Both the position numbers and the translations under genes were made by a program. This document shows, piece by piece, positions 1 to 64,000 of a stretch of DNA of 64,000 nt; position 1 is the first letter of the stretch; each line of letters opens with the position of its first letter. Source of the stretch: Pelagibius litoralis (GTDB lineage Bacteria > Pseudomonadota > Alphaproteobacteria > Kiloniellales > Kiloniellaceae); NCBI RefSeq assembly GCF_011683915.1, contig NZ_JAAQPH010000012.1, forward strand, positions 62,001-126,000, read 5' to 3'. The notes below the pieces were generated by a model. It was given only the letters and a program-made list of their open reading frames with translations, was not told the DNA's origin and made no database searches.

Positions 1-1
1 G

Positions 2-54
2 GGCCCCCAATTGCGGTCCTATTTGTCCCGGATCGAATTATGGGGGCCGGGACC
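2..54 (+). promoter_or_regulatory. Inverted repeat in the leader of the AHL synthase gene
   Basis: GGCCCCCA (2-9) is the exact reverse complement of TGGGGGCC (41-48), and a second pair, GGTCC (15-19) with GGACC (50-54), crosses it. The right arms lie just before the ATG at 55 and cover the only purine-rich stretch that could serve as a ribosome binding site. This could be an operator or an RNA fold limiting translation. The promoter itself lies outside the window. Confidence 0.35.
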
Positions 55-675
55 ATGATTGATGTTGTAACGCCTGATCTTTATTCAGCCTACGCGGGCG
101 AACTGAGGCAAATGTTTCAGCAACGCTTCCGCGTTTTCAAGCAAAGGCTCGGGTGGAGCGTTGGTGCCGAAAACGGCGAGGAACGTGACAGCTTCGACGA
201 CCTCTATCCGATCTACCTGCTGGCAATGGATCCGGACAACAAGCTCGTCGGCAGCTGGCGATTCCTGCCGACGACCGGCCCCTACATGTTGCGCGATGTC
301 TTTCCGCAGATCCTGCAGGGCGAGAAGATGCCTTACCACCCGCTGGTCTGGGAGGGCAGCCGTTTTGCCGTTGAGGGACGCGGCCTGCGGGCGCGGATCA
401 GCAGCGAACTGCTTTGTGCCGTCACCGAAACCTGCCTGGCCATGGGCATCCGCGAGTTGATCACCGTCTATGACGCCCGCATGGAGCGCTTGCTGCCCCG
501 TCTGGGCTGCCCGCCCAAACAGCAGACGCGCGCCACCATGGTTGGCCAGGATGTCGCCTATGCCGGCCGCTTCGATATGAGCCACGCCACCCTGGCCAGC
601 CTGCGTGCGGTCGCCGGCATACAGGGGCCGATTGTCCGCAACGACTTCTTTCTGGATCAGCCGGCTGTTGCCTAG
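55..675 (+). CDS. luxI: Acyl-homoserine-lactone synthase, LuxI family
   Basis: Makes an N-acyl-homoserine-lactone signal from S-adenosylmethionine and an acyl donor in the cytoplasm. Counting from the ATG at 55 (206 aa, normal family length), the hallmark residues fall at nearly canonical positions: R24, F28, W34, E43, D45, D48, R69, then E100-G-S-R103. An ATG at 40 would add five residues, but numbering favours 55. It is the first gene of a same-strand run with a small protein, P450, MFS exporter and acyl-CoA ligase. No LuxR receptor is visible; one may lie upstream. Whether it uses acyl-ACP or acyl-CoA cannot be read from sequence, though the linked ligase hints at CoA. Confidence 0.93.
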   Translation: MIDVVTPDLYSAYAGELRQMFQQRFRVFKQRLGWSVGAENGEERDSFDDLYPIYLLAMDPDNKLVGSWRFLPTTGPYMLRDVFPQILQGEKMPYHPLVWEGSRFAVEGRGLRARISSELLCAVTETCLAMGIRELITVYDARMERLLPRLGCPPKQQTRATMVGQDVAYAGRFDMSHATLASLRAVAGIQGPIVRNDFFLDQPAVA

Positions 676-716
676 ATCCTTACTCAAATGATCCCCCGAA
701 AACTGAGGAGCACAAC

Positions 717-977
717 ATGACCAAAGAAAACCAGCCCATCGAACTGAAGCTCTGCGATCCGCTGAAGGATGCCGAAGCGATTAAGCGCTGCCTGGAGTAT
801 CTGCGGATCGAAGCAAAGCGAACCGGCCTTTCCTTTGCGTCCCACCTGATCGGCGTTGCCGCCGAAGCGGTTTCGGACTCGATTGCCCTGACCGAGAAAT
901 CGGTTGCCCAGGTCGAACGCAACGATGCGGCGCGCTTGTCCCCGGTATCGGATGCCGGCATGTCCCGGCGGCACTAG
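717..977 (+). CDS. Small conserved-looking protein between luxI and P450 genes, unknown function
   Basis: An 86-residue soluble protein with a good ribosome binding site (GAGGAG, 6-7 nt before ATG 717), 41 bp after the luxI stop. The middle (about residues 18-60) looks helical and amphipathic; the tail is polar. There is no signal peptide, membrane segment, cysteine pair or recognised DNA-binding motif. I do not recognise the family. Position suggests a role tied to quorum sensing, for example binding the synthase or receptor as other small LuxI/LuxR-linked modulators do, but that is inference from context only. Confidence 0.72.
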   Translation: MTKENQPIELKLCDPLKDAEAIKRCLEYLRIEAKRTGLSFASHLIGVAAEAVSDSIALTEKSVAQVERNDAARLSPVSDAGMSRRH

Positions 978-1063
978 ATCCGGGGCTTCTTGAGACAGCA
1001 GGCATCTAACGGATCACGGCGGTAAAGGACTGACTGCCGCGGCCGCCGAAGCGGAGCAAGAAC

Positions 1064-2470
1064 ATGACCCTTGTAGTCGATCAGGTATCGGTTGCCGCCG
1101 GCCATCGGAGCAACCACCGGCCGCCGCAACTTAAGGGGCTGCCCGTCGTCGGGTTACTTCCTGAACTTCGTCGCGATCCTTTGCGTTTCTTTACCCGCGT
1201 CGCCCGCGATCACGGCGGTGCGGTCGAACTGCATTTCGGGCTCGACCGGGTGACGATGCTGAACGACCCGGTGATGATCCGTCATGTCTTGCAGGACAAC
1301 CGCCTGAACTACGAGAAGAGCAAGTTCTACGATATGATGCGCTCGGTTCTCGGCGAGGGCATTTTCCTGGCCGAGGGTGAAGACTGGCTGGGCCAGCGCA
1401 AGACCGCGTCGCGTAGCTTCCAGGGATGCCAGCTGCGGCGCATGACCGACGCCATGCAGGATGCCGTCGACGACATGCTGCAACGCTGGCAGGCGCCCGC
1501 CGCACAGCAAGGCACGCTCGACATGGTGCCGGAGATGATGCGGGTAACCCTGGACATCCTCATGCGCACGCTTTTCAGCGTGCGCCTGGAGGGTGAACAC
1601 GAGGCGGTCTTCCCCGCGATGACACGGGTTCTGCGCGACGCCGAGCGGCGTATCTGGTCACCCTTCGCCACGCCGCGCTGGCTCCCGACGGCGAACAATC
1701 GCGGTGTGAAGGAGGCGCTGGCCACGCTCGACAGCTTTGTCTACGGGCTCATTGACCAACGGCGGGCGGAAGGAAGCCGCCACAGCGGCGAGGCCGGCGA
1801 GGGAGCCGGGGGCGACCTGCTCGATTTGCTGATGGCCAATCAGGATGGGCGTTCGGACAAGCGGCTGCGCGATCAGATTCTTTCAATGATCCTGGCCGGG
1901 CACGAGACGACGGCAAACGCCTTGGCCTGGTGCTGGTACATGCTGTCGCTGCATCCGGAATCCCTGCGCCGCGTCAGGACGGAGTGCCGGAGCGTATTGG
2001 GCGGCCGCCGTCCCGATTTCGCCGATCTCGCCAAGCTGACTTATACCCGTAGCGTCTTTGACGAGGTTCTGCGCCTCTACCCGCCGCTCTGGACGTTCTC
2101 GCGCACCGCCGTCGCCAAGGACCGCATCGGGGACCTGGAGATTGCCGCGGGAACCAACGTGATGCTGAACATGTTCGCCGTCCATCGCCGGCCTGAGCTG
2201 TGGGACAATCCGGAAGGGTTTGATCCGGGCCGCTTTGATCCCGAGACCGGCGATCCGCGCCGGCGCTTTGCCTACTTCCCGTTCAGTGACGGCCCGCGGA
2301 CCTGCCTTGGGGAACGCTTTGCCGTTCTCGAATCGCTGATCGCCATAAGCGCAGTCGTCCAGCGTTTCGACCTGCAGCTTGTGCCCGGGCAGGAAGTGAA
2401 GCCCGAGCCGATGATCACCCTGCGACCCAGCGGCCTGTTGATGCGCCCGGTGCCTGTTACAGAGGGTTGA
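1064..2470 (+). CDS. Cytochrome P450 monooxygenase
   Basis: A 468-aa heme-thiolate monooxygenase that would hydroxylate an organic substrate using electrons from a redox partner not encoded here. All landmarks are present: I-helix AGHETT near residue 280, ExxR as EVLR near 334, and the heme loop FSDGPRTCLG with the ligand Cys near residue 414. The style (long N-terminal region, LRLYPP after ExxR) resembles CYP4/CYP102-like fatty-acid hydroxylases more than CYP101 types. It lacks a membrane anchor and a fused reductase. It lies 4 bp before the MFS gene, so translation is probably coupled. In this operon an acyl chain or acyl-HSL is an attractive but unproven substrate. Confidence 0.93.
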   Translation: MTLVVDQVSVAAGHRSNHRPPQLKGLPVVGLLPELRRDPLRFFTRVARDHGGAVELHFGLDRVTMLNDPVMIRHVLQDNRLNYEKSKFYDMMRSVLGEGIFLAEGEDWLGQRKTASRSFQGCQLRRMTDAMQDAVDDMLQRWQAPAAQQGTLDMVPEMMRVTLDILMRTLFSVRLEGEHEAVFPAMTRVLRDAERRIWSPFATPRWLPTANNRGVKEALATLDSFVYGLIDQRRAEGSRHSGEAGEGAGGDLLDLLMANQDGRSDKRLRDQILSMILAGHETTANALAWCWYMLSLHPESLRRVRTECRSVLGGRRPDFADLAKLTYTRSVFDEVLRLYPPLWTFSRTAVAKDRIGDLEIAAGTNVMLNMFAVHRRPELWDNPEGFDPGRFDPETGDPRRRFAYFPFSDGPRTCLGERFAVLESLIAISAVVQRFDLQLVPGQEVKPEPMITLRPSGLLMRPVPVTEG

Positions 2471-2474
2471 GATT

Positions 2475-3635
2475 ATGCCGGCGCCGATCGTGGTCACCCT
2501 GGTCTATCTCATCGGCCTGGGAATCGTGTATCCGGCTCTGCCTTTCCAGGCCCTTGATCTGGGCGCCAGTCCGGTTCAGGTATCGCTGATCCTGGTGACC
2601 GATACCTTGGCCGTGCTGTTGCTTTCGCCTTTGTTCGGACGTCTCAGCGACAAGGTCGGCCGGCGCAGCGTCGTCTGCCTTGCCTTGGCGACGGCGCCTT
2701 TTGCCTATCTCCTGATGGCCTATGCGGATTCGCTGCTCTGGTTGTTTGCGGCGCGCGCCCTGGCCGGCGTCAGCAACGCCGCGATCCCGGTGATCCAGGC
2801 GGTGATGGCGGACTGCACCTGCCACAAGCGGCGTGTCTGGGGGATGGCCAATGTGAACTCCGCCTTTGCCATCGCCTTTATCGTTGGTCCGCTGTTGGGA
2901 CGGGAATGGTTGCTGGGACCAGGTGGCGACGACTATCAGGCGGGTGCCCTGGGGGGCGCAGCCTTTGCCGCCCTCGCGACGGTTCTGGCGATTATGTTGA
3001 TCCGCGAAACCAGAGGGGCACCGGTCGTTGCGAAAAGCAGCGTACCTGTGCCGGCCAGTCTGTTCATGGCGCCGCTCTGTCTTGGCCCCATCGTCATCAT
3101 GGCGGTTCTGGCATTTGCCTATGCCTCGATGGAGACCACTCTGGGTCTCTGGTCGGCCCGCGAGCTTTCCTGGGGGGCCGCGGATGTCTCGCTCGGCTTC
3201 ATGTGCGCCGGCATTGCGGCCCTCTTCAGCCTTTGGGTGCTCATACCGCTCCTGTGCAAGCGTTTGGGTGAAGAGGCCGTGGCTGCAGGGGCGGCTTTGT
3301 CGATGGGGCTGGGCATGTCGCTCTTCGTGCTCTGGCCGAGCGATCTTGCCATCGCGGCCGCCTTGATGCTGCTGGGCGGCGGCATTGCCACGAGTCTTTC
3401 CTGTCTCCAGGCTTTGCTGTCCAAGGCCGCTCCGGCCTCGGTACAAGGCACCGCAATGGGCGTGAACCACGCGATCCTGAGCATCGCGCGCATCCTGGGG
3501 CCGGTCTGGGGGGGCTTTGCGCTGGGCAGTCTGGGCAGCGGCTGGCCCTACCTTTCAGGTGCGGCCCTGGCGTTGATCGCGCTGCTGCTGGTGATCTGGG
3601 TGTACCGGCCGCGGCAGGTGGCCACTGAGGGTTGA
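2475..3635 (+). CDS. MFS transporter, drug:H+ antiporter-like (12 TM)
   Basis: A 386-aa polytopic inner-membrane protein. The loop after the second helix carries the MFS motif A (GRLSDKVGRRS, about residues 55-65), and hydrophobic segments spread over the length fit 12 helices in the TetA/DHA1 layout. A cytoplasmic linker near residues 177-193 separates the two halves. It starts four bases after the P450 stop and is followed after 25 bp by the acyl-CoA ligase. Context suggests export of the product made by this operon; substrate is not predictable from sequence. Confidence 0.88.
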   Translation: MPAPIVVTLVYLIGLGIVYPALPFQALDLGASPVQVSLILVTDTLAVLLLSPLFGRLSDKVGRRSVVCLALATAPFAYLLMAYADSLLWLFAARALAGVSNAAIPVIQAVMADCTCHKRRVWGMANVNSAFAIAFIVGPLLGREWLLGPGGDDYQAGALGGAAFAALATVLAIMLIRETRGAPVVAKSSVPVPASLFMAPLCLGPIVIMAVLAFAYASMETTLGLWSARELSWGAADVSLGFMCAGIAALFSLWVLIPLLCKRLGEEAVAAGAALSMGLGMSLFVLWPSDLAIAAALMLLGGGIATSLSCLQALLSKAAPASVQGTAMGVNHAILSIARILGPVWGGFALGSLGSGWPYLSGAALALIALLLVIWVYRPRQVATEG

Positions 3636-3660
3636 CGGTCTTAACGAGGGAGGCTTGGCG

Positions 3661-5199
3661 ATGTTGAACGTTGCTTTCTATCTGGATGCCACCGCGGTTC
3701 GTGCACCGCAATCAACAGCGCTGGTTTTTGAAGGACGGCGGTTCAACTACGCCCAGATTCTCCATCAGGCCAACCAGGTTGCCAACGGTCTGCTGGCCGA
3801 AGGCTTTGGCCCCGGCAGTCGCATCGCCCTGGCCTGCAGCAATCGGACGGGTTTCCTGGCCGCTTACTATGGCATCCTGAAGATCGGCGCTGTGGCCGTC
3901 GCGTTGAGCACGACACTGCGCGAACGCGATATCCTTTTCCAACTGAATGATTCCCGGGCCGAAGCGCTTCTTACTTTCGATGGCCGTGGCGATTGTGCCT
4001 ATGCCGATCAGTCCCTGGCCGCCGCGGCAGCGGCGCCGCTCTGCAAGAAGGTCTGGATCATTCCCGCCGACATCGCAGCTGCCTCGACGGTTGCCGGGTA
4101 TCCGGCCCTTTCGGATCTGATGTCCGGCCAGTCGGGTTCATTCCGGACTTTCGGCTACGGTGCCGATGAAACGTCGGTGCTGCTCTACACCTCGGGCTCA
4201 ACCGGGCGGCCGAAGGGCGTCGAACTGACGCAGGGCAACCTGACCTCCATGGTCATGATCAACCAGCCTCTGGCGGCGCGCGAGGCGACCGCGGTGCGGT
4301 TGGTTTCGACACCGCTCTTTCACATCATGGGCCAGGTCTGCGGTTTGAACCTTGCGGTCTTGAACGGTGAAATCATGGTTCTGGTCGACGGCTTCGATCC
4401 GTCAATGATCTGGCGTCTGATCGTTGAGGAGTCGGTGACCTACTTCGTTCACATGCCGATCTACTATCAGTACATGATGGAGCGTGCCGACGGCGTCGAC
4501 ACACAGGCCGTGCGGCGCAGTCTTCGGCTTTGCGCTACCGGTGGTGCGCCGCTCCAGGCGGGCCTGTCCGATGCATTCAAAGACCGTTTCGGACTGGACA
4601 TCATACCCGGCTATGGCCTGACCGAGGCGGCGTCGATCGTTGCCTGGGGCGGTGCGGGCGGTTTCCCCCGGGCGACGACGGTCGGCCGGGTGGTGCCCGG
4701 CGTCGAGGTGATGCTGATGGGGGAGCACGGTCTGTCGTCCGATTGCGGCGTCCAGGGCGAAATCCTGGTGCGCAGCCCCGGGGTGATGAAGCGCTACCTG
4801 AACATGCCGGGGGAAACACGCAGCCGCCTGCAGGATGGCTGGCTGCGCAGCGGCGATGTCGGACGTTTCGACGAGATGGGACGTCTCGACGTGCTGGGCC
4901 GCGTGGATGACAAGATTCTGCGGGGCGAGGAGCACATCTACCCCGCTGAGGTAGAGGCTGTTCTGAAGGGGCATCCGGCGATCAGCGAGGCCGCGGTGGT
5001 CGGCATTCCCGACGACTATCTGGGCCAGGAGGCGAAGACCTTCGTGGTGCTCAAAGAAGGCCACTCTCTGGCGCAGGAAGAGCTGCTTGGCTGGCTTCTG
5101 CACGCACTGCCTGACGGCAAGTGCCCGGGCATGGTACAGTTCCAGCATGCCCTGCCACGGACCGGGACCGGCAAGGTTGCCCGTCACCTGTTGGGGTGA
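3661..5199 (+). CDS. AMP-forming acyl/aryl-CoA ligase (ANL superfamily)
   Basis: Activates a carboxylic acid to acyl-AMP and then acyl-CoA. Seen: P-loop YTSGSTGRPKG (about residue 176), YGLTEAAS (about 317), the hinge region GWLRSGDVGRFDE with the following GRVDDKI, and the C-terminal TGTGKVAR with the catalytic lysine, so the enzyme looks complete (512 aa). I chose ATG 3661 because GAGGGAGG ends 7 nt before it; an upstream TTG at 3655 overlaps that site. It is last in the luxI unit. It could supply an acyl- or aryl-CoA donor to the synthase, as seen for CoA-dependent LuxI enzymes, or degrade P450 products. Substrate is unknown. Confidence 0.9.
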   Translation: MLNVAFYLDATAVRAPQSTALVFEGRRFNYAQILHQANQVANGLLAEGFGPGSRIALACSNRTGFLAAYYGILKIGAVAVALSTTLRERDILFQLNDSRAEALLTFDGRGDCAYADQSLAAAAAAPLCKKVWIIPADIAAASTVAGYPALSDLMSGQSGSFRTFGYGADETSVLLYTSGSTGRPKGVELTQGNLTSMVMINQPLAAREATAVRLVSTPLFHIMGQVCGLNLAVLNGEIMVLVDGFDPSMIWRLIVEESVTYFVHMPIYYQYMMERADGVDTQAVRRSLRLCATGGAPLQAGLSDAFKDRFGLDIIPGYGLTEAASIVAWGGAGGFPRATTVGRVVPGVEVMLMGEHGLSSDCGVQGEILVRSPGVMKRYLNMPGETRSRLQDGWLRSGDVGRFDEMGRLDVLGRVDDKILRGEEHIYPAEVEAVLKGHPAISEAAVVGIPDDYLGQEAKTFVVLKEGHSLAQEELLGWLLHALPDGKCPGMVQFQHALPRTGTGKVARHLLG

Positions 5200-5286
5200 C
5201 GCCGTCTCAAATCAACTTCAGGTAACTTTTTCTACACAAAGCAAAAGTAGTTTTGTGCCGTATCAGAACCATCTCCGAGGCAAAAC

Positions 5287-5634
5287 GTGAGCCGTAACAT
5301 CACAGTGAAAGGCAAGAATCGCCGCCGGGACCGCCGCCACGCCTTGGATCTCCCAGCCGAGTTCGATGGGCAGAGCGTGTCGCTGGTCGACTTGTCGATT
5401 GCCGGCTTTGGCGCAGCCGTCGATGCGACAAGCGTCGAGCCGACCGACTTTGCCATCGGCAAGGTCGCCGTTCTGGCGATCACCCTGAAGGACGGGCGCC
5501 GGATGCGGCTGGATGTGATTATCGAAAGGGGTGTCGCGCCGGACGGAACCTTCGGCGGACGTTTTGTCAGTCTCTCGGACGAGAACTATCGCCTGATCGA
5601 AGCGCTGCTCATGGGGCGTGAGCACCGCGTCTGA
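5287..5634 (+). CDS. PilZ domain protein (putative c-di-GMP receptor)
   Basis: A 115-aa single-domain protein. The N-terminal RRDRRHALDLPAEF provides the RxxxR part of the c-di-GMP site, and DLSIAGFGA provides the D/NxSxxG part, so ligand binding looks intact. Starts with GTG 5287 behind a short GAGG. It stands alone, convergent with the cell-wall hydrolase. A role in switching motility, exopolysaccharide or adhesion in response to c-di-GMP is typical for such stand-alone PilZ proteins, but no target is encoded nearby. Confidence 0.85.
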   Translation: MSRNITVKGKNRRRDRRHALDLPAEFDGQSVSLVDLSIAGFGAAVDATSVEPTDFAIGKVAVLAITLKDGRRMRLDVIIERGVAPDGTFGGRFVSLSDENYRLIEALLMGREHRV

Positions 5635-5702
5635 CGTTTCTCATTTCAGATTGAATGAACCCACACGACCCTTAGGCCTGATCGCTCCGCGCGACCGCTT
5701 AC

Positions 5703-6500
5703 TTAGTTGCCCTGCGCAACCTGGGTCGGCGTTGCCTGCGGTTTGCGGGAATAGAAGATATGACGGCCGATCTTGGGGCCCCGCGCGAAGGCCTTGCGCC
5801 AGGACGGTTTCACGTAATCGGCGTGATACCAAAGCGCCCCGCCGGAGTTGTCGTTGGCACGGCCCCAGTAGACCTGGCTTGCCAGATGCATGCTCTCGGC
5901 CCAGGCATCCTTGTCGGTGACGACGTCGTCCTTACCGTCGCAGTACCATGAGAACTGGCACTTATGGAGGGTCTCGGCAGTGCCGTCACGGACCACACCG
6001 CAGACCGTTTCGGGGAAGTAACGCGATGCCATGCGGTTCATGACCACATGGGCGACGGCCAACTTGCCCTCGACCGGCTCGCTGCGTGCCTCGAAATAGA
6101 TGTTCTGGGCAAGGCAGGTCAGGTCTTCGCGCAGTTGCCCCGGATTGGGCGTGAAGGCGCTGGCAATCTGCTCCTCCAGGTCAATCTGGCTGATGCCGAC
6201 CTGACGGATATAGAAGTGATCGGGGTCGATGTCCTTGACGTCGACAGGAATGAAGCTCTGCGCCGTAACGCGGGTCCAGGCGCTATCGACCCGGTCGCTG
6301 GTCGCGACATGAGCCAGAGCGGCGCCGGCGATCAGGCAGGCCAAGGGCGCGCAAACGGCAGAGCTGAGCGCGGCAGCCGGCACCTTCCGGGCATCGAACC
6401 CCAGCTTCGCACTGGCAGTCACCAAGCCGCGGCGCGCACGGGCGAGCCAGCGTTTCTGGTGGGGCCGCCAGGGGGCCAGTTTGTTCGCAATTCGCTGCAT
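5703..6500 (-). CDS. Cell wall hydrolase, SleB/Hydrolase_2 family
   Basis: A 265-aa protein with a basic N-terminus, a hydrophobic anchor near residues 40-65 and a C-terminal SleB-type domain. Key features are LAQNIYFEARSE with the probable catalytic Glu, VVMNRM, and later FSWYCDG and ALWYHADYV. These enzymes cleave peptidoglycan glycan strands; in alphaproteobacteria they act in envelope remodelling, not spore germination. I chose ATG 6500 because AGGAC lies 6 nt upstream; an open frame extends further but lacks such a signal. A long AT-rich region precedes it, so it probably has its own promoter. Confidence 0.85.
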   Translation of the reverse strand: MQRIANKLAPWRPHQKRWLARARRGLVTASAKLGFDARKVPAAALSSAVCAPLACLIAGAALAHVATSDRVDSAWTRVTAQSFIPVDVKDIDPDHFYIRQVGISQIDLEEQIASAFTPNPGQLREDLTCLAQNIYFEARSEPVEGKLAVAHVVMNRMASRYFPETVCGVVRDGTAETLHKCQFSWYCDGKDDVVTDKDAWAESMHLASQVYWGRANDNSGGALWYHADYVKPSWRKAFARGPKIGRHIFYSRKPQATPTQVAQGN

Positions 6501-7087
6501 CGGTCGTCCTGTACCCTGTGAACTCTTCGCGGCCTGCGCCTTTATCGGGATTGTCCTGGTTACTGAGGTGGCGGGCTCCGCAGAGCCGTCAATCTCTGTT
6601 AACAATCCAGCCGACGTTCTAGCCGCAGGTAAAGGTTTACACAATCTTAATAGCGCATATCAAGAACTTTCGTTCAAAATTTTAGATAAATTCGCACTAA
6701 TTTTAAGGTAAATTAACTATTAATGCTGTATATATTCAGAAAGAACTTAGTATTTTTGGGAAATAAAATTGCCCTGTTCGATTTTTTACTTAGTATTTTT
6801 GATTGTATGAATTGTTTTATTTAATCATGGAAGTCGATCTTTCTGGAGATCGTAAGAATATGCCCGGCGATTACCTACTCTTTCGCCATTGCAAAAAAGG
6901 ACTCAGAGGGCCGTCTATTGGCCTTGCAGGCATCGGATCTTTCTGCTGGGGACTGTGCCGGTGATTCAATACTGGCCGGTTCAATGCCACCGGTCGGGAT
7001 CATCGCCGGCGGTCAGGCGCGAAGCGGCTGTGTCATCGCAGAGACAGCCTGCTGCGGACCTCAGTATGGTTAATTGATGTGATTAAT
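6501..7087. other. Long intergenic region with an AT-rich core
   Basis: No convincing gene. From about 6595 to 6890 the base composition drops sharply to AT in a GC-rich chromosome. The core holds several TTAA tetrads (6599, 6647, 6703, 6713, 6720, 6821) and a 14-bp direct repeat described separately. The right part (6890-7087) is ordinary in composition; an open frame at 6889-7077 there looks like noise. It probably contains the promoter of the cell-wall hydrolase, and could encode a small RNA or be a remnant of transferred DNA. Confidence 0.6.
6745..6801. repeat. 14-bp direct repeat, two copies 43 bp apart
   Basis: ACTTAGTATTTTTG occurs at 6745-6758 and again, identically, at 6788-6801. 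It lies about 245-300 bp upstream of the cell-wall hydrolase start. Exact 14-mers this close are unlikely by chance even in AT-rich DNA; a protein-binding site is one explanation. Confidence 0.7.
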
Positions 7088-7867
7088 TTAGGGGGCCCGG
7101 GACCGCTGCGCCCGCGGACCCTGGTGAATGCCGCACTCGGTCTTTTCACGCCCCTGCCAGCGCCCGCTGCGGGACCCGGCCTGGCCGTTCCCCTTGAAGG
7201 TGCAGGGCGCGCAGCCGATGGACAGATAGCCTTCCGCCGCCAGGGGATGGGCAGGAAGGCCGCGTTGCCTGAAAACCTGCTGGATTCGCTGTGGATCCCA
7301 GGCGGCGAGGGGATTCACCTTGATGCGCCCCTGCGAGGCCTCGAAAACCGGGATGGAGCCCCGCAGGCCGCCCTGGAACCGCTTGCGCCCGTTGATCCAG
7401 GCGCTGAAGCCGCTCAGTCCCCGCTCCAGCGGCAGGACCTTGCGCAGGCGGCAGCAGAGATCCGGATTGCGCCGCCACAGGGTGCCGTCTGCATCGGCCC
7501 AGGCGAGATCGTCGGCTGTGGGTGAGATCGAGCGCACGGCGCTCAGACCCAGGTGGGCAACCAGTTGGTCGCGGTAGGCAAGGGTCTCCGGGAAGTGCTT
7601 TCCGGTTTCCAGAAACACGACCGGGGTCGCCGGGTCGACCTGGGCCACCAGATCGAGCAGCACCGCCGACTCGGCGCCGAAGGATGAGACCACGGCGATG
7701 CGGCCGTCGAAGATTTCGTTGATTGCGGCGGAGAGGATGCCACGGCTGTCGCAGCCGCCGTAGCGCAGTTCCAGCAGCCGGGCCCGCTCGCGCAGCCTCA
7801 GGTCCAGATCCTGGTTCGCGGCCGGCCGGATCATCAAGTCCGATCTGCTCTTCTTTGATGCCAGCAT
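7088..7867 (-). CDS. cysH: Adenylyl-sulfate (APS) reductase, assimilatory
   Basis: Reduces activated sulfate to sulfite in cysteine biosynthesis. The 259-aa protein has the PP-loop-like SSFGAES (about 61-67), LETGKHF, and the cysteine pattern CC at 138-139 with CAPC at 219-222 that binds a 4Fe-4S cluster. Together with ECGIH (Cys 245) this marks the APS-using rather than PAPS-using type. It is the last gene of the minus-strand unit cysG-DUF2849-cysI-DUF934-cysH. The tail after ECGIH is unusually Arg/Pro-rich. Confidence 0.92.
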   Translation of the reverse strand: MLASKKSRSDLMIRPAANQDLDLRLRERARLLELRYGGCDSRGILSAAINEIFDGRIAVVSSFGAESAVLLDLVAQVDPATPVVFLETGKHFPETLAYRDQLVAHLGLSAVRSISPTADDLAWADADGTLWRRNPDLCCRLRKVLPLERGLSGFSAWINGRKRFQGGLRGSIPVFEASQGRIKVNPLAAWDPQRIQQVFRQRGLPAHPLAAEGYLSIGCAPCTFKGNGQAGSRSGRWQGREKTECGIHQGPRAQRSRAP

Positions 7868-7894
7868 GGACAGCGTCCCGATTCTTGAAGCCTG

Positions 7895-8437
7895 CTACTC
7901 GGCCGCGACCGCGCGCGAACGGCCGAAGGCCCCGCCCAGCACCCCGCTGGGCAAACGCCCGTCACCGGTCGGCTGATACCAGACGCCCATCTCGGCGATG
8001 GCTTCGCGCCAGGCGGTAGTTGCGTCCTGGCCGGCGATCTCGAAACTGTCGAAGCCGCAACGCAGCATGAAAAAAAGCTGGTCGCGCAGAATGTTGCCGA
8101 CGGCGCGCAGTTCGCCTTTGAAGCCGTGGCGTTCACGCAGCAGACGGGCGTAGGAATAGGCCCGTCCGTCAGAGAATTTCGGGAACTCCAGGGCGATAAG
8201 GTCGAAGTGTTCCAGGTCGTCGACGATCTCCGCCGGCGGCTGATCGCTGCGCAGGCGCAGGCCGAGGCGGCCGTTGCGCTTCAGCAGCGCTTCACGTCCG
8301 TTGCGCCATTGTTCCAGGGTCACGATCAGATCGACGTCGATCGCTGTTTCTCCGGCGCTTTGGCCTTCCGCTTCCGACGGTTCGGGCAAATTTGCCCAGG
8401 GGTCGTCGACCACCTGGCCGTCTTTAAGCAGCGGCAT
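7895..8437 (-). CDS. DUF934 family protein of the sulfite reductase operon
   Basis: A 180-aa soluble protein of the DUF934 family, almost always encoded beside assimilatory sulfite reductase in alpha-, beta- and gammaproteobacteria. Recognisable blocks are FPKFSDGRAYSYARLLRER and GNILRDQLFFMLRCGFDSFE. Its first 14 nt overlap the end of cysI, so the two are translationally coupled. A role in sulfite reduction, perhaps electron delivery or cofactor handling, is suggested by conserved context; biochemistry is not established. Confidence 0.9.
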   Translation of the reverse strand: MPLLKDGQVVDDPWANLPEPSEAEGQSAGETAIDVDLIVTLEQWRNGREALLKRNGRLGLRLRSDQPPAEIVDDLEHFDLIALEFPKFSDGRAYSYARLLRERHGFKGELRAVGNILRDQLFFMLRCGFDSFEIAGQDATTAWREAIAEMGVWYQPTGDGRLPSGVLGGAFGRSRAVAAE

Positions 8438-10079
8438 AAAGCTTCTCCTTGAATGGCGTGATGCCGACGCGGGCATAGGTATCGTTGAATTTTTCGTTGT
8501 CCTGACGCAGGCCGAGATAGGTGTCGACGATGCTGTCGATCGCGTCGACCACCGCGTCGTAGGAAAACGCCGGGCCGACGATCTTGCCGATTGCTGCGTT
8601 CTCATCAGCGCTGCCGCCCAGGGTGATCTGGTAAAACTCTTCACCCTTCTTATCGACGCCCAGGATGCCGATGTGGCCGACGTGATGATGGCCGCAGGCA
8701 TTGATGCAGCCGGAGATCTTGATCTTCAGATCGCCGATCTCGTGCTGGCGGTTGAGGTCGCTGAAGCGCTGCGAGATGCGCTGGGCGACGGGGATCGAAC
8801 GGGCATTGGCCAGATTGCAGTAATCCAGGCCGGGGCAGGCGATCATGTCGGAAACCAGACCGATGTTCGGCGTGGCCAGTTCGTGCTGGACCAGCTTGTC
8901 CCAGACGGCGGGCAGGTCGCTCAGCTTCACATGGGGCAGCACCAGGTTCTGCTCATGGCTGATGAGGATCTCATCGAAGCTGTAGGCCTCCGCCAGGTCT
9001 GCGACGACCTCCATCTGCTCGGCGGTCGCATCGCCGGGCGCGCCGCCTTCGGGCTTCAAAGAAATGCTGACGATGGCATAGCCGTCCGCCTTGTGGGCCG
9101 AGACGTTGCTGCGCACCCAGCGGGCGAAGTCGCGGTCCTCGAAGCGGCGGGCCTCGAAAGCCGGGCTGTTGGCCGGCAGGGTCTCAAAGGCCGGTGGGGC
9201 GAAGTAGGTTTCGATGCGCTCGATCTCTTCGGCCGGCAGGGTGAGGGCGCCGTCCTTCAGCTCGGCCCATTCTTCATCGACCAGCCGGGTGAAGACCTCC
9301 GCGCCGGTCTGTTGGACCAGGATCTTGATGCGCGCCTTATAGAGATTGTCGCGCCGACCGAGCTGGTTGTAGACCCGCAGGATGGCCTCCAGATAGCTCA
9401 GCAGGTGGGCCTTGGGCAGGAACTTGCGGATGGTCACGCCGATCACCGGCGTGCGGCCCTGTCCGCCGCCGACGATTACCTCAAAGCCGACGTCGCCGGC
9501 TTCGTTGCGGCGGATCTGCAGACCGATGTCGTGAAAGCGCACCGCAGCGCGGTCGTTGGGCGCACCGGTCACCGCGATCTTGAACTTGCGCGGCAGGAAG
9601 GAGAATTCCGGATGCAGGCTGGACCACTGGCGGATGATCTCGGCATAGATGCGCGGATCCTCGATCTCGTCGGCGCTGGCGCCGGCAAAGTGGTCGGCGG
9701 TCACGTTGCGGATGCAATTGCCGCTGGTCTGGATGGCATGCATCTCGACCTCGGCCAGCTCCGCCAGAAGGTCCGGAACCTCTGCCAGCTTCGGCCAGTT
9801 GTACTGGATGTTCTGGCGCGTGGTGAAATGCCCGTAGCCGTGGTCATAGTCCCGCGCGATGCGGGCCAGCCTGCGCATCTGCTTGGATGACAGCGTGCCA
9901 TAGGGAACCGCGACCCGCAGCATGTAGGCATGGAGCTGCAGGTAGAGCCCGTTCATCAGGCGCAGCGGCTTGAACTCATCCTCGCTCAGTTCGCCGGCAA
10001 GGCGGCGTTCCACCTGGCCGCGGAACTGGGCGACGCGCTGCTGGACAAAAGCCAGATCGAATTCATCGTAACGATACAT
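8424..10079 (-). CDS. cysI: Sulfite reductase hemoprotein (siroheme, 4Fe-4S)
   Basis: Catalyses six-electron reduction of sulfite to sulfide. The 551-aa protein shows the two-repeat nitrite/sulfite reductase layout: HGYGHFTTRQNIQYNW in the first ferredoxin-like half, TSGNCIRNVTAD, and the cluster/siroheme ligands ACPGLDYC and SGCINACGHHH in the C-terminal half. The gene sits between two operon-specific accessory genes (DUF2849 upstream, DUF934 overlapping downstream), with CysG making its siroheme. A nitrite reductase role is less likely given the neighbours. Confidence 0.93.
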   Translation of the reverse strand: MYRYDEFDLAFVQQRVAQFRGQVERRLAGELSEDEFKPLRLMNGLYLQLHAYMLRVAVPYGTLSSKQMRRLARIARDYDHGYGHFTTRQNIQYNWPKLAEVPDLLAELAEVEMHAIQTSGNCIRNVTADHFAGASADEIEDPRIYAEIIRQWSSLHPEFSFLPRKFKIAVTGAPNDRAAVRFHDIGLQIRRNEAGDVGFEVIVGGGQGRTPVIGVTIRKFLPKAHLLSYLEAILRVYNQLGRRDNLYKARIKILVQQTGAEVFTRLVDEEWAELKDGALTLPAEEIERIETYFAPPAFETLPANSPAFEARRFEDRDFARWVRSNVSAHKADGYAIVSISLKPEGGAPGDATAEQMEVVADLAEAYSFDEILISHEQNLVLPHVKLSDLPAVWDKLVQHELATPNIGLVSDMIACPGLDYCNLANARSIPVAQRISQRFSDLNRQHEIGDLKIKISGCINACGHHHVGHIGILGVDKKGEEFYQITLGGSADENAAIGKIVGPAFSYDAVVDAIDSIVDTYLGLRQDNEKFNDTYARVGITPFKEKLYAAA

Positions 10080-10107
10080 TGTCTCTTCCTCTACGCAGCC
10101 GCTGGAC

Positions 10108-10407
10108 TCAGGCGACCAGGGGGGCGGTGCGATAATCGGCGCGTACCGTGGGGCCGGCGGCGCGGATGTTCTCCCGGGTGGAGGTCGGCTGCAGGATGCC
10201 GTCCACCTCGATCAGGTCGATCAGGTAGGGGGCGACGATCTTGCGGGCGGCGACATCGGCTTCGGCGCGCTGCAGCAGGCCCTCTTGGGCCGCCGCATCG
10301 TTACTGACCGTTGCCTGGTTCAACCAGTTCGACCAGAGACCGCTTTCGGTCAGATAGACCACATCGCCTTCGCGCAGCCGATTGGCGGTAACCGCTTTGA
10401 GGGGCAT
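10108..10407 (-). CDS. DUF2849 family protein of the sulfite reductase operon
   Basis: A 99-aa soluble protein of the DUF2849 family, which accompanies cysI in many alphaproteobacteria. VTANRLREGDVVYLTESGLW near the start is the recognisable part. I chose ATG 10407 since GGAGGT lies 6-7 nt upstream; that ribosome binding site falls just before the cysG stop codon at 10422-10424 has cleared, showing tight coupling. Function is not established; the operon implies sulfur assimilation. Confidence 0.88.
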   Translation of the reverse strand: MPLKAVTANRLREGDVVYLTESGLWSNWLNQATVSNDAAAQEGLLQRAEADVAARKIVAPYLIDLIEVDGILQPTSTRENIRAAGPTVRADYRTAPLVA

Positions 10408-10421
10408 CTTCGTTACCTCCG

Positions 10422-11846
10422 TCAAACTGCCAAGGCACGCGGCAAGGCGGCGAGCTCGGCAGTGAGTGTTTCGTCTTCGGCCGTCATGGCCTTTCTGGCG
10501 ACCTCGCCGACGATGATCAGGGCCGGGCCGTTGATCCCCGCCGTCTGCAGCCGGTCGCCCAGCTCCTCGAGGCGCCCGGTGACGACGCGCTGGTCGGCGC
10601 GGGTCCCGTTCTCGATGACCACCACCGGCGTCGACGCGGCGAGGCCGTGTTCGATCAGCCGCCCGGCCACCACGGCAGCGGTGGAAACCCCCATGTAGAT
10701 CGCCAGGGTCTGCTTGCCGCTGGCCAGGCTCGCCCAGTCGAGGTCGGGTTCGCCGTCTTGTGCATGGCCGGTCAGAAAGGTAACGGCCAGGGCGGTCCCG
10801 CGCAGGGTGAGGGGGATGCCCGCCGCCGCCGCGCAGCCGGCCGCGGCCGTCACGCCCGGCACCACCTCGACCGCGACGCCGCGGCTTTCCAGGTAGTCCA
10901 TTTCCTCGCCGCCGCGCCCGAAGATGAAAGGATCGCCGCCTTTCAGGCGCACCACGCGCTTGCCGGCCAGGGCATGCTCGGCCATCAGGGCGTTGATCTC
11001 GTCCTGGCTCTTGCTGTGATTGGCCTTGGCTTTGCCGACGTAGATGCGCTCGGCATCGCGGCGGGCGTAGTCGATGATTTCCGGCCCGACCAGCTTGTCG
11101 TAGAGAACCACGTCGGCCTCCTGCAGGCGGCGCATGGCCTTGAAGGTCAGCAGGTCCGGGTCGCCCGGACCGGCGCCGACGATGGCGACGGAACCCGGCT
11201 CACGGTCCTGGGCGGCGCGGCCGTTGATCAGCCCCAGCATCGCTTCGCGGGCGGCGGTTTCCCGGCCAGCCAGCACTTCCCCGGCGACCGGGCCGGTGAA
11301 GAAACGCTCCCAGAATCGCCGCCGCTTGCCGCCATCGGTGATGGTCGCGCCGACCGCCGAGCGGAAGGAACCGGCAAAACGCACCAGATCGCCCAGGCGT
11401 GCCGGCAGCATCGCTTCGATCTTGGCGCGCAGCTGGCGGGCCAGGATCGGCGCATCGCCGCCGCTTGAGATACCGATCACCAGCGGATTGCGGTCGATGA
11501 TCGCCGGGGTGATGAAACTGCAGAGGTCGGGGCGGTCGACCACGTTGATGGCGATCCCGGCCTCCCGGGCGGCCGCGGCGACGTCTTCGTCGACCTCAGG
11601 CTTTCCGCTGGCGGCAATCACCAACGCGCGGCCCATCACGTCCGGCGCCATGAAGGGACGGCACATCCACTCAACCCGGCTGTCATCGGCCAGGGCGGCC
11701 ATATCCGCGTCCAGCCTGGGGGCCACCAGAGTGACTCTGGCGTCTGCTTTCAGGAGCAGGCGCAGCTTGCGCAGTGCCAGTTCTCCGCCGCCGACCAGCA
11801 GGCTGGTTCGGCTGGAGAGGTCGAGGAATGCCGGGAAATATCGCAT
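10422..11846 (-). CDS. cysG: Siroheme synthase CysG (fused dehydrogenase/ferrochelatase and uroporphyrinogen-III methyltransferase)
   Basis: Converts uroporphyrinogen III to siroheme for CysI. Residues 1-205 form the NAD-binding precorrin-2 dehydrogenase/ferrochelatase part (LVGGGELALRK, then NVVDRPDLCSFITPA). Residues about 215-460 form the SAM-dependent methyltransferase (VGAGPGDPDLLT, VVRLKGGDPFIFGRGGEE, VPGVTAA). Length 474 aa is normal for the fused enzyme. It is the first gene of the sulfate assimilation operon, and the 300-bp gap before it should hold the operon promoter. Confidence 0.95.
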   Translation of the reverse strand: MRYFPAFLDLSSRTSLLVGGGELALRKLRLLLKADARVTLVAPRLDADMAALADDSRVEWMCRPFMAPDVMGRALVIAASGKPEVDEDVAAAAREAGIAINVVDRPDLCSFITPAIIDRNPLVIGISSGGDAPILARQLRAKIEAMLPARLGDLVRFAGSFRSAVGATITDGGKRRRFWERFFTGPVAGEVLAGRETAAREAMLGLINGRAAQDREPGSVAIVGAGPGDPDLLTFKAMRRLQEADVVLYDKLVGPEIIDYARRDAERIYVGKAKANHSKSQDEINALMAEHALAGKRVVRLKGGDPFIFGRGGEEMDYLESRGVAVEVVPGVTAAAGCAAAAGIPLTLRGTALAVTFLTGHAQDGEPDLDWASLASGKQTLAIYMGVSTAAVVAGRLIEHGLAASTPVVVIENGTRADQRVVTGRLEELGDRLQTAGINGPALIIVGEVARKAMTAEDETLTAELAALPRALAV

Positions 11847-12146
11847 GGTCCGCTTTCTCGTTGTTCCCTGCCTCGGTTCAGGCGGGGGCCTGATTGCGAG
11901 GCGAATTCAGTAACGTCATCAATGTGTTATGGGTCGCTAGGCAATCGATCCTGATCGGTCGAAGAACGATCAGCGATTAATTTCACAATAAAGTTAGGGT
12001 GATAGGTACGAATTGTCCATGAGAAAATGTATAAATAACTATATATACTATATTTTAGTGTGAAATAAACTTGTCGCTGCTTCGCGGATGACAGGAGGCT
12101 TTGGGCTGCGTATCAATGCAGCTGCAATCGTTCGAGGGAGTCTTTT
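11847..12146. promoter_or_regulatory. Divergent intergenic region between cysG operon and lipoprotein gene
   Basis: A 300-bp gap, AT-rich from about 11975 to 12075. It must contain the cysG operon promoter (minus strand) and probably that of the lipoprotein gene (plus strand). CTGATCG (11951-11957) and CGATCAG (11967-11973) make a perfect 7-bp inverted repeat with a 9-nt spacer about 105 bp upstream of cysG, a candidate operator. I cannot place -35/-10 elements with confidence. Confidence 0.5.
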
Positions 12147-12524
12147 ATGAAGCGCGGTCTGCCGATCGGGCCTCTGGCCGTCATTTTTCTGTCGGGTGCG
12201 CTGGCGGCCTGCAGCACCCTGCCGTTTCCGGTGCAAGGTTCGGACGCCGCCGTAGCCGAGGCGACCGCGAAGCAGGCTGATGTTTTACCGCGGCTGCAGC
12301 CCTATGCCTTCGGGCTGTGCTATAGCCCGGTCGTCAACGAAGATGCGGAGATCGAAGAAGAAGCCGCCTATCAGTGCGACGGCGGCCGCCTGATCCGGCA
12401 GGACGAGGATTTCTTCTGGAACGAATGCTCGCTGAGCCAGCCCCACCGTGTCAGTTACGTCTGCTTTCCCCCGGATAAGGCCAAGCGCCGGATCACAATA
12501 CAGCCGGCACCGCAGCCACAGTAA
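12147..12524 (+). CDS. Putative lipoprotein, unknown function
   Basis: A 125-aa exported protein. The N-terminus has two basic residues, a hydrophobic core and a lipobox LAAC (Cys 22), so it should be a membrane-anchored lipoprotein. The mature part contains four cysteines (CYSP, YQCDGG, NECSLS, YVCFPP) that could form two disulfides, and an acidic EDAEIEEEA stretch. GAGGGAG precedes ATG 12147. I do not recognise a family. It stands alone and is convergent with queG. Confidence 0.75.
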   Translation: MKRGLPIGPLAVIFLSGALAACSTLPFPVQGSDAAVAEATAKQADVLPRLQPYAFGLCYSPVVNEDAEIEEEAAYQCDGGRLIRQDEDFFWNECSLSQPHRVSYVCFPPDKAKRRITIQPAPQPQ

Positions 12525-12571
12525 GCAGGCCCTTTGCTGAATCGCCGCAGGCTCACCGCCAGTTCTGATCG

Positions 12572-13714
12572 CTACGTTGCCTGGTCCCACTCCTCAAGCA
12601 CGCCGGGATCGCTTTCGTTCGTGCCGTACTTGGACCGCAGTTCATCAGCGGATTCTTTCGGAAGTAATTGACTCAGGGCCCAGATCGCCATGGCACGCAC
12701 CAGGGGCGAGGGGTCGACGAGCTTGGCTTCGATGGCGGCTGCCGCCTCGCTGTCCCCGGCGTTTCCCAGCGCGATCAGGACATTGCGAATGAAACGATCA
12801 CGGCCGATGCGTTTGATGGGGGAGCCGGCGAAAACCCTACGGAAGCCGGCATCGTCGAGTTCGAGCAGGTCGGTCAGCCGCGGGGCCGTCAGTTCGGCGC
12901 GGGGCAGGAAGGCGGCTTCCTTGGTCGGCTGCGCGAACTTGTTCCAGGGGCAGACCGCCAGGCAGTCGTCGCAGCCGTAGATGCGGTTGCCCATGGCTTT
13001 ACGGAACTCCCGGGCGATGTGGCCCTTATGCTCGATGGTCAGGTAGGAAATGCAGCGCCGGGCATCCAGCCGATAGGGTTCCGGAAAGGCAGCGGTGGGG
13101 CAGACGTCCAGACAGCTGCGGCAGCTTCCGCAATGATCGCTTTCGCCCTCATCCGGTGCCAGGGCCAGCGTGGTGTAGACCTCGCCCAGAAACAGCCAGG
13201 AACCGAGGTCGCGGGAGACCAGGTTGGAGTGCTTGCCCTGCCATCCCAAGCCGCCGGCCTGGGCCAAGTGCTTTTCCATGACCGGCGCGGTATCGACGAA
13301 GACCTTCACCTCGGCCTGCAGATCCTGATGGATCCAGCGCGCCAGGGCCTTCAGGCGCTTCTTCATCAGGTCGTGATAGTCGGCGTTGCGGGCGTAGACG
13401 GAGACCGCCGCGCGCCGGGGCTGGTCCAGCAGCGCCAGGGGATTTTCCCGCGGCCCATAGTTCTGGCCCAGCACGATGACGCTGCGGGCCTCGGGCCAGA
13501 GTACCTTGGGATCGGACCGCCGGTCGGCATTGCGGGCCAGCCAGTCCATCTCGCCGTGATAGCCGGCCTCCAGAAAGGCCATCAGGCCGGCGCGCGCTTC
13601 CGGCAGAACCTCCGGCCTGGCAAAGCCGACCGCATCGAAGCCGAGCGTGAGGGCTTTGGCGCGAATGGCGGCCTTGGCCGTCTGACCCTCCACCCCAATC
13701 TCTGACGCCGTCAC
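12572..13714 (-). CDS. queG: tRNA epoxyqueuosine reductase
   Basis: Performs the last step of queuosine formation, reducing epoxyqueuosine in tRNA with cobalamin and two 4Fe-4S clusters. Seen: LGQNYGP and VFVDTAPVMEKHLA of the catalytic region, and the two cluster motifs CGSCRSCLDVCPTAAF and CDDCLAVCPWNKF. A C-terminal HEAT-like segment (about 300-365) follows. 380 aa is typical. It begins with GTG 13714, only 6 bp after tgt, completing a queA-tgt-queG unit. Confidence 0.94.
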   Translation of the reverse strand: MTASEIGVEGQTAKAAIRAKALTLGFDAVGFARPEVLPEARAGLMAFLEAGYHGEMDWLARNADRRSDPKVLWPEARSVIVLGQNYGPRENPLALLDQPRRAAVSVYARNADYHDLMKKRLKALARWIHQDLQAEVKVFVDTAPVMEKHLAQAGGLGWQGKHSNLVSRDLGSWLFLGEVYTTLALAPDEGESDHCGSCRSCLDVCPTAAFPEPYRLDARRCISYLTIEHKGHIAREFRKAMGNRIYGCDDCLAVCPWNKFAQPTKEAAFLPRAELTAPRLTDLLELDDAGFRRVFAGSPIKRIGRDRFIRNVLIALGNAGDSEAAAAIEAKLVDPSPLVRAMAIWALSQLLPKESADELRSKYGTNESDPGVLEEWDQAT

Positions 13715-13720
13715 GGAGAG

Positions 13721-14878
13721 CTAGAGGGCTGCGATATCTCCCTCTGCCTCCTGTCGGGCGAAGCCTGCAACGAAGTCGTCAAGCCGCTGATCCTCTATCG
13801 CCTGGCGCAAACCGGCCATGAGTTCCTGATAGTAGTGGAGATTGTGCCGGGTCAGCAGGATCGGGCCAAGCATCTCCTTGGCTTTGAAAAGATGATGCAG
13901 GTAGGCGCGGGAGTAATCGCTGCAACTCGGGCAGGGGCAATCCGGGTCCAGCGGACGCTGGTCTTCCTGGTGGCGGGCGTTACGCAGATTGATACTGCCG
14001 CGCCGGGTGAAGGCCTGCCCGGTGCGCCCGGAGCGGGTCGGCAGCACGCAGTCGAACATGTCGATGCCGCGCTGCACCGCGCCGACGATGTCGGCGGGCT
14101 TGCCGATCCCCATGAGATAGCGCGGCTGCGCCCTTGGCAGATGCGGAATCGTCGCGTCGAGCACGTCGAACATCGCCTCTTGGCCTTCGCCCACCGCCAG
14201 GCCGCCGACGGCATAGCCGTCGAAGCCGATCTCGATGAGGGCCTCGGCCGAGGTACGGCGCAGCGCCGGATAGACGCCGCCCTGGACGATCCCGAAGAGG
14301 CCATAGCCCGGCCGCTGTGTGAAGGCGGCCCGGCAGCGCGCCGCCCAGCGCATGGAGCGCTCCATCGATTCCCGCGCCTCGGTTTCGGTCGCGGGAAAGG
14401 GCGTACACTCGTCCAGCACCATGGTGATGTTGGAATCCAGCAGCGCCTGGATCTCCATCGCCCGTTCCGGCGTCAGGTTGTGGCGCTCGCCGTCGAGGTG
14501 GGAGCGGAAGGTGACCCCCTCCTCGGTGATCTTGCGCAGCTCCTGCAGGGACATGACCTGATAGCCACCGGAATCGGTCAGGATCGGGCCCGGCCAGTTC
14601 ATGAAGCGGTGCAGGCCGCCCAGGCGCGCGACCCGCTCCGCGCCCGGGCGCAGCATCAGGTGATAGGTGTTGCCCAGGATAATCTCGGCGCCGCTCGCCT
14701 GGACCTGTTCCGTGGTCATGCCCTTTACCGTGCCCGCGGTGCCGACGGTCATGAAAGCCGGCGTTTTCACCGGGCCATGGGCGGTGGTGATGAGGCCGCG
14801 GCGCGCCGGGCCGTCCTCTGCCAGCAGTGCGAACTCCAGACCGGTCTTGCCGGCAACCGGCGCGGCAGAGTCGTTCAT
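13721..14878 (-). CDS. tgt: tRNA-guanine transglycosylase
   Basis: Exchanges guanine 34 for preQ1 in tRNAs with GUN anticodons. The 385-aa protein contains [11 protein letters not shown] with the catalytic Asp, [18 protein letters not shown], the RNA-contact [13 protein letters not shown] and the zinc site CPCPSC...H. Its ATG overlaps the queA stop by four bases, indicating coupled translation, and queG follows after six bases. Confidence 0.96.
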
Positions 14879-15912
14879 CGCGCGTCCTCCGGTTCCAACA
14901 GACAGGCATCGCCATAGGAATAGAAGCGATAGTTCTGCGCGATGGCATGGGCATAGGCCTGCTCCATGCGCGCTTTTCCGGCAAAGGCGCAGACCAGCAT
15001 GAAGAGCGTCGAGCGCGGCAGGTGAAAGTTGGTCATCAGTAGATCGACCGCCTTGAAGCGGTGCCCCGGCAGAATGAAGAGGTCGGTCTCACCGGTGAAG
15101 GAGTGGACCTGCCCGTCGTCGTCCGCGGCGGTCTCCAGCAATCGCAAGGCCGTCGTGCCGACTGCGACGATACGGCCGCCGGCGGCGCGGGCGGCGTTGA
15201 TCTTCGCGGCGGCGGCGGCGCTGATGTCGCAAGCCTCGCTGTGCATCTTGTGGGCGCCGACATCGTCTGTCTTTACTGGCAGGAAGGTCCCGGCGCCGAC
15301 GTGAAGGGTGACCGCAACCCGTTCGATCCCGGCGGCGGAGAGCTTCGCCAGCAACGCCTCGGTGAAGTGCAGCCCCGCGGTGGGGGCGGCGACGGCGCCC
15401 GTCTGCTCTGCGAAGACTGTCTGGTAGTCGTGCCGGTCCTTGGGATCGCCTGTCCGCTCGCGGGTGATATAGGGCGGCAGGGGCATCACGCCGTGCCGGT
15501 CGAGCGCAGCCAGCAGGTCGCCGCCGGTGGTATCGAAAACCAGGGTGACCTCACCGGCCTCGCCTTTTTCTTCGACCAGGGCGCAGAAGCCTTCCGCAAA
15601 ATCGATGCGGTCGCCGGCGGCCAGTTTGCGCGCCGGCCGGGCGAAGGCTTTCCACGTCAGGCCATTAACCGCCTTGTGCAGTGTGACCTCCACGCCTGCG
15701 GTGCCGCGTTTGCCGCTGAGGCGGGCGGGGATGACCTTGGTGTCGTTGGTCACCAACAGGTCGCCGGGCCTGAGCAGGCCGGGCAGGTCGGCGATCCTGC
15801 GGTCCGCCAGTTCGGCGCCGACGTGCAGCAGCCCGGCGGCCTCGCGGGGCTCGACTGGATGCTGGGCGATCAGGTCGCGGGGCAGGTCAAAGTCGAAGTC
15901 TTCGGTGCGCAT
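14875..15912 (-). CDS. queA: S-adenosylmethionine:tRNA ribosyltransferase-isomerase
   Basis: Transfers the ribosyl group of SAM onto preQ1-modified tRNA to give epoxyqueuosine. The start [19 protein letters not shown] is the family's signature N-terminus, which fixes ATG 15912 although the frame stays open another 450 bp. Other blocks: [19 protein letters not shown] and APTAGLHFT. 345 aa is normal length. First of three queuosine genes. The frame upstream overlaps the AlkB-like gene and is not used. Confidence 0.95.
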
Positions 15913-15947
15913 GTCAGCTCGTTTGTGGACTGTCGGGCGATGTCCTA

Positions 15948-16616
15948 TCACCCGCCCGGGCTGAGGCCAAGGGTTGCGACCGATCCGTCCGGCGCCCGCC
16001 GGTCGTGCCTGAAACCGACGCTGATGCGCGGTTCCGTGAAGCGATCGACGAAGTGGAAGGGGCGGTCCTCCAAGCCATAGAGGCCGGGGCCACGCATGAG
16101 AACAAGCCAGCCGACGGGTGCCGGCACCGGACGCGCCTCTGCCGCGCTCCTGTCGCGGCAGACCGCAAAGCGGCAGATGCCGCTCAGCGTAATGACGGAG
16201 ATCAGCCCGCGATAGGCGATATGGTCCCGGTGGGGCGTGATGCCGCCGGAGCCTTTGGGATAGCGCTGAACGATCAGGTCGTTGATGTCGAACCGCTCTG
16301 CCAGGGGAGTGGGCGAAAGCAGTGCAAAGGCTTCGTGGAATGCGTCCTGCAGGCGGCGGGCGCAAGCACCCAGCGCGCCTTCGCGGGGAACTGCGCAGCT
16401 CACCTCGCAGTCCTGCCAGACACGCCTCTCGCCCGCTCCGATCACTGGTGTGGCCGGGCGGTAGGTTAGGGTGCTTGATTCATCAAGCAGCCCCTGGACG
16501 GTGTCGCCGCCGAGCAGCGGCAGGGAGACGGCATCCTCCGCCGGCAATCTGGCGATGGCTTCGGCCAGGGCTGCCGGGCCGCTCTCAAAGGCCGGTGGTT
16601 CGCTGGTCAGGGTCAC
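15948..16616 (-). CDS. 2-oxoglutarate/Fe(II) oxygenase, AlkB-like
   Basis: A 222-aa protein with the double-stranded beta-helix iron site: HRDH (His and Asp ligands), a later His near HFVDRF, and RISVGFRH with the Arg that holds 2-oxoglutarate. The [20 protein letters not shown] block resembles AlkB-type dealkylases and related hydroxylases. Substrate (alkylated DNA or RNA, or protein) cannot be settled. It lies 35 bp upstream of queA on the same strand and could be co-transcribed with the queuosine genes. Confidence 0.78.
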
Positions 16617-16623
16617 GGCTGGG

Positions 16624-17109
16624 CTATTGGGGTGGCGGCGCGGCGGGTCCGGTTGCCGTTTCCAGGGGGGGCTGAAGATAAAGGCTGTTCGCCACGGTCG
16701 GCACCTGCGGCGGCGCCATCGGGTTGGCGGCCGGGCCGCGCGATGTCGGCAAGGGATTATGGGCTATGGCCTTCCCGGTGCCTTCGGCAAAGTCCTCCGA
16801 CCGGAAGGTGAGCAGTCCCTGGCTGTCGATGATGTAAACAACGCTGTCCGGGGTGGCGCTCGGCTTCGCGGCGGCGGTTTCGATGGGCGGGGCAAAGGTC
16901 AGGGGCGGCGTTTGCTGAGCTTCGCCGGAAGCGCCGAAGGTGCGGGAATAGACCTCGCTGTAGGGCGATCCCTCCGCCGAGGCGGCATAGGTCGGTGAAA
17001 AATAGCCTTTACCCTGCGCATGGAGGGCGGCCGGCCAGCCTATGGCCCCGGCACTGATCAAAGCACCGAAGCCCACCAAACGGGAAAGCCGTCGCATTGG
17101 CTGTACCAT
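16624..17109 (-). CDS. Exported protein of unknown function, Pro/Ala-rich
   Basis: A 161-aa protein from ATG 17109 (AGGGGAGA about 8 nt upstream). Residues 5-30 form a signal peptide ending in LHAQG. The mature part is low-complexity and Pro/Ala/Thr-rich at both ends with one ordered-looking segment, DSVVYIIDSQGLLTFRSED. Periplasmic or surface location is likely. I recognise no family. It ends 8 bp before the AlkB-like gene. Confidence 0.65.
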   Translation of the reverse strand: MVQPMRRLSRLVGFGALISAGAIGWPAALHAQGKGYFSPTYAASAEGSPYSEVYSRTFGASGEAQQTPPLTFAPPIETAAAKPSATPDSVVYIIDSQGLLTFRSEDFAEGTGKAIAHNPLPTSRGPAANPMAPPQVPTVANSLYLQPPLETATGPAAPPPQ

Positions 17110-17233
17110 GTCCGACTCTCCCCTGGTTCGTAATACCGGGCGGTCCATCATAGAGGGGCCGCTGTAGATCCTTTAGCGGCTCTTCGGGCCTGCCGTCCAG
17201 CCGCGATTGTATCAGACGACGCGGTGTCCCGGG

Positions 17234-17806
17234 CTAGTTGCCGGTTTCGTCGGGCAGGCGACGGCCTTCGCGCCATTCCCAGGGCGTCACGAAGCGGCCC
17301 TTCCAGAGGCCCCTTTGACGCTGTTCCGCCTGCTTCTGAATGGCCGAAAAGGCCGCAACGCTTGCCTGGCGTGTGGTTTCCGGCGGGATCAGCGCCCAGC
17401 CGGTATAGACCATGCCTTCGGAGAGATCGTAGCCGCCCGCCCGGCAGCGCGCGAGCCGGGGTGTCACAGCAGCTGTTGCCTGAAGCGCCGCCTGTTGTCC
17501 CGACACAGGCCGGCATTCCACCTCGGCGCCGGCGGTGAGATCCATCAGGGCGGCCCGTGCCAGACGGCCGCAGTCGTAGAAGCGCTCACGTTTATTGCAG
17601 CGCTGGTCGAGTTCCGGTGCGTCGATATCGGCAAGATCGAAAGACTGCCCGGCGATCCGCAGGCTGTCACCGTCGATGATCTCGGCCGGGCCGCTTATGC
17701 TTGTTGCCTGGCCTGCTGCCGCCCCGGCCGGAATGCCGGCGAGTGCCGCCGCCAGGCTAACAGTCAGGTATGCGATCGCTTTCCCCGACCGTTCTGACCA
17801 GCGCAT
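17234..17806 (-). CDS. Secreted thermonuclease-like (SNase fold) protein
   Basis: Signal peptide (about residues 10-33) followed by an SNase-type OB fold: IIDGDSLRIAGQSFDLADIDAPE resembles the family opening, then a CGRLA segment and a late GLWKGRFVTPWEWR. The classical catalytic Arg/Glu trio is only partly evident, and extra cysteines (RCNKRERFYDC, ARCRAGG) suggest disulfides in the periplasm. The start is either GTG/ATG near 17830 or ATG 17806; both lie inside the end of the upstream XRE gene, a 50-bp or longer overlap. A degenerate or non-nuclease role is possible. Confidence 0.75.
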   Translation of the reverse strand: MRWSERSGKAIAYLTVSLAAALAGIPAGAAAGQATSISGPAEIIDGDSLRIAGQSFDLADIDAPELDQRCNKRERFYDCGRLARAALMDLTAGAEVECRPVSGQQAALQATAAVTPRLARCRAGGYDLSEGMVYTGWALIPPETTRQASVAAFSAIQKQAEQRQRGLWKGRFVTPWEWREGRRLPDETGN

Positions 17807-18200
17807 AGATCTGCCGCCTGACACTGACATCCTCGATTTTGCTGAAAGCCTGAACCAGCCTCAGCGTATCACGCTGGCTTAGGAGGTCGGGAACACGATC
17901 CAGTGAATCGCCCGTCCGGCCCGGGGATTCGGCGGTCGACGGCCGTTGGGCCTGCGCCAGGTCCATGAAGAAATACTGAACCGGTACCTGTAACACCTGG
18001 GCAAGGCGGAACAGACGGCTGGCTACAATGCGGTTGGTACCGCGCTCATACTTTTGAATCTGTTGGAAGGTGATACCCAAGGACTGGGCCACTGTGTTTT
18101 GACTGAGCCCCATCGCCAGGCGGCGCAGCCGCAGTCTGGAGCCTATGGAGAGGTCGACGGGATCAGGTTTCGCCGCTTCTGAAAGGTTGGTCTCGGACAC
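17757..18200 (-). CDS. XRE-family helix-turn-helix transcriptional regulator
   Basis: A 147-aa protein with a Cro/CI HTH at about residues 18-72: IGSRLRLRRLAMGLSQNTVA, QSLGITFQQIQKYERGTNRI and LAQVLQVPVQYFF are textbook for the family. A polar linker and a helical C-terminus (about 105-147) follow, probably for dimerisation. It starts with GTG 18200. Its 3' end overlaps the SNase-like gene by about 50 bp in another frame. This architecture is common in alphaproteobacteria; regulon unknown. Confidence 0.9.
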   Translation of the reverse strand: MSETNLSEAAKPDPVDLSIGSRLRLRRLAMGLSQNTVAQSLGITFQQIQKYERGTNRIVASRLFRLAQVLQVPVQYFFMDLAQAQRPSTAESPGRTGDSLDRVPDLLSQRDTLRLVQAFSKIEDVSVRRQIYALVRTVGESDRIPDC

Positions 18201-18568
18201 GCTGTTTCATCTTTCATTCAATACAACCCTGCGGCGATGGGTGGTTGAGCGGCAAAGCCGCCAAAAAACGAGGTTAGGACGCAGACTTACTGCGCTTTCT
18301 TTCCAACGATCAAGTGAGCGAATTGTTCACATATGTTTGTGCATTTATTCATGCATACGCCGTCCTGACCGAACACAAAGGTTACCGCGGCGGCAACACG
18401 GAAGCGCGTCGGTTCATCCAACGAATTTGCGTATCACATGTAAACAGATGACAGGGTGCCTACCCCTAATGCGGCACGGCCGGGCCGCAGGGTAAAAGCA
18501 CATAGGGAATTTTTCCCTACCCTTTTAAGGGTCGGTCCCGGAATTGGCCCGTTAGGGAACTGCAACCC
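18201..18568. other. Intergenic region between ArsR and XRE regulator genes
   Basis: No gene seen in 368 bp. It should contain the promoter of the XRE gene at its left side (AT-richer around 18320-18355, with TTTATTCATGCAT) and a terminator-like double hairpin for the ArsR gene at its right side. Confidence 0.5.
18503..18532 (-). terminator. Two adjacent hairpins downstream of the ArsR gene
   Basis: TAGGGAA (18503-18509) pairs with TTCCCTA (18513-18519), and ACCCTT (18519-18524) pairs with AAGGGT (18527-18532). They begin 36 bp after the ArsR stop on the minus strand. The loops are A/T only but no long U-run follows, so termination strength is uncertain. Confidence 0.5.
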
Positions 18569-18955
18569 TCAGGTGCTGGACTTTCCCAGCGCCGCCCCTT
18601 CGCTCGCTGCTTCAGCACCGCCGGACTTCTCAGCGGAGAAGTCATATGCCTTGCCGTCCGCCGTATTCGCGAAGAGGTCACTGAGCGCTGCCAGCATCTT
18701 GCCCACGTCCGGGCTGGCCACTGAGTAAAGCACCGTTTGCGCGTTGCGCCGGGTCTTTACCAGGCTGTCGCGGCGAAGCTTGGCGAGGTGCTGGGATAAG
18801 GCGGATTGACTGAGGCCGACGAGGCGGCAAAGCTCAGTCACCGAGTGCTCGCGCTCGGACAGGTGGCAGAGGATAACCAGACGCCGCTCATTGCCCATGG
18901 CTTTGAGAAGGCGACTCGCCCGGCCGGCGGTCAAGAGAAGAGGTCCATATGACAT
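18569..18955 (-). CDS. ArsR-family winged-helix transcriptional repressor
   Basis: A 128-aa regulator: LLKAMGNERRLVILCHLSE, then LVGLSQSALSQHLAKLRRD (recognition helix) and the wing RRNAQTVLYSV. It is closest in style to the BigR/SqrR/YgaV group, which sense persulfides through cysteines. It has Cys near 31 (ILCHL), in the place of one BigR/SqrR redox Cys, but no C-terminal partner; a second Cys sits at TELCRL instead. The tail (about 100-128) is low-complexity. It is divergent from a TusA-like gene. The start ATG lacks a clear ribosome binding site and overlaps ATATGTCATAT, a possible operator. Confidence 0.88.
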   Translation of the reverse strand: MSYGPLLLTAGRASRLLKAMGNERRLVILCHLSEREHSVTELCRLVGLSQSALSQHLAKLRRDSLVKTRRNAQTVLYSVASPDVGKMLAALSDLFANTADGKAYDFSAEKSGGAEAASEGAALGKSST

Positions 18956-19047
18956 ATTAGTTATACTTGTTCGACGGCTGGCAGGATCAAGGCTTCCAGT
19001 GAACTTTTTTTATAGGCAGTTTACCACTAGATCGGTGTGAAATTCAG

Positions 19048-19290
19048 ATGACGACGGAAACCCCAACCACCTTCCTGGATGCGACCGGGCTGCGCTGCCC
19101 TCTGCCGGTTCTGAGGGCCCGCAAGGCCATGAAGGCCTTGGCCTCCGGCGGCGTTCTCGAGGTGATCGCGACCGACCCCTCGGCCGTCACGGACTTCCAG
19201 TCCTTTTGCGAGACCACAGGCGACCAACTGCTGTCCTGGAAGGAAGCAGAAGGCCGTTTCACCTTTCTAATTCAAAAGGCGGCGGGTTAG
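19048..19290 (+). CDS. TusA-family sulfur carrier protein
   Basis: An 80-aa protein with the family signature: LDATGLRCPLPVLRARKAM, where the Cys near residue 17 carries a persulfide, and TDPSAVTDFQSFCETTGDQL later. Such proteins relay sulfur for tRNA thiolation, molybdenum cofactor or sulfur oxidation. Here it lies alone, divergent from an ArsR regulator of the persulfide-sensing type, so a role in reactive sulfur handling is plausible. It converges with the RND gene, with 19 bp between stops. Confidence 0.9.
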   Translation: MTTETPTTFLDATGLRCPLPVLRARKAMKALASGGVLEVIATDPSAVTDFQSFCETTGDQLLSWKEAEGRFTFLIQKAAG

Positions 19291-19309
19291 AGGCAGGTCC
19301 CGGGATCGC

Positions 19310-22300
19310 CTATTCGCCGGGCGCCGGCGCGGGCGGTGAGGGGCGGGAAGCAGGTTCTGCGGCCTGCCTGCCTTCAAGGGTGCCGACCAGCACGGCCATC
19401 ATCGGCGGGATGATGAGCAGCGTCAGAACGGCGGAAAGCGATAGTCCGCCGACCACCACCGATCCCAAACCGCGATAAAGCTCTGAGCCGGCCCCGGGGA
19501 AGAGGACCAGCGGCAGCATGCCCACGACCGAGGTCAGGGTCGACATGAAGATCGGCCGGATCCTGTTGCGTGTGGCTTCAAGGATGGCGTCGCCGGCGGC
19601 CATGCCCTCTTCACGCAGGTGGTAAAGGCTCTGATGTACCAGCAGGATCGCATTGTTCACGACAATGCCGATCAGGATGACGAAGCCCAGCAGGGTCAGC
19701 ATATCCAGCGGCTGGTAGCTGTAGATGTTCAGAATGGCCAGGCCGGCGACCCCGCCCGCAGCTGCAAGCGGCACCGACAGCAGGATGATCAACGGATAGA
19801 AGAAGCTCTCGAACAGCACCGCCATGACCAGATAGACGATCGCCAAGGCCAGCAGCAGGTCGATCACCATGGCCTCCCAGGTCTGGGACAGCTTGTCCGC
19901 TGTTCCCGAGATGCCGAACTTGATCCCCGGGGGCAATCCTTCGGCGGTCATCGGGTCCATTACCTCGGCACGCAGCCTATCGAGTGCCGCTTCCAGCGGG
20001 ATGCCGGGTGCCGGGCGGATTTCGAGGGTAACGGTCCGGAAACGTTCGCGGTGTCGAATTTCCGTCGGCCCGGAGGTCAGCACCACGTCGGCCAGGGACG
20101 AGGCCGGGATGATATCGCCGCCGGGCGTAACCACCGGCAGGCTGGCGATCCCCTGGGTCTCGACGATGTTGAGGTCCGGGCCTTTCAGCATCAGGTCAAG
20201 GCGGTCGGAGCCGACTGTCACCTCTGCGACCCGCAGCCCGTCGTTGAAGGTGTCGATCGCCTCGCCGAGCTGACGGGCGGTGATGCCGTTGTCGGCCAGG
20301 CGCAGCCGGTCGGGGAACAGCCGGAGCTCCGGAGCGCCCAGTTCCAATCCCGGATTGGGGCGCAGCTGATTGCCTTCCTCGCGCGGCATAATCTGCGAGA
20401 TGCGTCCGACCGCCTGCAAGGCGACCCCCAGGATCTGTTCCAGATCGGGGCCCGAGATATCCAGATCGATTTTCCGGCCCGAGCCGATACCGCGTCCGAA
20501 GATCGAGGGTTGGTTGATGAAGCCGAAGGTCCCCGGTTCCCGAAACACCGGACCCTCCAGCAACGGGATAAGCTCTGCGGCCCGCTGCGGATCCATCGCG
20601 ACGGCGCCGAGGAAGGTGGTCGAGCGTGTTGCGACGAAGAAGAAGCGCTCGATTTCGGGTGGGGCGGCCGCGCCGTTTCCACCGGACCAGAGACGGCTGA
20701 TCCTTTCTTTGGCTGCCGCGGCGAACCCGGTGAAGGAGAACGGCTCCGACTCTTCGGGCGCGTTCTCGCTGGCGTTAATGGTGGCCTCGTCGGCCCAGAG
20801 GTAGCGGGTCGCTTCCTCAATGCCCTCGGCGATCTCGGTCGTGGTGCCGAGATTGTAGCCGGGCGGCGGGATGATGATCCCGAAGACCAGGTTGCGGTTG
20901 CCCTCCGGCAGGTATTCCAGTTTTGGCAGGAACTGCCAGGCGCCGAGCGAGGCGACGGACGTCACGGAGACAACGACCACCAAAGCGACAAGGCGGCTGC
21001 GCACCACCAGACGGGCGAAGGCCATAACCGTGGCGACGAAAAGCGATGCGAGATCGTCAATGATGGGCAGGCGCAGCCGCGTTATGCGGTCGTCGCCGGC
21101 CTTGCCGCGTCTGCCGCCCAGCAGTCGGCTGGAAAGGGCCGGCAGCACCGTGACCGAAACCAGCAGAGAGAGCATCACCGAGACCGAGATGGCTACGGCG
21201 ATATCACGGAACAGCTGGCCCACTTCCAGCTGCATGACCAGAATCGGAATGAAGACCATCACCGTCGTCAGGGCGGAGACCAGGACGGCGCCCCAGACCT
21301 GCTTGGCGCCCAGGTAGGCGGCTTCGCGCAGCGGGCGCCCCTGTTCGCGCAGGCGGAAGATATTTTCCAGCACCACGATTGCCGCGTCGACCACCATGCC
21401 GACGGCAAAGGCGATCCCGGCAAGAGAAATCACGTTGATGGAGCGACCCATGGCGGCCATGGCCACAAAGGCGCCGATCACCGAAACCGGGATCGCGATG
21501 GAAACCACCAGGGTGGCGCCGAAAGAGCGCAGGAAGACCAACAGGATGACCGCGGCCAGGCTGCCGCCGATCCAGATGTTCTGCTGCACCAGGTCGATGG
21601 CGGAATTGATGTAGACGGTTTCGTCGTAGACCTGGCGCATCTTCAGGCCGGCGTTTGGAATCACACCGGCGCGCAGGTCTTCGACCGCGGCTTTGATGCC
21701 TTCCATGGTCTCGATCACATTGGCGCCGGTTTCGCGCTGGGCGTTCATCGCCAAGGCGCCCTGGCCCCGCATGCGGATCGAGGCGCCGGCGTCTTTGTAG
21801 CCGAATGAAACCTCGGCGATGTCGCTGATGCGCACGCGGGCGACACGCCCACGCTCGCCGCCCGAATCACTGCGCACGACGACGGAGCGGACGGCCTCCA
21901 GGGTGTTCAGCTCGCCTTCGGTGCGCACCACATAGCGACGCTTGCCCTCGTCCACATCGCCGGCGCTGAGCGAGGCATTGGCCCGGCGCAGCGCATCGAC
22001 GACCTCGCTGACGGTCATGCGGTAGCGGGCCAGCACCCTGGGGTCGACGGTGATCTGGATTTCCCGCTCCGTCCCGCCGAAGACGTTTACGCGGCTGACC
22101 CCGGGGACCCGCTCGATACGCTCGCGGATGATGTCCTCGGCGAAGTCGCCGTATTCGTAGATCGGCCGCTCATTGCCGTCCTGGCGCGTCAGGATGAACC
22201 AGGCAATGGGGCTGTCTTCGCTGCCGGCGGTATCGAAGCTCGGCTCGTCGGCCTCGTCGGGATAGCCGTTGACCCGGTCCAGCCGGTTGGAGACCAGCAG

Positions 22301-22615
22301 CAAAGCGCGGTCCATATTGGTGCCGACCGCGAATTCCAGGGTGATACGGGCACGTCCCTGTTCCGACCGCGACGTAATGCTCTCCAGGCTCTCGATGCCC
22401 TTCAGCTCGTCTTCCTGGCGGTTGGTGATCTCGCGTTCCACCTCCGCCGGCGCTGCGCCGCCCCAGCTGGTCGTGACCGTGATGACCGGACGGTTTACGT
22501 CGGGGGCCAGCTGAATCGGGATCGTCTGCAGGGCGACCAGGCCGAACATCACCACCATCAGCACCGCGGCAATCACCGCAATCGGCCGTTCGATGGCGAG
22601 CCTGATCAGGTCCAT
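19310..22615 (-). CDS. RND efflux transporter, inner-membrane pump (HAE1-type)
   Basis: A 1101-aa proton-driven pump with twelve helices and two large periplasmic loops, working with the adaptor encoded just upstream. The N-terminus MDLIRLAIERPIAVIAAVLM and DVNRPVITVTTSWGGA fit the AcrB-like family. TM4 reads GMVVDAAIVVLEN, so only the first of the two AcrB relay aspartates is kept, and TM10 reads IGIVVNNAIL, with Asn where AcrB has its relay Lys. A Gly/Ala-rich insertion lies near residues 635-655. No outer-membrane TolC gene is nearby. Overlaps the adaptor stop by one base. Confidence 0.93.
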   Translation of the reverse strand: MDLIRLAIERPIAVIAAVLMVVMFGLVALQTIPIQLAPDVNRPVITVTTSWGGAAPAEVEREITNRQEDELKGIESLESITSRSEQGRARITLEFAVGTNMDRALLLVSNRLDRVNGYPDEADEPSFDTAGSEDSPIAWFILTRQDGNERPIYEYGDFAEDIIRERIERVPGVSRVNVFGGTEREIQITVDPRVLARYRMTVSEVVDALRRANASLSAGDVDEGKRRYVVRTEGELNTLEAVRSVVVRSDSGGERGRVARVRISDIAEVSFGYKDAGASIRMRGQGALAMNAQRETGANVIETMEGIKAAVEDLRAGVIPNAGLKMRQVYDETVYINSAIDLVQQNIWIGGSLAAVILLVFLRSFGATLVVSIAIPVSVIGAFVAMAAMGRSINVISLAGIAFAVGMVVDAAIVVLENIFRLREQGRPLREAAYLGAKQVWGAVLVSALTTVMVFIPILVMQLEVGQLFRDIAVAISVSVMLSLLVSVTVLPALSSRLLGGRRGKAGDDRITRLRLPIIDDLASLFVATVMAFARLVVRSRLVALVVVVSVTSVASLGAWQFLPKLEYLPEGNRNLVFGIIIPPPGYNLGTTTEIAEGIEEATRYLWADEATINASENAPEESEPFSFTGFAAAAKERISRLWSGGNGAAAPPEIERFFFVATRSTTFLGAVAMDPQRAAELIPLLEGPVFREPGTFGFINQPSIFGRGIGSGRKIDLDISGPDLEQILGVALQAVGRISQIMPREEGNQLRPNPGLELGAPELRLFPDRLRLADNGITARQLGEAIDTFNDGLRVAEVTVGSDRLDLMLKGPDLNIVETQGIASLPVVTPGGDIIPASSLADVVLTSGPTEIRHRERFRTVTLEIRPAPGIPLEAALDRLRAEVMDPMTAEGLPPGIKFGISGTADKLSQTWEAMVIDLLLALAIVYLVMAVLFESFFYPLIILLSVPLAAAGGVAGLAILNIYSYQPLDMLTLLGFVILIGIVVNNAILLVHQSLYHLREEGMAAGDAILEATRNRIRPIFMSTLTSVVGMLPLVLFPGAGSELYRGLGSVVVGGLSLSAVLTLLIIPPMMAVLVGTLEGRQAAEPASRPSPPAPAPGE

Positions 22616-23733
22616 CAGGTTTCTCCGTCGATGCGCACCGTGGCACCGGGGCGCAGGCGCTCGTTGCCGCGGACCACCGTCTGTTCGCCCTCCGCCAGCC
22701 CCTGCACCACCTCGTAGCGATTGCCTACCGCTTCGCCCAGGGTAATGGGCCGCGGCTGCGCATGGCCGTCGGAAACGACGAAGACCATGGTGCCGTCGGG
22801 GCGTTTGATGATGGCATCCTTGTGCACCGACACGATCTGCCGCGGCGCGCCGATCGGCACCATCACGGTGACGGACTGTTCATTGGCGAGCGGCGTGGTG
22901 ATCTCGCCGAAGCGCGGTATGAAGCGTACCGCGCGGGTCCTGGTCAGGGGGTTTTCATCCGGAATGATCGCCCGCACCGTCGCCCCGATCAGCGTACCGT
23001 CATCCAGCACGACCTCCACCGCGGCGCCCTGGGTCAGGCCCAGCAGCCGGTTGGCCGGGACATCGGCTTCGACCTCCATCGACTTGTCGGCGATCATGCG
23101 AACCAGCGCATCGCCGTCGCTCGCATAGGCGCCGGCCTCGCTCAGCCGCTGTGAGATGACGCCGTCATAAGGGGCCTGCACTTCCATGTCTTCAAGATTG
23201 ATATCCGCCAGCCGTAGGCTGGCACGGGCGCTGACGACCGAGGCTTCGGCTTCGCGCGCGCCTGCCTCGGCGATGGCTACTTCCTGGCGGGCATCTTCGA
23301 AGCGCGCCTGACTGAAAGCCGCGGATTGCTTCAAGCGCTCCAGCCGCTGCAGTTCCTGGCGTGCCAGGGTCACCTGGGCCTGCTTGGTGTTCAACACAGC
23401 CTGGGCCACCGTCAGCTCGGCCGCTGCCAGGTCGCGTTCCGCACCCATGGAGACACCATCGAGCACCGCAATCACGTCTCCGGCCGATACGCGGTCGCCG
23501 ACCTCGACGCGAAACTCCAGAATCGGGCCGCTGTTCTTGGCGGCGACCAAACCGGCCTGGCGCGCAACCAGTCGGCCGACCACGGGGACGGTCTGGCTTA
23601 GGGGTTCGCTGCGCACCGGATCGACCCGAACCAGCGATTCGTCCTGCTGCGCCATGGCTGCGGGCGACAGCAGGCTGCCGGCAGCAAAAAGGCAGGCAAC
23701 CGCCAACCAAAGGCGCGCCGTCTGTAGGCACAT
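22615..23733 (-). CDS. RND efflux periplasmic adaptor (membrane fusion protein)
   Basis: A 372-aa protein linking the pump to an outer-membrane channel. It has a signal peptide ending around AAMAQQ, a split lipoyl domain (GPILEFRVEVGDRVSAGDVIAVLDG and later DMEVQAPYDGVISQ), a coiled-coil hairpin between (about 90-150), then beta-barrel and membrane-proximal domains. I favour ATG 23733, with GGAGGT 10 nt upstream; an ATG at 23751 is possible. The two genes form a pump operon without a linked regulator. Confidence 0.92.
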   Translation of the reverse strand: MCLQTARLWLAVACLFAAGSLLSPAAMAQQDESLVRVDPVRSEPLSQTVPVVGRLVARQAGLVAAKNSGPILEFRVEVGDRVSAGDVIAVLDGVSMGAERDLAAAELTVAQAVLNTKQAQVTLARQELQRLERLKQSAAFSQARFEDARQEVAIAEAGAREAEASVVSARASLRLADINLEDMEVQAPYDGVISQRLSEAGAYASDGDALVRMIADKSMEVEADVPANRLLGLTQGAAVEVVLDDGTLIGATVRAIIPDENPLTRTRAVRFIPRFGEITTPLANEQSVTVMVPIGAPRQIVSVHKDAIIKRPDGTMVFVVSDGHAQPRPITLGEAVGNRYEVVQGLAEGEQTVVRGNERLRPGATVRIDGET

Positions 23734-23754
23734 GATCCGCCTGACCTCCATTAG

Positions 23755-23769
23755 CCCGCCTGGGGCGGG
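23755..23769. promoter_or_regulatory. GC hairpin just upstream of the RND adaptor start
   Basis: CCCGCC (23755-23760), TGG loop, GGCGGG (23764-23769), followed on the plus strand by TTTT. For the minus-strand pump mRNA this is a 5' leader hairpin ending about 22 bp before the ATG. Read on the plus strand it resembles a small terminator, though no plus-strand gene leads into it. Confidence 0.4.
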
Positions 23770-24012
23770 TTTTCCCACATTCTGCAGTGAGATCGAAAAA
23801 TGAACGAGATCACAGATTTGGCGTTTGGCGCGAGAGGAGTCAACGGCCATCGCACTTAATAAATTTAACGAAGTATGACCAATTTGCCGCGACGCGTGAG
23901 TTGGCCACACGGCGATGACGCTTTCCCGGTCAATTCAGCCCGGTTAGATTGGGGTCACCAGTCTGATGGGACATCGGTCTCATATCAGCCGACCGCGAGC
24001 GATCAGAACCCT

Positions 24013-24942
24013 ATGAGTACACTCCTTTTCAGCCATTCCGCCTGTGAACAGCACGATCCCGGTGCGCTTCATCCCGAGAACCCGGGCCGGCTCAAGGCCA
24101 TCATGAAAACCCTGGACAGGCCCGAGTTTTCCGCGCTTTTGAGGCGCGAAGCGCCGCATGCCGAGCACCAGCAGATTGCCAGGGTACATCCGGAGAGTTT
24201 CGTGCATGAGGTGCTGGCGGCGGTCCCCAGCCATGGCGAGCGCATGCTCGACGCAGATACCGTGGTCTCATCCGGCTCGGGCGAGGCCGCGCTGCGGGCC
24301 GCCGGCGCGGTCGTGGCGGCGGTGGACGCGGTTGTGGCGGGTGAGGCGGACAATGCCTTTTGCGCCGTCAGGCCGCCCGGTCATCACGCTGAGCCGCGCC
24401 AGGCCATGGGCTTCTGCATCTTCAACAATGTTGCCGTAGGCGCGCTTCATGCCCGTGTCGTGCATGGCTGCCGCCGCGTTGCCGTCGTTGATTTCGATGT
24501 CCATCACGGCAACGGCACCCAGGCCATGTTCTGGGACGATCCGGACCTGTTCTACGCTTCGACGCATCAGTTTCCGCTCTATCCCGGAACCGGCCTGAGC
24601 CACGAAAGCGGGGTCGGCGGTAACATTGTGAACGTTCCGCTGCCTTCGGATTCCGGCTCGGCTGCCTTCCGCGAAGCGCTGCGCGGGTCGATTCTACCGG
24701 CGCTGACAGAGTTTAAGCCGGACTTTTTGTTTATCTCGGCCGGCTTCGATGCCCATACTGAAGATCCTTTGGCCGGGCTGAACTTCATCGACGAGGACTA
24801 TGCCTGGGCAACCCAGCAACTGATGGAACTGGCGAGAAACACCTGCGGCGGGCGTTTGGTCTCGGTTTTGGAAGGCGGATACGACCATCAGGCCCTTGCC
24901 CGCTCGGTAGCGGCCCACGTCCGTACACTGATGCGCTTTTGA
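24013..24942 (+). CDS. Histone deacetylase-family deacetylase
   Basis: A 309-aa arginase/deacetylase-fold zinc hydrolase, class II HDAC-like. Catalytic features are intact: RPPGHHAEP (two His), DFDVHHGNGTQ and GFDAHTEDPLAGL for zinc ligands, and LEGGYD with the C-terminal Gly-Gly-Tyr. Bacterial relatives deacetylate acetylpolyamines, acetoin-related compounds or protein lysines; the substrate here is open. I chose ATG 24013 because the family begins with a short strand (LLFSHSAC) leading to HPENPGRL. It precedes xseB by 82 bp on the same strand, an order also seen in related genomes. Confidence 0.92.
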   Translation: MSTLLFSHSACEQHDPGALHPENPGRLKAIMKTLDRPEFSALLRREAPHAEHQQIARVHPESFVHEVLAAVPSHGERMLDADTVVSSGSGEAALRAAGAVVAAVDAVVAGEADNAFCAVRPPGHHAEPRQAMGFCIFNNVAVGALHARVVHGCRRVAVVDFDVHHGNGTQAMFWDDPDLFYASTHQFPLYPGTGLSHESGVGGNIVNVPLPSDSGSAAFREALRGSILPALTEFKPDFLFISAGFDAHTEDPLAGLNFIDEDYAWATQQLMELARNTCGGRLVSVLEGGYDHQALARSVAAHVRTLMRF

Positions 24943-25024
24943 CCTGCTTTTGCGGCTGCGTTAGACGAAGCGCTGGCGTAGAAGGGCATATAACCGGCGG
25001 GCCGAAGAAATCTGAGAGAGGCTA

Positions 25025-25276
25025 ATGGCGAAGAATACAAATCACGACGACATCCAGAAGCTGAGCTTTGAGGAGGCTTTGGACGAGCTCAAGGCCATCG
25101 TCGCGAAACTCGAACAAGGGCAGGGCGCCTTGGATACGGCTATCGACGACTATGACCGGGGGGCCGCCCTGAAGCGCCACTGCGATACCAAGCTGCGTGA
25201 AGCCCAGGCCAAGATCGAGAAAATCAGCCTTTCGGCTGACGGCAGCGTGGGCGCAGCCGCCCTCGACGTCGATTGA
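25025..25276 (+). CDS. xseB: Exodeoxyribonuclease VII small subunit
   Basis: An 83-aa helical protein that assembles with XseA (not in this window) to degrade single-stranded DNA. LSFEEALDELKAIVAKLEQG and DYDRGAALKRHCDTKLREAQAKIEKI are the family core. GAGAGG precedes ATG 25025. It starts the classical xseB-ispA-dxs order; ispA begins 10 bp after its stop. Confidence 0.95.
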   Translation: MAKNTNHDDIQKLSFEEALDELKAIVAKLEQGQGALDTAIDDYDRGAALKRHCDTKLREAQAKIEKISLSADGSVGAAALDVD

Positions 25277-25286
25277 GCAGCGTCCG

Positions 25287-26171
25287 ATGAACCTTCAGGA
25301 TGCTCTGGCCAGTCAGGGCGAAACGATTTCGGCGCTGCTCGACCGCCTGCTTCCGCCGGTCGAGGGCCCGCGTGGCCGGGTTGTCGAGGCGATGCGCTAT
25401 TCCGCGCTTTCCGGCGGCAAGCGCTTGCGGCCCTTTCTGGTCCGCGAATCCGCCCGCCTTTTCGACGTTCCGGAAGAGCGGGCGCTGCGGGCCGGTGCCG
25501 CCATCGAGATGATTCACTGCTACAGCCTCATCCATGACGATCTGCCGGCCATGGACGACAGCGATCTGCGCCGCGGCCGACCCACCGCGCATGTTGCCTA
25601 CGACGAGGCGACGGCGATCCTGGCCGGCGATGGCCTGCTGACCGAGGCCTTTACGGTCCTGGGCGATCCCCAGACCCATGATTCGGCGGCGGTGCGGATC
25701 GAACTCGTGCGGCACCTTGCCGCAGCAGCCGGTGCCGCCGGTATGGTCGGGGGACAGATGATCGACATGTCGCCGGCGCGCGCCCACTTGGATCTTGCCG
25801 GTATTTCCCATTTGCAGAGTCTCAAGACAGGCGCCTTGATTTTGTTCTCCTGCGAGGCCGGTGCCATTCTGGCGCAGGCGCCCGATACCGCCCGCAAGGC
25901 CCTCGTCGGCTATGCCCAGGACCTCGGCCTCGCGTTCCAGATTGCCGACGATATCCTGGATGCGGAGAGCACGCCCGAGGCGCTGGGCAAACCGACCGGG
26001 CAGGATGCCAGCCTCGGTAAGGCCACATTCGTCGGTCAGCTTGGGATCGATGGGGCACGCGTAAAAGCTGTGTCGCTTGCCGCTTCCGCCGCTCAGCGGC
26101 TTGATCTTTTTGGTCAAAAAGCGGACCTTTTGAAGGAAGCTGCTGCCTTCGTCGTATCGCGGCAGTCTTAG
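25287..26171 (+). CDS. ispA: Polyprenyl synthetase, farnesyl diphosphate synthase type
   Basis: Condenses IPP with allylic diphosphates to farnesyl diphosphate. The 294-aa protein has GGKRLRPFLV, the first aspartate-rich motif HDDLPAMDD (about residues 86-94) and the second DDILD (about 225), with Cys-Tyr-Ser before the first motif as in short-chain synthases. ATG 25287 is chosen because an upstream start would lie inside xseB. It lies between xseB and dxs, giving early and late isoprenoid steps in one operon. Confidence 0.94.
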   Translation: MNLQDALASQGETISALLDRLLPPVEGPRGRVVEAMRYSALSGGKRLRPFLVRESARLFDVPEERALRAGAAIEMIHCYSLIHDDLPAMDDSDLRRGRPTAHVAYDEATAILAGDGLLTEAFTVLGDPQTHDSAAVRIELVRHLAAAAGAAGMVGGQMIDMSPARAHLDLAGISHLQSLKTGALILFSCEAGAILAQAPDTARKALVGYAQDLGLAFQIADDILDAESTPEALGKPTGQDASLGKATFVGQLGIDGARVKAVSLAASAAQRLDLFGQKADLLKEAAAFVVSRQS

Positions 26172-26249
26172 GCCTGGGCAGGCGGTGGCGTTGCCGATCG
26201 GATAACGGGGCCCGCACAAGGCGGACGAGAGAATAGTTCACAAGCAGGA

Positions 26250-28196
26250 GTGGCAAGAGGCGTGGCACAAATCGGTCATAACAGGCATCAGACGCCGCTG
26301 TTGGACGGCGTCAAGGAACCCGCTGATCTACGCAAGCTGGATGAAGGTCAACTACGCGAATTTGCCGACGAGCTGCGCGCCGAAATGATCGAGGCGGTTT
26401 CGGCAACCGGTGGCCACCTGGGGGCCGGTCTGGGTGTCGTGGAACTGACCACAGCCCTGCACTACGTTTTCAATACGCCCGACGATCGTCTGATCTGGGA
26501 CGTTTCGCATCAGTGCTATCCTCACAAGATTCTGACCGGCAGGCGGGACCGGATGCGCAGCCTGCGCCAGGGCGGCGGGCTCTCCGGGTTCACCAGCCGC
26601 AAGGAAAGCATCTACGATCCCTTCGGCGCGGCCCATAGCTCAACCTCGATTTCCGCCGGGCTCGGGTTCTCCGTCGCGCGCGATTTTCGTGGTGAGGACA
26701 ATGCGGTCATTGCGGTGATCGGTGACGGCGCCATGAGTGCCGGCATGGCTTATGAGGCGATGAACAATGCCGGCGCGATGAACAGCAGGCTCATCGTGAT
26801 CCTCAACGACAACGATATGTCCATTGCGCCGCCGGTCGGTGCGATGAGCGCCTATCTCTCCCAGCTTATTTCGTCGAAGCCGTTCCAGTCCGTCCGCAAT
26901 CTGGGCCGTGAACTGGCCAAGCGCTTCCCGCGGCCGATCGAAATGGCGGCCAAGCGGGCCGAGGAATACGCCCGTGGCCTGCTGACCGGTGGAACGCTGT
27001 TCGAGGAACTGGGCTTCTTCTATATCGGCCCGATCGACGGCCACAACCTGGATCACCTTCTGCCGGTTCTGAAGAACGTGCGCGACGCGGACTACGAGGG
27101 CCCGGTCCTGATCCACTGCGTGACGCAGAAGGGCAAGGGCTACGAGCCGGCGGAAGCGGCGGCCGACAAGTATCATGGCGTTGCCAAATTCGATGTCGTG
27201 ACGGGAAAGCAGGCCAAGCCGGCCCCCAAGGCGCCGGCCTATCAGAACGTCTTCGCCCAGGCACTGATTGCAGAGGCGGAGATCGATGACAAAATTGTCG
27301 CGGTGAGCGCCGCCATGCCGTCGGGTACCGGCCTCAACAAGTTCTCCGAACGCTTCCCGGAGCGCACTTTCGATGTCGGAATCGCCGAGCAGCATGCGGT
27401 GACTTTTTGTGCCGGCTTGGCCTGCGAAGGTTTTCGGCCCTTTGCGGCGATCTATTCGACCTTCCTGCAGCGTGCTTACGACCAGGTGGTCCATGACGTG
27501 GCGATTCAGAGCCTGCCGGTGCGCTTTGCGATCGACCGCGCCGGTATGGTGGGGGCTGACGGCGTGACCCACCAGGGCAGCTATGACCTCACCTATCTGG
27601 GTTGTCTGCCGAATTTCGTCCTGATGGCGCCAAGCGACGAAGTCGAGTTGATGCACATGGTGGCGACCGCCTGCCAGATCGACGACCGGCCCTCGGCCTT
27701 CCGTTATCCGCGGGGCGAAGCACTGGGCCTGGAGATGCCGGACAGGGGCAGCCCGCTGGAGATCGGCAAAGGCCGCATCGTGAGGGAAGGCAGCAAGGTC
27801 GCGATCCTCTCTCTGGGAACCCGCCTTGCCGATGCGCTGGCGGCCGCCGACGATCTGGCCGCACGGGGGCTTTCGACGACAGTTGCCGATGCCCGTTTTG
27901 CCAAACCCCTGGACGAGGACCTTGTGCGCCGTCTGGCGCATGAGCACGAGGTTCTGATCACCGTCGAGGAGGGGGCGATCGGCGGCTTCGCCACTCAGGT
28001 CATGCAGTTTCTGGCCCTGGAGGGGGCCTTCGACAAGGGGTTGCGATTCCGCCCGGTGACCCTGCCCGATATCTTTATCGATCATGACAAGCCCGACCAG
28101 CAATTGGTTCAGGCAGGCATCGACCGCGGTGGAATCTTGAGCGCGGTTCTGCAGGCGCTGGGTCAGGACGAGGTGGAGTCGCCGGCCCGGGCGTGA
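26250..28196 (+). CDS. dxs: 1-deoxy-D-xylulose-5-phosphate synthase
   Basis: First enzyme of the MEP isoprenoid pathway, a thiamine-diphosphate enzyme joining pyruvate and glyceraldehyde 3-phosphate. Seen: [35 protein letters not shown] (ThDP/Mg site), and the transketolase-like second half ([32 protein letters not shown]). About 648 aa, complete. The start is ambiguous: GTG 26250 has GCAGGA directly against it, while GTG 26262 has GGAG 11 nt upstream and may be the real one. Third gene of xseB-ispA-dxs. Confidence 0.95.
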
Positions 28197-28241
28197 GGTC
28201 GCCAGGGTCGCGGGCATACTGGCGTCAGGCGTGCCGATCCG

Positions 28242-29588
28242 TCACTGCAGATTGATGGGTTGGGTGGCCGCAGGCACACCGGCCGCGCGCACGCGATAGG
28301 CAGGGAAACGCAAGGTCACTGTGGTTCCCTGGCCGGGTTTGCTGTTGATTGCCAGTTCGCCGCCATGCAATTCAATGAGCCGTTTGGTGAGCGGCAGGCC
28401 GATGCCCAGGCTGGGGTGTTGGCGTGCCTCGTCGCTGCGGGACCGTCCGAAAGGGATGATGGCTTTTCGGATTTCTTCGGCGCTCATGCCGCTTCCCTGG
28501 TCGACCACCGAGAAATCCAAACCGCCGTCCGCGCGCACCGCTGTGTGCAGTTCGACCGGCTTGCCGTTCGAATGCCGGGCCGCATTGCAGATAAGGTTGA
28601 CCAGCATCTGCGCCACCTGCCCCCGGTCTGCAAGCAGCCGCGGCACATCGGAGCCCAGGTCCGTTTCTAAATGCGATTCGAAACGGTCGAGCTCGCTTTT
28701 GGACAGTTTCTCGGCCAGCTGGGTTACCTCAACGAGATCCACAATCGACTCTTCCAGCTTCAGTCCGCCCCGCGCCGCCCGTGACAGGTCCATCGTCTTG
28801 CCGAGCACATCAAGCAGATGCAATCCGCAGTCCTCGATCTGGCCGGCATAGGCGGCATAGCGCGGATCGCCGATGTCGCCAAAAAACTCCCGCCGAATGA
28901 TTTCCGCAAAACCCAGCATGGCGCCCAAGGGCGTTCTCAACTCGTGCGCCACATGGGCGATCACATCCATTTGTGCCTGATGGGCAAGCTCTTCCTCGGC
29001 TTCGCGCAGACTGCTCAGCGCGCCGGCAACCTCGCTGCTCAACCCCAAAGAGTCGCCGCCCAGGAGCTTACGCAGCCGCCGCAGCTCCATCTCGTTGATC
29101 ACCATATGGGCAAAGTCGCGCAGCCTTGCCTGCTGTGCCTCGTCCAGGGGGGCTTTGGCCTGAGAATCGACGAGGCAGAGGGTGCCAAGCCTGAATCCCT
29201 TTTCGGTGACCAATGGCGCGCCCGCGTAGAAGCGGACACCGGGTTCTCCGGTTACAAAAGGATTCTCGGCGAAACGCGGGTCCTGGGTCGCATCCGGGAC
29301 TTGCATGACCTTGCTGTCCATGATCGTGAACTGGCAGAAAGAGAATTCCCGGGGTGTTTGGTCCACCTCCAGCCCGACCTTTGATTTGAACCACTGGCGT
29401 GCCGGATCGATCAGGGATATCAAAGCGATCGGAACATCGAACTGCTGCGCGGCCAAGCGGGTAATCCGGTCGAAGGCCGGTTCGGGGGGCGTGTCAAGAA
29501 TATCGAGCGCCCGCAGCGACGCCAGACGCTGCACTTCGTCAAAAGGAATAGGGGGCATGCGGCCGGTCGGGTCCCAAGGTGTTGGCAC
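28242..29588 (-). CDS. GAF-domain sensor histidine kinase, cytoplasmic
   Basis: A 448-aa kinase without membrane segments. Residues about 15-175 form a GAF domain of the type opening with RLASLRALDILDTPPE; HisKA follows with HELRTPLGAMLGF (phospho-His near 225), then HATPase with N box LICNAARH, VVDQGSGMS and the G-rich SLGIGLPLTKRLIELHGG. No response regulator is encoded nearby, so it is an orphan kinase. It starts with GTG 29588; an ATG at 29558 is an alternative. A CtrA-like box lies about 46 bp upstream. Confidence 0.92.
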   Translation of the reverse strand: MPTPWDPTGRMPPIPFDEVQRLASLRALDILDTPPEPAFDRITRLAAQQFDVPIALISLIDPARQWFKSKVGLEVDQTPREFSFCQFTIMDSKVMQVPDATQDPRFAENPFVTGEPGVRFYAGAPLVTEKGFRLGTLCLVDSQAKAPLDEAQQARLRDFAHMVINEMELRRLRKLLGGDSLGLSSEVAGALSSLREAEEELAHQAQMDVIAHVAHELRTPLGAMLGFAEIIRREFFGDIGDPRYAAYAGQIEDCGLHLLDVLGKTMDLSRAARGGLKLEESIVDLVEVTQLAEKLSKSELDRFESHLETDLGSDVPRLLADRGQVAQMLVNLICNAARHSNGKPVELHTAVRADGGLDFSVVDQGSGMSAEEIRKAIIPFGRSRSDEARQHPSLGIGLPLTKRLIELHGGELAINSKPGQGTTVTLRFPAYRVRAAGVPAATQPINLQ

Positions 29589-29633
29589 CTGGAAGTCGGT
29601 GCGAGGCGAGCAAGAGCTTTAGCGTTTGCATGC

Positions 29634-29648
29634 TTAATGAATTGTTAA
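29634..29648 (-). promoter_or_regulatory. CtrA-like binding site upstream of the sensor kinase
   Basis: TTAA (29634-29637), seven bases, TTAA (29645-29648) matches the CtrA consensus TTAA-N7-TTAA of alphaproteobacteria. It is 46 bp before the kinase GTG and about 134 bp upstream of the divergent MATE gene, so either could be the target. Confidence 0.5.
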
Positions 29649-29781
29649 TATATCCGCAATGAGGACAATAGGCGGCCTGAATTCAGGATGCCTGCCTGCA
29701 GACTCAAGATCGCTGCCTGCATAGCCGCCCTGCACCCATAGCGGGTTTTCGGTTATCTATTGAAACGTCATAGTGGGAACG

Positions 29782-31209
29782 ATGTCAAAGAGTCTGTTAT
29801 CCGATCTTCCGACGCCGCAGGCCGGTGGCAGCGGTGCGCCTGCCGGGGTCTGGCGCCGAGAGATATGGGAAACCCTGTGTCTTTCCGCGCCGCTGGCCTT
29901 TACCCAGCTGGCGATGATCGGCATCAACACTACCGATATCGTCATGATGGGGTGGCTGGGGCCGGAGTATCTGGCTGCCGGCGCGCTGGGCATGAACATC
30001 TACATCCCGCTCTTTCTCTTCGGTCTTGGCATTGCCACGGTCGTTGCGCCGATGGCCGCCCAGGCGCTTGGCGGGCGCGATTTCCGGGGCGTTCGGCGGA
30101 CGGTTCGCCAGGGCTTCTGGCTGACCCTGGTCTTTGCGGTTGTGTTCAGCCTGGTGGTCTGGAACGGGCGTTGGGTCATGCTGCTCTTCGGCCAGGAGGC
30201 CGATGTCGCCCTGCGGGCGGATGACTATCTGAAAGCGGTGACCTGGGCGCTGCTGCCCAGCCTGTGGTTCGTGGTGCTGCGCTGCTTCGTGACCGCTCAT
30301 TCGCGCCCGCGCTCGGCATTGGTGATTACGCTGATTGCGGTGGCGGTGAACGCGCTGGGAAACTACGGGCTGATGTTCGGCAACTTCGGGCTGCCGCGCT
30401 GGGAGCTGCTGGGGGCCGGGGTGACCAGTTCCGTGGTTTCCTGGCTTATGTTCTTTGCCCTGCTCGGCTTTGTCCTCTGGGACCGCCGCTTCAAGCGCTA
30501 TGCGATCCTGCTGCGTTTCTGGCGCCCGGACTGGCCGCGCTTTCGCGAACTTTTCCGCCTCGGCCTGCCGATCGGCCTCACACTGCTGGCGGAAACCGGC
30601 CTGTTTTCCGGCGCCGCCTTTCTGATGGGGCTGATCAGCACCGAGGCTCTGGCGGCCCACGCCATAGCCCTGCAGTGCGCGGCGGTGGCCTTTATGGTGC
30701 CGATGGGGATCAGTCAGGCTGCCGTCGTGCGCGTCGGCCTGGCGGCGGGATCGCGCGATCCTGCCGCTGTCGGGCGCGCCGGTTGGGCCTCTTTGCTGGT
30801 GGGCACCCTCTTCATGACGGCCTCGGCTTTGGTGTTCTGGTTCGCCGGGCGTCAGCTCGTCGGCCTCTTCCTCGATCTGAACGTGGCCGCCAACGAGCCG
30901 GTGATCCGGCTGGCCGTTTCCTTCCTGGTTATTGCGGCGCTGTTCCAACTGGTCGACGGGGCCCAGGTGATCGGCGTTTCCGCCCTGCGCGGGCTTAAGG
31001 ATACCAAGGTGCCGATGTGGCTGGCGCTGACGGGTTATTGGGGTGTGGGCTTCACAACTTCCGCAGTGCTGGCCTTTCCGCTGGGCCTTGGGGGGCAGGG
31101 CGTCTGGATCGGGTTGGCGGTCGGCCTTTTCTTCGTCGCCGTCGCGGCGGTCTGGCGCTTCTATCGCCGCGCCGTGTTGCTGCCAAATGGTGGCTTGGCG
31201 GTCGCATGA
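29782..31209 (+). CDS. MATE-family multidrug efflux transporter (NorM type)
   Basis: A 475-aa inner-membrane exporter with twelve predicted helices in two homologous halves. TQLAMIGINTTDIVMMGWLGPEYLAA at the first helix and ALAAHAIALQCAAVAFMVPMGISQAA at helix seven are typical family blocks. ATG 29782 is preferred to an upstream GTG at 29773. Its stop overlaps the tlyA start (ATGA). It has probably been inserted between dxs and tlyA, which are neighbours in many relatives. Substrate unknown; cationic drugs or dyes are usual. Confidence 0.92.
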   Translation: MSKSLLSDLPTPQAGGSGAPAGVWRREIWETLCLSAPLAFTQLAMIGINTTDIVMMGWLGPEYLAAGALGMNIYIPLFLFGLGIATVVAPMAAQALGGRDFRGVRRTVRQGFWLTLVFAVVFSLVVWNGRWVMLLFGQEADVALRADDYLKAVTWALLPSLWFVVLRCFVTAHSRPRSALVITLIAVAVNALGNYGLMFGNFGLPRWELLGAGVTSSVVSWLMFFALLGFVLWDRRFKRYAILLRFWRPDWPRFRELFRLGLPIGLTLLAETGLFSGAAFLMGLISTEALAAHAIALQCAAVAFMVPMGISQAAVVRVGLAAGSRDPAAVGRAGWASLLVGTLFMTASALVFWFAGRQLVGLFLDLNVAANEPVIRLAVSFLVIAALFQLVDGAQVIGVSALRGLKDTKVPMWLALTGYWGVGFTTSAVLAFPLGLGGQGVWIGLAVGLFFVAVAAVWRFYRRAVLLPNGGLAVA

Positions 31210-32003
31210 CCGGGGCAGGCTCCGGGCCCCCGAAAAGCCGGGCCATGAAGGCCCGGACGGGAAAGAACAGGGCCGACGTCGCCCTCGTCGAGCGGGGATT
31301 GGTGGAAAGCCGGGCCAAGGCCCAGGCCCTGATCATGGCCGGCAAGGTCTTTGCCGGTGAGCGCAAACTGGCCAAGGCCGGCGAGGCAATTGCCGAAGAT
31401 CAGGCTTTGGAGGTTCGCGGCCAGGACCATCCCTGGGTCAGCCGCGGGGGCCTGAAGCTGGCCCATGCGCTCGACGCCTTTCCGATCGACACCAAGGACG
31501 CCGTCTGCCTCGATCTCGGCGCCTCCACCGGCGGCTTTACAGACGTTCTGCTGGCCGCCGGGGCGGCGCGGGTCTATGCCGTCGACGTCGGTCACGGCCA
31601 GCTTGCCTGGAAGCTGCGCAACGACCCGCGCGTCGTGGTGCTGGAACGCACCAACGCGCGCAACCTGACGGCGGCCGAAGTGCCGGAGCCGATCGATCTG
31701 CTGGTCTGCGACGCCAGTTTCATCGGCTTGGAGGTGATCCTGCCGGCGGGGCTGGCGCTGACCAAGCCGGCGGCCGGCCTTGCGGTGCTGATCAAGCCGC
31801 AGTTCGAGGTCGGCAAGGAACGTGTCGGCAAGGGCGGGGTGGTCCGCGATCCCGTCCTTCATCAGGAGGTCTGCGCGCGGGTAGAGGCCTGGATGAACGC
31901 CCAGCCGGGCTGGCGGGTCGAGGGCATCAGCGAAAGCCCGATCACCGGCCCGGAAGGCAACAAGGAGTTCCTGCTGGTCGCCCGCAAGGACGGACCGGGC
32001 TAG
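31206..32003 (+). CDS. tlyA: TlyA-family rRNA 2'-O-methyltransferase (S4 + FtsJ domains)
   Basis: A 265-aa protein with an S4 RNA-binding domain (about 20-75: RADVALVERGLVESRAKAQA) and an RrmJ/FtsJ methyltransferase domain (DLGASTGGFTDVLL SAM loop, DASFIGLEVIL, KPQFEVGKE). TlyA enzymes methylate cytidines in 16S and 23S rRNA. The start ATG 31206 overlaps the MATE stop by 4 nt; ATG 31245 is possible. It converges with sppA with only 10 bp between stops. Confidence 0.92.
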   Translation: MTGAGSGPPKSRAMKARTGKNRADVALVERGLVESRAKAQALIMAGKVFAGERKLAKAGEAIAEDQALEVRGQDHPWVSRGGLKLAHALDAFPIDTKDAVCLDLGASTGGFTDVLLAAGAARVYAVDVGHGQLAWKLRNDPRVVVLERTNARNLTAAEVPEPIDLLVCDASFIGLEVILPAGLALTKPAAGLAVLIKPQFEVGKERVGKGGVVRDPVLHQEVCARVEAWMNAQPGWRVEGISESPITGPEGNKEFLLVARKDGPG

Positions 32004-32013
32004 GACAAAGGCT

Positions 32014-33843
32014 CTACGGCCGTGCGCTGGCCGGGATCGGTCCGGTATGCAGCGTCTGGGTCCGTGGATCGGCAGTGAGGCTTTCCAGGGCGCCGACCAG
32101 CGGCGCCAGTGCCTGGGCCAGACGGGCCAGGCCGCGCACCATGGAGAGGATCGCCGGGTTCTCGATTTCACCGCCGATGGCATCTTCGAACAAGGCGGAG
32201 AAGGGGTCGCGCTCTTCGGGATAGGCGCGCAGTTGCACCACGGCATCCTCAGGAATTCCCGCCGCTTCCTTTGCGACGCTGAGCGCTTTGCGATAGCCGC
32301 CCAGCTCGTCCACCAGACCGGCGGCCAGGGCATCCTCGCCGGACCAGATGCGCCCGCCTGCCACTGCCAGAACTTCTTCGCGCGACAGGTTACGGCCGCT
32401 CGCGACCTTGTCGGTGAAATCGGCGTAGGTGGTGTCCAGGTTGGCCTGCAGCCACTCCCATTCCTCACGGGAAAAGGCGGCATTGGGGCTCCACATGTTC
32501 GCCCGGCGCCCGGCCTGCACGCCGTCCCAGTTGACGCCCAGATCGCGCCACAGGTCGTTCAGGGCGAACTTGCCGGTGATCACGCCGATGGAGCCGGTCA
32601 GGGTGCCCGGCTGGGCGACGATACTGTGCGCCGGTGCAGCCACGAAATAGCCGCCCGAGCCGGCGACGTCGCCCATCGACACCACCACCGGCTTGCCCAG
32701 GTCGCGGGCACGCTGGACCTCCCGCCAAATGGTGTCGGAGGCGACATAGGAGCCGCCGGGACTGTCGACCCGGAACAGGATTGCGGCGACATCTTCATCG
32801 TCGATCGCCGTCGAAAGCGCATCGACCACGTCGACAGCGCCCATGGAAACCTTGCCGAATATCGGATCGTTTTCGCCCTGATCGAGCACGATGGGGCCGG
32901 CGCCGTGAACCAGCGCAATGACCGTTCCATCGTCGGCATCTTCATCGGCTTCTCCGGCTGTCGCCCTGGCGTAGTCGCGCAGGGACAGCAGTTCGGCTTC
33001 CGGCCCGGCGGCAACCTCCACCGCGTTGCTTACCTGATCCCAGTAACCCAGCTTGTCGATCAATCCGAGCCGCAGGGCATCGGCGCCGCGGTGCGGTGCG
33101 GTGTCGACCAGGTTGCGCACGGCGCCGGTTTCCAGATTCCGCGACTCGGCGATCGCGGTGACGATCTGCGAGAGGGTCGAATCCAGGTAGCGCTGCAGGT
33201 TCTGACGTTGCGGCTCCGGCAGGCGGGTCTCGGTAAAGATCGCCATGGCGCCCTTGTACTCCTCGCGCTGGCCGACCTGGGCGCGGACGCCGTATTCCTC
33301 AAGGAGCTGGCGCAGAAAAGGCTGCTGCAGCGCGAAGCCGGTAATGTCGATATCGCCGGAGGGCTGGACCCAGATTTCGCCGGCCGCGCTGGCCAGGTAG
33401 TAGTGCAGGGTGCCGTTGCCGGCTTCACCGAAGGTCTCGGCGAAGGCCGTGACCGGCTTGCCCTGGGCGCGAAAGTCCGCAATCGCGTCGCGCAGCTCCT
33501 GGACCTGGGCAAGCCCTGGCGATCCCCAGCCGGCGCGGATCACGAGGCCTTTTACCCGCTCGTCGCGCGACGCCGCGTGCAGGCTGCCGACCGCATCGCG
33601 CAGGATCAGCGCCGAACCCAGGGACACGCGGCCCAGGGGGTTGTCGGGCCGCTGCTCGATCAGGCCGTCGGCCATGTCGAGAACCAGAACGGATTCTTCG
33701 GGCAGCTCGGCCACCTGGGGCAGCCAGCCGTCAAAGCGCTGCAACAGCAGGGCTCCGGCAATGATCCCGGCGGCGGCGAGGAAGCCGACCGTGGCGAAAA
33801 TGCCGACGAAACACTTGAGTATGAAGAGGATGATTCGGGTCAT
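32014..33843 (-). CDS. sppA: Signal peptide peptidase SppA, long (67K) form
   Basis: A 609-aa membrane-anchored serine protease that clears cleaved signal peptides. One N-terminal helix (about 5-33), then two S49 peptidase domains in tandem. The catalytic pair is present: Lys in REEYKGAMAIF (about residue 205) and Ser in GDVAGSGGYFVAAP (about 405), with GTLTGSIGVITGKF after it. The start ATG 33843 is clear. It is monocistronic between convergent tlyA and a divergent RNA methyltransferase. Confidence 0.95.
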   Translation of the reverse strand: MTRIILFILKCFVGIFATVGFLAAAGIIAGALLLQRFDGWLPQVAELPEESVLVLDMADGLIEQRPDNPLGRVSLGSALILRDAVGSLHAASRDERVKGLVIRAGWGSPGLAQVQELRDAIADFRAQGKPVTAFAETFGEAGNGTLHYYLASAAGEIWVQPSGDIDITGFALQQPFLRQLLEEYGVRAQVGQREEYKGAMAIFTETRLPEPQRQNLQRYLDSTLSQIVTAIAESRNLETGAVRNLVDTAPHRGADALRLGLIDKLGYWDQVSNAVEVAAGPEAELLSLRDYARATAGEADEDADDGTVIALVHGAGPIVLDQGENDPIFGKVSMGAVDVVDALSTAIDDEDVAAILFRVDSPGGSYVASDTIWREVQRARDLGKPVVVSMGDVAGSGGYFVAAPAHSIVAQPGTLTGSIGVITGKFALNDLWRDLGVNWDGVQAGRRANMWSPNAAFSREEWEWLQANLDTTYADFTDKVASGRNLSREEVLAVAGGRIWSGEDALAAGLVDELGGYRKALSVAKEAAGIPEDAVVQLRAYPEERDPFSALFEDAIGGEIENPAILSMVRGLARLAQALAPLVGALESLTADPRTQTLHTGPIPASARP

Positions 33844-34072
33844 AACCCTATATCAGCCTCTGCGCGGCTCTGGTTCCAGTGAAATTTTAGAGCCAGGGGA
33901 TTTGTGCGGTGCTTTGTCGCGTGATCGTTCCGGCGGATTTAGGCCGGACTTGTCTCTCGCCGATCCAGAGCGCAATCTCCCGCCCTGTTCGATAGCGATA
34001 ACGTGAAGCCGGGGCTCCAAGAATGCGAAAAGACCCATGCGCCTAAAAACCTGCATTTCGGATATCAACTGC

Positions 34073-34084
34073 ACTGATATCAGT
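34073..34084. promoter_or_regulatory. 12-bp perfect palindrome upstream of the RNA methyltransferase
   Basis: ACTGATATCAGT is a perfect palindrome ending 16 bp before the TTG start at 34101; GATATCAA occurs just before it (34061). It may be a protein-binding site in the sppA/methyltransferase divergent region (33844-34100), in which no gene is seen. Confidence 0.4.
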
Positions 34085-34100
34085 AATTGGCGAGTTCGCC

Positions 34101-35393
34101 TTGCGTCGTAGGGCGCGCGGCGGCGGTGGCCGCCAGGCTGAGGTCCTGGTCGATTCCCTGGGTGCCAAGGGTGACGGCCTGGCGGAGGTCGATGGACGGC
34201 CCCTGTTCCTGCCCCAGACCGTGCCCGGCGACCGGGTGCTGGCGCGGGTCACCGGGGAGCGCAGCGGCGGCTTCAAAGGCGCGGTGATCGAGCTGCTGGA
34301 AGCAGGCCCCCTGCGCGCCGAGCCGCCCTGTCCTTTTTTCGGCCCCTGCGGCGGCTGCGCCCTGCAGCATTTCGACGATGCCGCTTACGCGGACTGGAAA
34401 GCGGCGCTGCTGCCTCTGGCGCTGGAGCGTCGCGGGCTGGAGGCGGGGCGGCTGCTTCCGCTGGTGCGGGTTCCGCCGGGCCGGCGGCGGCGTATGGTCT
34501 TGACGGCGGTGCGCACTGCCAAGGCGGTGCTACTCGGCTACCATGAGCGCGAATCCCACCAACTGGTCGATATCGACAACTGCCTGTTGGCCACCCCGGC
34601 CCTGGCGGCCCTGCTGCAGCCCCTGCACGACTTGCTGGGCGATTTGCTGGCGGTCCGGGAGGAGGCGCGGATCACCGCTCTGGAGAGCGAAACCGGCCTC
34701 GACCTGCTGATCGACTCACGCCATGTCCTGGCGCTCCAGGACCGGGAGCGGCTGGCGGCCTTTGCCGAGGCGGTGGACCTGGCCCGCCTGTCCTGGGCCG
34801 ATGCAGGCAGCGACGCGGAACCCGTATGCCTGCGCCGTGATCCGATCCTCAGCTTCGGCGGGGTGCCCGTGGTGCCGCCGCCCGGCGGCTTCGTGCAGCC
34901 CACGACAGAGGGGCAACAGGTACTGGTCGACAGGGTGCTGGCGGCAATTCCCGATACGGCGGCAACGGCGGCCGACCTGTTTTCCGGCTGCGGAACCTTC
35001 ACTTTCCCCTTGGCCGAGCGGCTGGAGGTTTATGCCGCCGAAGGGGAGAGGGATGCCGTGGCCTCGCTTTCCGCCGCGGCGCGCCGGTCGGACCGGGCCG
35101 GCCGCGTCACCGCCGAGACCCGTGACTTGGCGCGTTTTCCGGTACTGGCCGACGAACTCTCCGGCGGCGACGTGGTGGTCTTCGATCCGCCGCGCAATGG
35201 CGCCCGCGAACAGGTCCGCGAACTGGCGCTCAGCGACGTGCCCCTGGTGGTCGCCGTCTCCTGCAACCCGACCACCTTCGCCCGCGACGCCCGCGCCCTG
35301 GTGGACGGCGGCTACCGCCTGAAAGAGGCGACCCCCATCGACCAGTTCCCCTGGTCCGGGCACCTCGAACTGGTGGCGGTCTTCGAGCGCTAG
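34101..35393 (+). CDS. Class I SAM-dependent RNA uracil-C5 methyltransferase (RlmD/RumA-like)
   Basis: A 430-aa enzyme making 5-methyluridine in RNA. An N-terminal TRAM-like domain (about 12-65), the iron-sulfur motif CPFFGPCGGC (about 76-85), the SAM loop DLFSGCGTFTFPLA and the catalytic block VAVSCNPTTFARDA, whose Cys attacks uracil, are present. The target (23S U1939/U747 type or tRNA U54) is not certain. It starts with TTG 34101. In relatives it follows tlyA; here sppA intervenes. Its stop TAG shares the CTAG tetranucleotide with the stop of ltaE on the other strand. Confidence 0.9.
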   Translation: MRRRARGGGGRQAEVLVDSLGAKGDGLAEVDGRPLFLPQTVPGDRVLARVTGERSGGFKGAVIELLEAGPLRAEPPCPFFGPCGGCALQHFDDAAYADWKAALLPLALERRGLEAGRLLPLVRVPPGRRRRMVLTAVRTAKAVLLGYHERESHQLVDIDNCLLATPALAALLQPLHDLLGDLLAVREEARITALESETGLDLLIDSRHVLALQDRERLAAFAEAVDLARLSWADAGSDAEPVCLRRDPILSFGGVPVVPPPGGFVQPTTEGQQVLVDRVLAAIPDTAATAADLFSGCGTFTFPLAERLEVYAAEGERDAVASLSAAARRSDRAGRVTAETRDLARFPVLADELSGGDVVVFDPPRNGAREQVRELALSDVPLVVAVSCNPTTFARDARALVDGGYRLKEATPIDQFPWSGHLELVAVFER

Positions 35394-36436
35394 GCGGCGA
35401 CTTCGGTGACGAGGTCGCGGATAGTGTCCAGCGCCCGTTCGACGTCGTTGCGGGTGATGTCCAGGTGGGTTACGGCGCGCAGGCGCGTGCCGGCGCCGCC
35501 CAGGATGACGCCGCGCTGGTCCAGGCGCTCGCAGAACGCTTCAGCCGTCATGCCGGTCCCGGCGATGTCGAAGAAAACGATGTTGGTTTCCACCGCGTCG
35601 GCATCGACGGTGATGCCCGGCAGATTGCGCAGGCCCTCGGCCAGCAGGCGGGCGTTGGCGTGGTCTTCCGCCAGGCGTTCGACGTTGTGTTGCAGCGCGT
35701 AGATTCCGGCGGCGGCGATGATGCCGGCTTGGCGCATGGCACCGCCGGTGCGCTGCTTCAGGCGCCAGGCTTCTTCGATGAAATCGGTGGGCCCGGCCAG
35801 TACGGCACCCACCGGGCAGCCCAGTCCCTTGCTGAGATCGACCCAGAGGCTGTCGAAGGGGGCGGCATAGGCCTTGGCGGGTGTAGCGGAGGCGACGACG
35901 GCATTCAGCAGCCTGGCGCCATCCATGTGATAGGCGAGGCCGTGCCGGGCTGCCAGGGCACCCAGGGCCTGAACGGCCTCCAGGGGCCAGACGGAGCCGC
36001 CGCCCTGGTTCGCCGTCTGCTCGATGGCGATCAGCCGCGTTACCGGATTGTAGCGGTCCTTGGAACGGATAGCCGCTTGGGCATCCTCGATGCTGAAGAT
36101 ACCTTTGTCACCCGCCAGGCCGTGAATCTGCGCGCCGGAAAAGGCGGCGGTGCCACCGCCTTCGAAGTTCAGGATGTGGGCGCTTTTATGGGCGATGATC
36201 TCGTCGCCCGGGCGGCAGTGGATGTGGATGGCGATCTGGTTGCACATGGTGCCCGAGGGCATGAAGACCGCCGCTTCCTTGCCCAGCAGTTCCGCGGTCA
36301 TCTCGCAGAGCCGGTTGACGCTGGGGTCTTCGCCGCGCTGCTCGTCTCCGACAGGCGCTTCGGCCATGGCCTGGCGCATGGGCGGCGAGGGCTGGGTCTG
36401 GGTATCGCTGTAGAGGTTGATCGGCGTTTCGCTCAT
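35390..36436 (-). CDS. ltaE: Low-specificity L-threonine aldolase
   Basis: A PLP enzyme cleaving threonine/allo-threonine to glycine and acetaldehyde. The 348-aa protein shows YSDTQTQPSP, AVFMPSGTMCNQIAI, HMDGARLLNA (Asp pairing with the PLP nitrogen) and SLWVDLSKGLGCPVGAVL with the Schiff-base lysine. Full length. Its stop overlaps the RNA methyltransferase stop in convergent orientation, and aroC ends 38 bp upstream on the same strand. Confidence 0.93.
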   Translation of the reverse strand: MSETPINLYSDTQTQPSPPMRQAMAEAPVGDEQRGEDPSVNRLCEMTAELLGKEAAVFMPSGTMCNQIAIHIHCRPGDEIIAHKSAHILNFEGGGTAAFSGAQIHGLAGDKGIFSIEDAQAAIRSKDRYNPVTRLIAIEQTANQGGGSVWPLEAVQALGALAARHGLAYHMDGARLLNAVVASATPAKAYAAPFDSLWVDLSKGLGCPVGAVLAGPTDFIEEAWRLKQRTGGAMRQAGIIAAAGIYALQHNVERLAEDHANARLLAEGLRNLPGITVDADAVETNIVFFDIAGTGMTAEAFCERLDQRGVILGGAGTRLRAVTHLDITRNDVERALDTIRDLVTEVAA

Positions 36437-36474
36437 CGGGCTGCCTCATAAGGTCCGGCGCGGCGAAGACCGGT

Positions 36475-37569
36475 CTAGTTTTCGATGTTGCCGCAGAGTG
36501 CGCGCTGGCGCAGCAGGTGATCGGCCAGCACGATCGCCATCATGGCTTCGCCGACCGGCACCGCGCGAATGCCGACGCAGGGATCATGACGCCCCTTGGT
36601 GACGATCTCGGTTTCCTGGCCATGGCGGTCCACGGTCTTGCGTGGCGTGAGGATGGAGGAGGTCGGCTTTACCGCGAAGCGCACCACCACGTCCTGGCCG
36701 CTTGAGATGCCGCCCAGCACGCCGCCGGCCTTGTTGGAGGTGAAAACGACCCGGTTGCCTTCCTTGCGCATCTCGTCGGCGTTTTCCTCGCCGCTCAGGG
36801 CGGCGGCTTCCAGGCCGGCGCCGATCTCCACTGCCTTGACCGCGTTGATCGACATCATCGCTTTGGCCAGATCGGCGTCGAGCTTGTCGTAGACCGGTTC
36901 GCCCAGGCCCGCCGGCACGCCGGCGGCGACCACCTCGATCACCGCGCCGATGGAGGAGCCGGCCTTGCGCAGGCCGTCGAGATAGCCTTCCCAATCCTTG
37001 GCGGCGACGGAGTCGGGACACCAGAAGGGGTTCTCCGTAGTCTCGGCCCAGTCCCAGTTCGCCCGATCGATCTTGTGCGGGCCCATCTGCACCAGGGCGC
37101 CGCGGATCGAAACCGGCAGCGGCAGCACATGGCCCAACACCTTGCGGGCAATGCCGCCGGCAGCGACCCGCATGGCGGTTTCGCGGGCCGAGGAGCGGCC
37201 GCCGCCACGGTAGTCGCGAATGCCGTACTTCTGCCAATAGGTATAGTCGGCATGGCCCGGCCGGAACTTGTCGGCGATGTCGCCGTAGTCCTTGGAGCGC
37301 TGATCCTGGTTCTCGATGAGCAGCGAGATCGGGGTGCCGGTGGTCATGCCCTCGAAGACGCCGGAGAGAATTTTCACCTGGTCCGGCTCGCGGCGCTGGG
37401 TGGTGAAACGCGACTGGCCGGGTTTGCGGGCGTCGAGCCAGCCCTGCAGGTCGGCGGCCTCCAGCGGGATGCGCGGCGGCACGCCGTCGACAACGCAGCC
37501 GATGGCCGGGCCGTGGCTTTCGCCCCAGGTGGTGAATCGAAAGGCTTCTCCGAAGCTGTTGCCCGCCAT
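36475..37569 (-). CDS. aroC: Chorismate synthase
   Basis: Last common step to aromatic amino acids, an FMNH2-dependent elimination of phosphate from EPSP. From ATG 37569 ([20 protein letters not shown]) it is 364 aa and complete: [29 protein letters not shown] and the C-terminal [17 protein letters not shown] are family signatures. A longer open frame runs through fabI in another frame and is ignored. It follows fabI by 8 bp, as in many alphaproteobacteria. Confidence 0.96.
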
Positions 37570-37577
37570 GGCGAGAC

Positions 37578-38417
37578 CTAAGACTGCGGCGTGAAGTTTT
37601 TCAGCATCTCGGCAACTGCCGGCGCCGCGTCGACCGCCATCATGCCGACCACGTGGTAGCCGGAATCGACATGATGAACCTCGCCGGTCACGCCGTTCGA
37701 GAGGTCGGACAAAAGATAGAGGCCGGAGCCGCCGACCTGTTCGATGCTGACATTCTGGCGCAGCGGCGAATTCAGTTCGTTCCACTTCAGGATATGGCGG
37801 AAGTCGCCGATGCCGGAGGCGGCGAGGGTCTTGATCGGGCCGGCGGAGATTGCGTTCACGCGGATCCCCTGGTCGCCGAGATCCGCCGCCAGATAGCGCA
37901 CGCTGGCCTCCAGCGCCGCCTTGGCGACGCCCATGACGTTGTAGTGCGGCATGACGCGCTCGGCACCATAGTAGGTCAGCGTCAGGATGCTGCCGCCGTC
38001 CTTCATCAGCGGAACGGCGCGCTGGCTGATCGCGGTCAGCGAGTAGCAGGAGATGTCCAGGCTGCGCACGAAGTTGTCGCGGCTGGTCGCAAGGTATTTG
38101 CCCTTCAGCTCTTCCTTGTCGGCATAGGCGATGGCATGGACGAGAAAGTCCAGCTTGCCCCACTTCTGCTCGACTTCCTGGAAGACCTGATCGATCGAGG
38201 CGTCATCGGTAACGTCGCAAGGCACGACGATGTCCGAGCCGACCGATTGCGCCAGCGGGCGGACCCGCTTTTCCAGGGCCTCGCCCTGATAGGTAAAGGC
38301 CAGTTGGGCGCCCTGATCATAGGCTGCCTTGGCGATGCCCCAGGCGATGGACCGGTCATTGGCTACACCCATGACAAGACCACGCTTGCCGGCCATCAGC
38401 GGTTGGGGCTCGGTCAT
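37578..38417 (-). CDS. fabI: Enoyl-[acyl-carrier-protein] reductase (NADH), FabI
   Basis: Reduces trans-2-enoyl-ACP in fatty acid elongation and is the target of triclosan-type inhibitors. The 279-aa SDR-fold protein has [20 protein letters not shown] (cofactor loop) and the FabI-specific Tyr-x6-Lys site within [20 protein letters not shown]. Full length, ATG 38417. It leads the fabI-aroC pair. Confidence 0.96.
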
Positions 38418-38589
38418 TCCAATTCCTCAATGTCGGTCAGGTTATTAAAGACTTTGCAAGAATGAGCGGCATCCTACACCAAAGGTCTGCCGGGTCAACG
38501 ACGTGACCGCGCATTATTCCCACATTTCTGCCGATTTCTGATGTAAAATGGCGCCTATCAGATGCTTGCCGCAGCAGCAGGAGCCAGTC

Positions 38590-39858
38590 ATGAAAACCCC
38601 TGATTTTCCGGGATTCTTTCGCAATCTGGCCCGTTTTGCCGCCTATTGCGGCCAGCGCTTCGCCAGCGACCAGTGTCTGCGCATCGCAACCCAGCTCAGC
38701 TATGCCTCTCTACTGGCGGTCGTGCCGGTGCTGGCGATCTGTTTCGGGTTGCTTTCCGCCTTCCCGGGGTTCGAGCATCTGCGCCAGGATGCACAGGTTT
38801 TTCTCTTTGAGAATCTGGTGCCCAACGCGGGGGTGGAGGTCAGCGACCAGCTCGCCACCTTCGTCGACAATGCCCGCAGCATGACCGGCCTTGGTTCGGT
38901 TGCCCTGGCGGCAACGGCATTGTTCCTGCTGTCCACGATCAACGGCGCCTTCAACACCATCTGGCGGGTGACCGAGCCGCGCCCGCTGATGGTCCGCATC
39001 ATGGCTTACTGGATGGTTCTGACCATCGGCCCGATTTTCTTCGGTATTTCCCTGTCGCTGTCCAGCTACGGCTTTGCAACGACGTTGATGGCGGAAGGCG
39101 ATCGGGCATTCGGTCTGACCCGGCTGCTGCCTTTTGTTCTGACGGCAAGCGCCTTTACGGTGATCTACGCGGTGGTGCCCGCACGCAATGTCGCGGTGCG
39201 CCATGCCGTGATCGGCGGCGTCGTGGCGGCGCTCCTGTCGGAGCTGCTGAAGGCCGGATTCGCCGCCTACCTGAAGCAGTTCCCGTCCTACGAAGTGATT
39301 TACGGGGCCATGGCCTCGATCCCGATTTTCCTGATCTGGATGTATCTCTCCTGGGCGGTCGTGTTGTTCGGCGCCGAAATCGCCGCTGCCGCGCCGGAGT
39401 GGCGGCTGGTCGACCGGCTGCGGGGCGCGCGGCATGGCTCCGGTCCCCGCCTGGCCCTGGCGCTGGCCTTGCTGCATCGCCTGCGCTCGGCGGCGCGGGC
39501 CGGCACGGTGCTGAAGGAATCGGCTCTGACCCGGGGGCTTCCGGCCGGCCTGGACGAGCTGTCGGTGGTAATGCTGGCCTTGCGCAAGCATGGTTTCGTC
39601 AGCCGCGCCAACGGCCGCTGGATCCTGTCGCGGGACCTGACGGCGGCCAATCTTGAGGAACTGCTGCGCGCCCTTGAGCTGAACCTGGACCCGGGCGAAG
39701 GCTGGCCCGACGGCGTCGAGAGCATCGTCCTTGTGGCCGGGCAGATGGCCGCGGAGGTTCGCGGGAAGAGTCTGGCCGTTCTGCTCGACGAGGCGGCCGA
39801 CATCGAAACGCCTGACGGCGTTGCGCGGCTGCACCCACTGCCGAGGGACGAAGGTTAG
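38590..39858 (+). CDS. YihY/virulence factor BrkB family inner-membrane protein
   Basis: A 422-aa protein with six predicted helices in residues 1-280: LSYASLLAVVPVLAICFGLL, the TINGAFNTIWRV motif and FLIWMYLSWAVVLFGAEIAA are characteristic. The C-terminal 140 residues are cytoplasmic and contain a winged-helix-like region (SALTRGLPAGLDELSVVMLAL and KHGFVSRANGRWILSRDLT). The function of this family is not established; transport or envelope roles have been suggested. It ends three bases before the first 141-bp repeat. Confidence 0.9.
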   Translation: MKTPDFPGFFRNLARFAAYCGQRFASDQCLRIATQLSYASLLAVVPVLAICFGLLSAFPGFEHLRQDAQVFLFENLVPNAGVEVSDQLATFVDNARSMTGLGSVALAATALFLLSTINGAFNTIWRVTEPRPLMVRIMAYWMVLTIGPIFFGISLSLSSYGFATTLMAEGDRAFGLTRLLPFVLTASAFTVIYAVVPARNVAVRHAVIGGVVAALLSELLKAGFAAYLKQFPSYEVIYGAMASIPIFLIWMYLSWAVVLFGAEIAAAAPEWRLVDRLRGARHGSGPRLALALALLHRLRSAARAGTVLKESALTRGLPAGLDELSVVMLALRKHGFVSRANGRWILSRDLTAANLEELLRALELNLDPGEGWPDGVESIVLVAGQMAAEVRGKSLAVLLDEAADIETPDGVARLHPLPRDEG

Positions 39859-39861
39859 CGC

Positions 39862-40002
39862 CTAGATCGGATCATGTTTTGACGGAGCCACTTCGTGGTT
39901 GCGCCAAAACATGTGAATCCGATCGCCATCAAACAGTTAGAGCAGATTCACCCGGTCGATGGATCGCCTCCAGCGATTCCATCCGACCGGGATCTGCTCT
40001 AG
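39862..40002. repeat. 141-bp palindromic intergenic repeat, copy 1
   Basis: Starts and ends with CTAG. It has two hairpin modules. Module A: GATCGGAT-ATGTTTTG arms against CAAAACAT-AATCCGATC with an inner CCAC-TTC-GTGG hairpin. Module B: AGAGCAG and CCCGGTCGATGGA against TCCATCCGACCGGG and CTGCTCT with inner TCGC/GCGA. It lies between convergent yihY and cbpM; the final CTAG supplies the cbpM stop. A full-length partner of exactly the same length is at 46306-46446. It resembles RIME/REP-type intergenic elements in concept. Confidence 0.9.
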
Positions 40003-40346
40003 TCTTCGTCGCCGTCTTCATCGGCATCGTCGTCGCGACTGCCCAGCTTCTCGCGGAGCTGGTCCTGAACCTCCTCCGGCAAACCGGAAATCGCCTCGTT
40101 AAGATCGGAAAGCGCGCGGCGCAGGCTGTAGATCTGATCGAGCAGGCGCAGTACCACCGGGATGGCGTCGTCGTTCACGCCCATATCGCTGCGCAGCTCG
40201 GCGATCAGCCGCACCCTGGCGACGTCGGCGTCGTCGAAAACAATGCTGTCTTGTTGGCGCGTCGGCAATACCCAGTTCTGATCGATCCAGCTGTGCAACT
40301 CGCTGGCACCGATATCCAATTCCGCCAAGACATCTTCGAAGTCCAC
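39999..40346 (-). CDS. cbpM: Chaperone modulator CbpM
   Basis: A 115-aa MerR-like helical protein. ELHSWIDQNWVLPTRQQ and DDADVARVRLIAELRSDMGVNDDAIPVVLRLLDQI match the CbpM layout; the tail is very acidic (DDDADEDGDED). CbpM binds the J domain of CbpA and restrains it. It begins with GTG 40346, 46 bp after cbpA on the same strand. Its stop codon lies within the terminal CTAG of the 141-bp repeat. Confidence 0.88.
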   Translation of the reverse strand: MDFEDVLAELDIGASELHSWIDQNWVLPTRQQDSIVFDDADVARVRLIAELRSDMGVNDDAIPVVLRLLDQIYSLRRALSDLNEAISGLPEEVQDQLREKLGSRDDDADEDGDED

Positions 40347-40392
40347 TGCTCACGTCCTTGCACTGCTGTGGTTGCGCGTGCGGTAAATCGGT

Positions 40393-41301
40393 TCAGCTCA
40401 TTCCCGACTTGCGCCGCGGGTCATAGTCATGGGACTGGCTCCAGTTCTCCACGAAGTCGCGCAGCTCCTGGTCCGGCCGGTCCGGCAGCATCACCCGCAG
40501 CTTTATGTATTGATCGCCGATCTCGGCGCTTTCCTTGACCTCTATCCCCTTGCCTTTCAGGCGCAGGGTGGTGCCGGAATTCGATCCCGCCGGAATCTTC
40601 ATCGACACATTGCCGTGGACCGTGGGCACGGTGATGGTGGCGCCCAGCAGCGCTTCCTGCAGGGTGACCGGCAGCTCCAGGTGAACGTTGTTGCCCTTAC
40701 GCTCAAAGAAGGGGTGGGGCTGGATCTGTACCGCCACCAGGGCATCGCCTGCCGGTCCACCGCCGACACCGGGCATTCCCTGGCCCTTCAGCCGGAGGGA
40801 CTGGCCGTCTTCGGTGCCCGGGGGGATCCGGACATCCAGGGTTTTACCGTCGGACAGCTTGATGCGCTTCTTTGCGCCCTGGGCCGCCTCCAGGAAGGAA
40901 ATCGGTACCGTATAGGAGATATTGGCACCAGGGCGGCGCACCCGGCGGGTGCGGGCCCCGAACAGGTCGGCGAAGATATCGTCGGCGCTGACATCCTCGC
41001 CGAAGTCGAAAGGATTGTATTTGGCGCCGCGCTGGGTGCCGGCGTGATTGCGATAGAAGCCGCCCTTCCAGGATTTCTCCTGTCCGCTGGCATCGATCTC
41101 CCCCTGGTCGAAGCGCTTACGCTTCTCCGTATCGCCCAGGATGCTGTAGGCGTGGGAGATTTCCTTGAATTGCTGCTCGACGGCTTCGTTGCCGGGATTG
41201 ATGTCCGGATGCAGCTCCTTGGCGAGCTTCCGGTAGGCGCGCTTCACGTCCTCTTGCGAGGCGGAGCGGTCGATGTTCAGTAGCTTGTAAGGATCCTGCA
41301 T
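40393..41301 (-). CDS. cbpA: DnaJ-type co-chaperone CbpA (J domain, no zinc finger)
   Basis: A 302-aa co-chaperone stimulating DnaK. J domain at residues 1-70 with the HPD tripeptide (KELHPDINPG), a Gly/Phe-containing linker (about 80-110), then two C-terminal substrate-binding beta domains (ISFLEAAQGAKKRIKL; HLELPVTLQEALLGA). It lacks the CxxCxGxG zinc modules of true DnaJ. I use ATG 41301 (MQDPYKLLNI) rather than a TTG at 41313. Paired with cbpM downstream, as in other proteobacteria. Confidence 0.93.
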   Translation of the reverse strand: MQDPYKLLNIDRSASQEDVKRAYRKLAKELHPDINPGNEAVEQQFKEISHAYSILGDTEKRKRFDQGEIDASGQEKSWKGGFYRNHAGTQRGAKYNPFDFGEDVSADDIFADLFGARTRRVRRPGANISYTVPISFLEAAQGAKKRIKLSDGKTLDVRIPPGTEDGQSLRLKGQGMPGVGGGPAGDALVAVQIQPHPFFERKGNNVHLELPVTLQEALLGATITVPTVHGNVSMKIPAGSNSGTTLRLKGKGIEVKESAEIGDQYIKLRVMLPDRPDQELRDFVENWSQSHDYDPRRKSGMS

Positions 41302-41414
41302 AGGCTCAAACAACAGGAAGAGGAGGGCATCGGAGGGGCCATGCCGCCAGCATACCCCCTCTCAAACCCAGACCCAAGGGTCTCTGTCATACGGCTGGCG
41401 GTGACCGGCTGCCT

Positions 41415-41879
41415 TCAGCGGATTTCCCAGGCGCCGTCGGGCTGCCGGCAGGCGGTGCCGTAGGCTTCTTCCTGTTTGCCGCCGATGGTGACGGTCTGCT
41501 GGAACTCGCGGCAGTAGGCGCCGGTGGTGGAGGTCCCTTCGCGGGTCGGTGTTACGGTACCGCTGTTCCCGGTGTTGGGGTTGCTCCAGGCGATTTCATC
41601 GCCAATCGGCGCCGTGGTCGCCTTGTCATAGGCTTGCTGCGCTTTCAGGCGGTCGACATCGTCCATCGTGCGGCCGATCTCACTGCCCACAAAAGCGCCC
41701 AACAGGGCGCCGGCGGCGGTTGCGGCCAGTTGTCCCGAGCCGCTGCCGAACTGGGCCCCGAAGAGCCCGCCGGCGGCGCCGCCTGCGAGGGTGCCGATGG
41801 TTTGCTTGGTACCGACGTTTTCACAGGCAGCGGTTGTCAGGAGAATGGCCGCAGCGGCGATCACGACTTTCACTTTCAT
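41415..41879 (-). CDS. Glycine-zipper outer-membrane lipoprotein (17-kDa antigen-like)
   Basis: A 154-aa protein with a signal peptide and lipobox LTTAAC (Cys 19), followed by a glycine-zipper 2TM segment ([21 protein letters not shown], then [12 protein letters not shown]) and a C-terminal domain with [23 protein letters not shown], the pattern of rickettsial 17-kDa-antigen-like and RT0821-type surface proteins. Probably anchored in the outer membrane with an envelope-integrity role. A 14-bp triple repeat lies just upstream of its ATG. Confidence 0.88.
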
Positions 41880-41890
41880 GGAAATACCCT

Positions 41891-41932
41891 CTCTCGAAGA
41901 CTGGCTCTAGAAGTCTGGCTCTCGAAGACTGG
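41891..41932. repeat. Three tandem 14-bp repeats in a lipoprotein gene leader
   Basis: CTCTCGAAGACTGG (41891-41904), CTCTAGAAGTCTGG (41905-41918) and CTCTCGAAGACTGG (41919-41932) follow without gaps, 12 bp upstream of the lipoprotein ATG (minus strand). Outer copies are identical; the middle one differs at two places, which makes it a better internal palindrome (AGAAGTCT/TCTAGA). Confidence 0.9.
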
Positions 41933-42114
41933 CCCTGGTCACTTGCGGTCCAGGGACGAAATTCATTGAATAGCGCTTCAGCGGTACTACGCGGCAAACG
42001 CCAAAAACATCCCCCGCAGGCTGAATTCGGCCGACGATGGGATTTCGAGCTTTTTCTAGGCTATATCGGCGCTATATGGTGCAAATAAGGCAATAATCAA
42101 ACAAAAAGGTCCAT

Positions 42115-42723
42115 ATGAGCGCACCGATCCAGATTCGGTCCGATGCCCCTGCCGATCCGCTCGAAATCTTCGAGGGCTGGCTGGCGGAGGCGGAGACATC
42201 AGAGCCCAACGATCCGACGGCCCTGTCGCTGTCAACCGTGGGGGACGACGGCATGCCGTCGTCGCGGATGGTTCTTTTGAAGGGTTACGATGCGCGCGGA
42301 TTCGTCTTCTACACCAACTATGAAAGCCGCAAGGGCCGGCAGCTGCTGGCTCACCCGAAGGCGGCTCTGCTGTTTCACTGGAAAAGCCTGCGCCGGCAGG
42401 TGCGCATCGAAGGCGCGGTCGAGCAGGTCAGCACCGAGGAAGCCGATGCCTACTTCGCGAGCCGGCCGAAAAAGAGCCAGATCGGTGCCTGGGCCAGCGA
42501 CCAGTCACGGCCTCTCCAGGGACGTTTCGATCTTGAGAAGCGGGTCGCCCTGTTCGGCGCCAAGTATGCCGTGGGCAAGGTGCCGCGCCCGCCCCACTGG
42601 TCGGGTTTCCGGGTGACGCCGCGGCTGATTGAGTTCTGGCAGGACGGTGCCTTCCGGCTGCATGACCGCCTGGTCTATTCCCGTTCGGGGGAGGGCTGGA
42701 CAACGGAACGGCTGTTTCCGTGA
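42115..42723 (+). CDS. pdxH: Pyridoxamine 5'-phosphate oxidase
   Basis: FMN enzyme converting pyridoxine/pyridoxamine phosphate to PLP. The 202-aa protein contains [19 protein letters not shown] and [20 protein letters not shown] (FMN site), [13 protein letters not shown], and the C-terminal [18 protein letters not shown] with the substrate-binding Arg/His. Divergent from the lipoprotein/cbpA side; the CDF gene overlaps its stop (GTGA). Confidence 0.96.
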
Positions 42724-43643
42724 GCAGCGCCGGCACAAAGCGCGCAGCGGGGCCGGAAGCGGCAAGACTGCTGCGGCTTGCCACCACGGCATCGGTGGCC
42801 ACCGCCTGTATCCTGATTGTCGTGAAACTGATCGCCTTTCTGTTGACCGATTCGGTGAGCGTTCTCTCGACGCTGGTCGATTCGTTGCTCGATGCCGCCG
42901 CTTCGATCATCAACCTGATCGCCGTGCGCCATGCCCTGGTACCGGCGGATCGCGAGCACCGCTTTGGCCATGGCAAGGCCGAGCCCCTTGCGGCTTTGGG
43001 CCAAGCCGCCTTCATTACGGGATCGGCGGTTTTCCTTATAATCGAGGCGAGCCAGCGTTTCGTCTCGCCGCGCAGCCTGATGAACGGCGATATCGGCATT
43101 GCCGTCATGGTCTTTTCGATCCTGGCGACCATGGCGCTGGTGATGCTGCAGCGTTATGTCATCAGACGCACCGGCTCCCTCGCGATCAAGGCCGACTCGC
43201 TGCACTACGTCGGTGACATCCTGGTCAATGCCGCCGTTATCGTGGCCCTGGTGCTCACCGCGCAGTTTGGATGGCGCTACATCGATCCGATCTTCGGCCT
43301 CGCCATTGCCGCTTACATCCTGTTCAATGCCTGGCAGATTTCCGCCGGGGCGATGGACATGCTGATGGACCGCGAACTGCCGGAGGACGAGCGTGCGCGG
43401 ATTCGCGAGATCGCCCTGGCTCATTCCTCGGTCAAGGGCCTGCACGACCTGCGCACCCGCGCCTCGGGCCAGCAGATCTTTATCCAGGGACATATCGAAA
43501 TGGACGGCGCTCTGAGCCTTTTGAAAGCCCACGCGATTGCCGACGAGGTTGAAGATGAGCTGCGCCAGGCTTTCCCGGGGGCGGAGGTTATCCTTCACCA
43601 GGACCCCTATGGCGTTGAGGAAGAGCGCGCGCGCTTCGCCTGA
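42720..43643 (+). CDS. Cation diffusion facilitator (FieF/CzcD-type metal exporter)
   Basis: A 307-aa inner-membrane Zn/Fe/Mn:H+ antiporter. Metal-site residues are visible in DSLLDAAAS (TM2), HRFGHGKAE (loop) and [10 protein letters not shown] (TM5), giving the FieF-like Asp/Asp-His/Asp arrangement. A cytoplasmic C-terminal domain (about 210-295) ends in HQDP. GTG 42720 overlaps the pdxH stop, so the two are translationally coupled. A rho-independent terminator follows at once. Confidence 0.92.
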
Positions 43644-43665
43644 AGCGCCGGGAACGGCGCTTTTA
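43644..43665 (+). terminator. Rho-independent terminator after pdxH-CDF
   Basis: AGCGCC (43644-43649), loop GGGAAC, GGCGCT (43656-43661), then TTTATC. It starts one base after the CDF stop codon and separates this pair from the USP gene. Confidence 0.8.
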
Positions 43666-43709
43666 TCTCTCTAATCGTTGTGGCCGGTTCACGGGGCTGC
43701 TTGCCCTGT

Positions 43710-43723
43710 TTGACCCAAGTCAA
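43710..43723 (+). promoter_or_regulatory. FNR/FixK-like box upstream of the USP gene
   Basis: TTGACCCAAGTCAA has perfect 5-bp inverted half-sites (TTGAC/GTCAA) with a 4-bp spacer, the FNR/FixK spacing, centred about 90 bp upstream of ATG 43806. USP genes are frequent members of FNR/FixK regulons. No FNR gene is in the window. Confidence 0.6.
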
Positions 43724-43805
43724 TGCTGCTGGGGCTCATTCCCCCTTCAATTGAACCCTGATGAGCCGAAACGGCGCTGGAACTGTTGGTGAAGGGAAAG
43801 AAGAG

Positions 43806-44669
43806 ATGAGCTGGGCAACCATTCTTGCCGTAACCGATGGAGGGACCGGAAGCGAGGCCGCCATGAAGACGGCGATCGAGCTTGGACAGCGGTTTGGTGC
43901 CAGGGTCGATTTTCTGCATGTTGAGAACGATGCGCGCGATCTGGTGCCCTATGTCGGCGAAGGCATGTCGGCCACGGCGATGGAGCAGATCATGGCTTCC
44001 GTCGATTCCCGCAACGCAGCGCGCCGGGAGGTGGTCGACAAAACCTATAAGCGCCACTGCAGCGGCGCCGGTCTGCCGGAGGTCGATCCCGGACTGCCAC
44101 CAAAGCAAGGGGAATTTCGCGTCTGCATGAACCGCCTCACCGGCCGGGAGGCCGAGCAGGTAGAGCGTTTCGGCCGCTTGAGCGATGTGATCGTGCTGCC
44201 TTATCCCGGCGCCGCCGACGGGGACGGGGAAGCGACGCTGGATGCCGCCCTTTTCGGCAGCGGCCGCCCGGTTCTTCTTGCGCCTGCGGACGCGGGCCCG
44301 GGTCTCGGCAAGACGATCGCGGTGGCTTGGGATGGTTCCAAGGAAGGTGCCTGCGCCGTCACCGCCGCCTTGCCGCTGCTGGCGAAGGCTGAGAAAGTCG
44401 TGGCGATCACGGCCCGGGAAGGTGACGAGGCGGACCCGAGCGCGCTGGCGCGCTATCTGGCCGGCCACGGTATAGAGGCAAAAACCTGGGCCTACACCCC
44501 GGGGTCGGAGAGCATCGCCGACGGCCTTTTGGAACAAGCCGACCATGCCAATGCGGACATGCTGGTGATGGGCGCCTACGGTCACAGCCGGCTGCGCGAA
44601 CGTATTCTCGGCGGTGCCACTCAGGGCGTTCTCGAACGCTCCAAGATCCCCGTCCTGATGATGCACTGA
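43806..44669 (+). CDS. Universal stress protein, tandem UspA domains
   Basis: A 287-aa protein with two Usp folds. The first (1-140) is divergent and carries no full ATP motif; the second (about 165-287) ends with GAYGHSRLRERILGGATQGVL, the GxxG-x9-GG(A/S/T) nucleotide-binding pattern, and SKIPVLMMH. I chose ATG 43806 (AAGGGA 8-10 nt upstream) over an earlier start at 43761. The FNR/FixK-like palindrome upstream and two small genes downstream suggest an oxygen-responsive unit. Confidence 0.9.
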   Translation: MSWATILAVTDGGTGSEAAMKTAIELGQRFGARVDFLHVENDARDLVPYVGEGMSATAMEQIMASVDSRNAARREVVDKTYKRHCSGAGLPEVDPGLPPKQGEFRVCMNRLTGREAEQVERFGRLSDVIVLPYPGAADGDGEATLDAALFGSGRPVLLAPADAGPGLGKTIAVAWDGSKEGACAVTAALPLLAKAEKVVAITAREGDEADPSALARYLAGHGIEAKTWAYTPGSESIADGLLEQADHANADMLVMGAYGHSRLRERILGGATQGVLERSKIPVLMMH

Positions 44670-44758
44670 AGGCGGTATCTCCTCGATTGCGACCTTCGTC
44701 GGGGAATCCGGGGGATCGATCCTTCGAGAAGGTTGCTCATATCCAGGGGAGGAACCGG

Positions 44759-45034
44759 ATGCTGACGCTAGAAGACTGCATTGCCTTGTCGGAGCTGAAT
44801 GAGGATGAGATCGCTGCGATTTCCGAACATGAGCATATCCCCGAAATCGTTGCGGCGGAGTATGGCAACTATCTGCTGCACCGACCGGATGGGGTTCCCG
44901 TGCTGAAACGAATCATCCTGGAAGATATCGCGGCCGCCGAGCAGCGCGGCGATCTGAAGCATGCCCTGCAGCTGCGCCTTGTTCTACGTCACTTCGTACG
45001 CAGCCACCGCGATCTGCGGGCGGCCGGAAATTAG
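44759..45034 (+). CDS. Small conserved-looking cytoplasmic protein, unknown function
   Basis: A 91-aa acidic, helical protein with a strong ribosome binding site (AGGGGAGG, 6 nt before ATG 44759). LTLEDCIALSELNEDEIAAI is followed by EHEHIPEIVAAEYG, a negatively charged surface with two His that could bind metal, and a basic C-terminus. No membrane or export signal. I do not recognise the family. It lies between the USP gene and another small unknown protein on the same strand. Confidence 0.75.
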   Translation: MLTLEDCIALSELNEDEIAAISEHEHIPEIVAAEYGNYLLHRPDGVPVLKRIILEDIAAAEQRGDLKHALQLRLVLRHFVRSHRDLRAAGN

Positions 45035-45092
45035 GCCGGGCCTGGGGAAGGACCAGCCCGGCGGTGTTGTATATTTTGTTTCTGGAGGATCG

Positions 45093-45458
45093 ATGACCTT
45101 GAAGACCATCCGACTGGAGCTTGCCCGGGACCACGACTTTCCGAACGGTTCGCCGGCCAGGGGCTACGAAATGCGCGCGCCCCTGACGCCGGAAGGCCAC
45201 ATCGACGCCGAAGGCTGGCGCAAGAACCGCGATGCCTGCCGGGTGACGCGCTTCTGGGAAGGCGAAGGGGAGGAGAGCGGCCATCTGCGCCACACCCGCG
45301 GCGGGACCTGGGCCTTCCACTACGACCTCAAGGGCGATCCCGACGACGATGAGTTGGGCTACAAGTTCGAATCTCATGTGTTCAATGAAGGCGAGTACGT
45401 CTCGATCCGCGAGCATGACGGTGCGCTGCGCACTTTCCGCGTCGTCACGGTCCGCTGA
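45093..45458 (+). CDS. Conserved-looking hypothetical protein, about 121 aa
   Basis: A soluble protein with CTGGAGGA before ATG 45093. It reads as a small beta-rich domain: LELARDHDFPNGSPARGYEM, then GTWAFHYDLKGDPDDDELGYKFESHVF and YVSIREHDGALRTFRVV. One Cys only. The family is unknown to me, though such sequences look common in alphaproteobacteria. 58 bp after the previous small gene; may be co-transcribed with the USP. Confidence 0.75.
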   Translation: MTLKTIRLELARDHDFPNGSPARGYEMRAPLTPEGHIDAEGWRKNRDACRVTRFWEGEGEESGHLRHTRGGTWAFHYDLKGDPDDDELGYKFESHVFNEGEYVSIREHDGALRTFRVVTVR

Positions 45459-45552
45459 GCGGCGGGCCGGCCGCCGACAGGACCGGAGCAAAAAACGCTT
45501 CGGGTGACCATTCCAGGCTGGCGCGTCGCGGCGCGGGGAGTAAGATCGCGCC

Positions 45553-46293
45553 ATGATAAAAGATCGCCAGAGAGTGGTGCTGACCGGCGCCAGCCGCGGA
45601 ATCGGGCATGCCACGGTCAAGCGGTTCAGCGATGAGGGCTGGGAGGTCATTACCTGTTCGCGCGAAGAAGTTCCGGAACACTGCCTGCGCGACCCCAACT
45701 GGACCCATCACATCACCGCGGATCTGGCCGATCATGCGGCCGTGGACAGTTTTCTCACCGAGGCCCTGGGGGTGATCGGCGACGGGCCGATCCATGCGCT
45801 GGTGAACAATGCGGCGGTTTCGCCCAAGACCGAATTCAAGGAACGGCTCGGCTGCCTGAACGGCGACCTCGATCACTGGCGCGAAGTTTTCGAACTGAAT
45901 CTCTTCGCCCCTCTTGCGCTCGGCCGCGGTTTTGCGGCACCGCTGCGCAAGGGTGCCGGTGCGATCGTCAACATTACCTCCATCGCCGGGCATGGGGTGC
46001 ACCCCTTTGCCGGCTCCGCCTATTCCACTTCCAAGGCGGCGCTGTCCGCCCTGACGCGGGAGATGGCAGTGGAGTTTGCCGAGTTGAATGTCCGGGTCAA
46101 CGCCGTGGCGCCGGGTGAGATCGAAACGGCGATGATCGGCGAGGAGTACGAGACGCTCATTCCGCGCATTCCGCTGCACCGCATGGGCCGGCCGGAGGAA
46201 GTGGCGGCGACGGTCTATCGGCTCTGTACGGAGGATTTCGGCTACGTCACCGGCACTGAAATCTTCGTCACCGGCGGCCAACACCTTTACTGA
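45553..46293 (+). CDS. Short-chain dehydrogenase/reductase (SDR)
   Basis: A 246-aa classical SDR oxidoreductase: TGASRGIGHATVKRF (cofactor loop), NNAAVSP, catalytic Ser in NITSIAG and the YSTSKAALS Tyr-x3-Lys, ending with GRPEEVAATVYRLCTEDFGYVTGTEIFVTGGQ. Arg after Ser in the first strand loop and the DNA-encoded ITCSREEV suggest NADP preference. Substrate unknown. It ends 12 bp before the second 141-bp repeat. Confidence 0.9.
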   Translation: MIKDRQRVVLTGASRGIGHATVKRFSDEGWEVITCSREEVPEHCLRDPNWTHHITADLADHAAVDSFLTEALGVIGDGPIHALVNNAAVSPKTEFKERLGCLNGDLDHWREVFELNLFAPLALGRGFAAPLRKGAGAIVNITSIAGHGVHPFAGSAYSTSKAALSALTREMAVEFAELNVRVNAVAPGEIETAMIGEEYETLIPRIPLHRMGRPEEVAATVYRLCTEDFGYVTGTEIFVTGGQHLY

Positions 46294-46305
46294 GCGAGAC
46301 GCCTG

Positions 46306-46446
46306 CTAGATCGGATCATGTTTTGACGGAACCACTTCGTGGTTTCGACAAAACATGTGAATCCGATCGACATCAAACAGTTAGAGCAAATTCACCGGGT
46401 TGATGGATCGCTTTCAGCGATTCCATCCAACCCGGTTCTGCTCTAG
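46306..46446. repeat. 141-bp palindromic intergenic repeat, copy 2
   Basis: Same length and layout as 39862-40002, with CTAG at both ends and about 90% identity. Module B arms here are CCGGGTTGATGGA and TCCATCCAACCCGG, whereas copy 1 has CCCGGTCGATGGA and TCCATCCGACCGGG, so both arms changed together and pairing is kept. It lies between convergent SDR and winged-helix genes and again provides the minus-strand gene's stop codon in its terminal CTAG. Confidence 0.9.
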
Positions 46447-46985
46447 GCGAGGCGTTCGCGCAGCCCGGCGAGCCATTCGACGCGTGCCCGGGTCTGGGTG
46501 ATCTCTAGGTCCAGCCAATCCTGCAGATGGCCGCTTTCTTCGGCATGGTGCTGGCGCAGATCGGTGAGCCGTGCCAGTTCGCGTTCGCCAATGTCATGCA
46601 GCAGTTCGGTTTGTACCTTCTGACCCTCCGCATCCAGCAGATGCAGAAACCGCATCTTCAGGGCGATGATCAGCTTGTTGAGGTCGCTGACCTGCGGGCG
46701 GACGTTGGCGGATAGCAGACGCAGCATTTCCGCGCGGCCCTGTTCGGTGACGGTGAGGGGCGCGTCCTCGCTTTCCGCCTCGGCATCGACGGCGGTCACC
46801 AGACCCTCGACCTTCAAGACCTCCAGAGGAGCACCCACCAGATCCAGGGAAGGGCCGACGATACGGCCGGTAAAGTGCCGCACCTCACGCGCCAGTTCCG
46901 CATAGGACGCCGGCGCATTGGCCAGGATACCCAAGGCCAGAAGGCGGATCGCTTCGCTGGGGATCAGCGTATTGTCGCGGTACAT
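46443..46985 (-). CDS. Winged-helix protein, PadR-like regulator
   Basis: A 180-aa protein. The N-terminal 95 residues read as a PadR-type winged helix (AIRLLALGILANAPASYAEL, then LEVLKVEGLVTAV and LTVTEQGRAEMLRLL); the C-terminal part is a long-helix region (LLDAEGQKVQTELLHDIGEREL ... ARVEWLAGL) as in PadR dimerisation arms. Regulatory target unknown. A Fur-like palindrome lies about 105 bp upstream. Its stop is embedded in the 141-bp repeat. Confidence 0.75.
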   Translation of the reverse strand: MYRDNTLIPSEAIRLLALGILANAPASYAELAREVRHFTGRIVGPSLDLVGAPLEVLKVEGLVTAVDAEAESEDAPLTVTEQGRAEMLRLLSANVRPQVSDLNKLIIALKMRFLHLLDAEGQKVQTELLHDIGERELARLTDLRQHHAEESGHLQDWLDLEITQTRARVEWLAGLRERLA

Positions 46986-47088
46986 GAAGCCAAGTTCCTG
47001 TCAGCTCACGGGGCGAACCCATGGTCGGCTGGAAAGATCAATTGCACTGGCCTGAATATAGCGTGTTACGACCTGTTTGTCCATGAAT

Positions 47089-47105
47089 TTGAGAATGATT
47101 CGCAA
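47089..47105 (-). promoter_or_regulatory. Fur-like box upstream of the winged-helix gene
   Basis: TTGAGAAT-G-ATTCGCAA is an inverted repeat with 7 of 8 paired positions and resembles ferric-uptake-regulator sites of the GAGAATGATTC type. It lies between the solute-binding protein stop (47155) and the winged-helix gene start (46985), both on the minus strand. Confidence 0.5.
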
Positions 47106-47154
47106 TTAAGGGCGAATGGTAAACCGCCAGAGGCTTTTCGGGCCGGAATCCGTT

Positions 47155-48294
47155 CTATTTGGCCAGCCAGGCATTGAATCTTTCGACCAGGGCCTCGCCG
47201 TTTTCAGCCCAGAAGGCGGTACTGTTTCGCAGCGCCGTCGTCAGATTGTCCGGATAGGTCGGCAGCAGGGAGGTCATGTCGACGCCGTCGGCCGGGGCGT
47301 AAGCACCGACCAGGGCCGTGGATGACTTGCGGGCGGGGCCGTAGGGCGTCCATCTGGTCAGTTCCGCCAGCGGTTCGGTGCTTGTGGCGAAGCGAATGAA
47401 ATCGACGGCCTGGTACTTGTTGCGTGAGCCTTTGGGAACCGCCCAGAAATCGGCGTCCCAAACCTGATGGTCCCAGATAAGCGTGTAGGCCTTCTGGTCC
47501 ACTGCGATGTCCTTGAAAATGCGGCTGCTGTAGGTCGAGGTCATGAGCACGGCCTCGCGCGCCAGGAGCTGGCCCGGTTCCTTGCCATTCTCCCACCACA
47601 CGATCTCGTCCTTGATGGTGTCCAGTTTGGCAAAGGCCCTGTTGATGCCTGCCGCTGTCGCCAGAAGGTCGTAGACCTCCTCGGGCGGCACCCCATCGGC
47701 AATCAGGGCCCACTCCAGATTGACCTTGGGGGATTTGCGCAACCCCCTGCGGCCGGGAAAATCATCGAGATTGAAAAGGTCAACCAGGCTGTCGGGCTGG
47801 TTCTCTCCGGCCCGGTCGCTGTCCACCGCGATCACCGTCGACCAGACGGCGGAGCCCACTGCGCAGGGGTGCAGTGTGCCCGGCAGGAAGTCTTCCACAG
47901 CCGCGGTGCCGTCGGGGGCCGGCGGCAGCAACAGTGAAAGCCGTTCCAGGAGCCCTTCGTTGCAGCCCGCCTCGGCATCGGCCAGGCCGATGTCGACCAC
48001 ATCCCAATAGATATCGCCGCTTTCCACCTGAGCCCGGATTTCCGCCAGGCCGCCCTGGTAGTTCTCCGTCATGATCCGCAGCCCCGTCGCTTCGGCGAAG
48101 GGCTTGTAAAAGGCCTCTTCCTGGCTGCGCGCATAGCTGCCGCCCCAGGATACGACAACCAGACTTTCCGGCGCCTCGCTGTCCTGGGCCAGTACCGGCG
48201 ACCCACCCAGCAAGGTCCCGGCGGAGAGGGCCCCGGCGAGGAAAACCGCCCCCGACAGGCTTGTGGCTGCATTGGTTGTCCTGAGTTTGAGCAT
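47155..48294 (-). CDS. Extracellular solute-binding protein, PotD/family 1 type
   Basis: A 379-aa periplasmic protein with a signal peptide (about 1-36, ending PVLAQ). SLVVVSWGGSYARSQEEAFYKPFAEATG and YWDVVDIGLADAEAGCNEGLLE match the polyamine/ferric/opine-type ABC receptors; a late block reads AVDFIRFATSTEPLAELTRWTPYGPARK. No permease or ATPase is adjacent, so it is an orphan receptor. GGGAAA precedes ATG 48294. Ligand unknown; a polyamine or small organic acid is typical. Confidence 0.88.
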   Translation of the reverse strand: MLKLRTTNAATSLSGAVFLAGALSAGTLLGGSPVLAQDSEAPESLVVVSWGGSYARSQEEAFYKPFAEATGLRIMTENYQGGLAEIRAQVESGDIYWDVVDIGLADAEAGCNEGLLERLSLLLPPAPDGTAAVEDFLPGTLHPCAVGSAVWSTVIAVDSDRAGENQPDSLVDLFNLDDFPGRRGLRKSPKVNLEWALIADGVPPEEVYDLLATAAGINRAFAKLDTIKDEIVWWENGKEPGQLLAREAVLMTSTYSSRIFKDIAVDQKAYTLIWDHQVWDADFWAVPKGSRNKYQAVDFIRFATSTEPLAELTRWTPYGPARKSSTALVGAYAPADGVDMTSLLPTYPDNLTTALRNSTAFWAENGEALVERFNAWLAK

Positions 48295-48543
48295 GGCGTT
48301 TCCCAGTTGTAGCTGTCGGAGGAGCAGCGCCGGCCTTGGTCTCGGTCGCCGGTGGTCTCGAATCCAACCGGCCAACAGCATCACGCTCCAGGACCGCTTC
48401 GGCAATCCCCGACGAAGCGCCCTTTTTCGCACAGTTCCCGGCTGGTGTCCGGAGGCAATATTCTGGCAGGGATATGGAGACCGGCAGCGGCTGTCACCAC
48501 TCTCCCTACGGCCGTCCCTGCGGCCTTTCTTGCGGGCCCGTTC

Positions 48544-49755
48544 TTAGGCGGCGCGGCGCAGGTCCATCGCCTGCCAGATCTCGCTCAATGCCTTTACCAG
48601 GCTGTCCATGTCGTCGTCGCTGTGCAGGGGCGAGGGGGTGAGACGCAGACGCTCCGTCCCGCGCGGCACGGTTGGATAGTTGATGGGCTGAACATAGATC
48701 CCATAGTCGTCCATCAGCCGGTCCGTCACGGCGCGGCAGGCCACCGGATCGCCGACCAGGATCGGCACGATGTGGCTTGCCGACGGTATCACGGGCAGGC
48801 CGGCCGCCTCCAGGCGCCGCTTCAGGGTGGCCGCGCGCTCCTGATGAGCGTTTCGCTCCGACTGGCTGCGGCGCAGATGCGCAACGCTGGCCAGCGCGCC
48901 GGCGGCGATCGCCGGGGGCAGGGAGGTGGTGAAAATAAAGCCGGAGGCGAAGCTGCGCACAAAGTCGGTAAGGTTCGCCGAAGCGGTGATGTATCCGCCC
49001 ATTACGCCGAAAGCCTTACCCAGAGTGCCTTCGATGACCGTCACCCGGTCGGCGATGCCGTCGCGCTGGGCGATGCCGCCGCCTTGTTCGCCATAGAGGC
49101 CCACGGCGTGGACTTCGTCCAGATAGGTCATCGCGCCGTGCCGCTCGGCGACGTCGCAGATCTCGTCGATCGGGGCAATGTCGCCGTCCATCGAATAGAC
49201 CGATTCAAAGGCGACCAGCTTCGATCCCGCGGGATCGCTCTCGGTCAGCTTGCGGTCCAGGTCTTCCGGATCGTTATGGCGGAAGATCGCTTTTTTTGCG
49301 CGGCTCTGGCGGATGCCCTCGATCATCGAGGCGTGGTTCATGGAATCGGAGAATACGGTGCAGTCCGGCAGACGGCTCGCCAGTGTGCCCAGGGCGGCCC
49401 AGTTCGACACATAGCCGGAGGTGAACAGCAGGGCCGATTCCTTGCCGTGCAGGCTCGCCAGTTCCTGCTCCAGCAGAACATGGTAGTGGTTGGTGCCGGA
49501 GATGTTGCGGGTGCCGCCGGCGCCGGCGCCGCAGCGGTCGATCGCTTCGTGCATGGCTGCCGTGACGGCGGGATGCTGACCCATGCCCAGATAGTCGTTG
49601 GAGCACCAGACGGTGACCGGCCTTTGACCCGCCGGGCCATGGTGCGTCGCCTTCGGGAAATCGCCCTTTTTGCGCTCCAGGTCGGCAAACACGCGATACC
49701 GGCCTTCGGCTTTCAGCCCAGCCATTTCCTCAGCAAAAAATCGCTCGAAGTTCAT
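48544..49755 (-). CDS. hemA: 5-aminolevulinate synthase
   Basis: PLP enzyme joining glycine and succinyl-CoA in the C4 heme route of alphaproteobacteria. The 403-aa protein has [55 protein letters not shown] and [14 protein letters not shown] with the Schiff-base Lys near 248. ATG 49755 fits the family start MNFERFF. Two FNR-like sites lie 80-110 bp upstream, suggesting induction at low oxygen. Confidence 0.97.
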
Positions 49756-49778
49756 GCGCTTGATATCTCTCAATCCGT

Positions 49779-49909
49779 TCCGCGGCGTCTTTTGCTCCGC
49801 TTGCCGGCAATTTTAGCAATGCTGACGGCGTGGTCCTTGATGTTCATCAAGCGATGTTCATCAACCGCTCCGCAGCGTCTCAGCCCTGCCTCACTGCAAC
49901 TTTAGCAAT
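49779..49909. repeat. Imperfect direct duplication flanking the hemA FNR-like boxes
   Basis: Segment 49779-49820 begins TCCGCGGCGTCT and ends GCAATTTTAGCAAT; segment 49869-49909 begins TCCGCAGCGTCT and ends GCAACTTTAGCAAT. The ends match closely and the middles differ. Period is 90 bp. The copies bracket the FNR-like pair, giving hemA a duplicated upstream region. Confidence 0.75.
49837..49864 (-). promoter_or_regulatory. Tandem FNR/FixK-like boxes upstream of hemA
   Basis: TTGATGTTCATCAA (49837-49850) is a perfect FNR consensus (TTGAT-N4-ATCAA). It is directly followed by GCGATGTTCATCAA (49851-49864), the same 14-mer with two changed bases in one half-site. They lie 82-109 bp upstream of the hemA ATG. 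hemA is a known FnrL target in photosynthetic alphaproteobacteria. Confidence 0.75.
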
Positions 49910-50034
49910 ACCGGCAGGTGCGGTCATAGTTAATCCTATCCGATTTAACAAAGCTTTGTGAACAACGCGTCAATACGCCGCATAACCTGGGGTTTTATGT
50001 CTCCCGGCCCAGATGCGCCTCGGCCAAAATACGG

Positions 50035-51426
50035 TCAGGCCACGGCGGCCAGACCCTGCTCGGCCACCCAGGCTTCTGTCTCCGCCAGGGCCGCGGCAAA
50101 GCCGTCCAGCAGGATATCGATCTCCGCCTCGGTGATGATCATCGGCGGGCAGGCGGCAATGGTATCGCCGAGATTGCGGAAGATGACACCCTTGGCCTGG
50201 GCGCTGGCGGCGAAATAGGCGCCGACCTTGCCGATGGGATCGAAGGGGGCCTTGCTGGCCTTGTCGGCGACCAGTTCGACCGCGGCGATCAGGCCGATGC
50301 CCCGCACCTCGCCGACGATGGGACTGTCCTCGAAGCGGCGCAGGCCGTCCTGCAGGCGGGGCCCAACGGCTTGCACCTGCTCGACGATCTTGCGCTCTTC
50401 ATAGATCTTCAGGGTTTCCAGGGCGACGGCCGCGGCGACCGGATGGGCGCCATAGGTATAGCCGTGTCCGAAGGAGCCGAGCTTGGCGGAATTGTCGGCC
50501 ACCGCCTGATAGATGGGGTCTGAGACCAGAACCGCGGAAATCGGCGCATAGGCGCTGCTCAGCTGCTTCGCCAGGGTCATGATATCCGGCTTCAGGCCGA
50601 AGGTATCGCTGCCGAACATCTGTCCTGTGCGCCCGAAGCCGCAGATCACTTCGTCGGCGATCAGCAGGATGTCGTACTTCTTCAGGACCGCCTGGATTTT
50701 CGGCCAGTAACTCTCCGGCGGCACGATGACACCACCGGCGCCCTGCAGGGGCTCGCCGATGAAGGCGGCCACGGTATCGGGCCCCTCGCTCTGGATCAGC
50801 TCTTCAAGTTCCTGGGCCAGGCGGTCGGTGAAGGCCTCCTCGCTCTCGCCCTCCTGGGCGAAGCGATAGTAATGCGGTGCGCCGGTATGGATGATGTTCT
50901 TGATCGGCAGATCGAATCCGGCCTGAACATAGGGCATGGCGGTCAGGCTGGCGGCGGCGATGGTGACCCCGTGATAGCCCTTAATCCGGCTGATGATCTT
51001 CTTCTTTTCGGGCCGGTCCAGGGCGTTGTTGTAGTACCAGACCATCTTGATCGCGGTGTCGTTTGCCTCAGAGCCGGAGTTGGCGAAGAAGACCTTGGTC
51101 AGCTGAGCCGGCGTCATCTCCACGATCTTTTCGGCCAGATCGACCACCGGGCTCGCGGTTTTCTGCGCGAAGGAATGGTAGTACGGCAGCTTGGCCATCT
51201 GGTCGACGGCGGCTTTCACCAGGCGCTCCTCGCTGAACCCCAGGCCGGTGCACCAAAGGCCGGCCAGGGCTTCCAGATAGCGGTTGCCCTGATCGTCGAT
51301 CACATAGACGCCTTCGCCCCGGTCGATAATCACCGGGCCCTCGTCCTCGTTCTTGCGGGCGTTGGTATAGGGGTGAAGGTGATAGGCGATGTCCCGGCTG
51401 GCTGCCGAGTTCGACCGGACGGTCAT
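50035..51426 (-). CDS. Class III aminotransferase (omega-aminotransferase type)
   Basis: A 463-aa PLP enzyme: GLWCTGLGFSEERLVKAA, FANSGSEANDTAIKM (PLP phosphate loop), RIKGYHGVTIAAASLT, LIADEVICGFGRTGQMFG with the Asp that pairs with PLP, and TLAKQLSSAYAPISAV with the lysine. It belongs to the aspartate aminotransferase-like omega group that moves amino groups from diamines, beta-alanine or taurine to pyruvate or glutamate. Substrate unclear. It stands between hemA and an ABC exporter on the same strand. Confidence 0.92.
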   Translation of the reverse strand: MTVRSNSAASRDIAYHLHPYTNARKNEDEGPVIIDRGEGVYVIDDQGNRYLEALAGLWCTGLGFSEERLVKAAVDQMAKLPYYHSFAQKTASPVVDLAEKIVEMTPAQLTKVFFANSGSEANDTAIKMVWYYNNALDRPEKKKIISRIKGYHGVTIAAASLTAMPYVQAGFDLPIKNIIHTGAPHYYRFAQEGESEEAFTDRLAQELEELIQSEGPDTVAAFIGEPLQGAGGVIVPPESYWPKIQAVLKKYDILLIADEVICGFGRTGQMFGSDTFGLKPDIMTLAKQLSSAYAPISAVLVSDPIYQAVADNSAKLGSFGHGYTYGAHPVAAAVALETLKIYEERKIVEQVQAVGPRLQDGLRRFEDSPIVGEVRGIGLIAAVELVADKASKAPFDPIGKVGAYFAASAQAKGVIFRNLGDTIAACPPMIITEAEIDILLDGFAAALAETEAWVAEQGLAAVA

Positions 51427-51564
51427 GCTGTTCTCCCGATTACGCGCTGTGATCCGCTTGAGCCGTTTCTTTCGGCTGCTGACGCCAGCCTACTATTCGC
51501 GGCCTTGCCCGGCCAAGCTTTGTCGACGCATGGCCGGGCAGGGCCCGGTGCATGGCGGCAGAGA

Positions 51565-53412
<1,848 letters not shown>

Positions 53413-53557
53413 GCGGGGGCCGGCTCTCCTGATTCGGTTTCGTATCGGCGGCGCGGCTCCGGCAAGACGTGTTGCGCCGCAGTGCTGCCTGGCCGCGCGG
53501 GAACCTGGCGCCTGCGGGTACCAGGCGCCTAAGGTCTATTTGAGGCGCAGCGGCGAT

Positions 53558-54439
53558 TTGGCAAATGCGGGTGGGAGCAATGCGCTGATCAGGATCATAA
53601 CAGCTTTCGGCAAACCGACCTTTGCGAAATCGGAAGCCCTGCCAATCAGGGCCTTCGCCGTATCCTCCTGCCTTCTCCTGACAGTTCTTTGCGCCTGTGT
53701 TCCGACCCGTCCTGTGGCCGATCCGCGGGACGAGGCCCTGCTGCAGAATTTTCGCAGCGTCGCCTACCAGACCGAGCGGCCGGTACTGGGCAACGACGGG
53801 CTTCCGCGCGCCCGCCGCGATCACCTGGCCAAGTGGACGCTGCCGGTCCGCGTGGCGCTGGTCGCCGGCGATGCGGCGGGTACCTCCACCCCGGTGCCGC
53901 CGGCTTTCCGGCAGATGGCGGCGGGCCATTTGGCCGAGCTTGCCGAACTGACCGGTTTGGACATTGCCGCCGCCTCGGTTGCCGGGGCCAATCTTCTGAT
54001 TTTTCTCGCCGACGACCCCTTCGCGGCGGCCCGCCGTCATCGCGGTCTCTTTGCCCACAAGATTGCCGATGGGGCCAGCTACGATGTGCTGTTGGCCCGG
54101 ATGGAGCGCTCGGCGACCTGTTTCGGGTTCGTCTGGGGCGGCTGGCCCAGTGGCCGCAGCATCGACTTCGCGGTGACCTTCATCCGCAGCGACCGGGGCG
54201 AGCGTACCATTGAAGGTTGCCTGGTGCAGGAGGTGACCCAGGTCCTCGGTCTGATGAACGATCTCGATCTTTCGGCGGACTCGGTGTTCAGCGATTCGGG
54301 TCGCCAGGTCGCCCTGACCACGCAGGATCGCCGGCTCATCCGGCTGCTCTACGACCAGCGCCTGCGACCCGGAATGTCTTGGTCCGAGGTCGAACCCCTG
54401 GCCCGCACCATTCTGCGCGAGCAGCGCCAGGACGGCTGA
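53558..54439 (+). CDS. DUF2927 family lipoprotein, start uncertain
   Basis: The frame encodes a lipoprotein signal AVSSCLLLTVLCACVP, then a DUF2927-like domain (YQTERPVLGNDGLPRARRDHLAKW near its start and EGCLVQEVTQVLGLMNDLDLS later, a shape recalling a metalloprotease HExxH region but with QEVTQ). There is no ATG in frame between the divergent ABC gene and the signal sequence; TTG 53558 is the first plausible start, so the exact N-terminus is a guess. Function of the family is unknown; the C-terminus is clear. Confidence 0.75.
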   Translation: MANAGGSNALIRIITAFGKPTFAKSEALPIRAFAVSSCLLLTVLCACVPTRPVADPRDEALLQNFRSVAYQTERPVLGNDGLPRARRDHLAKWTLPVRVALVAGDAAGTSTPVPPAFRQMAAGHLAELAELTGLDIAAASVAGANLLIFLADDPFAAARRHRGLFAHKIADGASYDVLLARMERSATCFGFVWGGWPSGRSIDFAVTFIRSDRGERTIEGCLVQEVTQVLGLMNDLDLSADSVFSDSGRQVALTTQDRRLIRLLYDQRLRPGMSWSEVEPLARTILREQRQDG

Positions 54440-54513
54440 TTGCCACTGCGGGTGCAAACCCCTAGCATGACTTGAAAGCACAGAGGCTCGATACCGGGGG
54501 AGACGGCGACACC

Positions 54514-55749
54514 ATGGCGCAGGTGCTGTTCAAGAATTGCAGTTTGTTTGACGGGCTCGGTTCCGAACTGCTGGAAGGTCGCCACGTCCTGGTGGAGGGC
54601 GAACGGATCAAGGAGGTGTCGGACCGGCCGATTACCGCAAGCGAGGCGGAGGTCATCGACATTGGCGGCCGCACCCTGATGCCCGGCCTGATCGATGCCC
54701 ATTTTCACGCCATGGCGGCCGATCCGGATTTCGCCAAGATGGAGGTCATGCCGCGCTCTCTGCTGGCCCAGCATGCCCGCCATCTGCTGGAAGCGGCATT
54801 GGCGCGCGGCTTCACCTCGGTGCGCGATGCCGGCGGTGCGGACTATGGCTTGGCGATGGCGATCAAGGCCGGCCTCATCAAGGGGCCGCGGCTGTTCTAC
54901 TCCGGCCGCGCGCTGACCCAGACCGGCGGCCATGCCGACTTTCGCGCGCTGGAGGATCACAGCGCCTTTTGCTTCTGCGGCCAGGGCAGCCATGTTTTCG
55001 GGGTTATCGCCGACGGCGTGCCGGCGGTGCGCCAGGCGGCCCGCGACGAGCTGCGCAAGGGCGCAACCCAGATCAAGATCATGGCGTCCGGCGGCGTTGC
55101 TTCGCCGAGCGATCCGATCTGGAACCTGCAGTACTCGGAAGAGGAGATCCGCGCCATTGTGTGGGAAGCCGCGTCCTGGCGGACCTATGTGATGGCCCAC
55201 GCCTATACGCCCGAAGCGATCACCCGCTGTGTGCAGTTCGGCGTACGCTCCATCGAACATGCCAACCTGATCGACGAACCGACGGCGGCGCTTTGCGCGG
55301 CGGAGGGTGCTTTTGTCGTGCCCACCCTGGTGACCTATGACGCCCTGCATCGCTTTGGCCCCGATCTGGGCCTGCCGGCGGTCAGCCAGGAGAAACTGAA
55401 AGCGGTGCGGGCTGCCGGCCTGGTATCGCTGGAGATCCTGAAGGCTGCGGGGGTGACCATCGGTTTCGGGACCGACCTTCTGGGCGATATGCAGGCCCAC
55501 CAGTCCGGTGAATTCCAGATCCGTGCAGAGGTGCTGTCACCGGCGGAGATATTGCGCTCCGCCACCTCTGTGAACGCCGCTTTGTTGAATGCGGAGGGGG
55601 AACTGGGCGTGGTTGCAGCGGAAGCTCAGGCTGACCTTATAGTAGTTGACGGCGACCCCCTGGCGGATCTGTCGCTGCTGCAGGATCAGGGCGCACGGAT
55701 CCCGATGATCATGAAGGCGGGCAGCTTCGCAAAGCGCGAAGCGCTGTAG
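54514..55749 (+). CDS. Metal-dependent amidohydrolase (prolidase-like)
   Basis: A 411-aa amidohydrolase-superfamily enzyme. The metal motif PGLIDAHFH (about 58-66), the lysine in QIKIMASGG, histidines in MAHAYTP and SIEHANLI, and Asp in GFGTDLLGD are all present. Such enzymes cleave Xaa-Pro or other N-acyl peptides, or act on small amides. GGGGAGA precedes ATG 54514. It lies upstream of the Dpp importer on the same strand, suggesting hydrolysis of imported peptides or amides. Confidence 0.9.
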   Translation: MAQVLFKNCSLFDGLGSELLEGRHVLVEGERIKEVSDRPITASEAEVIDIGGRTLMPGLIDAHFHAMAADPDFAKMEVMPRSLLAQHARHLLEAALARGFTSVRDAGGADYGLAMAIKAGLIKGPRLFYSGRALTQTGGHADFRALEDHSAFCFCGQGSHVFGVIADGVPAVRQAARDELRKGATQIKIMASGGVASPSDPIWNLQYSEEEIRAIVWEAASWRTYVMAHAYTPEAITRCVQFGVRSIEHANLIDEPTAALCAAEGAFVVPTLVTYDALHRFGPDLGLPAVSQEKLKAVRAAGLVSLEILKAAGVTIGFGTDLLGDMQAHQSGEFQIRAEVLSPAEILRSATSVNAALLNAEGELGVVAAEAQADLIVVDGDPLADLSLLQDQGARIPMIMKAGSFAKREAL

Positions 55750-55944
55750 CCCTGCGCCAAGGGCCTGGCGAGGCACCGGGCGCCTGCGCTGAGGGCTGGT
55801 AAGCGGCTTGTTATCCTGGTCCGCCTCAGGCTAGGCTGTGGCCCTCGCAAAACACCAAATCCCCGAGCTTACCGGCCTTTACATCTTGACGGCTGGGTAA
55901 CCGAGGGAAGCGGATAGACAGGGAAAACGACGAGGGAGATAGCA

Positions 55945-57552
55945 ATGAAGTTGCGACGAGGAGTGAGTCTGCGCCGCGGTCTGCTGGCTGCGGTCGCCGC
56001 TGCGGCCCTGGCGGCTGGTGGGGCCGCCGCCGATGCGAAGACCTTCAAATGGGCCTTTCAGGGCGATGTTCAGACCATGGATCCCCATGGCCTCTTTGAA
56101 ACCTTCACCCTGGGCTTTCAGTCCAACTTCTACGAAGGGCTGGTGACCCGGACGCCGGATCTGGAGCTGATTCCGGCCCTGGCCACGTCCTGGGAGAACA
56201 TCAAGCCCGATACCTGGCGTTTCACCCTGCGCAAGGGCGTGAAGTTTCACAACGGCAATGACTTCAATGCCGACGATGTGATCTTTTCGGTAGAGCGCAT
56301 CAACACCGAGGGTTCGGATCTGAAGGTGACCGCGGCCCTGATCAAGGAAGCGGTGAAGGTCGACGACTATACGGTCGACATCGTGACACCGGCGCCCGAC
56401 CCGATCCTGCCGCTGCAGCTCGAAATCTTCTACATCATGGATAAGGAGTGGGCGGCGGAGCACAACACCACGGCGGCAACCAACGTCAAGGGCGACGACC
56501 AAGGCAACCACGCCAACATCAACGTCAACGGCACCGGTCCCTTCATGGTCACGGAACGCCAGCCGGATGTGAAGACGATGCTGGTGCCCAATCCCAACTG
56601 GTGGGGTCAGAACCAGAGCAACGTTACCGAGGCGATCTTCACCCCGATCAGCCAGGATGCGACCCGCGTGGCGGCGCTGATTTCCGGCGACGTGCACATG
56701 GCCTATCCGATCCCGGTGCAGGACTGGAGGCGCCTTGACGACGCCACCGGCGTCAGCCCGCTGACCGGCCCCGAGTCGCGTACCATCTTCCTGGGCTTCG
56801 ATCAGGATCGCGACGAGCTGCTGGCCTCCAGCGTGAAGGGTAAGAACCCCTTCAAGGACAAGCGCGTCCGGCAGGCGTTTTATCAGGCGATCGACGTTGA
56901 GGCGATCAAGCAGAAGGTGATGCGCAACTCGGCGACGCCCAGCAATCTGATGGTGGCGCCGCAGATCAACGGCTTCAATGCAGCGATGAACGAGCGCTTG
57001 CCCTTCGATGTGGAGACCGCCAAGGCGCTGATGGCCGAAGCCGGTTACGGCGACGGTTTCGAAGTCACCATGGACTGTCCCAACGACCGCTATGTGAACG
57101 ACGAGCGGATCTGTCAGGCGGTGGCCTCCATGCTGGCGAAGATCGGTGTGAAGATCGACCTGTTGGCACAGACCAAGTCGAAGTACTTCGGCAAGGTTCT
57201 GGCCCAGAACGACTACGACACCAGCTTCTATCTGCTGGGCTGGGCGCCGAACTCCTTCGATTCCCACAACCCGATTTCTTCCTTGATGTCCTGCCGGGTA
57301 GACGGCAAGGGCTCTTTTAATCTGGGCGGCTATTGCAATGAGCGGGTGACGGAGCTGGCCGATCTGATCCAGGTTGAGACCGATCAGGAAAAGCGTCAGG
57401 CCCTGATCGACGAGGCTTTCAAGATCCACTCCGACGATGTGGGGCACATTCCTCTGCATCAGCAGCCCTTGTCCTGGGGGGTGAGCGACGATGCCACCGT
57501 CGCGCAGCGCCCGGACAATGTGTTTCGTCTGCAGTATGTGACGGTAAAGTAA
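55945..57552 (+). CDS. ABC peptide/nickel-type substrate-binding protein (DppA/OppA-like)
   Basis: A 535-aa periplasmic receptor (family 5). Signal peptide about 1-32 ending AAADA. FKWAFQGDVQTMDPHGLFET, YEGLVTRTPDLELIPALATSW and FTLRKGVKFHNGNDFNADDVIFSVERI are typical opening blocks. Ligand probably a short peptide or a related amide. GAGGGAG precedes ATG 55945. A strong hairpin directly after its stop is likely to raise its expression over the following transporter genes. Confidence 0.94.
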   Translation: MKLRRGVSLRRGLLAAVAAAALAAGGAAADAKTFKWAFQGDVQTMDPHGLFETFTLGFQSNFYEGLVTRTPDLELIPALATSWENIKPDTWRFTLRKGVKFHNGNDFNADDVIFSVERINTEGSDLKVTAALIKEAVKVDDYTVDIVTPAPDPILPLQLEIFYIMDKEWAAEHNTTAATNVKGDDQGNHANINVNGTGPFMVTERQPDVKTMLVPNPNWWGQNQSNVTEAIFTPISQDATRVAALISGDVHMAYPIPVQDWRRLDDATGVSPLTGPESRTIFLGFDQDRDELLASSVKGKNPFKDKRVRQAFYQAIDVEAIKQKVMRNSATPSNLMVAPQINGFNAAMNERLPFDVETAKALMAEAGYGDGFEVTMDCPNDRYVNDERICQAVASMLAKIGVKIDLLAQTKSKYFGKVLAQNDYDTSFYLLGWAPNSFDSHNPISSLMSCRVDGKGSFNLGGYCNERVTELADLIQVETDQEKRQALIDEAFKIHSDDVGHIPLHQQPLSWGVSDDATVAQRPDNVFRLQYVTVK

Positions 57553-57568
57553 GTCTCCAGATAAGCTC

Positions 57569-57596
57569 GGGGCCCGAACCAGGTGGTTCGGGTCCC
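57569..57596 (+). promoter_or_regulatory. Long stem-loop between dppA and dppB homologues
   Basis: GGGGCCCGAACC (57569-57580), loop AGGT, GGTTCGGGTCCC (57585-57596): a 12-bp stem with one G-U pair and no U-tract after it. It begins 16 bp after the substrate-binding gene stop. Such hairpins often protect the upstream message and lower downstream expression. Confidence 0.75.
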
Positions 57597-57640
57597 GGTT
57601 CGCCGTGTTCCGCCCTTCATCGGCCGGGGTTTTCGATTTC

Positions 57641-58666
57641 ATGATCGCCTTTGTCGTCCGACGGCTCCTGCAGTCCATCCTCGTGATGCTGGCAGTCGGC
57701 TTTATCGCCTTCTCCCTCTTCACTTATGTGGGCGATCCGATCAACAACATGGTGGGGCAGGATACCACGCTGGAGCAGCGCCAGGAGCTGCGCGAGCGTC
57801 TCGGCCTCGACGATCCGTTTTTCGTGCAGTACGGAAGCTTCCTGGTGAAGGCGGTACAGGGCGATTTCGGCATCTCCTACCGCCACCGCCGCCCGGTTTC
57901 GCAACTGATTGCGGAGCGTATGCCGGCGACCCTGGAGCTTTCTCTCGTTGCCGCCTTTCTGGCGCTTTTTATCGGTGTGCCCATGGGGGTTTATACCGGA
58001 TTGCATAGACGCGGGTTTCTCTCACAGGTTTTTCTGACCGTCTCCCTGATCGGCGTGTCGCTGCCGACCTTTCTGATCGGAATTCTGTTGATTCTGATCT
58101 TCGGCGTGATGTCGCAGGACATCAATCAGGCGATCGGCTTCTCGCTTTTGCCGCAGCTGCCGACCTTCGGGCGCGGCGATGTCACCCAGGTCGGCTGGTG
58201 GAGCACCGGCTTTCTCACCAAATCAGGCCTCCTGGCTTTGATCCTGCCGTCGATCACCCTGGCGCTTCTCCAGATGACCCTGATCATGCGCCTCGTGCGC
58301 TCGGAGATGCTGGAGGTACTGCGCACCGACTACATCAAGTTCGCCCGGGCCCGGGGGCTCAGCAACCGTGCCGTCAACTTCGGCCATGCGCTGAAGAATA
58401 CCCTGGTGCCGGTGATCACCATTACCGGGCTGCAACTCGGCTCCATCATCGCCTTCGCGCTGATCACCGAACAGGTCTTCCAGTGGCCGGGCATGGGCCT
58501 GTTGTTCATCCAGGCGATCAACGAGGTCGATATTCCGGTCATGGCGTCCTACCTCATGATGATCGGCTTCTTCTTCGTGGTCATCAACCTCATCGTCGAT
58601 CTGCTTTACTATGTGGTCGACCCGCGCCTGCGTGCCGACAAGGCCGTTGCCGCCGGGCATCAATAG
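57641..58666 (+). CDS. Dpp/Opp-type ABC permease, DppB-like
   Basis: A 341-aa inner-membrane permease. It opens with MIAFVVRRLLQSILVMLAVGF and has the long periplasmic loop and the EAA-type cytoplasmic segment (EMLEVLRTDYIKFARARGLS), then VITEQVFQWPGMGLL-like block. I prefer ATG 57641; a GTG at 57605 would add 12 residues. Second gene of the importer operon. Confidence 0.93.
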   Translation: MIAFVVRRLLQSILVMLAVGFIAFSLFTYVGDPINNMVGQDTTLEQRQELRERLGLDDPFFVQYGSFLVKAVQGDFGISYRHRRPVSQLIAERMPATLELSLVAAFLALFIGVPMGVYTGLHRRGFLSQVFLTVSLIGVSLPTFLIGILLILIFGVMSQDINQAIGFSLLPQLPTFGRGDVTQVGWWSTGFLTKSGLLALILPSITLALLQMTLIMRLVRSEMLEVLRTDYIKFARARGLSNRAVNFGHALKNTLVPVITITGLQLGSIIAFALITEQVFQWPGMGLLFIQAINEVDIPVMASYLMMIGFFFVVINLIVDLLYYVVDPRLRADKAVAAGHQ

Positions 58667-58675
58667 GGGGCGGAT

Positions 58676-59644
58676 GTGACAGTGGGAGAGGAAAAACAGA
58701 TCGTCGTGAGGCCCGGGCTCGCCGAGCGCATGGTCGATGTCACCAGACGGTTTTTCGACAGCGATCTCTGGTACTCCTTTACCCGCTCGCCGGTCATCAT
58801 CGTTTCGGCCTTCGTTACGCTCCTGTTCGTGGGCTCGGCGGTTTTTGCGCCGCTGGTCGCTCCGAACGACCCCTTCGATCTCGCCAGCATCGACCTGCTC
58901 GACTCCTTCATTCCCCCGATCTGGCAGGACGGCGGGGATTCGCGCTTCCTGCTGGGCACCGACGACCAGGGGCGCGGCATCTTCTCGACCATCATCTATG
59001 GCTCCCGTATCTCGCTGGGGGTGGGTTTCGCCTCGGTGCTCTTCGCCATGGTTCTCGGCATCAGCCTCGGCCTCATCAGCGGTTACTTCGGCGGTGCCGT
59101 GGATGCGGTCATCATGCGCGCCGCCGACGTACAGCTGACCTTCCCGGCGATCCTTATCGCCCTGCTGATCGACGGTCTGGCGCGGGCCGTGCTGCCGCGG
59201 GACTTTCACAGCGAGGTCTGGTTCTACGTGCTGGTCCTGGCGATCGGCCTGTCGTTCTGGGTTCAGTATGCACGCACGGTGCGCGGCTCGGCCATGGTGG
59301 AGCGCAACAAGGAGTATGTGCAGGCGGCCCGCGTCATCGGCATTCCGCCTGTCCTCATCATGCTGCGCCATGTCCTGCCCAACGTCATGGGGCCGGTACT
59401 GGTGATCGCCACCATCAATCTGGCCATTGCGGTGATCACCGAAGCAACGCTTTCCTTCCTCGGCGTCGGCGTGCCGCTGACCTCGCCGTCGCTGGGCACC
59501 CTGATACGGGTCGGCAACGACTTCCTGTTTTCCGGCGAGTGGTGGATCACCATCTTCCCCGGCCTGGCGCTGGCGGTGCTGGTGCTGGCGGTCAACCTTC
59601 TGGGCGATTGGCTGCGCGACGCGCTCAATCCGAAACTGCGCTAG
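58676..59644 (+). CDS. Dpp/Opp-type ABC permease, DppC-like
   Basis: A 322-aa permease partner. N-terminal helix near residues 38-60, then FLLGTDDQGRGIFSTIIYGSRISLGVGF and the EAA segment EYVQAARVIGIPPVLIMLRH, both DppC hallmarks. GTG 58676 has AGGGGG six bases upstream. It follows dppB by 9 bp and precedes the first ATPase gene by 8 bp, so the operon is compact. Confidence 0.93.
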   Translation: MTVGEEKQIVVRPGLAERMVDVTRRFFDSDLWYSFTRSPVIIVSAFVTLLFVGSAVFAPLVAPNDPFDLASIDLLDSFIPPIWQDGGDSRFLLGTDDQGRGIFSTIIYGSRISLGVGFASVLFAMVLGISLGLISGYFGGAVDAVIMRAADVQLTFPAILIALLIDGLARAVLPRDFHSEVWFYVLVLAIGLSFWVQYARTVRGSAMVERNKEYVQAARVIGIPPVLIMLRHVLPNVMGPVLVIATINLAIAVITEATLSFLGVGVPLTSPSLGTLIRVGNDFLFSGEWWITIFPGLALAVLVLAVNLLGDWLRDALNPKLR

Positions 59645-59652
59645 GTCAGGGT

Positions 59653-60690
59653 ATGAGCGACGCATCCTCCAGTCCCCGGTCCAGCAATCAGGCGCTTCTG
59701 CAGGTTGACAATCTGCGCATCGAGATTCCCAACCGGCGCGGCACCCTGGTGGCTGTGGACGACATCTCCTTTCATATCAACGAAGGCGAGGTCCTGGGCG
59801 TGGTCGGGGAATCGGGTGCCGGAAAGTCGCTGACCGGCGCCGCCGTCATCGGCCTGCTGGAGCCGCCCTGCCATATCGCCGGCGGGCAGATACAGCTGGA
59901 CGGCCGGCGCATCGAAGCGCTGCCCTATGAGCAGATGCGCCGCATCCGCGGGCGCGAGATCGGCATGGTCTTTCAGGACCCGCTGACCTCCCTCAATCCG
60001 CTCTACACCATCGGCCGGCAACTGACCGAGACCATCCTGACCCACACGGACATGAACGAAAACGGTGCGCGCAAGCGGGCCATCGAACTGCTGGAGGAGG
60101 TCGGCATTCCCGCCGCCGCCCAGCGCATCGACCAGTACCCGCATCAGTTCTCCGGCGGTATGCGCCAGCGGGTGGTGATCGCGCTGGCGCTCTGCATCAA
60201 TCCGCGCCTGATCATTGCCGACGAACCGACGACGGCGCTGGATGTTTCCATCCAGGCGCAGATCATCACCCTGCTGAAGCGGCTTTGCCGCGAACATGGC
60301 GCGGCGGTCATGCTGGTCACCCATGACATGGGGGTGATCGCCGAGACCGCCGACCGGGTTGCGGTGATGTATGCCGGGCGCATCGTCGAGGTCGGGCCGG
60401 TGGCCGATGTGGTGTTGCGCGCCCAGCACCCCTATACCTCGGGGCTGATGGGCTCTATCCCCCTGGTCGGCCATGACGTGGAGAACCTGACCCAGATCGA
60501 CGGCGCCATGCCGCGCCTGAATGCCATCCCCCGGGGCTGCGCCTTCAACCCCCGTTGCCCGCGCGCTTTCGACCGCTGCCGCCAGGAGCGGCCGGACCTG
60601 CAGCCGGTGGGGGGCGCCACCGAGGCGGCCTGCTGGCTCTTCGATCAACAGGACGACCGTCTTTCCCGGGGGAGCGGCACCCATGGCTGA
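59653..60690 (+). CDS. Dpp/Opp-type ABC ATPase, DppD-like
   Basis: A 345-aa ATPase: Walker A GESGAGKSL (about 55-63), signature FSGGMRQRVVIALAL, Walker B LIIADEPTTALD, H-loop THDMG, and a C-terminal Opp/Dpp domain with CAFNPRCPRAFDRCRQE whose cysteines could hold an iron-sulfur cluster as reported for such ATPases. The last 8 nt overlap the next gene. Confidence 0.94.
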   Translation: MSDASSSPRSSNQALLQVDNLRIEIPNRRGTLVAVDDISFHINEGEVLGVVGESGAGKSLTGAAVIGLLEPPCHIAGGQIQLDGRRIEALPYEQMRRIRGREIGMVFQDPLTSLNPLYTIGRQLTETILTHTDMNENGARKRAIELLEEVGIPAAAQRIDQYPHQFSGGMRQRVVIALALCINPRLIIADEPTTALDVSIQAQIITLLKRLCREHGAAVMLVTHDMGVIAETADRVAVMYAGRIVEVGPVADVVLRAQHPYTSGLMGSIPLVGHDVENLTQIDGAMPRLNAIPRGCAFNPRCPRAFDRCRQERPDLQPVGGATEAACWLFDQQDDRLSRGSGTHG

Positions 60691-61756
60691 CGCAGCGGCA
60701 AGCGATACCCCTGTGGAGCGGACTCTGGTGGAGGTCGAAGGGCTGGCCAAGCTCTTCGATGTTTCGCCACCTTTGCTGAACCGCATTCTGCAGGGCGAGA
60801 AGCGGGTGCTGCTGAAGGCTGTCGACGGCATCTCCTTCAAGATTCCCCAGGGCAAGACCTTCAGCCTGGTGGGCGAGTCCGGCTGCGGTAAATCGACCGT
60901 CGCCCGCCTGGTGGTAGGGCTCTACAGTCCGACCCGCGGCAAGATCGAGATCGATGGCATCGATATGGCGAGCCTTAAGACCCGCACCGAGATCGCGCCC
61001 CTGCGCAAGCGCCTGCAGATGATCTTCCAGGACCCCTATGCCAGCCTCAATCCGCGTTGGCGGGTGGCTGACATCATCGCCGAGCCGATCCGCGCCCACG
61101 GCCTGATGAGCGATAAAAAACAGATTGCCGCAAGGGTCGGTGAGTTGCTGGTACAGGTCGGCCTCGCCGCCGCCGACGGCGAGAAGTTTCCGCACGAATT
61201 TTCCGGCGGCCAGCGCCAGCGTATCTCCATTGCCCGGGCCCTGGCCAGCAATCCCGAGTTCCTGGTCTGCGACGAGCCGACCTCGGCGCTGGATGTGTCG
61301 GTGCAGGCGCAGATCCTGAACCTCATGAAGCGGCTGCAGCGCGAGTTGGGTCTGACCTATCTCTTCATCAGCCACGATCTGGCGGTGGTCTATCACATCT
61401 CGGACATCGTGGGGGTGATGTACCTGGGCCGTCTGGTGGAGTGGGGCGAGGCGCGGACGCTGTTCCGCAACCCCCAGCATCCCTATACCCGCATGCTGCT
61501 GGATGCCATTCCCGACCTGGAAATGACCGGGCGTCACCGTATCCCGGTGGCCGGCGAGGTGCCGAGCCCGATTTCCCCGCCCAGCGGCTGCCACTTCCAT
61601 CCCCGTTGCCCCTTTGCCAATGATCGCTGCCGCCAGGAGGCGCCGAAGCCCCGGCCCACGGCGGCCGGTGAGGTCGCCTGTCACGCGGTGGAGGAAAACC
61701 GCCTGCCGGAGGCCGAAGCCCGCCGGGTATCGCAACAAACGGCGCCGCAAGCCTGA
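60683..61756 (+). CDS. Dpp/Opp-type ABC ATPase, DppF-like
   Basis: A 357-aa ATPase paired with DppD: Walker A GESGCGKST, DPYASLNPRW, signature FSGGQRQRISIARAL, Walker B FLVCDEPTSALD, H-loop SHDLAV, and the C-terminal CHFHPRCPFANDRCRQE motif. Start ATG 60683 lies inside the end of dppD (8-bp overlap, GGGGAG upstream). It completes a full importer: receptor, two permeases and two ATPases. Confidence 0.94.
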   Translation: MADAAASDTPVERTLVEVEGLAKLFDVSPPLLNRILQGEKRVLLKAVDGISFKIPQGKTFSLVGESGCGKSTVARLVVGLYSPTRGKIEIDGIDMASLKTRTEIAPLRKRLQMIFQDPYASLNPRWRVADIIAEPIRAHGLMSDKKQIAARVGELLVQVGLAAADGEKFPHEFSGGQRQRISIARALASNPEFLVCDEPTSALDVSVQAQILNLMKRLQRELGLTYLFISHDLAVVYHISDIVGVMYLGRLVEWGEARTLFRNPQHPYTRMLLDAIPDLEMTGRHRIPVAGEVPSPISPPSGCHFHPRCPFANDRCRQEAPKPRPTAAGEVACHAVEENRLPEAEARRVSQQTAPQA

Positions 61757-61778
61757 GATAGATCGAAGGAGTTCCCCC

Positions 61779-62963
61779 ATGGCCGTCATCAACCGCATTG
61801 CCGAGTTTCACGAGGAGATCAAAGGCTGGCGCCGAGACCTCCACGCTCATCCGGAAACCGCGTTTGAGGAGCTGCGCACCTCGGACTTCGTGGCCGAAAA
61901 GCTGGCTGAATTCGGCATCGAGGTGCACCGCGGTCTGGCCACCACCGGCGTCGTCGGGGTTCTGGACGGGCAGAGCAACAAAAGCGGGCGGGCCATCGGC
62001 CTGCGCGCCGATATGGATGCCCTGCACATTCACGAACTGAACGACTTCGATCACCGTTCCACCAATGAGGGCAAGATGCATGCCTGCGGCCACGACGGCC
62101 ACACGGCGATGCTGTTGGGCGCCGCCAAGTATCTCGCCGAGACACGCAACTTCGACGGCCGCATCACCTTTATCTTCCAGCCGGCGGAGGAGAACGAAGG
62201 CGGTGGCCGGGTGATGGTGGAAGAGGGGCTCTTTGACAAGTTCCCGGTCGAGGCGGTCTACGGCCTGCACAACATGCCCGGCCGTGAGGCGGGTACCGTG
62301 GGTCTGCGCGCCGGTCCGGCGATGGCGTCCTTCGATATCTTCGAGATCGTGATCACCGGCAAGGGCGCCCATGCCGCCATGCCGCATCTCGGCGTCGACC
62401 CGGTGGTGACCGGCGCGCAGATGGTGACGACCCTGCAGACCATCGTCAGCCGGCGCAGCGACCCCATCGATCCCGTGGTGCTCAGCGTGACCCAGTTCCA
62501 TGCCGGCGACACCTGGAACGTGATCCCGGAAACCGCGGTCATCCGCGGCACCGTGCGGGCCTTCCGCAAGGAAAGTCAGGATCAGATCGAAGAAGACATC
62601 GCCCGTATCGCCGAGGCGGTCTGCACCGCCCAGGGCGCGACCATGACCCTGCGCTATGAGCGCCGCTATCCGGCGCTGGTGAACAGCGATGCGGAGACTG
62701 ATATCGCAGCCGCCGTCGCCGCCAAGGTGGTGGGCCAGGAGAACGTCGAAATCGGTGCCGAGCAGCTTATGGGCTCAGAGGATTTCGCCTACATGCTGCA
62801 GGAAAAGCCCGGCTGCTACATCTGGCTGGGCAACGGCACCGAAGGCGGCCCCGGCGGCTGTTCGGTCCACAACCCGCACTACGATTTCAATGACGAGGTC
62901 GCCGTGGTCGGCGCCAGCTACTGGGCCACCCTGGCGGAATCAACGCTGCCTAAGGCGGGGTGA
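61779..62963 (+). CDS. M20-family amidohydrolase (hippurate/N-acyl-amino-acid hydrolase type)
   Basis: A 394-aa metallopeptidase: DLHAHPETAFEE, RADMDAL, HACGHDGHTAMLLG (metal Asp/His), EENEGGG and GSEDFAYMLQ, with a dimerisation domain in between (GKGAHAAMP). Full length, GAAGGA before ATG 61779. It follows the Dpp ATPases by 22 bp, so imported N-acyl amino acids or peptides could be hydrolysed by it. It also resembles enzymes active on other N-acyl amides. Confidence 0.93.
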   Translation: MAVINRIAEFHEEIKGWRRDLHAHPETAFEELRTSDFVAEKLAEFGIEVHRGLATTGVVGVLDGQSNKSGRAIGLRADMDALHIHELNDFDHRSTNEGKMHACGHDGHTAMLLGAAKYLAETRNFDGRITFIFQPAEENEGGGRVMVEEGLFDKFPVEAVYGLHNMPGREAGTVGLRAGPAMASFDIFEIVITGKGAHAAMPHLGVDPVVTGAQMVTTLQTIVSRRSDPIDPVVLSVTQFHAGDTWNVIPETAVIRGTVRAFRKESQDQIEEDIARIAEAVCTAQGATMTLRYERRYPALVNSDAETDIAAAVAAKVVGQENVEIGAEQLMGSEDFAYMLQEKPGCYIWLGNGTEGGPGGCSVHNPHYDFNDEVAVVGASYWATLAESTLPKAG

Positions 62964-63074
62964 GTTTTGAGGCATTCAGGCAAGGCGGCGTTCTAGTCTG
63001 CTGAGGCTTGTCTTTGTGTGGGCGAGGCCTCACATCGAGGAGGCCTGTTTTCACGCACCATCGGTTTTCCCGCC

Positions 63075-63770
63075 ATGAGCCCACAGCCCGATCCGAGTTA
63101 CGGACCGCCCCCGCCCCCGGGCGGGCGCCAGCCGATGTTCAACCTGCCGCCAGGGACGATGTGGCTGACGCTGGCGATCATTGTCGCCTTCGGAATCGAG
63201 AATGTTCTGCAGGGGGAGGCCTGGCGCTGGTTCTTCGCCAACTTCGCCTTCGTCTCCTCGATCTTCTGGCCGCCGGGCAGTGCCTGGCCGTCGGTTTCGG
63301 GCATGTTGAGCCTGGTGACCCACGCTTTTTTGCACGGCGACTTCATGCACCTGATGTTGAACCTGGGTTTCCTGCTGGCTTTCGGCAGCTTTGTGGAACG
63401 CAATGTCGGCCTTATCCCCTATCTGCTGCTGTTCGTGGTTTGCGCCGCTGCCGGCGCGCTCACCGAGTTCGCCTTCCGCGGCGGCCGGGAACTGGTCCTG
63501 ATCGGTGCCTCCGGCGCCGTCTACGGCGTCACCGGTGCGGCGGTGCGGTTCATGTTCGCCGGGGCAGGCCCAGGCGCCGGGCCCGGGCAGCGAAAGTCGG
63601 CATTAAGCTTCGTGCTGGTCATCATGGGGCTCAATGTCGTGCTCGGTCTGTCAGGGATCGGCGATTTTCTGGCCGGCGCCCAGGTCGGCTGGAAGGCCCA
63701 TGCAGGCGGCTTTGTCGCCGGCTTGCTCTGCGCCCTGCTGATCGGCGGCACGCGGCGCAGAGTGCACTGA
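63075..63770 (+). CDS. Rhomboid-family intramembrane serine protease
   Basis: A 231-aa integral membrane protein with six predicted helices. Motifs HAFLHGDFMHLMLNLGFL (helix 2 region), GASGAVYG (catalytic Ser, about residue 149) and WKAHAGGFVAG (catalytic His, about 207) are intact. A short Pro-rich N-terminus is cytoplasmic. I chose ATG 63075 over an upstream start at 63018. Function: regulated cleavage of membrane proteins; substrate unknown. Confidence 0.93.
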   Translation: MSPQPDPSYGPPPPPGGRQPMFNLPPGTMWLTLAIIVAFGIENVLQGEAWRWFFANFAFVSSIFWPPGSAWPSVSGMLSLVTHAFLHGDFMHLMLNLGFLLAFGSFVERNVGLIPYLLLFVVCAAAGALTEFAFRGGRELVLIGASGAVYGVTGAAVRFMFAGAGPGAGPGQRKSALSFVLVIMGLNVVLGLSGIGDFLAGAQVGWKAHAGGFVAGLLCALLIGGTRRRVH

Positions 63771-64000
63771 TTCTGCCTCATAACGGTCACATCTCCACCC
63801 AGGCGCGATTCTGTATAACGGCCCAGGCCGTATAGCAGAGACAGTCCGAGGGGAATTCAGCGCAATGTCGTCTCGTGTGGCGGGGACTTGTTTTTCCGGC
63901 GCTTTGCGCCTGCCGTTTTGCCGCAGAGCCTGACGGTGGCGTAGCGAAGCCATGGCAACATCCCTCACGCATCCGGGCAAGGCCTTCTCGACCTCTGACC
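63771..64000. other. Intergenic end of window with several hairpins
   Basis: No gene seen. TATAACGGCC (63814-63823) faces GGCCGTATA (63826-63834), a near-perfect palindrome 44 bp after the rhomboid stop. GGCGC (63898-63902) and GCGCC (63906-63910) form a second small stem. Open frames on the minus strand here have no start signal or coding look. The region may hold a terminator and a small RNA or repeat, but the window ends. Confidence 0.4.

Follow-up and report, generated by a model that had tools for sequence, protein, structure and literature searches.

The operon at the start of the window (the whole stretch of DNA analysed, 64,000 nucleotides from the marine bacterium Pelagibius litoralis) probably encodes an acyl-homoserine-lactone (acyl-HSL) quorum-sensing system that carries its own oxidase, with an oxidised acyl-HSL as the predicted chemistry of the mature signal. 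The core of the system is luxI together with a cytochrome P450 gene, and their pairing points to a type of oxidised bacterial signal that has so far gone unrecognised. The diversity of acyl-HSLs is usually ascribed to LuxI and its donor pool. We give roughly even chances to the more general proposition that across several families of Alphaproteobacteria LuxI has a monooxygenase as its standard, sometimes fused, partner, yielding unrecognised oxidised acyl-HSLs with dedicated LuxRs, and that many of these loci contain a relay made up of a hairpin antirepressor and a PraR-like repressor encoded in the locus. No luxI-P450 operon or fusion was found in the part of the literature that was searched, and we know of no P450 partner gene described for LasI or TofI.

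Within the window, the operon consists of five genes on the forward strand, and the ORF coordinates bear out the gaps of 41, 86, 4, and 25 bp given in a preliminary description of this DNA. The first gene, luxI (positions 55-675), encodes an acyl-homoserine-lactone synthase of 206 aa from the ATG at 55, with a further in-frame ATG at 40, and is followed by a small ORF of 86 aa (717-977) that belongs to a luxI-linked family and is predicted to form a two-helix hairpin. The remaining genes encode an intact P450 of 468 aa (1064-2470; PF00067, 310 bits), a Tet-like MFS transporter of 386 aa that is a candidate exporter (2475-3635; PF07690, 148.5 bits; 111.5 bits against tet_MFS_A_B_C_D, under that model's cut-off of 475), and an AMP-forming acyl-CoA ligase (3661-5199; PF00501, 258 bits, plus a C-terminal PF13193) of 512 aa from its ATG, for which a TTG at 3655 is a possible alternative start. 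The operon extends past the window edge, with a luxR gene (L002, 11127-11897; autoinducer-binding PF03472, 105.8 bits; GerE PF00196, 56 bits) and a PraR-like XRE gene directly upstream, before the window start. A redox partner gene was not seen among the operon genes. When the five-gene order was searched for in other genomes, a nine-gene order was found to be kept in 8/8 genomes of the genus, and the series luxR-luxI-small ORF-P450-MFS-ligase was also present in G040, from another genus (where contig ends cut luxR and the ligase), and in G034, from another family; the MFS gene is retained in all of these. Values of dN/dS were 0.05-0.18 in all comparisons (luxR was compared with one relative and the other five genes with three), and these values, together with the order kept throughout the genus, indicate that the operon is more than a chance arrangement.

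That the P450 belongs with luxI, as the preliminary description had proposed, is upheld by the frequency with which the two genes adjoin and by their fusion. A P450 adjoins luxI in at least 13 of the 22 luxI-bearing genomes in a 61-genome sample of the order, and in at least 11 of the 59 in a 385-genome sample of the class, taken from a larger group. Both counts are lower bounds, the second because 14 of the 30 best luxI rows came with only 1.5 kb of flank. The chance expectation for a P450 next to luxI is 0.57 of 77 luxI rows, and the chance of nine or more such neighbours is 4e-9; these figures assume 0.95 genes per kb and treat genomes as independent, three of the 11 P450-linked class genomes belonging to one genus. 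In four of these 11 genomes, the linked P450 is the sole P450 match, and the idea of a chance neighbour was rejected on the basis of both this and the excess over expectation. Seven members of the family in other genera (G038, G042, G043, G045, G047, G048, and G050) have a luxI match and no P450 in the available flank. Three genomes from two lineages (G058, G207, and G449) encode the P450 and LuxI in a single open frame, and in G058 and G207 the motifs of both proteins read as intact; a candidate fusion in G026 (a 427-aa luxI frame) was rejected as, by eye, an apparent stop-to-stop extension. The recurrent adjacency and the single-frame fusions thus favour a P450 that modifies the signal. Attenuation, whereby oxidation by the P450 would make the acyl-HSL less active and provide negative feedback within the operon, is improbable. 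A P450 located behind luxI in one operon would increase along with the signal, and oxidation by CYP102A1 is reported to reduce AHL activity in a bioassay, less so than lactonolysis (PMC3355433), but in the fusions each signal produced meets the oxidase at once, and therefore, as a matter of argument, modification fits better than removal.

The P450 keeps AGHETT, ExxR, an acid-threonine pair, and the cysteine ligand, and T282, E334, R337, and C414 are invariant, and E281 nearly so, across 12 linked P450s. Its nearest solved structures in the PDB, by sequence and fold, include fatty-acyl oxidases (CYP184A1 with oleic acid, CYP4B1, and CYP102A1) as well as carotenoid hydroxylases (CYP97). The possibility that such P450s occur mostly without luxI was looked for and fails for this P450 group, since seven of the eight class hits above 600 bits for the group profile A1 lie beside luxI and the eighth probably does so across a contig break; the profile was built from linked loci, and five of the eight hits are A1 rows (G194, G375, and G154 are not). 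A paralogue in G242 (L219, 502 bits) has no luxI nearby. With the P450 alone as the query, luxI was present in 9 of 54 loci, all nine inside the linked group of the tree. Among the other 45 loci, 41 were placed in the tree, every one outside the linked group (11 of these 41 have less than 3 kb on one side); rows shorter than 300 aa had been removed from this first tree, and L036, L046, L052, and L054 of the 54 are absent from it. A single branch (94/85) splits linked from unlinked P450s, and the unlinked rows hold hardly any Alphaproteobacteria. A larger tree, made by a quicker method, also included 24 unlinked P450s from Alphaproteobacteria; 21 of these form a separate clade, and the luxI label requires three changes. 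The fused pair and the linked P450s L085, L117, L162, and L167 fall outside the main group of this tree, and the unlinked alphaproteobacterial P450s inside it are L219 and L211 (from G305; a long branch, located at a contig end). In view of the three changes and the linked P450s outside the main group, these sequences suggest that some luxI-P450 pairings may be separate events. Matches to the P450 in plasmids amounted to 176 records, each of less than 60% identity.

By motif and tree, the LuxI of the window is most likely of the ACP type. It matches PF00765 at 128 bits (cut-off 24), its best PDB match is LasI (E 2.2e-25), and R24, F28, W34, D45, D48, R69, E100, and R103 are invariant among 19 aligned LuxIs. 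In a tree of 102 rows that contained BjaI and 6wns, without RpaI and EsaI, none of the 25 P450-linked LuxIs fell in the six-row clade with BjaI and 6wns (support 91/97); the linked LuxIs do not form one clade (six changes in a weakly resolved tree). A published criterion for CoA-dependent LuxIs is an ACP-binding loop without conserved basic residues (PMC4234381). A basic residue is present at the position of LasI K150 in 24/25 linked versus 31/73 other LuxIs, and at that of R154 in 18/25 versus 35/73; the loop of the window LuxI reads ER/R, as in TofI, compared with LP/E in BjaI and PK/A in 6wns. The preliminary description had viewed this LuxI as a CoA-dependent enzyme of the RpaI, BjaI, or BraI type fed by the ligase. 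Phylogenetic comparison of such pairs, on the synthase side, and the basic loop residues do not support that view, and a ligase supplying acyl-CoA to a BjaI-type LuxI was therefore rejected. It is likewise quite improbable that LuxI directly uses an acyl- or aryl-CoA supplied by the ligase and oxidised by the P450: the ligase and MFS genes do occur together in 10 linked loci, and the ligase occurs without MFS in G242, but the same placement and loop residues weigh against direct use, and no nearby ligase was found in 13 of the 25 linked loci (contig ends cut some of them). The RpaI, BjaI, and BraI systems share with this locus a CoA-ligase-type enzyme encoded near the synthase, and differ from it in the position and loop of LuxI and in the presence here of a P450. 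The ACP-dependent LasI and TofI systems have in common with it the catalytic residues, the basic loop residues, the adjacent luxR, and a lux-box-like palindrome, but here luxI repeatedly has a P450 gene as its partner, and some genomes encode the P450 as a domain fused to the synthase.

The MFS and ligase genes are accessories in a subset of loci, and no part of the proposed scheme is less certain than their roles. The MFS gene is present in 10 and the ligase in 12 (one of them distant) of the 25 linked loci, some of which are cut by contig ends. The top PDB matches of the ligase are 8wev (feruloyl-CoA synthetase) and 3r44 (FadD13). Wherever the ligase is absent, gene content downstream of the P450 varies between loci; in those without MFS it includes a helicase (L010), an ABC permease (L030), an epimerase and a glycosyltransferase (L024), Sel1-repeat proteins (L143 and L216), an enoyl-CoA hydratase (L214), a histidine kinase (L162), and a ribbon-helix-helix protein (L167). 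A shared larger metabolite cluster was rejected on account of this variation. We consider it unlikely that the product of the P450, MFS protein, and ligase is a lipid- or aryl-derived metabolite unrelated to the signal, exported and simply placed under quorum control. Such a pathway would suit a ligase, a P450, and an exporter, with feruloyl-CoA synthetase as the best match of the ligase, and luxI homologues of Streptomyces and one luxI/R pair of Bradyrhizobium are reported from regions that hold many monooxygenases and other enzymes (PMC13136126); however, the varying downstream genes, the single-frame fusions, and the genomes in which the linked P450 is the sole match all argue against it.

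In the favoured scheme, that of a modified signal, LuxI would build an acyl-HSL from SAM and, as its clade and ACP loop suggest, most likely acyl-ACP, and the P450, given its co-inheritance and fusion with LuxI, would hydroxylate or otherwise oxidise the acyl chain, on either the finished lactone or the acyl donor, so that the mature signal would be an oxidised acyl-HSL. The LuxR encoded upstream would bind this signal and activate the operon at a conserved palindrome 5' of luxI, the 86-aa hairpin protein may pass the signal on by binding the neighbouring PraR-like repressor and blocking its action (by analogy with CinS and MmaP), the MFS protein would export the more polar signal, and the ligase might activate a free acid, perhaps acting as an acyl-ACP synthetase or salvaging acyl tails. 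CYP102A1 (P450 BM3), an AHL-oxidising enzyme, is a fold neighbour of the window P450 at 22-24% identity and differs from it in carrying its own reductase, in agreement with PDB titles. It oxidises AHLs at w-1 to w-3 and lowers signal activity (PMC3355433). For the poly-hydroxylated AHLs of the marine strain MOLA 401, a P450 that modifies the acyl chain has been proposed, and a luxI-P450 gene link is not given in the accessible part of that report (PMC5479921). If the scheme is true, this proposal for the MOLA 401 signals becomes testable, a conserved tailoring oxidase would be a genetically predictable extra layer of AHL diversity that places oxygen on the chain, and P450s would take part in making AHLs, not quenching them. 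A luxI adjoining or fused with such a P450 would then be a sequence rule for locating oxidised signals. Such signals may be private to the bacteria that make them, and standard biosensors or LC-MS based on standards would easily miss them.

The 86-aa protein gave no Pfam or NCBIfam match at E<=0.001. Its model has helices at residues 15-35 and 39-73 (pLDDT 92-98 over residues 21-60), and a fold search with this hairpin returned no match at E<=0.001. Conservation of the gene was checked with an HMM of 18 homologues, trained on P450-linked loci alone, which matched 10 held-out loci at E<0.01; in eight of them the ORF lies 42-248 bp 3' of luxI on the same strand, and two weak matches (L142 and L085) are not behind luxI. 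The small ORF was not found in 5 of 17 linked loci, including two fused loci, and both it and the XRE gene co-occur with the P450 across loci, in a count whose unlinked set includes the probably linked G154. The XRE protein of the locus is 50% identical to the canonical PraR of the genome, downstream of whose gene (G000:C27) lie S-AdoMet synthetase and Methyltransf_4 genes, the arrangement described for PraR (PMC10790750). Because a conserved predicted hairpin lies behind luxI and a PraR-like gene is present in the locus, the 86-aa protein is, by analogy, likely a CinS/MmaP-like antirepressor. CinS and MmaP are small proteins reported to act on PraR as antirepressors (PMC4149787, PMC10790750). 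The CinR-CinI-CinS/PraR system of Rhizobium leguminosarum and the MmaR-MmaI-MmaP/PraR system of Methylobacterium similarly have a small-protein gene directly after luxI and a PraR-family XRE in the genome, whereas here the PraR-like paralogue is inside the quorum-sensing locus and a P450 follows; MmaP has 59 aa as opposed to 86, and the likeness is one of gene position and PraR. A lux-box-like palindrome is present 5' of luxI in 8/8 genomes of the genus, with one base changed in two of them. Its 16-mer has a single exact copy in the genome, and allowing two mismatches adds three further sites; the reversed control gives 4 and 5. Adjoining the operon on the forward strand (5287-5634) is a gene for a PilZ-like protein (PF07238, 19.9 bits, under the cut-off of 22.5), which is perhaps outside the signalling system and which holds an unchanged position in 8/8 genomes of the genus.

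The preliminary description placed five genes on one strand of the window (55-5199), namely luxI, a small ORF (717-977) encoding an 86-aa protein, and genes for a P450, an MFS transporter, and an acyl-CoA ligase, with intergenic gaps of 41, 86, 4, and 25 bp, and this layout is borne out by ORFs and domain matches. The operon begins upstream of the window, in the source-genome locus L002 (own numbering), where luxR (L002 11127-11897; PF03472, 105.8 bits; PF00196, 56 bits) precedes luxI and an XRE regulator gene (L002 10471-10917) lies between luxR and a CHASE4 histidine kinase gene (L002 8242-9861; G000:C3:58242-59861) upstream of the XRE-luxR-luxI series. The kinase may be a second input to the quorum-sensing system. 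Kinase homologues occupy the equivalent site in all eight genomes of the genus. A PilZ-like gene (window 5287-5634; Pfam score below the cut-off) lies 3' of the ligase gene in the same eight genomes, hinting at a connection with c-di-GMP. The source genome (6.03 Mb; the window is G000:C3:62001-126000) contains one PF00765 match and two PF00067 matches, one of them far weaker than the other. In all eight genus genomes the interval from luxR to luxI carries the palindrome CCCCCCA(T/G)TTCTGGGGGG, with one base altered in L005 and L006 and an exact 16-mer core in the six others; it is read as a putative LuxR operator. The exact core has a single genomic copy (G000:C3:61977-61992, 24 to 9 bases upstream of the window), and no copy with up to two mismatches was found within the window.

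The full order kinase-XRE-luxR-luxI-small ORF-P450-MFS-ligase-PilZ is conserved in 8/8 genus genomes (the window, L003-L008, and L086), and the five-gene order with its 86-aa gene, proposed earlier as a unit, also extends to G040, of another genus, and G034, of another family. Both retain luxR-luxI-small ORF-P450-MFS-ligase, with identities of 44-55% in G040 (luxI, P450, MFS, and ligase; its luxR and ligase genes are both cut by contig ends) and 37-52% in G034 (the same four genes and luxR). The closest named P450 matches are from Pelagibius MAGs, a Rhodospirillales MAG, a Kiloniellaceae MAG, and P. marinus. The entire operon is present at L007, from the cultured strain P. marinus NBU2595. In every comparison (luxR versus one relative, the other five genes versus three), dN/dS lies between 0.05 and 0.18.

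The genomic association of luxI with a P450 gene is strong. Among the 61 genomes of the order sample, 22 have a luxI match and at least 13 of these an adjoining P450 gene (eight of the genus, G040, G034, G018, G058, and G025). Among the 385 genomes of the class sample, 59 contain a PF00765 match (77 rows), with an adjacent P450 in at least 11 (G000, G364, G263, G242, G375, G328, G207, G294, G194, G102, and G276), four of which (G364, G375, G102, and G276) have the luxI-linked P450 as their sole P450 match. By chance, computed from per-genome P450 counts with gene density assumed, a P450 would be expected within two genes of only 0.57 of the 77 luxI rows. A twelfth class-sample pair is probable in G154, where 246 bp separate the end of the P450 gene from the end of its contig and where luxI and the small ORF, on a different contig, face that contig's end. 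A thirteenth is possible in G305, split by the assembly, with luxI 310 bp from one contig end (L144) and the P450 gene starting 100 bp from another (L211).

In a first P450 tree of 25 luxI-linked and 48 unlinked rows (the latter from 41 of the 54 loci found with the window P450 as sole query), a single branch splits linked from unlinked (94/85), and 19 linked rows group with the window at 96/87; luxI is present at nine of the 54 loci (L003-L008, L010, L024, and L030), all inside this group. Because the unlinked rows came mostly from other phyla, 24 unlinked alphaproteobacterial rows were added using a quicker tree method; 21 of them form their own clade (99), the unlinked L192 branches alone, and L219 (a G242 paralogue) and L211 (the long-branched G305 sequence) enter the linked group. 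The luxI label changes three times on this enlarged tree versus 22.3 in shuffles, with the fused pair, L085, L117, L162, and L167 outside the main linked group. A profile of linked P450s returns eight class hits above 600 bits, five of them profile members; seven adjoin luxI and the eighth is that of G154, so that occurrence of this group mostly without luxI, the outcome named beforehand as refuting the proposed signal pathway, is not what is found. The next match, L219 (502 bits), has no luxI in the surrounding 11 kb. A second, more distant type of luxI-P450 pair (L162, L167, L085, and L217), with luxR divergent and no small ORF found, is possibly a separate P450 recruitment.

In some genomes the two proteins are fused: G058 encodes P450 and LuxI in one 665-aa ORF (L084 7623-9620), and both domains likewise share a single open frame, of 699 codons, in G207 (L120) and in G449 (L215) of the same genus. 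Since the fusion is seen in three genomes and two families, an assembly artefact is unlikely. As read from the sequences of G058 and G207, both P450 domains keep AGHETT, ExxR, and the Cys ligand and both LuxI domains their catalytic residues, and no loss of the LuxI N-terminus was seen by eye. At L121 (G317:C4:822001-841000), a luxI match lies within a 459-aa open frame.

The best PDB matches of the window LuxI are LasI and the AHL synthase 3p2f, which we take to be TofI. Known acyl-CoA LuxIs, according to the part of PMC4234381 available, group in a single clade whose ACP loop lacks conserved basic residues. The linked LuxIs fall elsewhere: none of the 25 groups with BjaI and 6wns in a 102-row tree (which has no RpaI or EsaI row), and a basic residue occupies LasI position K150 in 24/25 linked versus 31/73 other LuxIs, and R154 in 18/25 versus 35/73. 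The window LuxI is basic at both, and the earlier suggestion of a CoA-dependent synthase of the RpaI/BjaI/BraI type is not sustained. The linked LuxIs are not monophyletic (six changes in a weakly resolved tree).

MFS and ligase genes both occur at 10/25 linked loci, a count limited by contig ends near the P450 gene in L117, L129, and L131; G242 has the ligase without the MFS, and the G025 pair has a ligase nearby but distant. The ligase matches FadD-like proteins and feruloyl-CoA synthetase. At loci lacking both MFS and ligase the genes 3' of the P450 vary, and therefore no common larger pathway was found. By sequence, the best PDB match of the P450 is 7wzl (244 bits), followed by CYP97-type and 3dbg; a fold search with a predicted model (mean pLDDT 74.5) gives CYP97C1, CYP184A1 with oleic acid, CYP97A3, CYP4B1, and CYP102A1. 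Several of these act on fatty acyl chains, and CYP97 on carotenoids; such neighbors are no more than suggestive of what the P450 does. The system is best read as AHL quorum sensing with a dedicated oxidase, which would make an oxidised acyl-HSL. CYP102A1 oxidises AHLs at w-1, w-2, and w-3, reducing bioassay activity (PMC3355433, available in part). No luxI-P450 operon or fusion was found in the portions of the open-licence literature searched, nor the pairing in the available text of PMC3824088, PMC9860996, and PMC5082802. A P450 has been proposed to modify the AHLs of strain MOLA 401, the accessible part of that paper (PMC5479921) giving no P450-luxI gene linkage. Monooxygenase-rich surroundings of some luxI genes are described in PMC13136126, in whose text the term 'P450' is absent.

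The ORFs in the luxI-P450 gap have a common hairpin motif, and the predicted model of the 86-aa protein has two helices (15-35 and 39-73). At E<0.01, an HMM built from 18 such ORFs finds matches in ten held-out loci. In eight, the match lies 42-248 bp 3' of luxI and on its strand (G154, 1.5e-13; G137, 7.5e-8; G026, 6e-7; five at 0.002-0.007), and in two it lies elsewhere (L142, 1e-4; L085, 0.005). The five weak copies (L105, L108, L112, L113, and L116; E 0.002-0.007) lie directly 3' of luxI with no P450 within 1.5 kb of flank. The small-ORF family may not be confined to P450-paired loci. CinS and MmaP, likewise encoded 3' of luxI, bind PraR (PMC4149787 and PMC10790750, both in part), and the 86-aa protein resembles them in its gene position directly 3' of luxI. 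The small ORF is present at 12/17 linked loci versus 3/55 others, and a PraR-like gene near luxI at 8/13 linked loci with 4 kb of flank versus 1/40 others. Next after the source genome's canonical PraR gene (G000:C27) come genes for S-AdoMet synthetase and methyltransferase, the order reported in the available part of PMC10790750, and the XRE beside luxR is 50% identical to this PraR. A second PraR-like XRE gene (window 17760-18200, minus strand), 43% identical to the XRE beside luxR, neighbors queuosine genes (TGT, 13724-14878; QueA-type, 14878-16365), and a large AcrB-family transporter gene occupies 19313-22615 on the minus strand.
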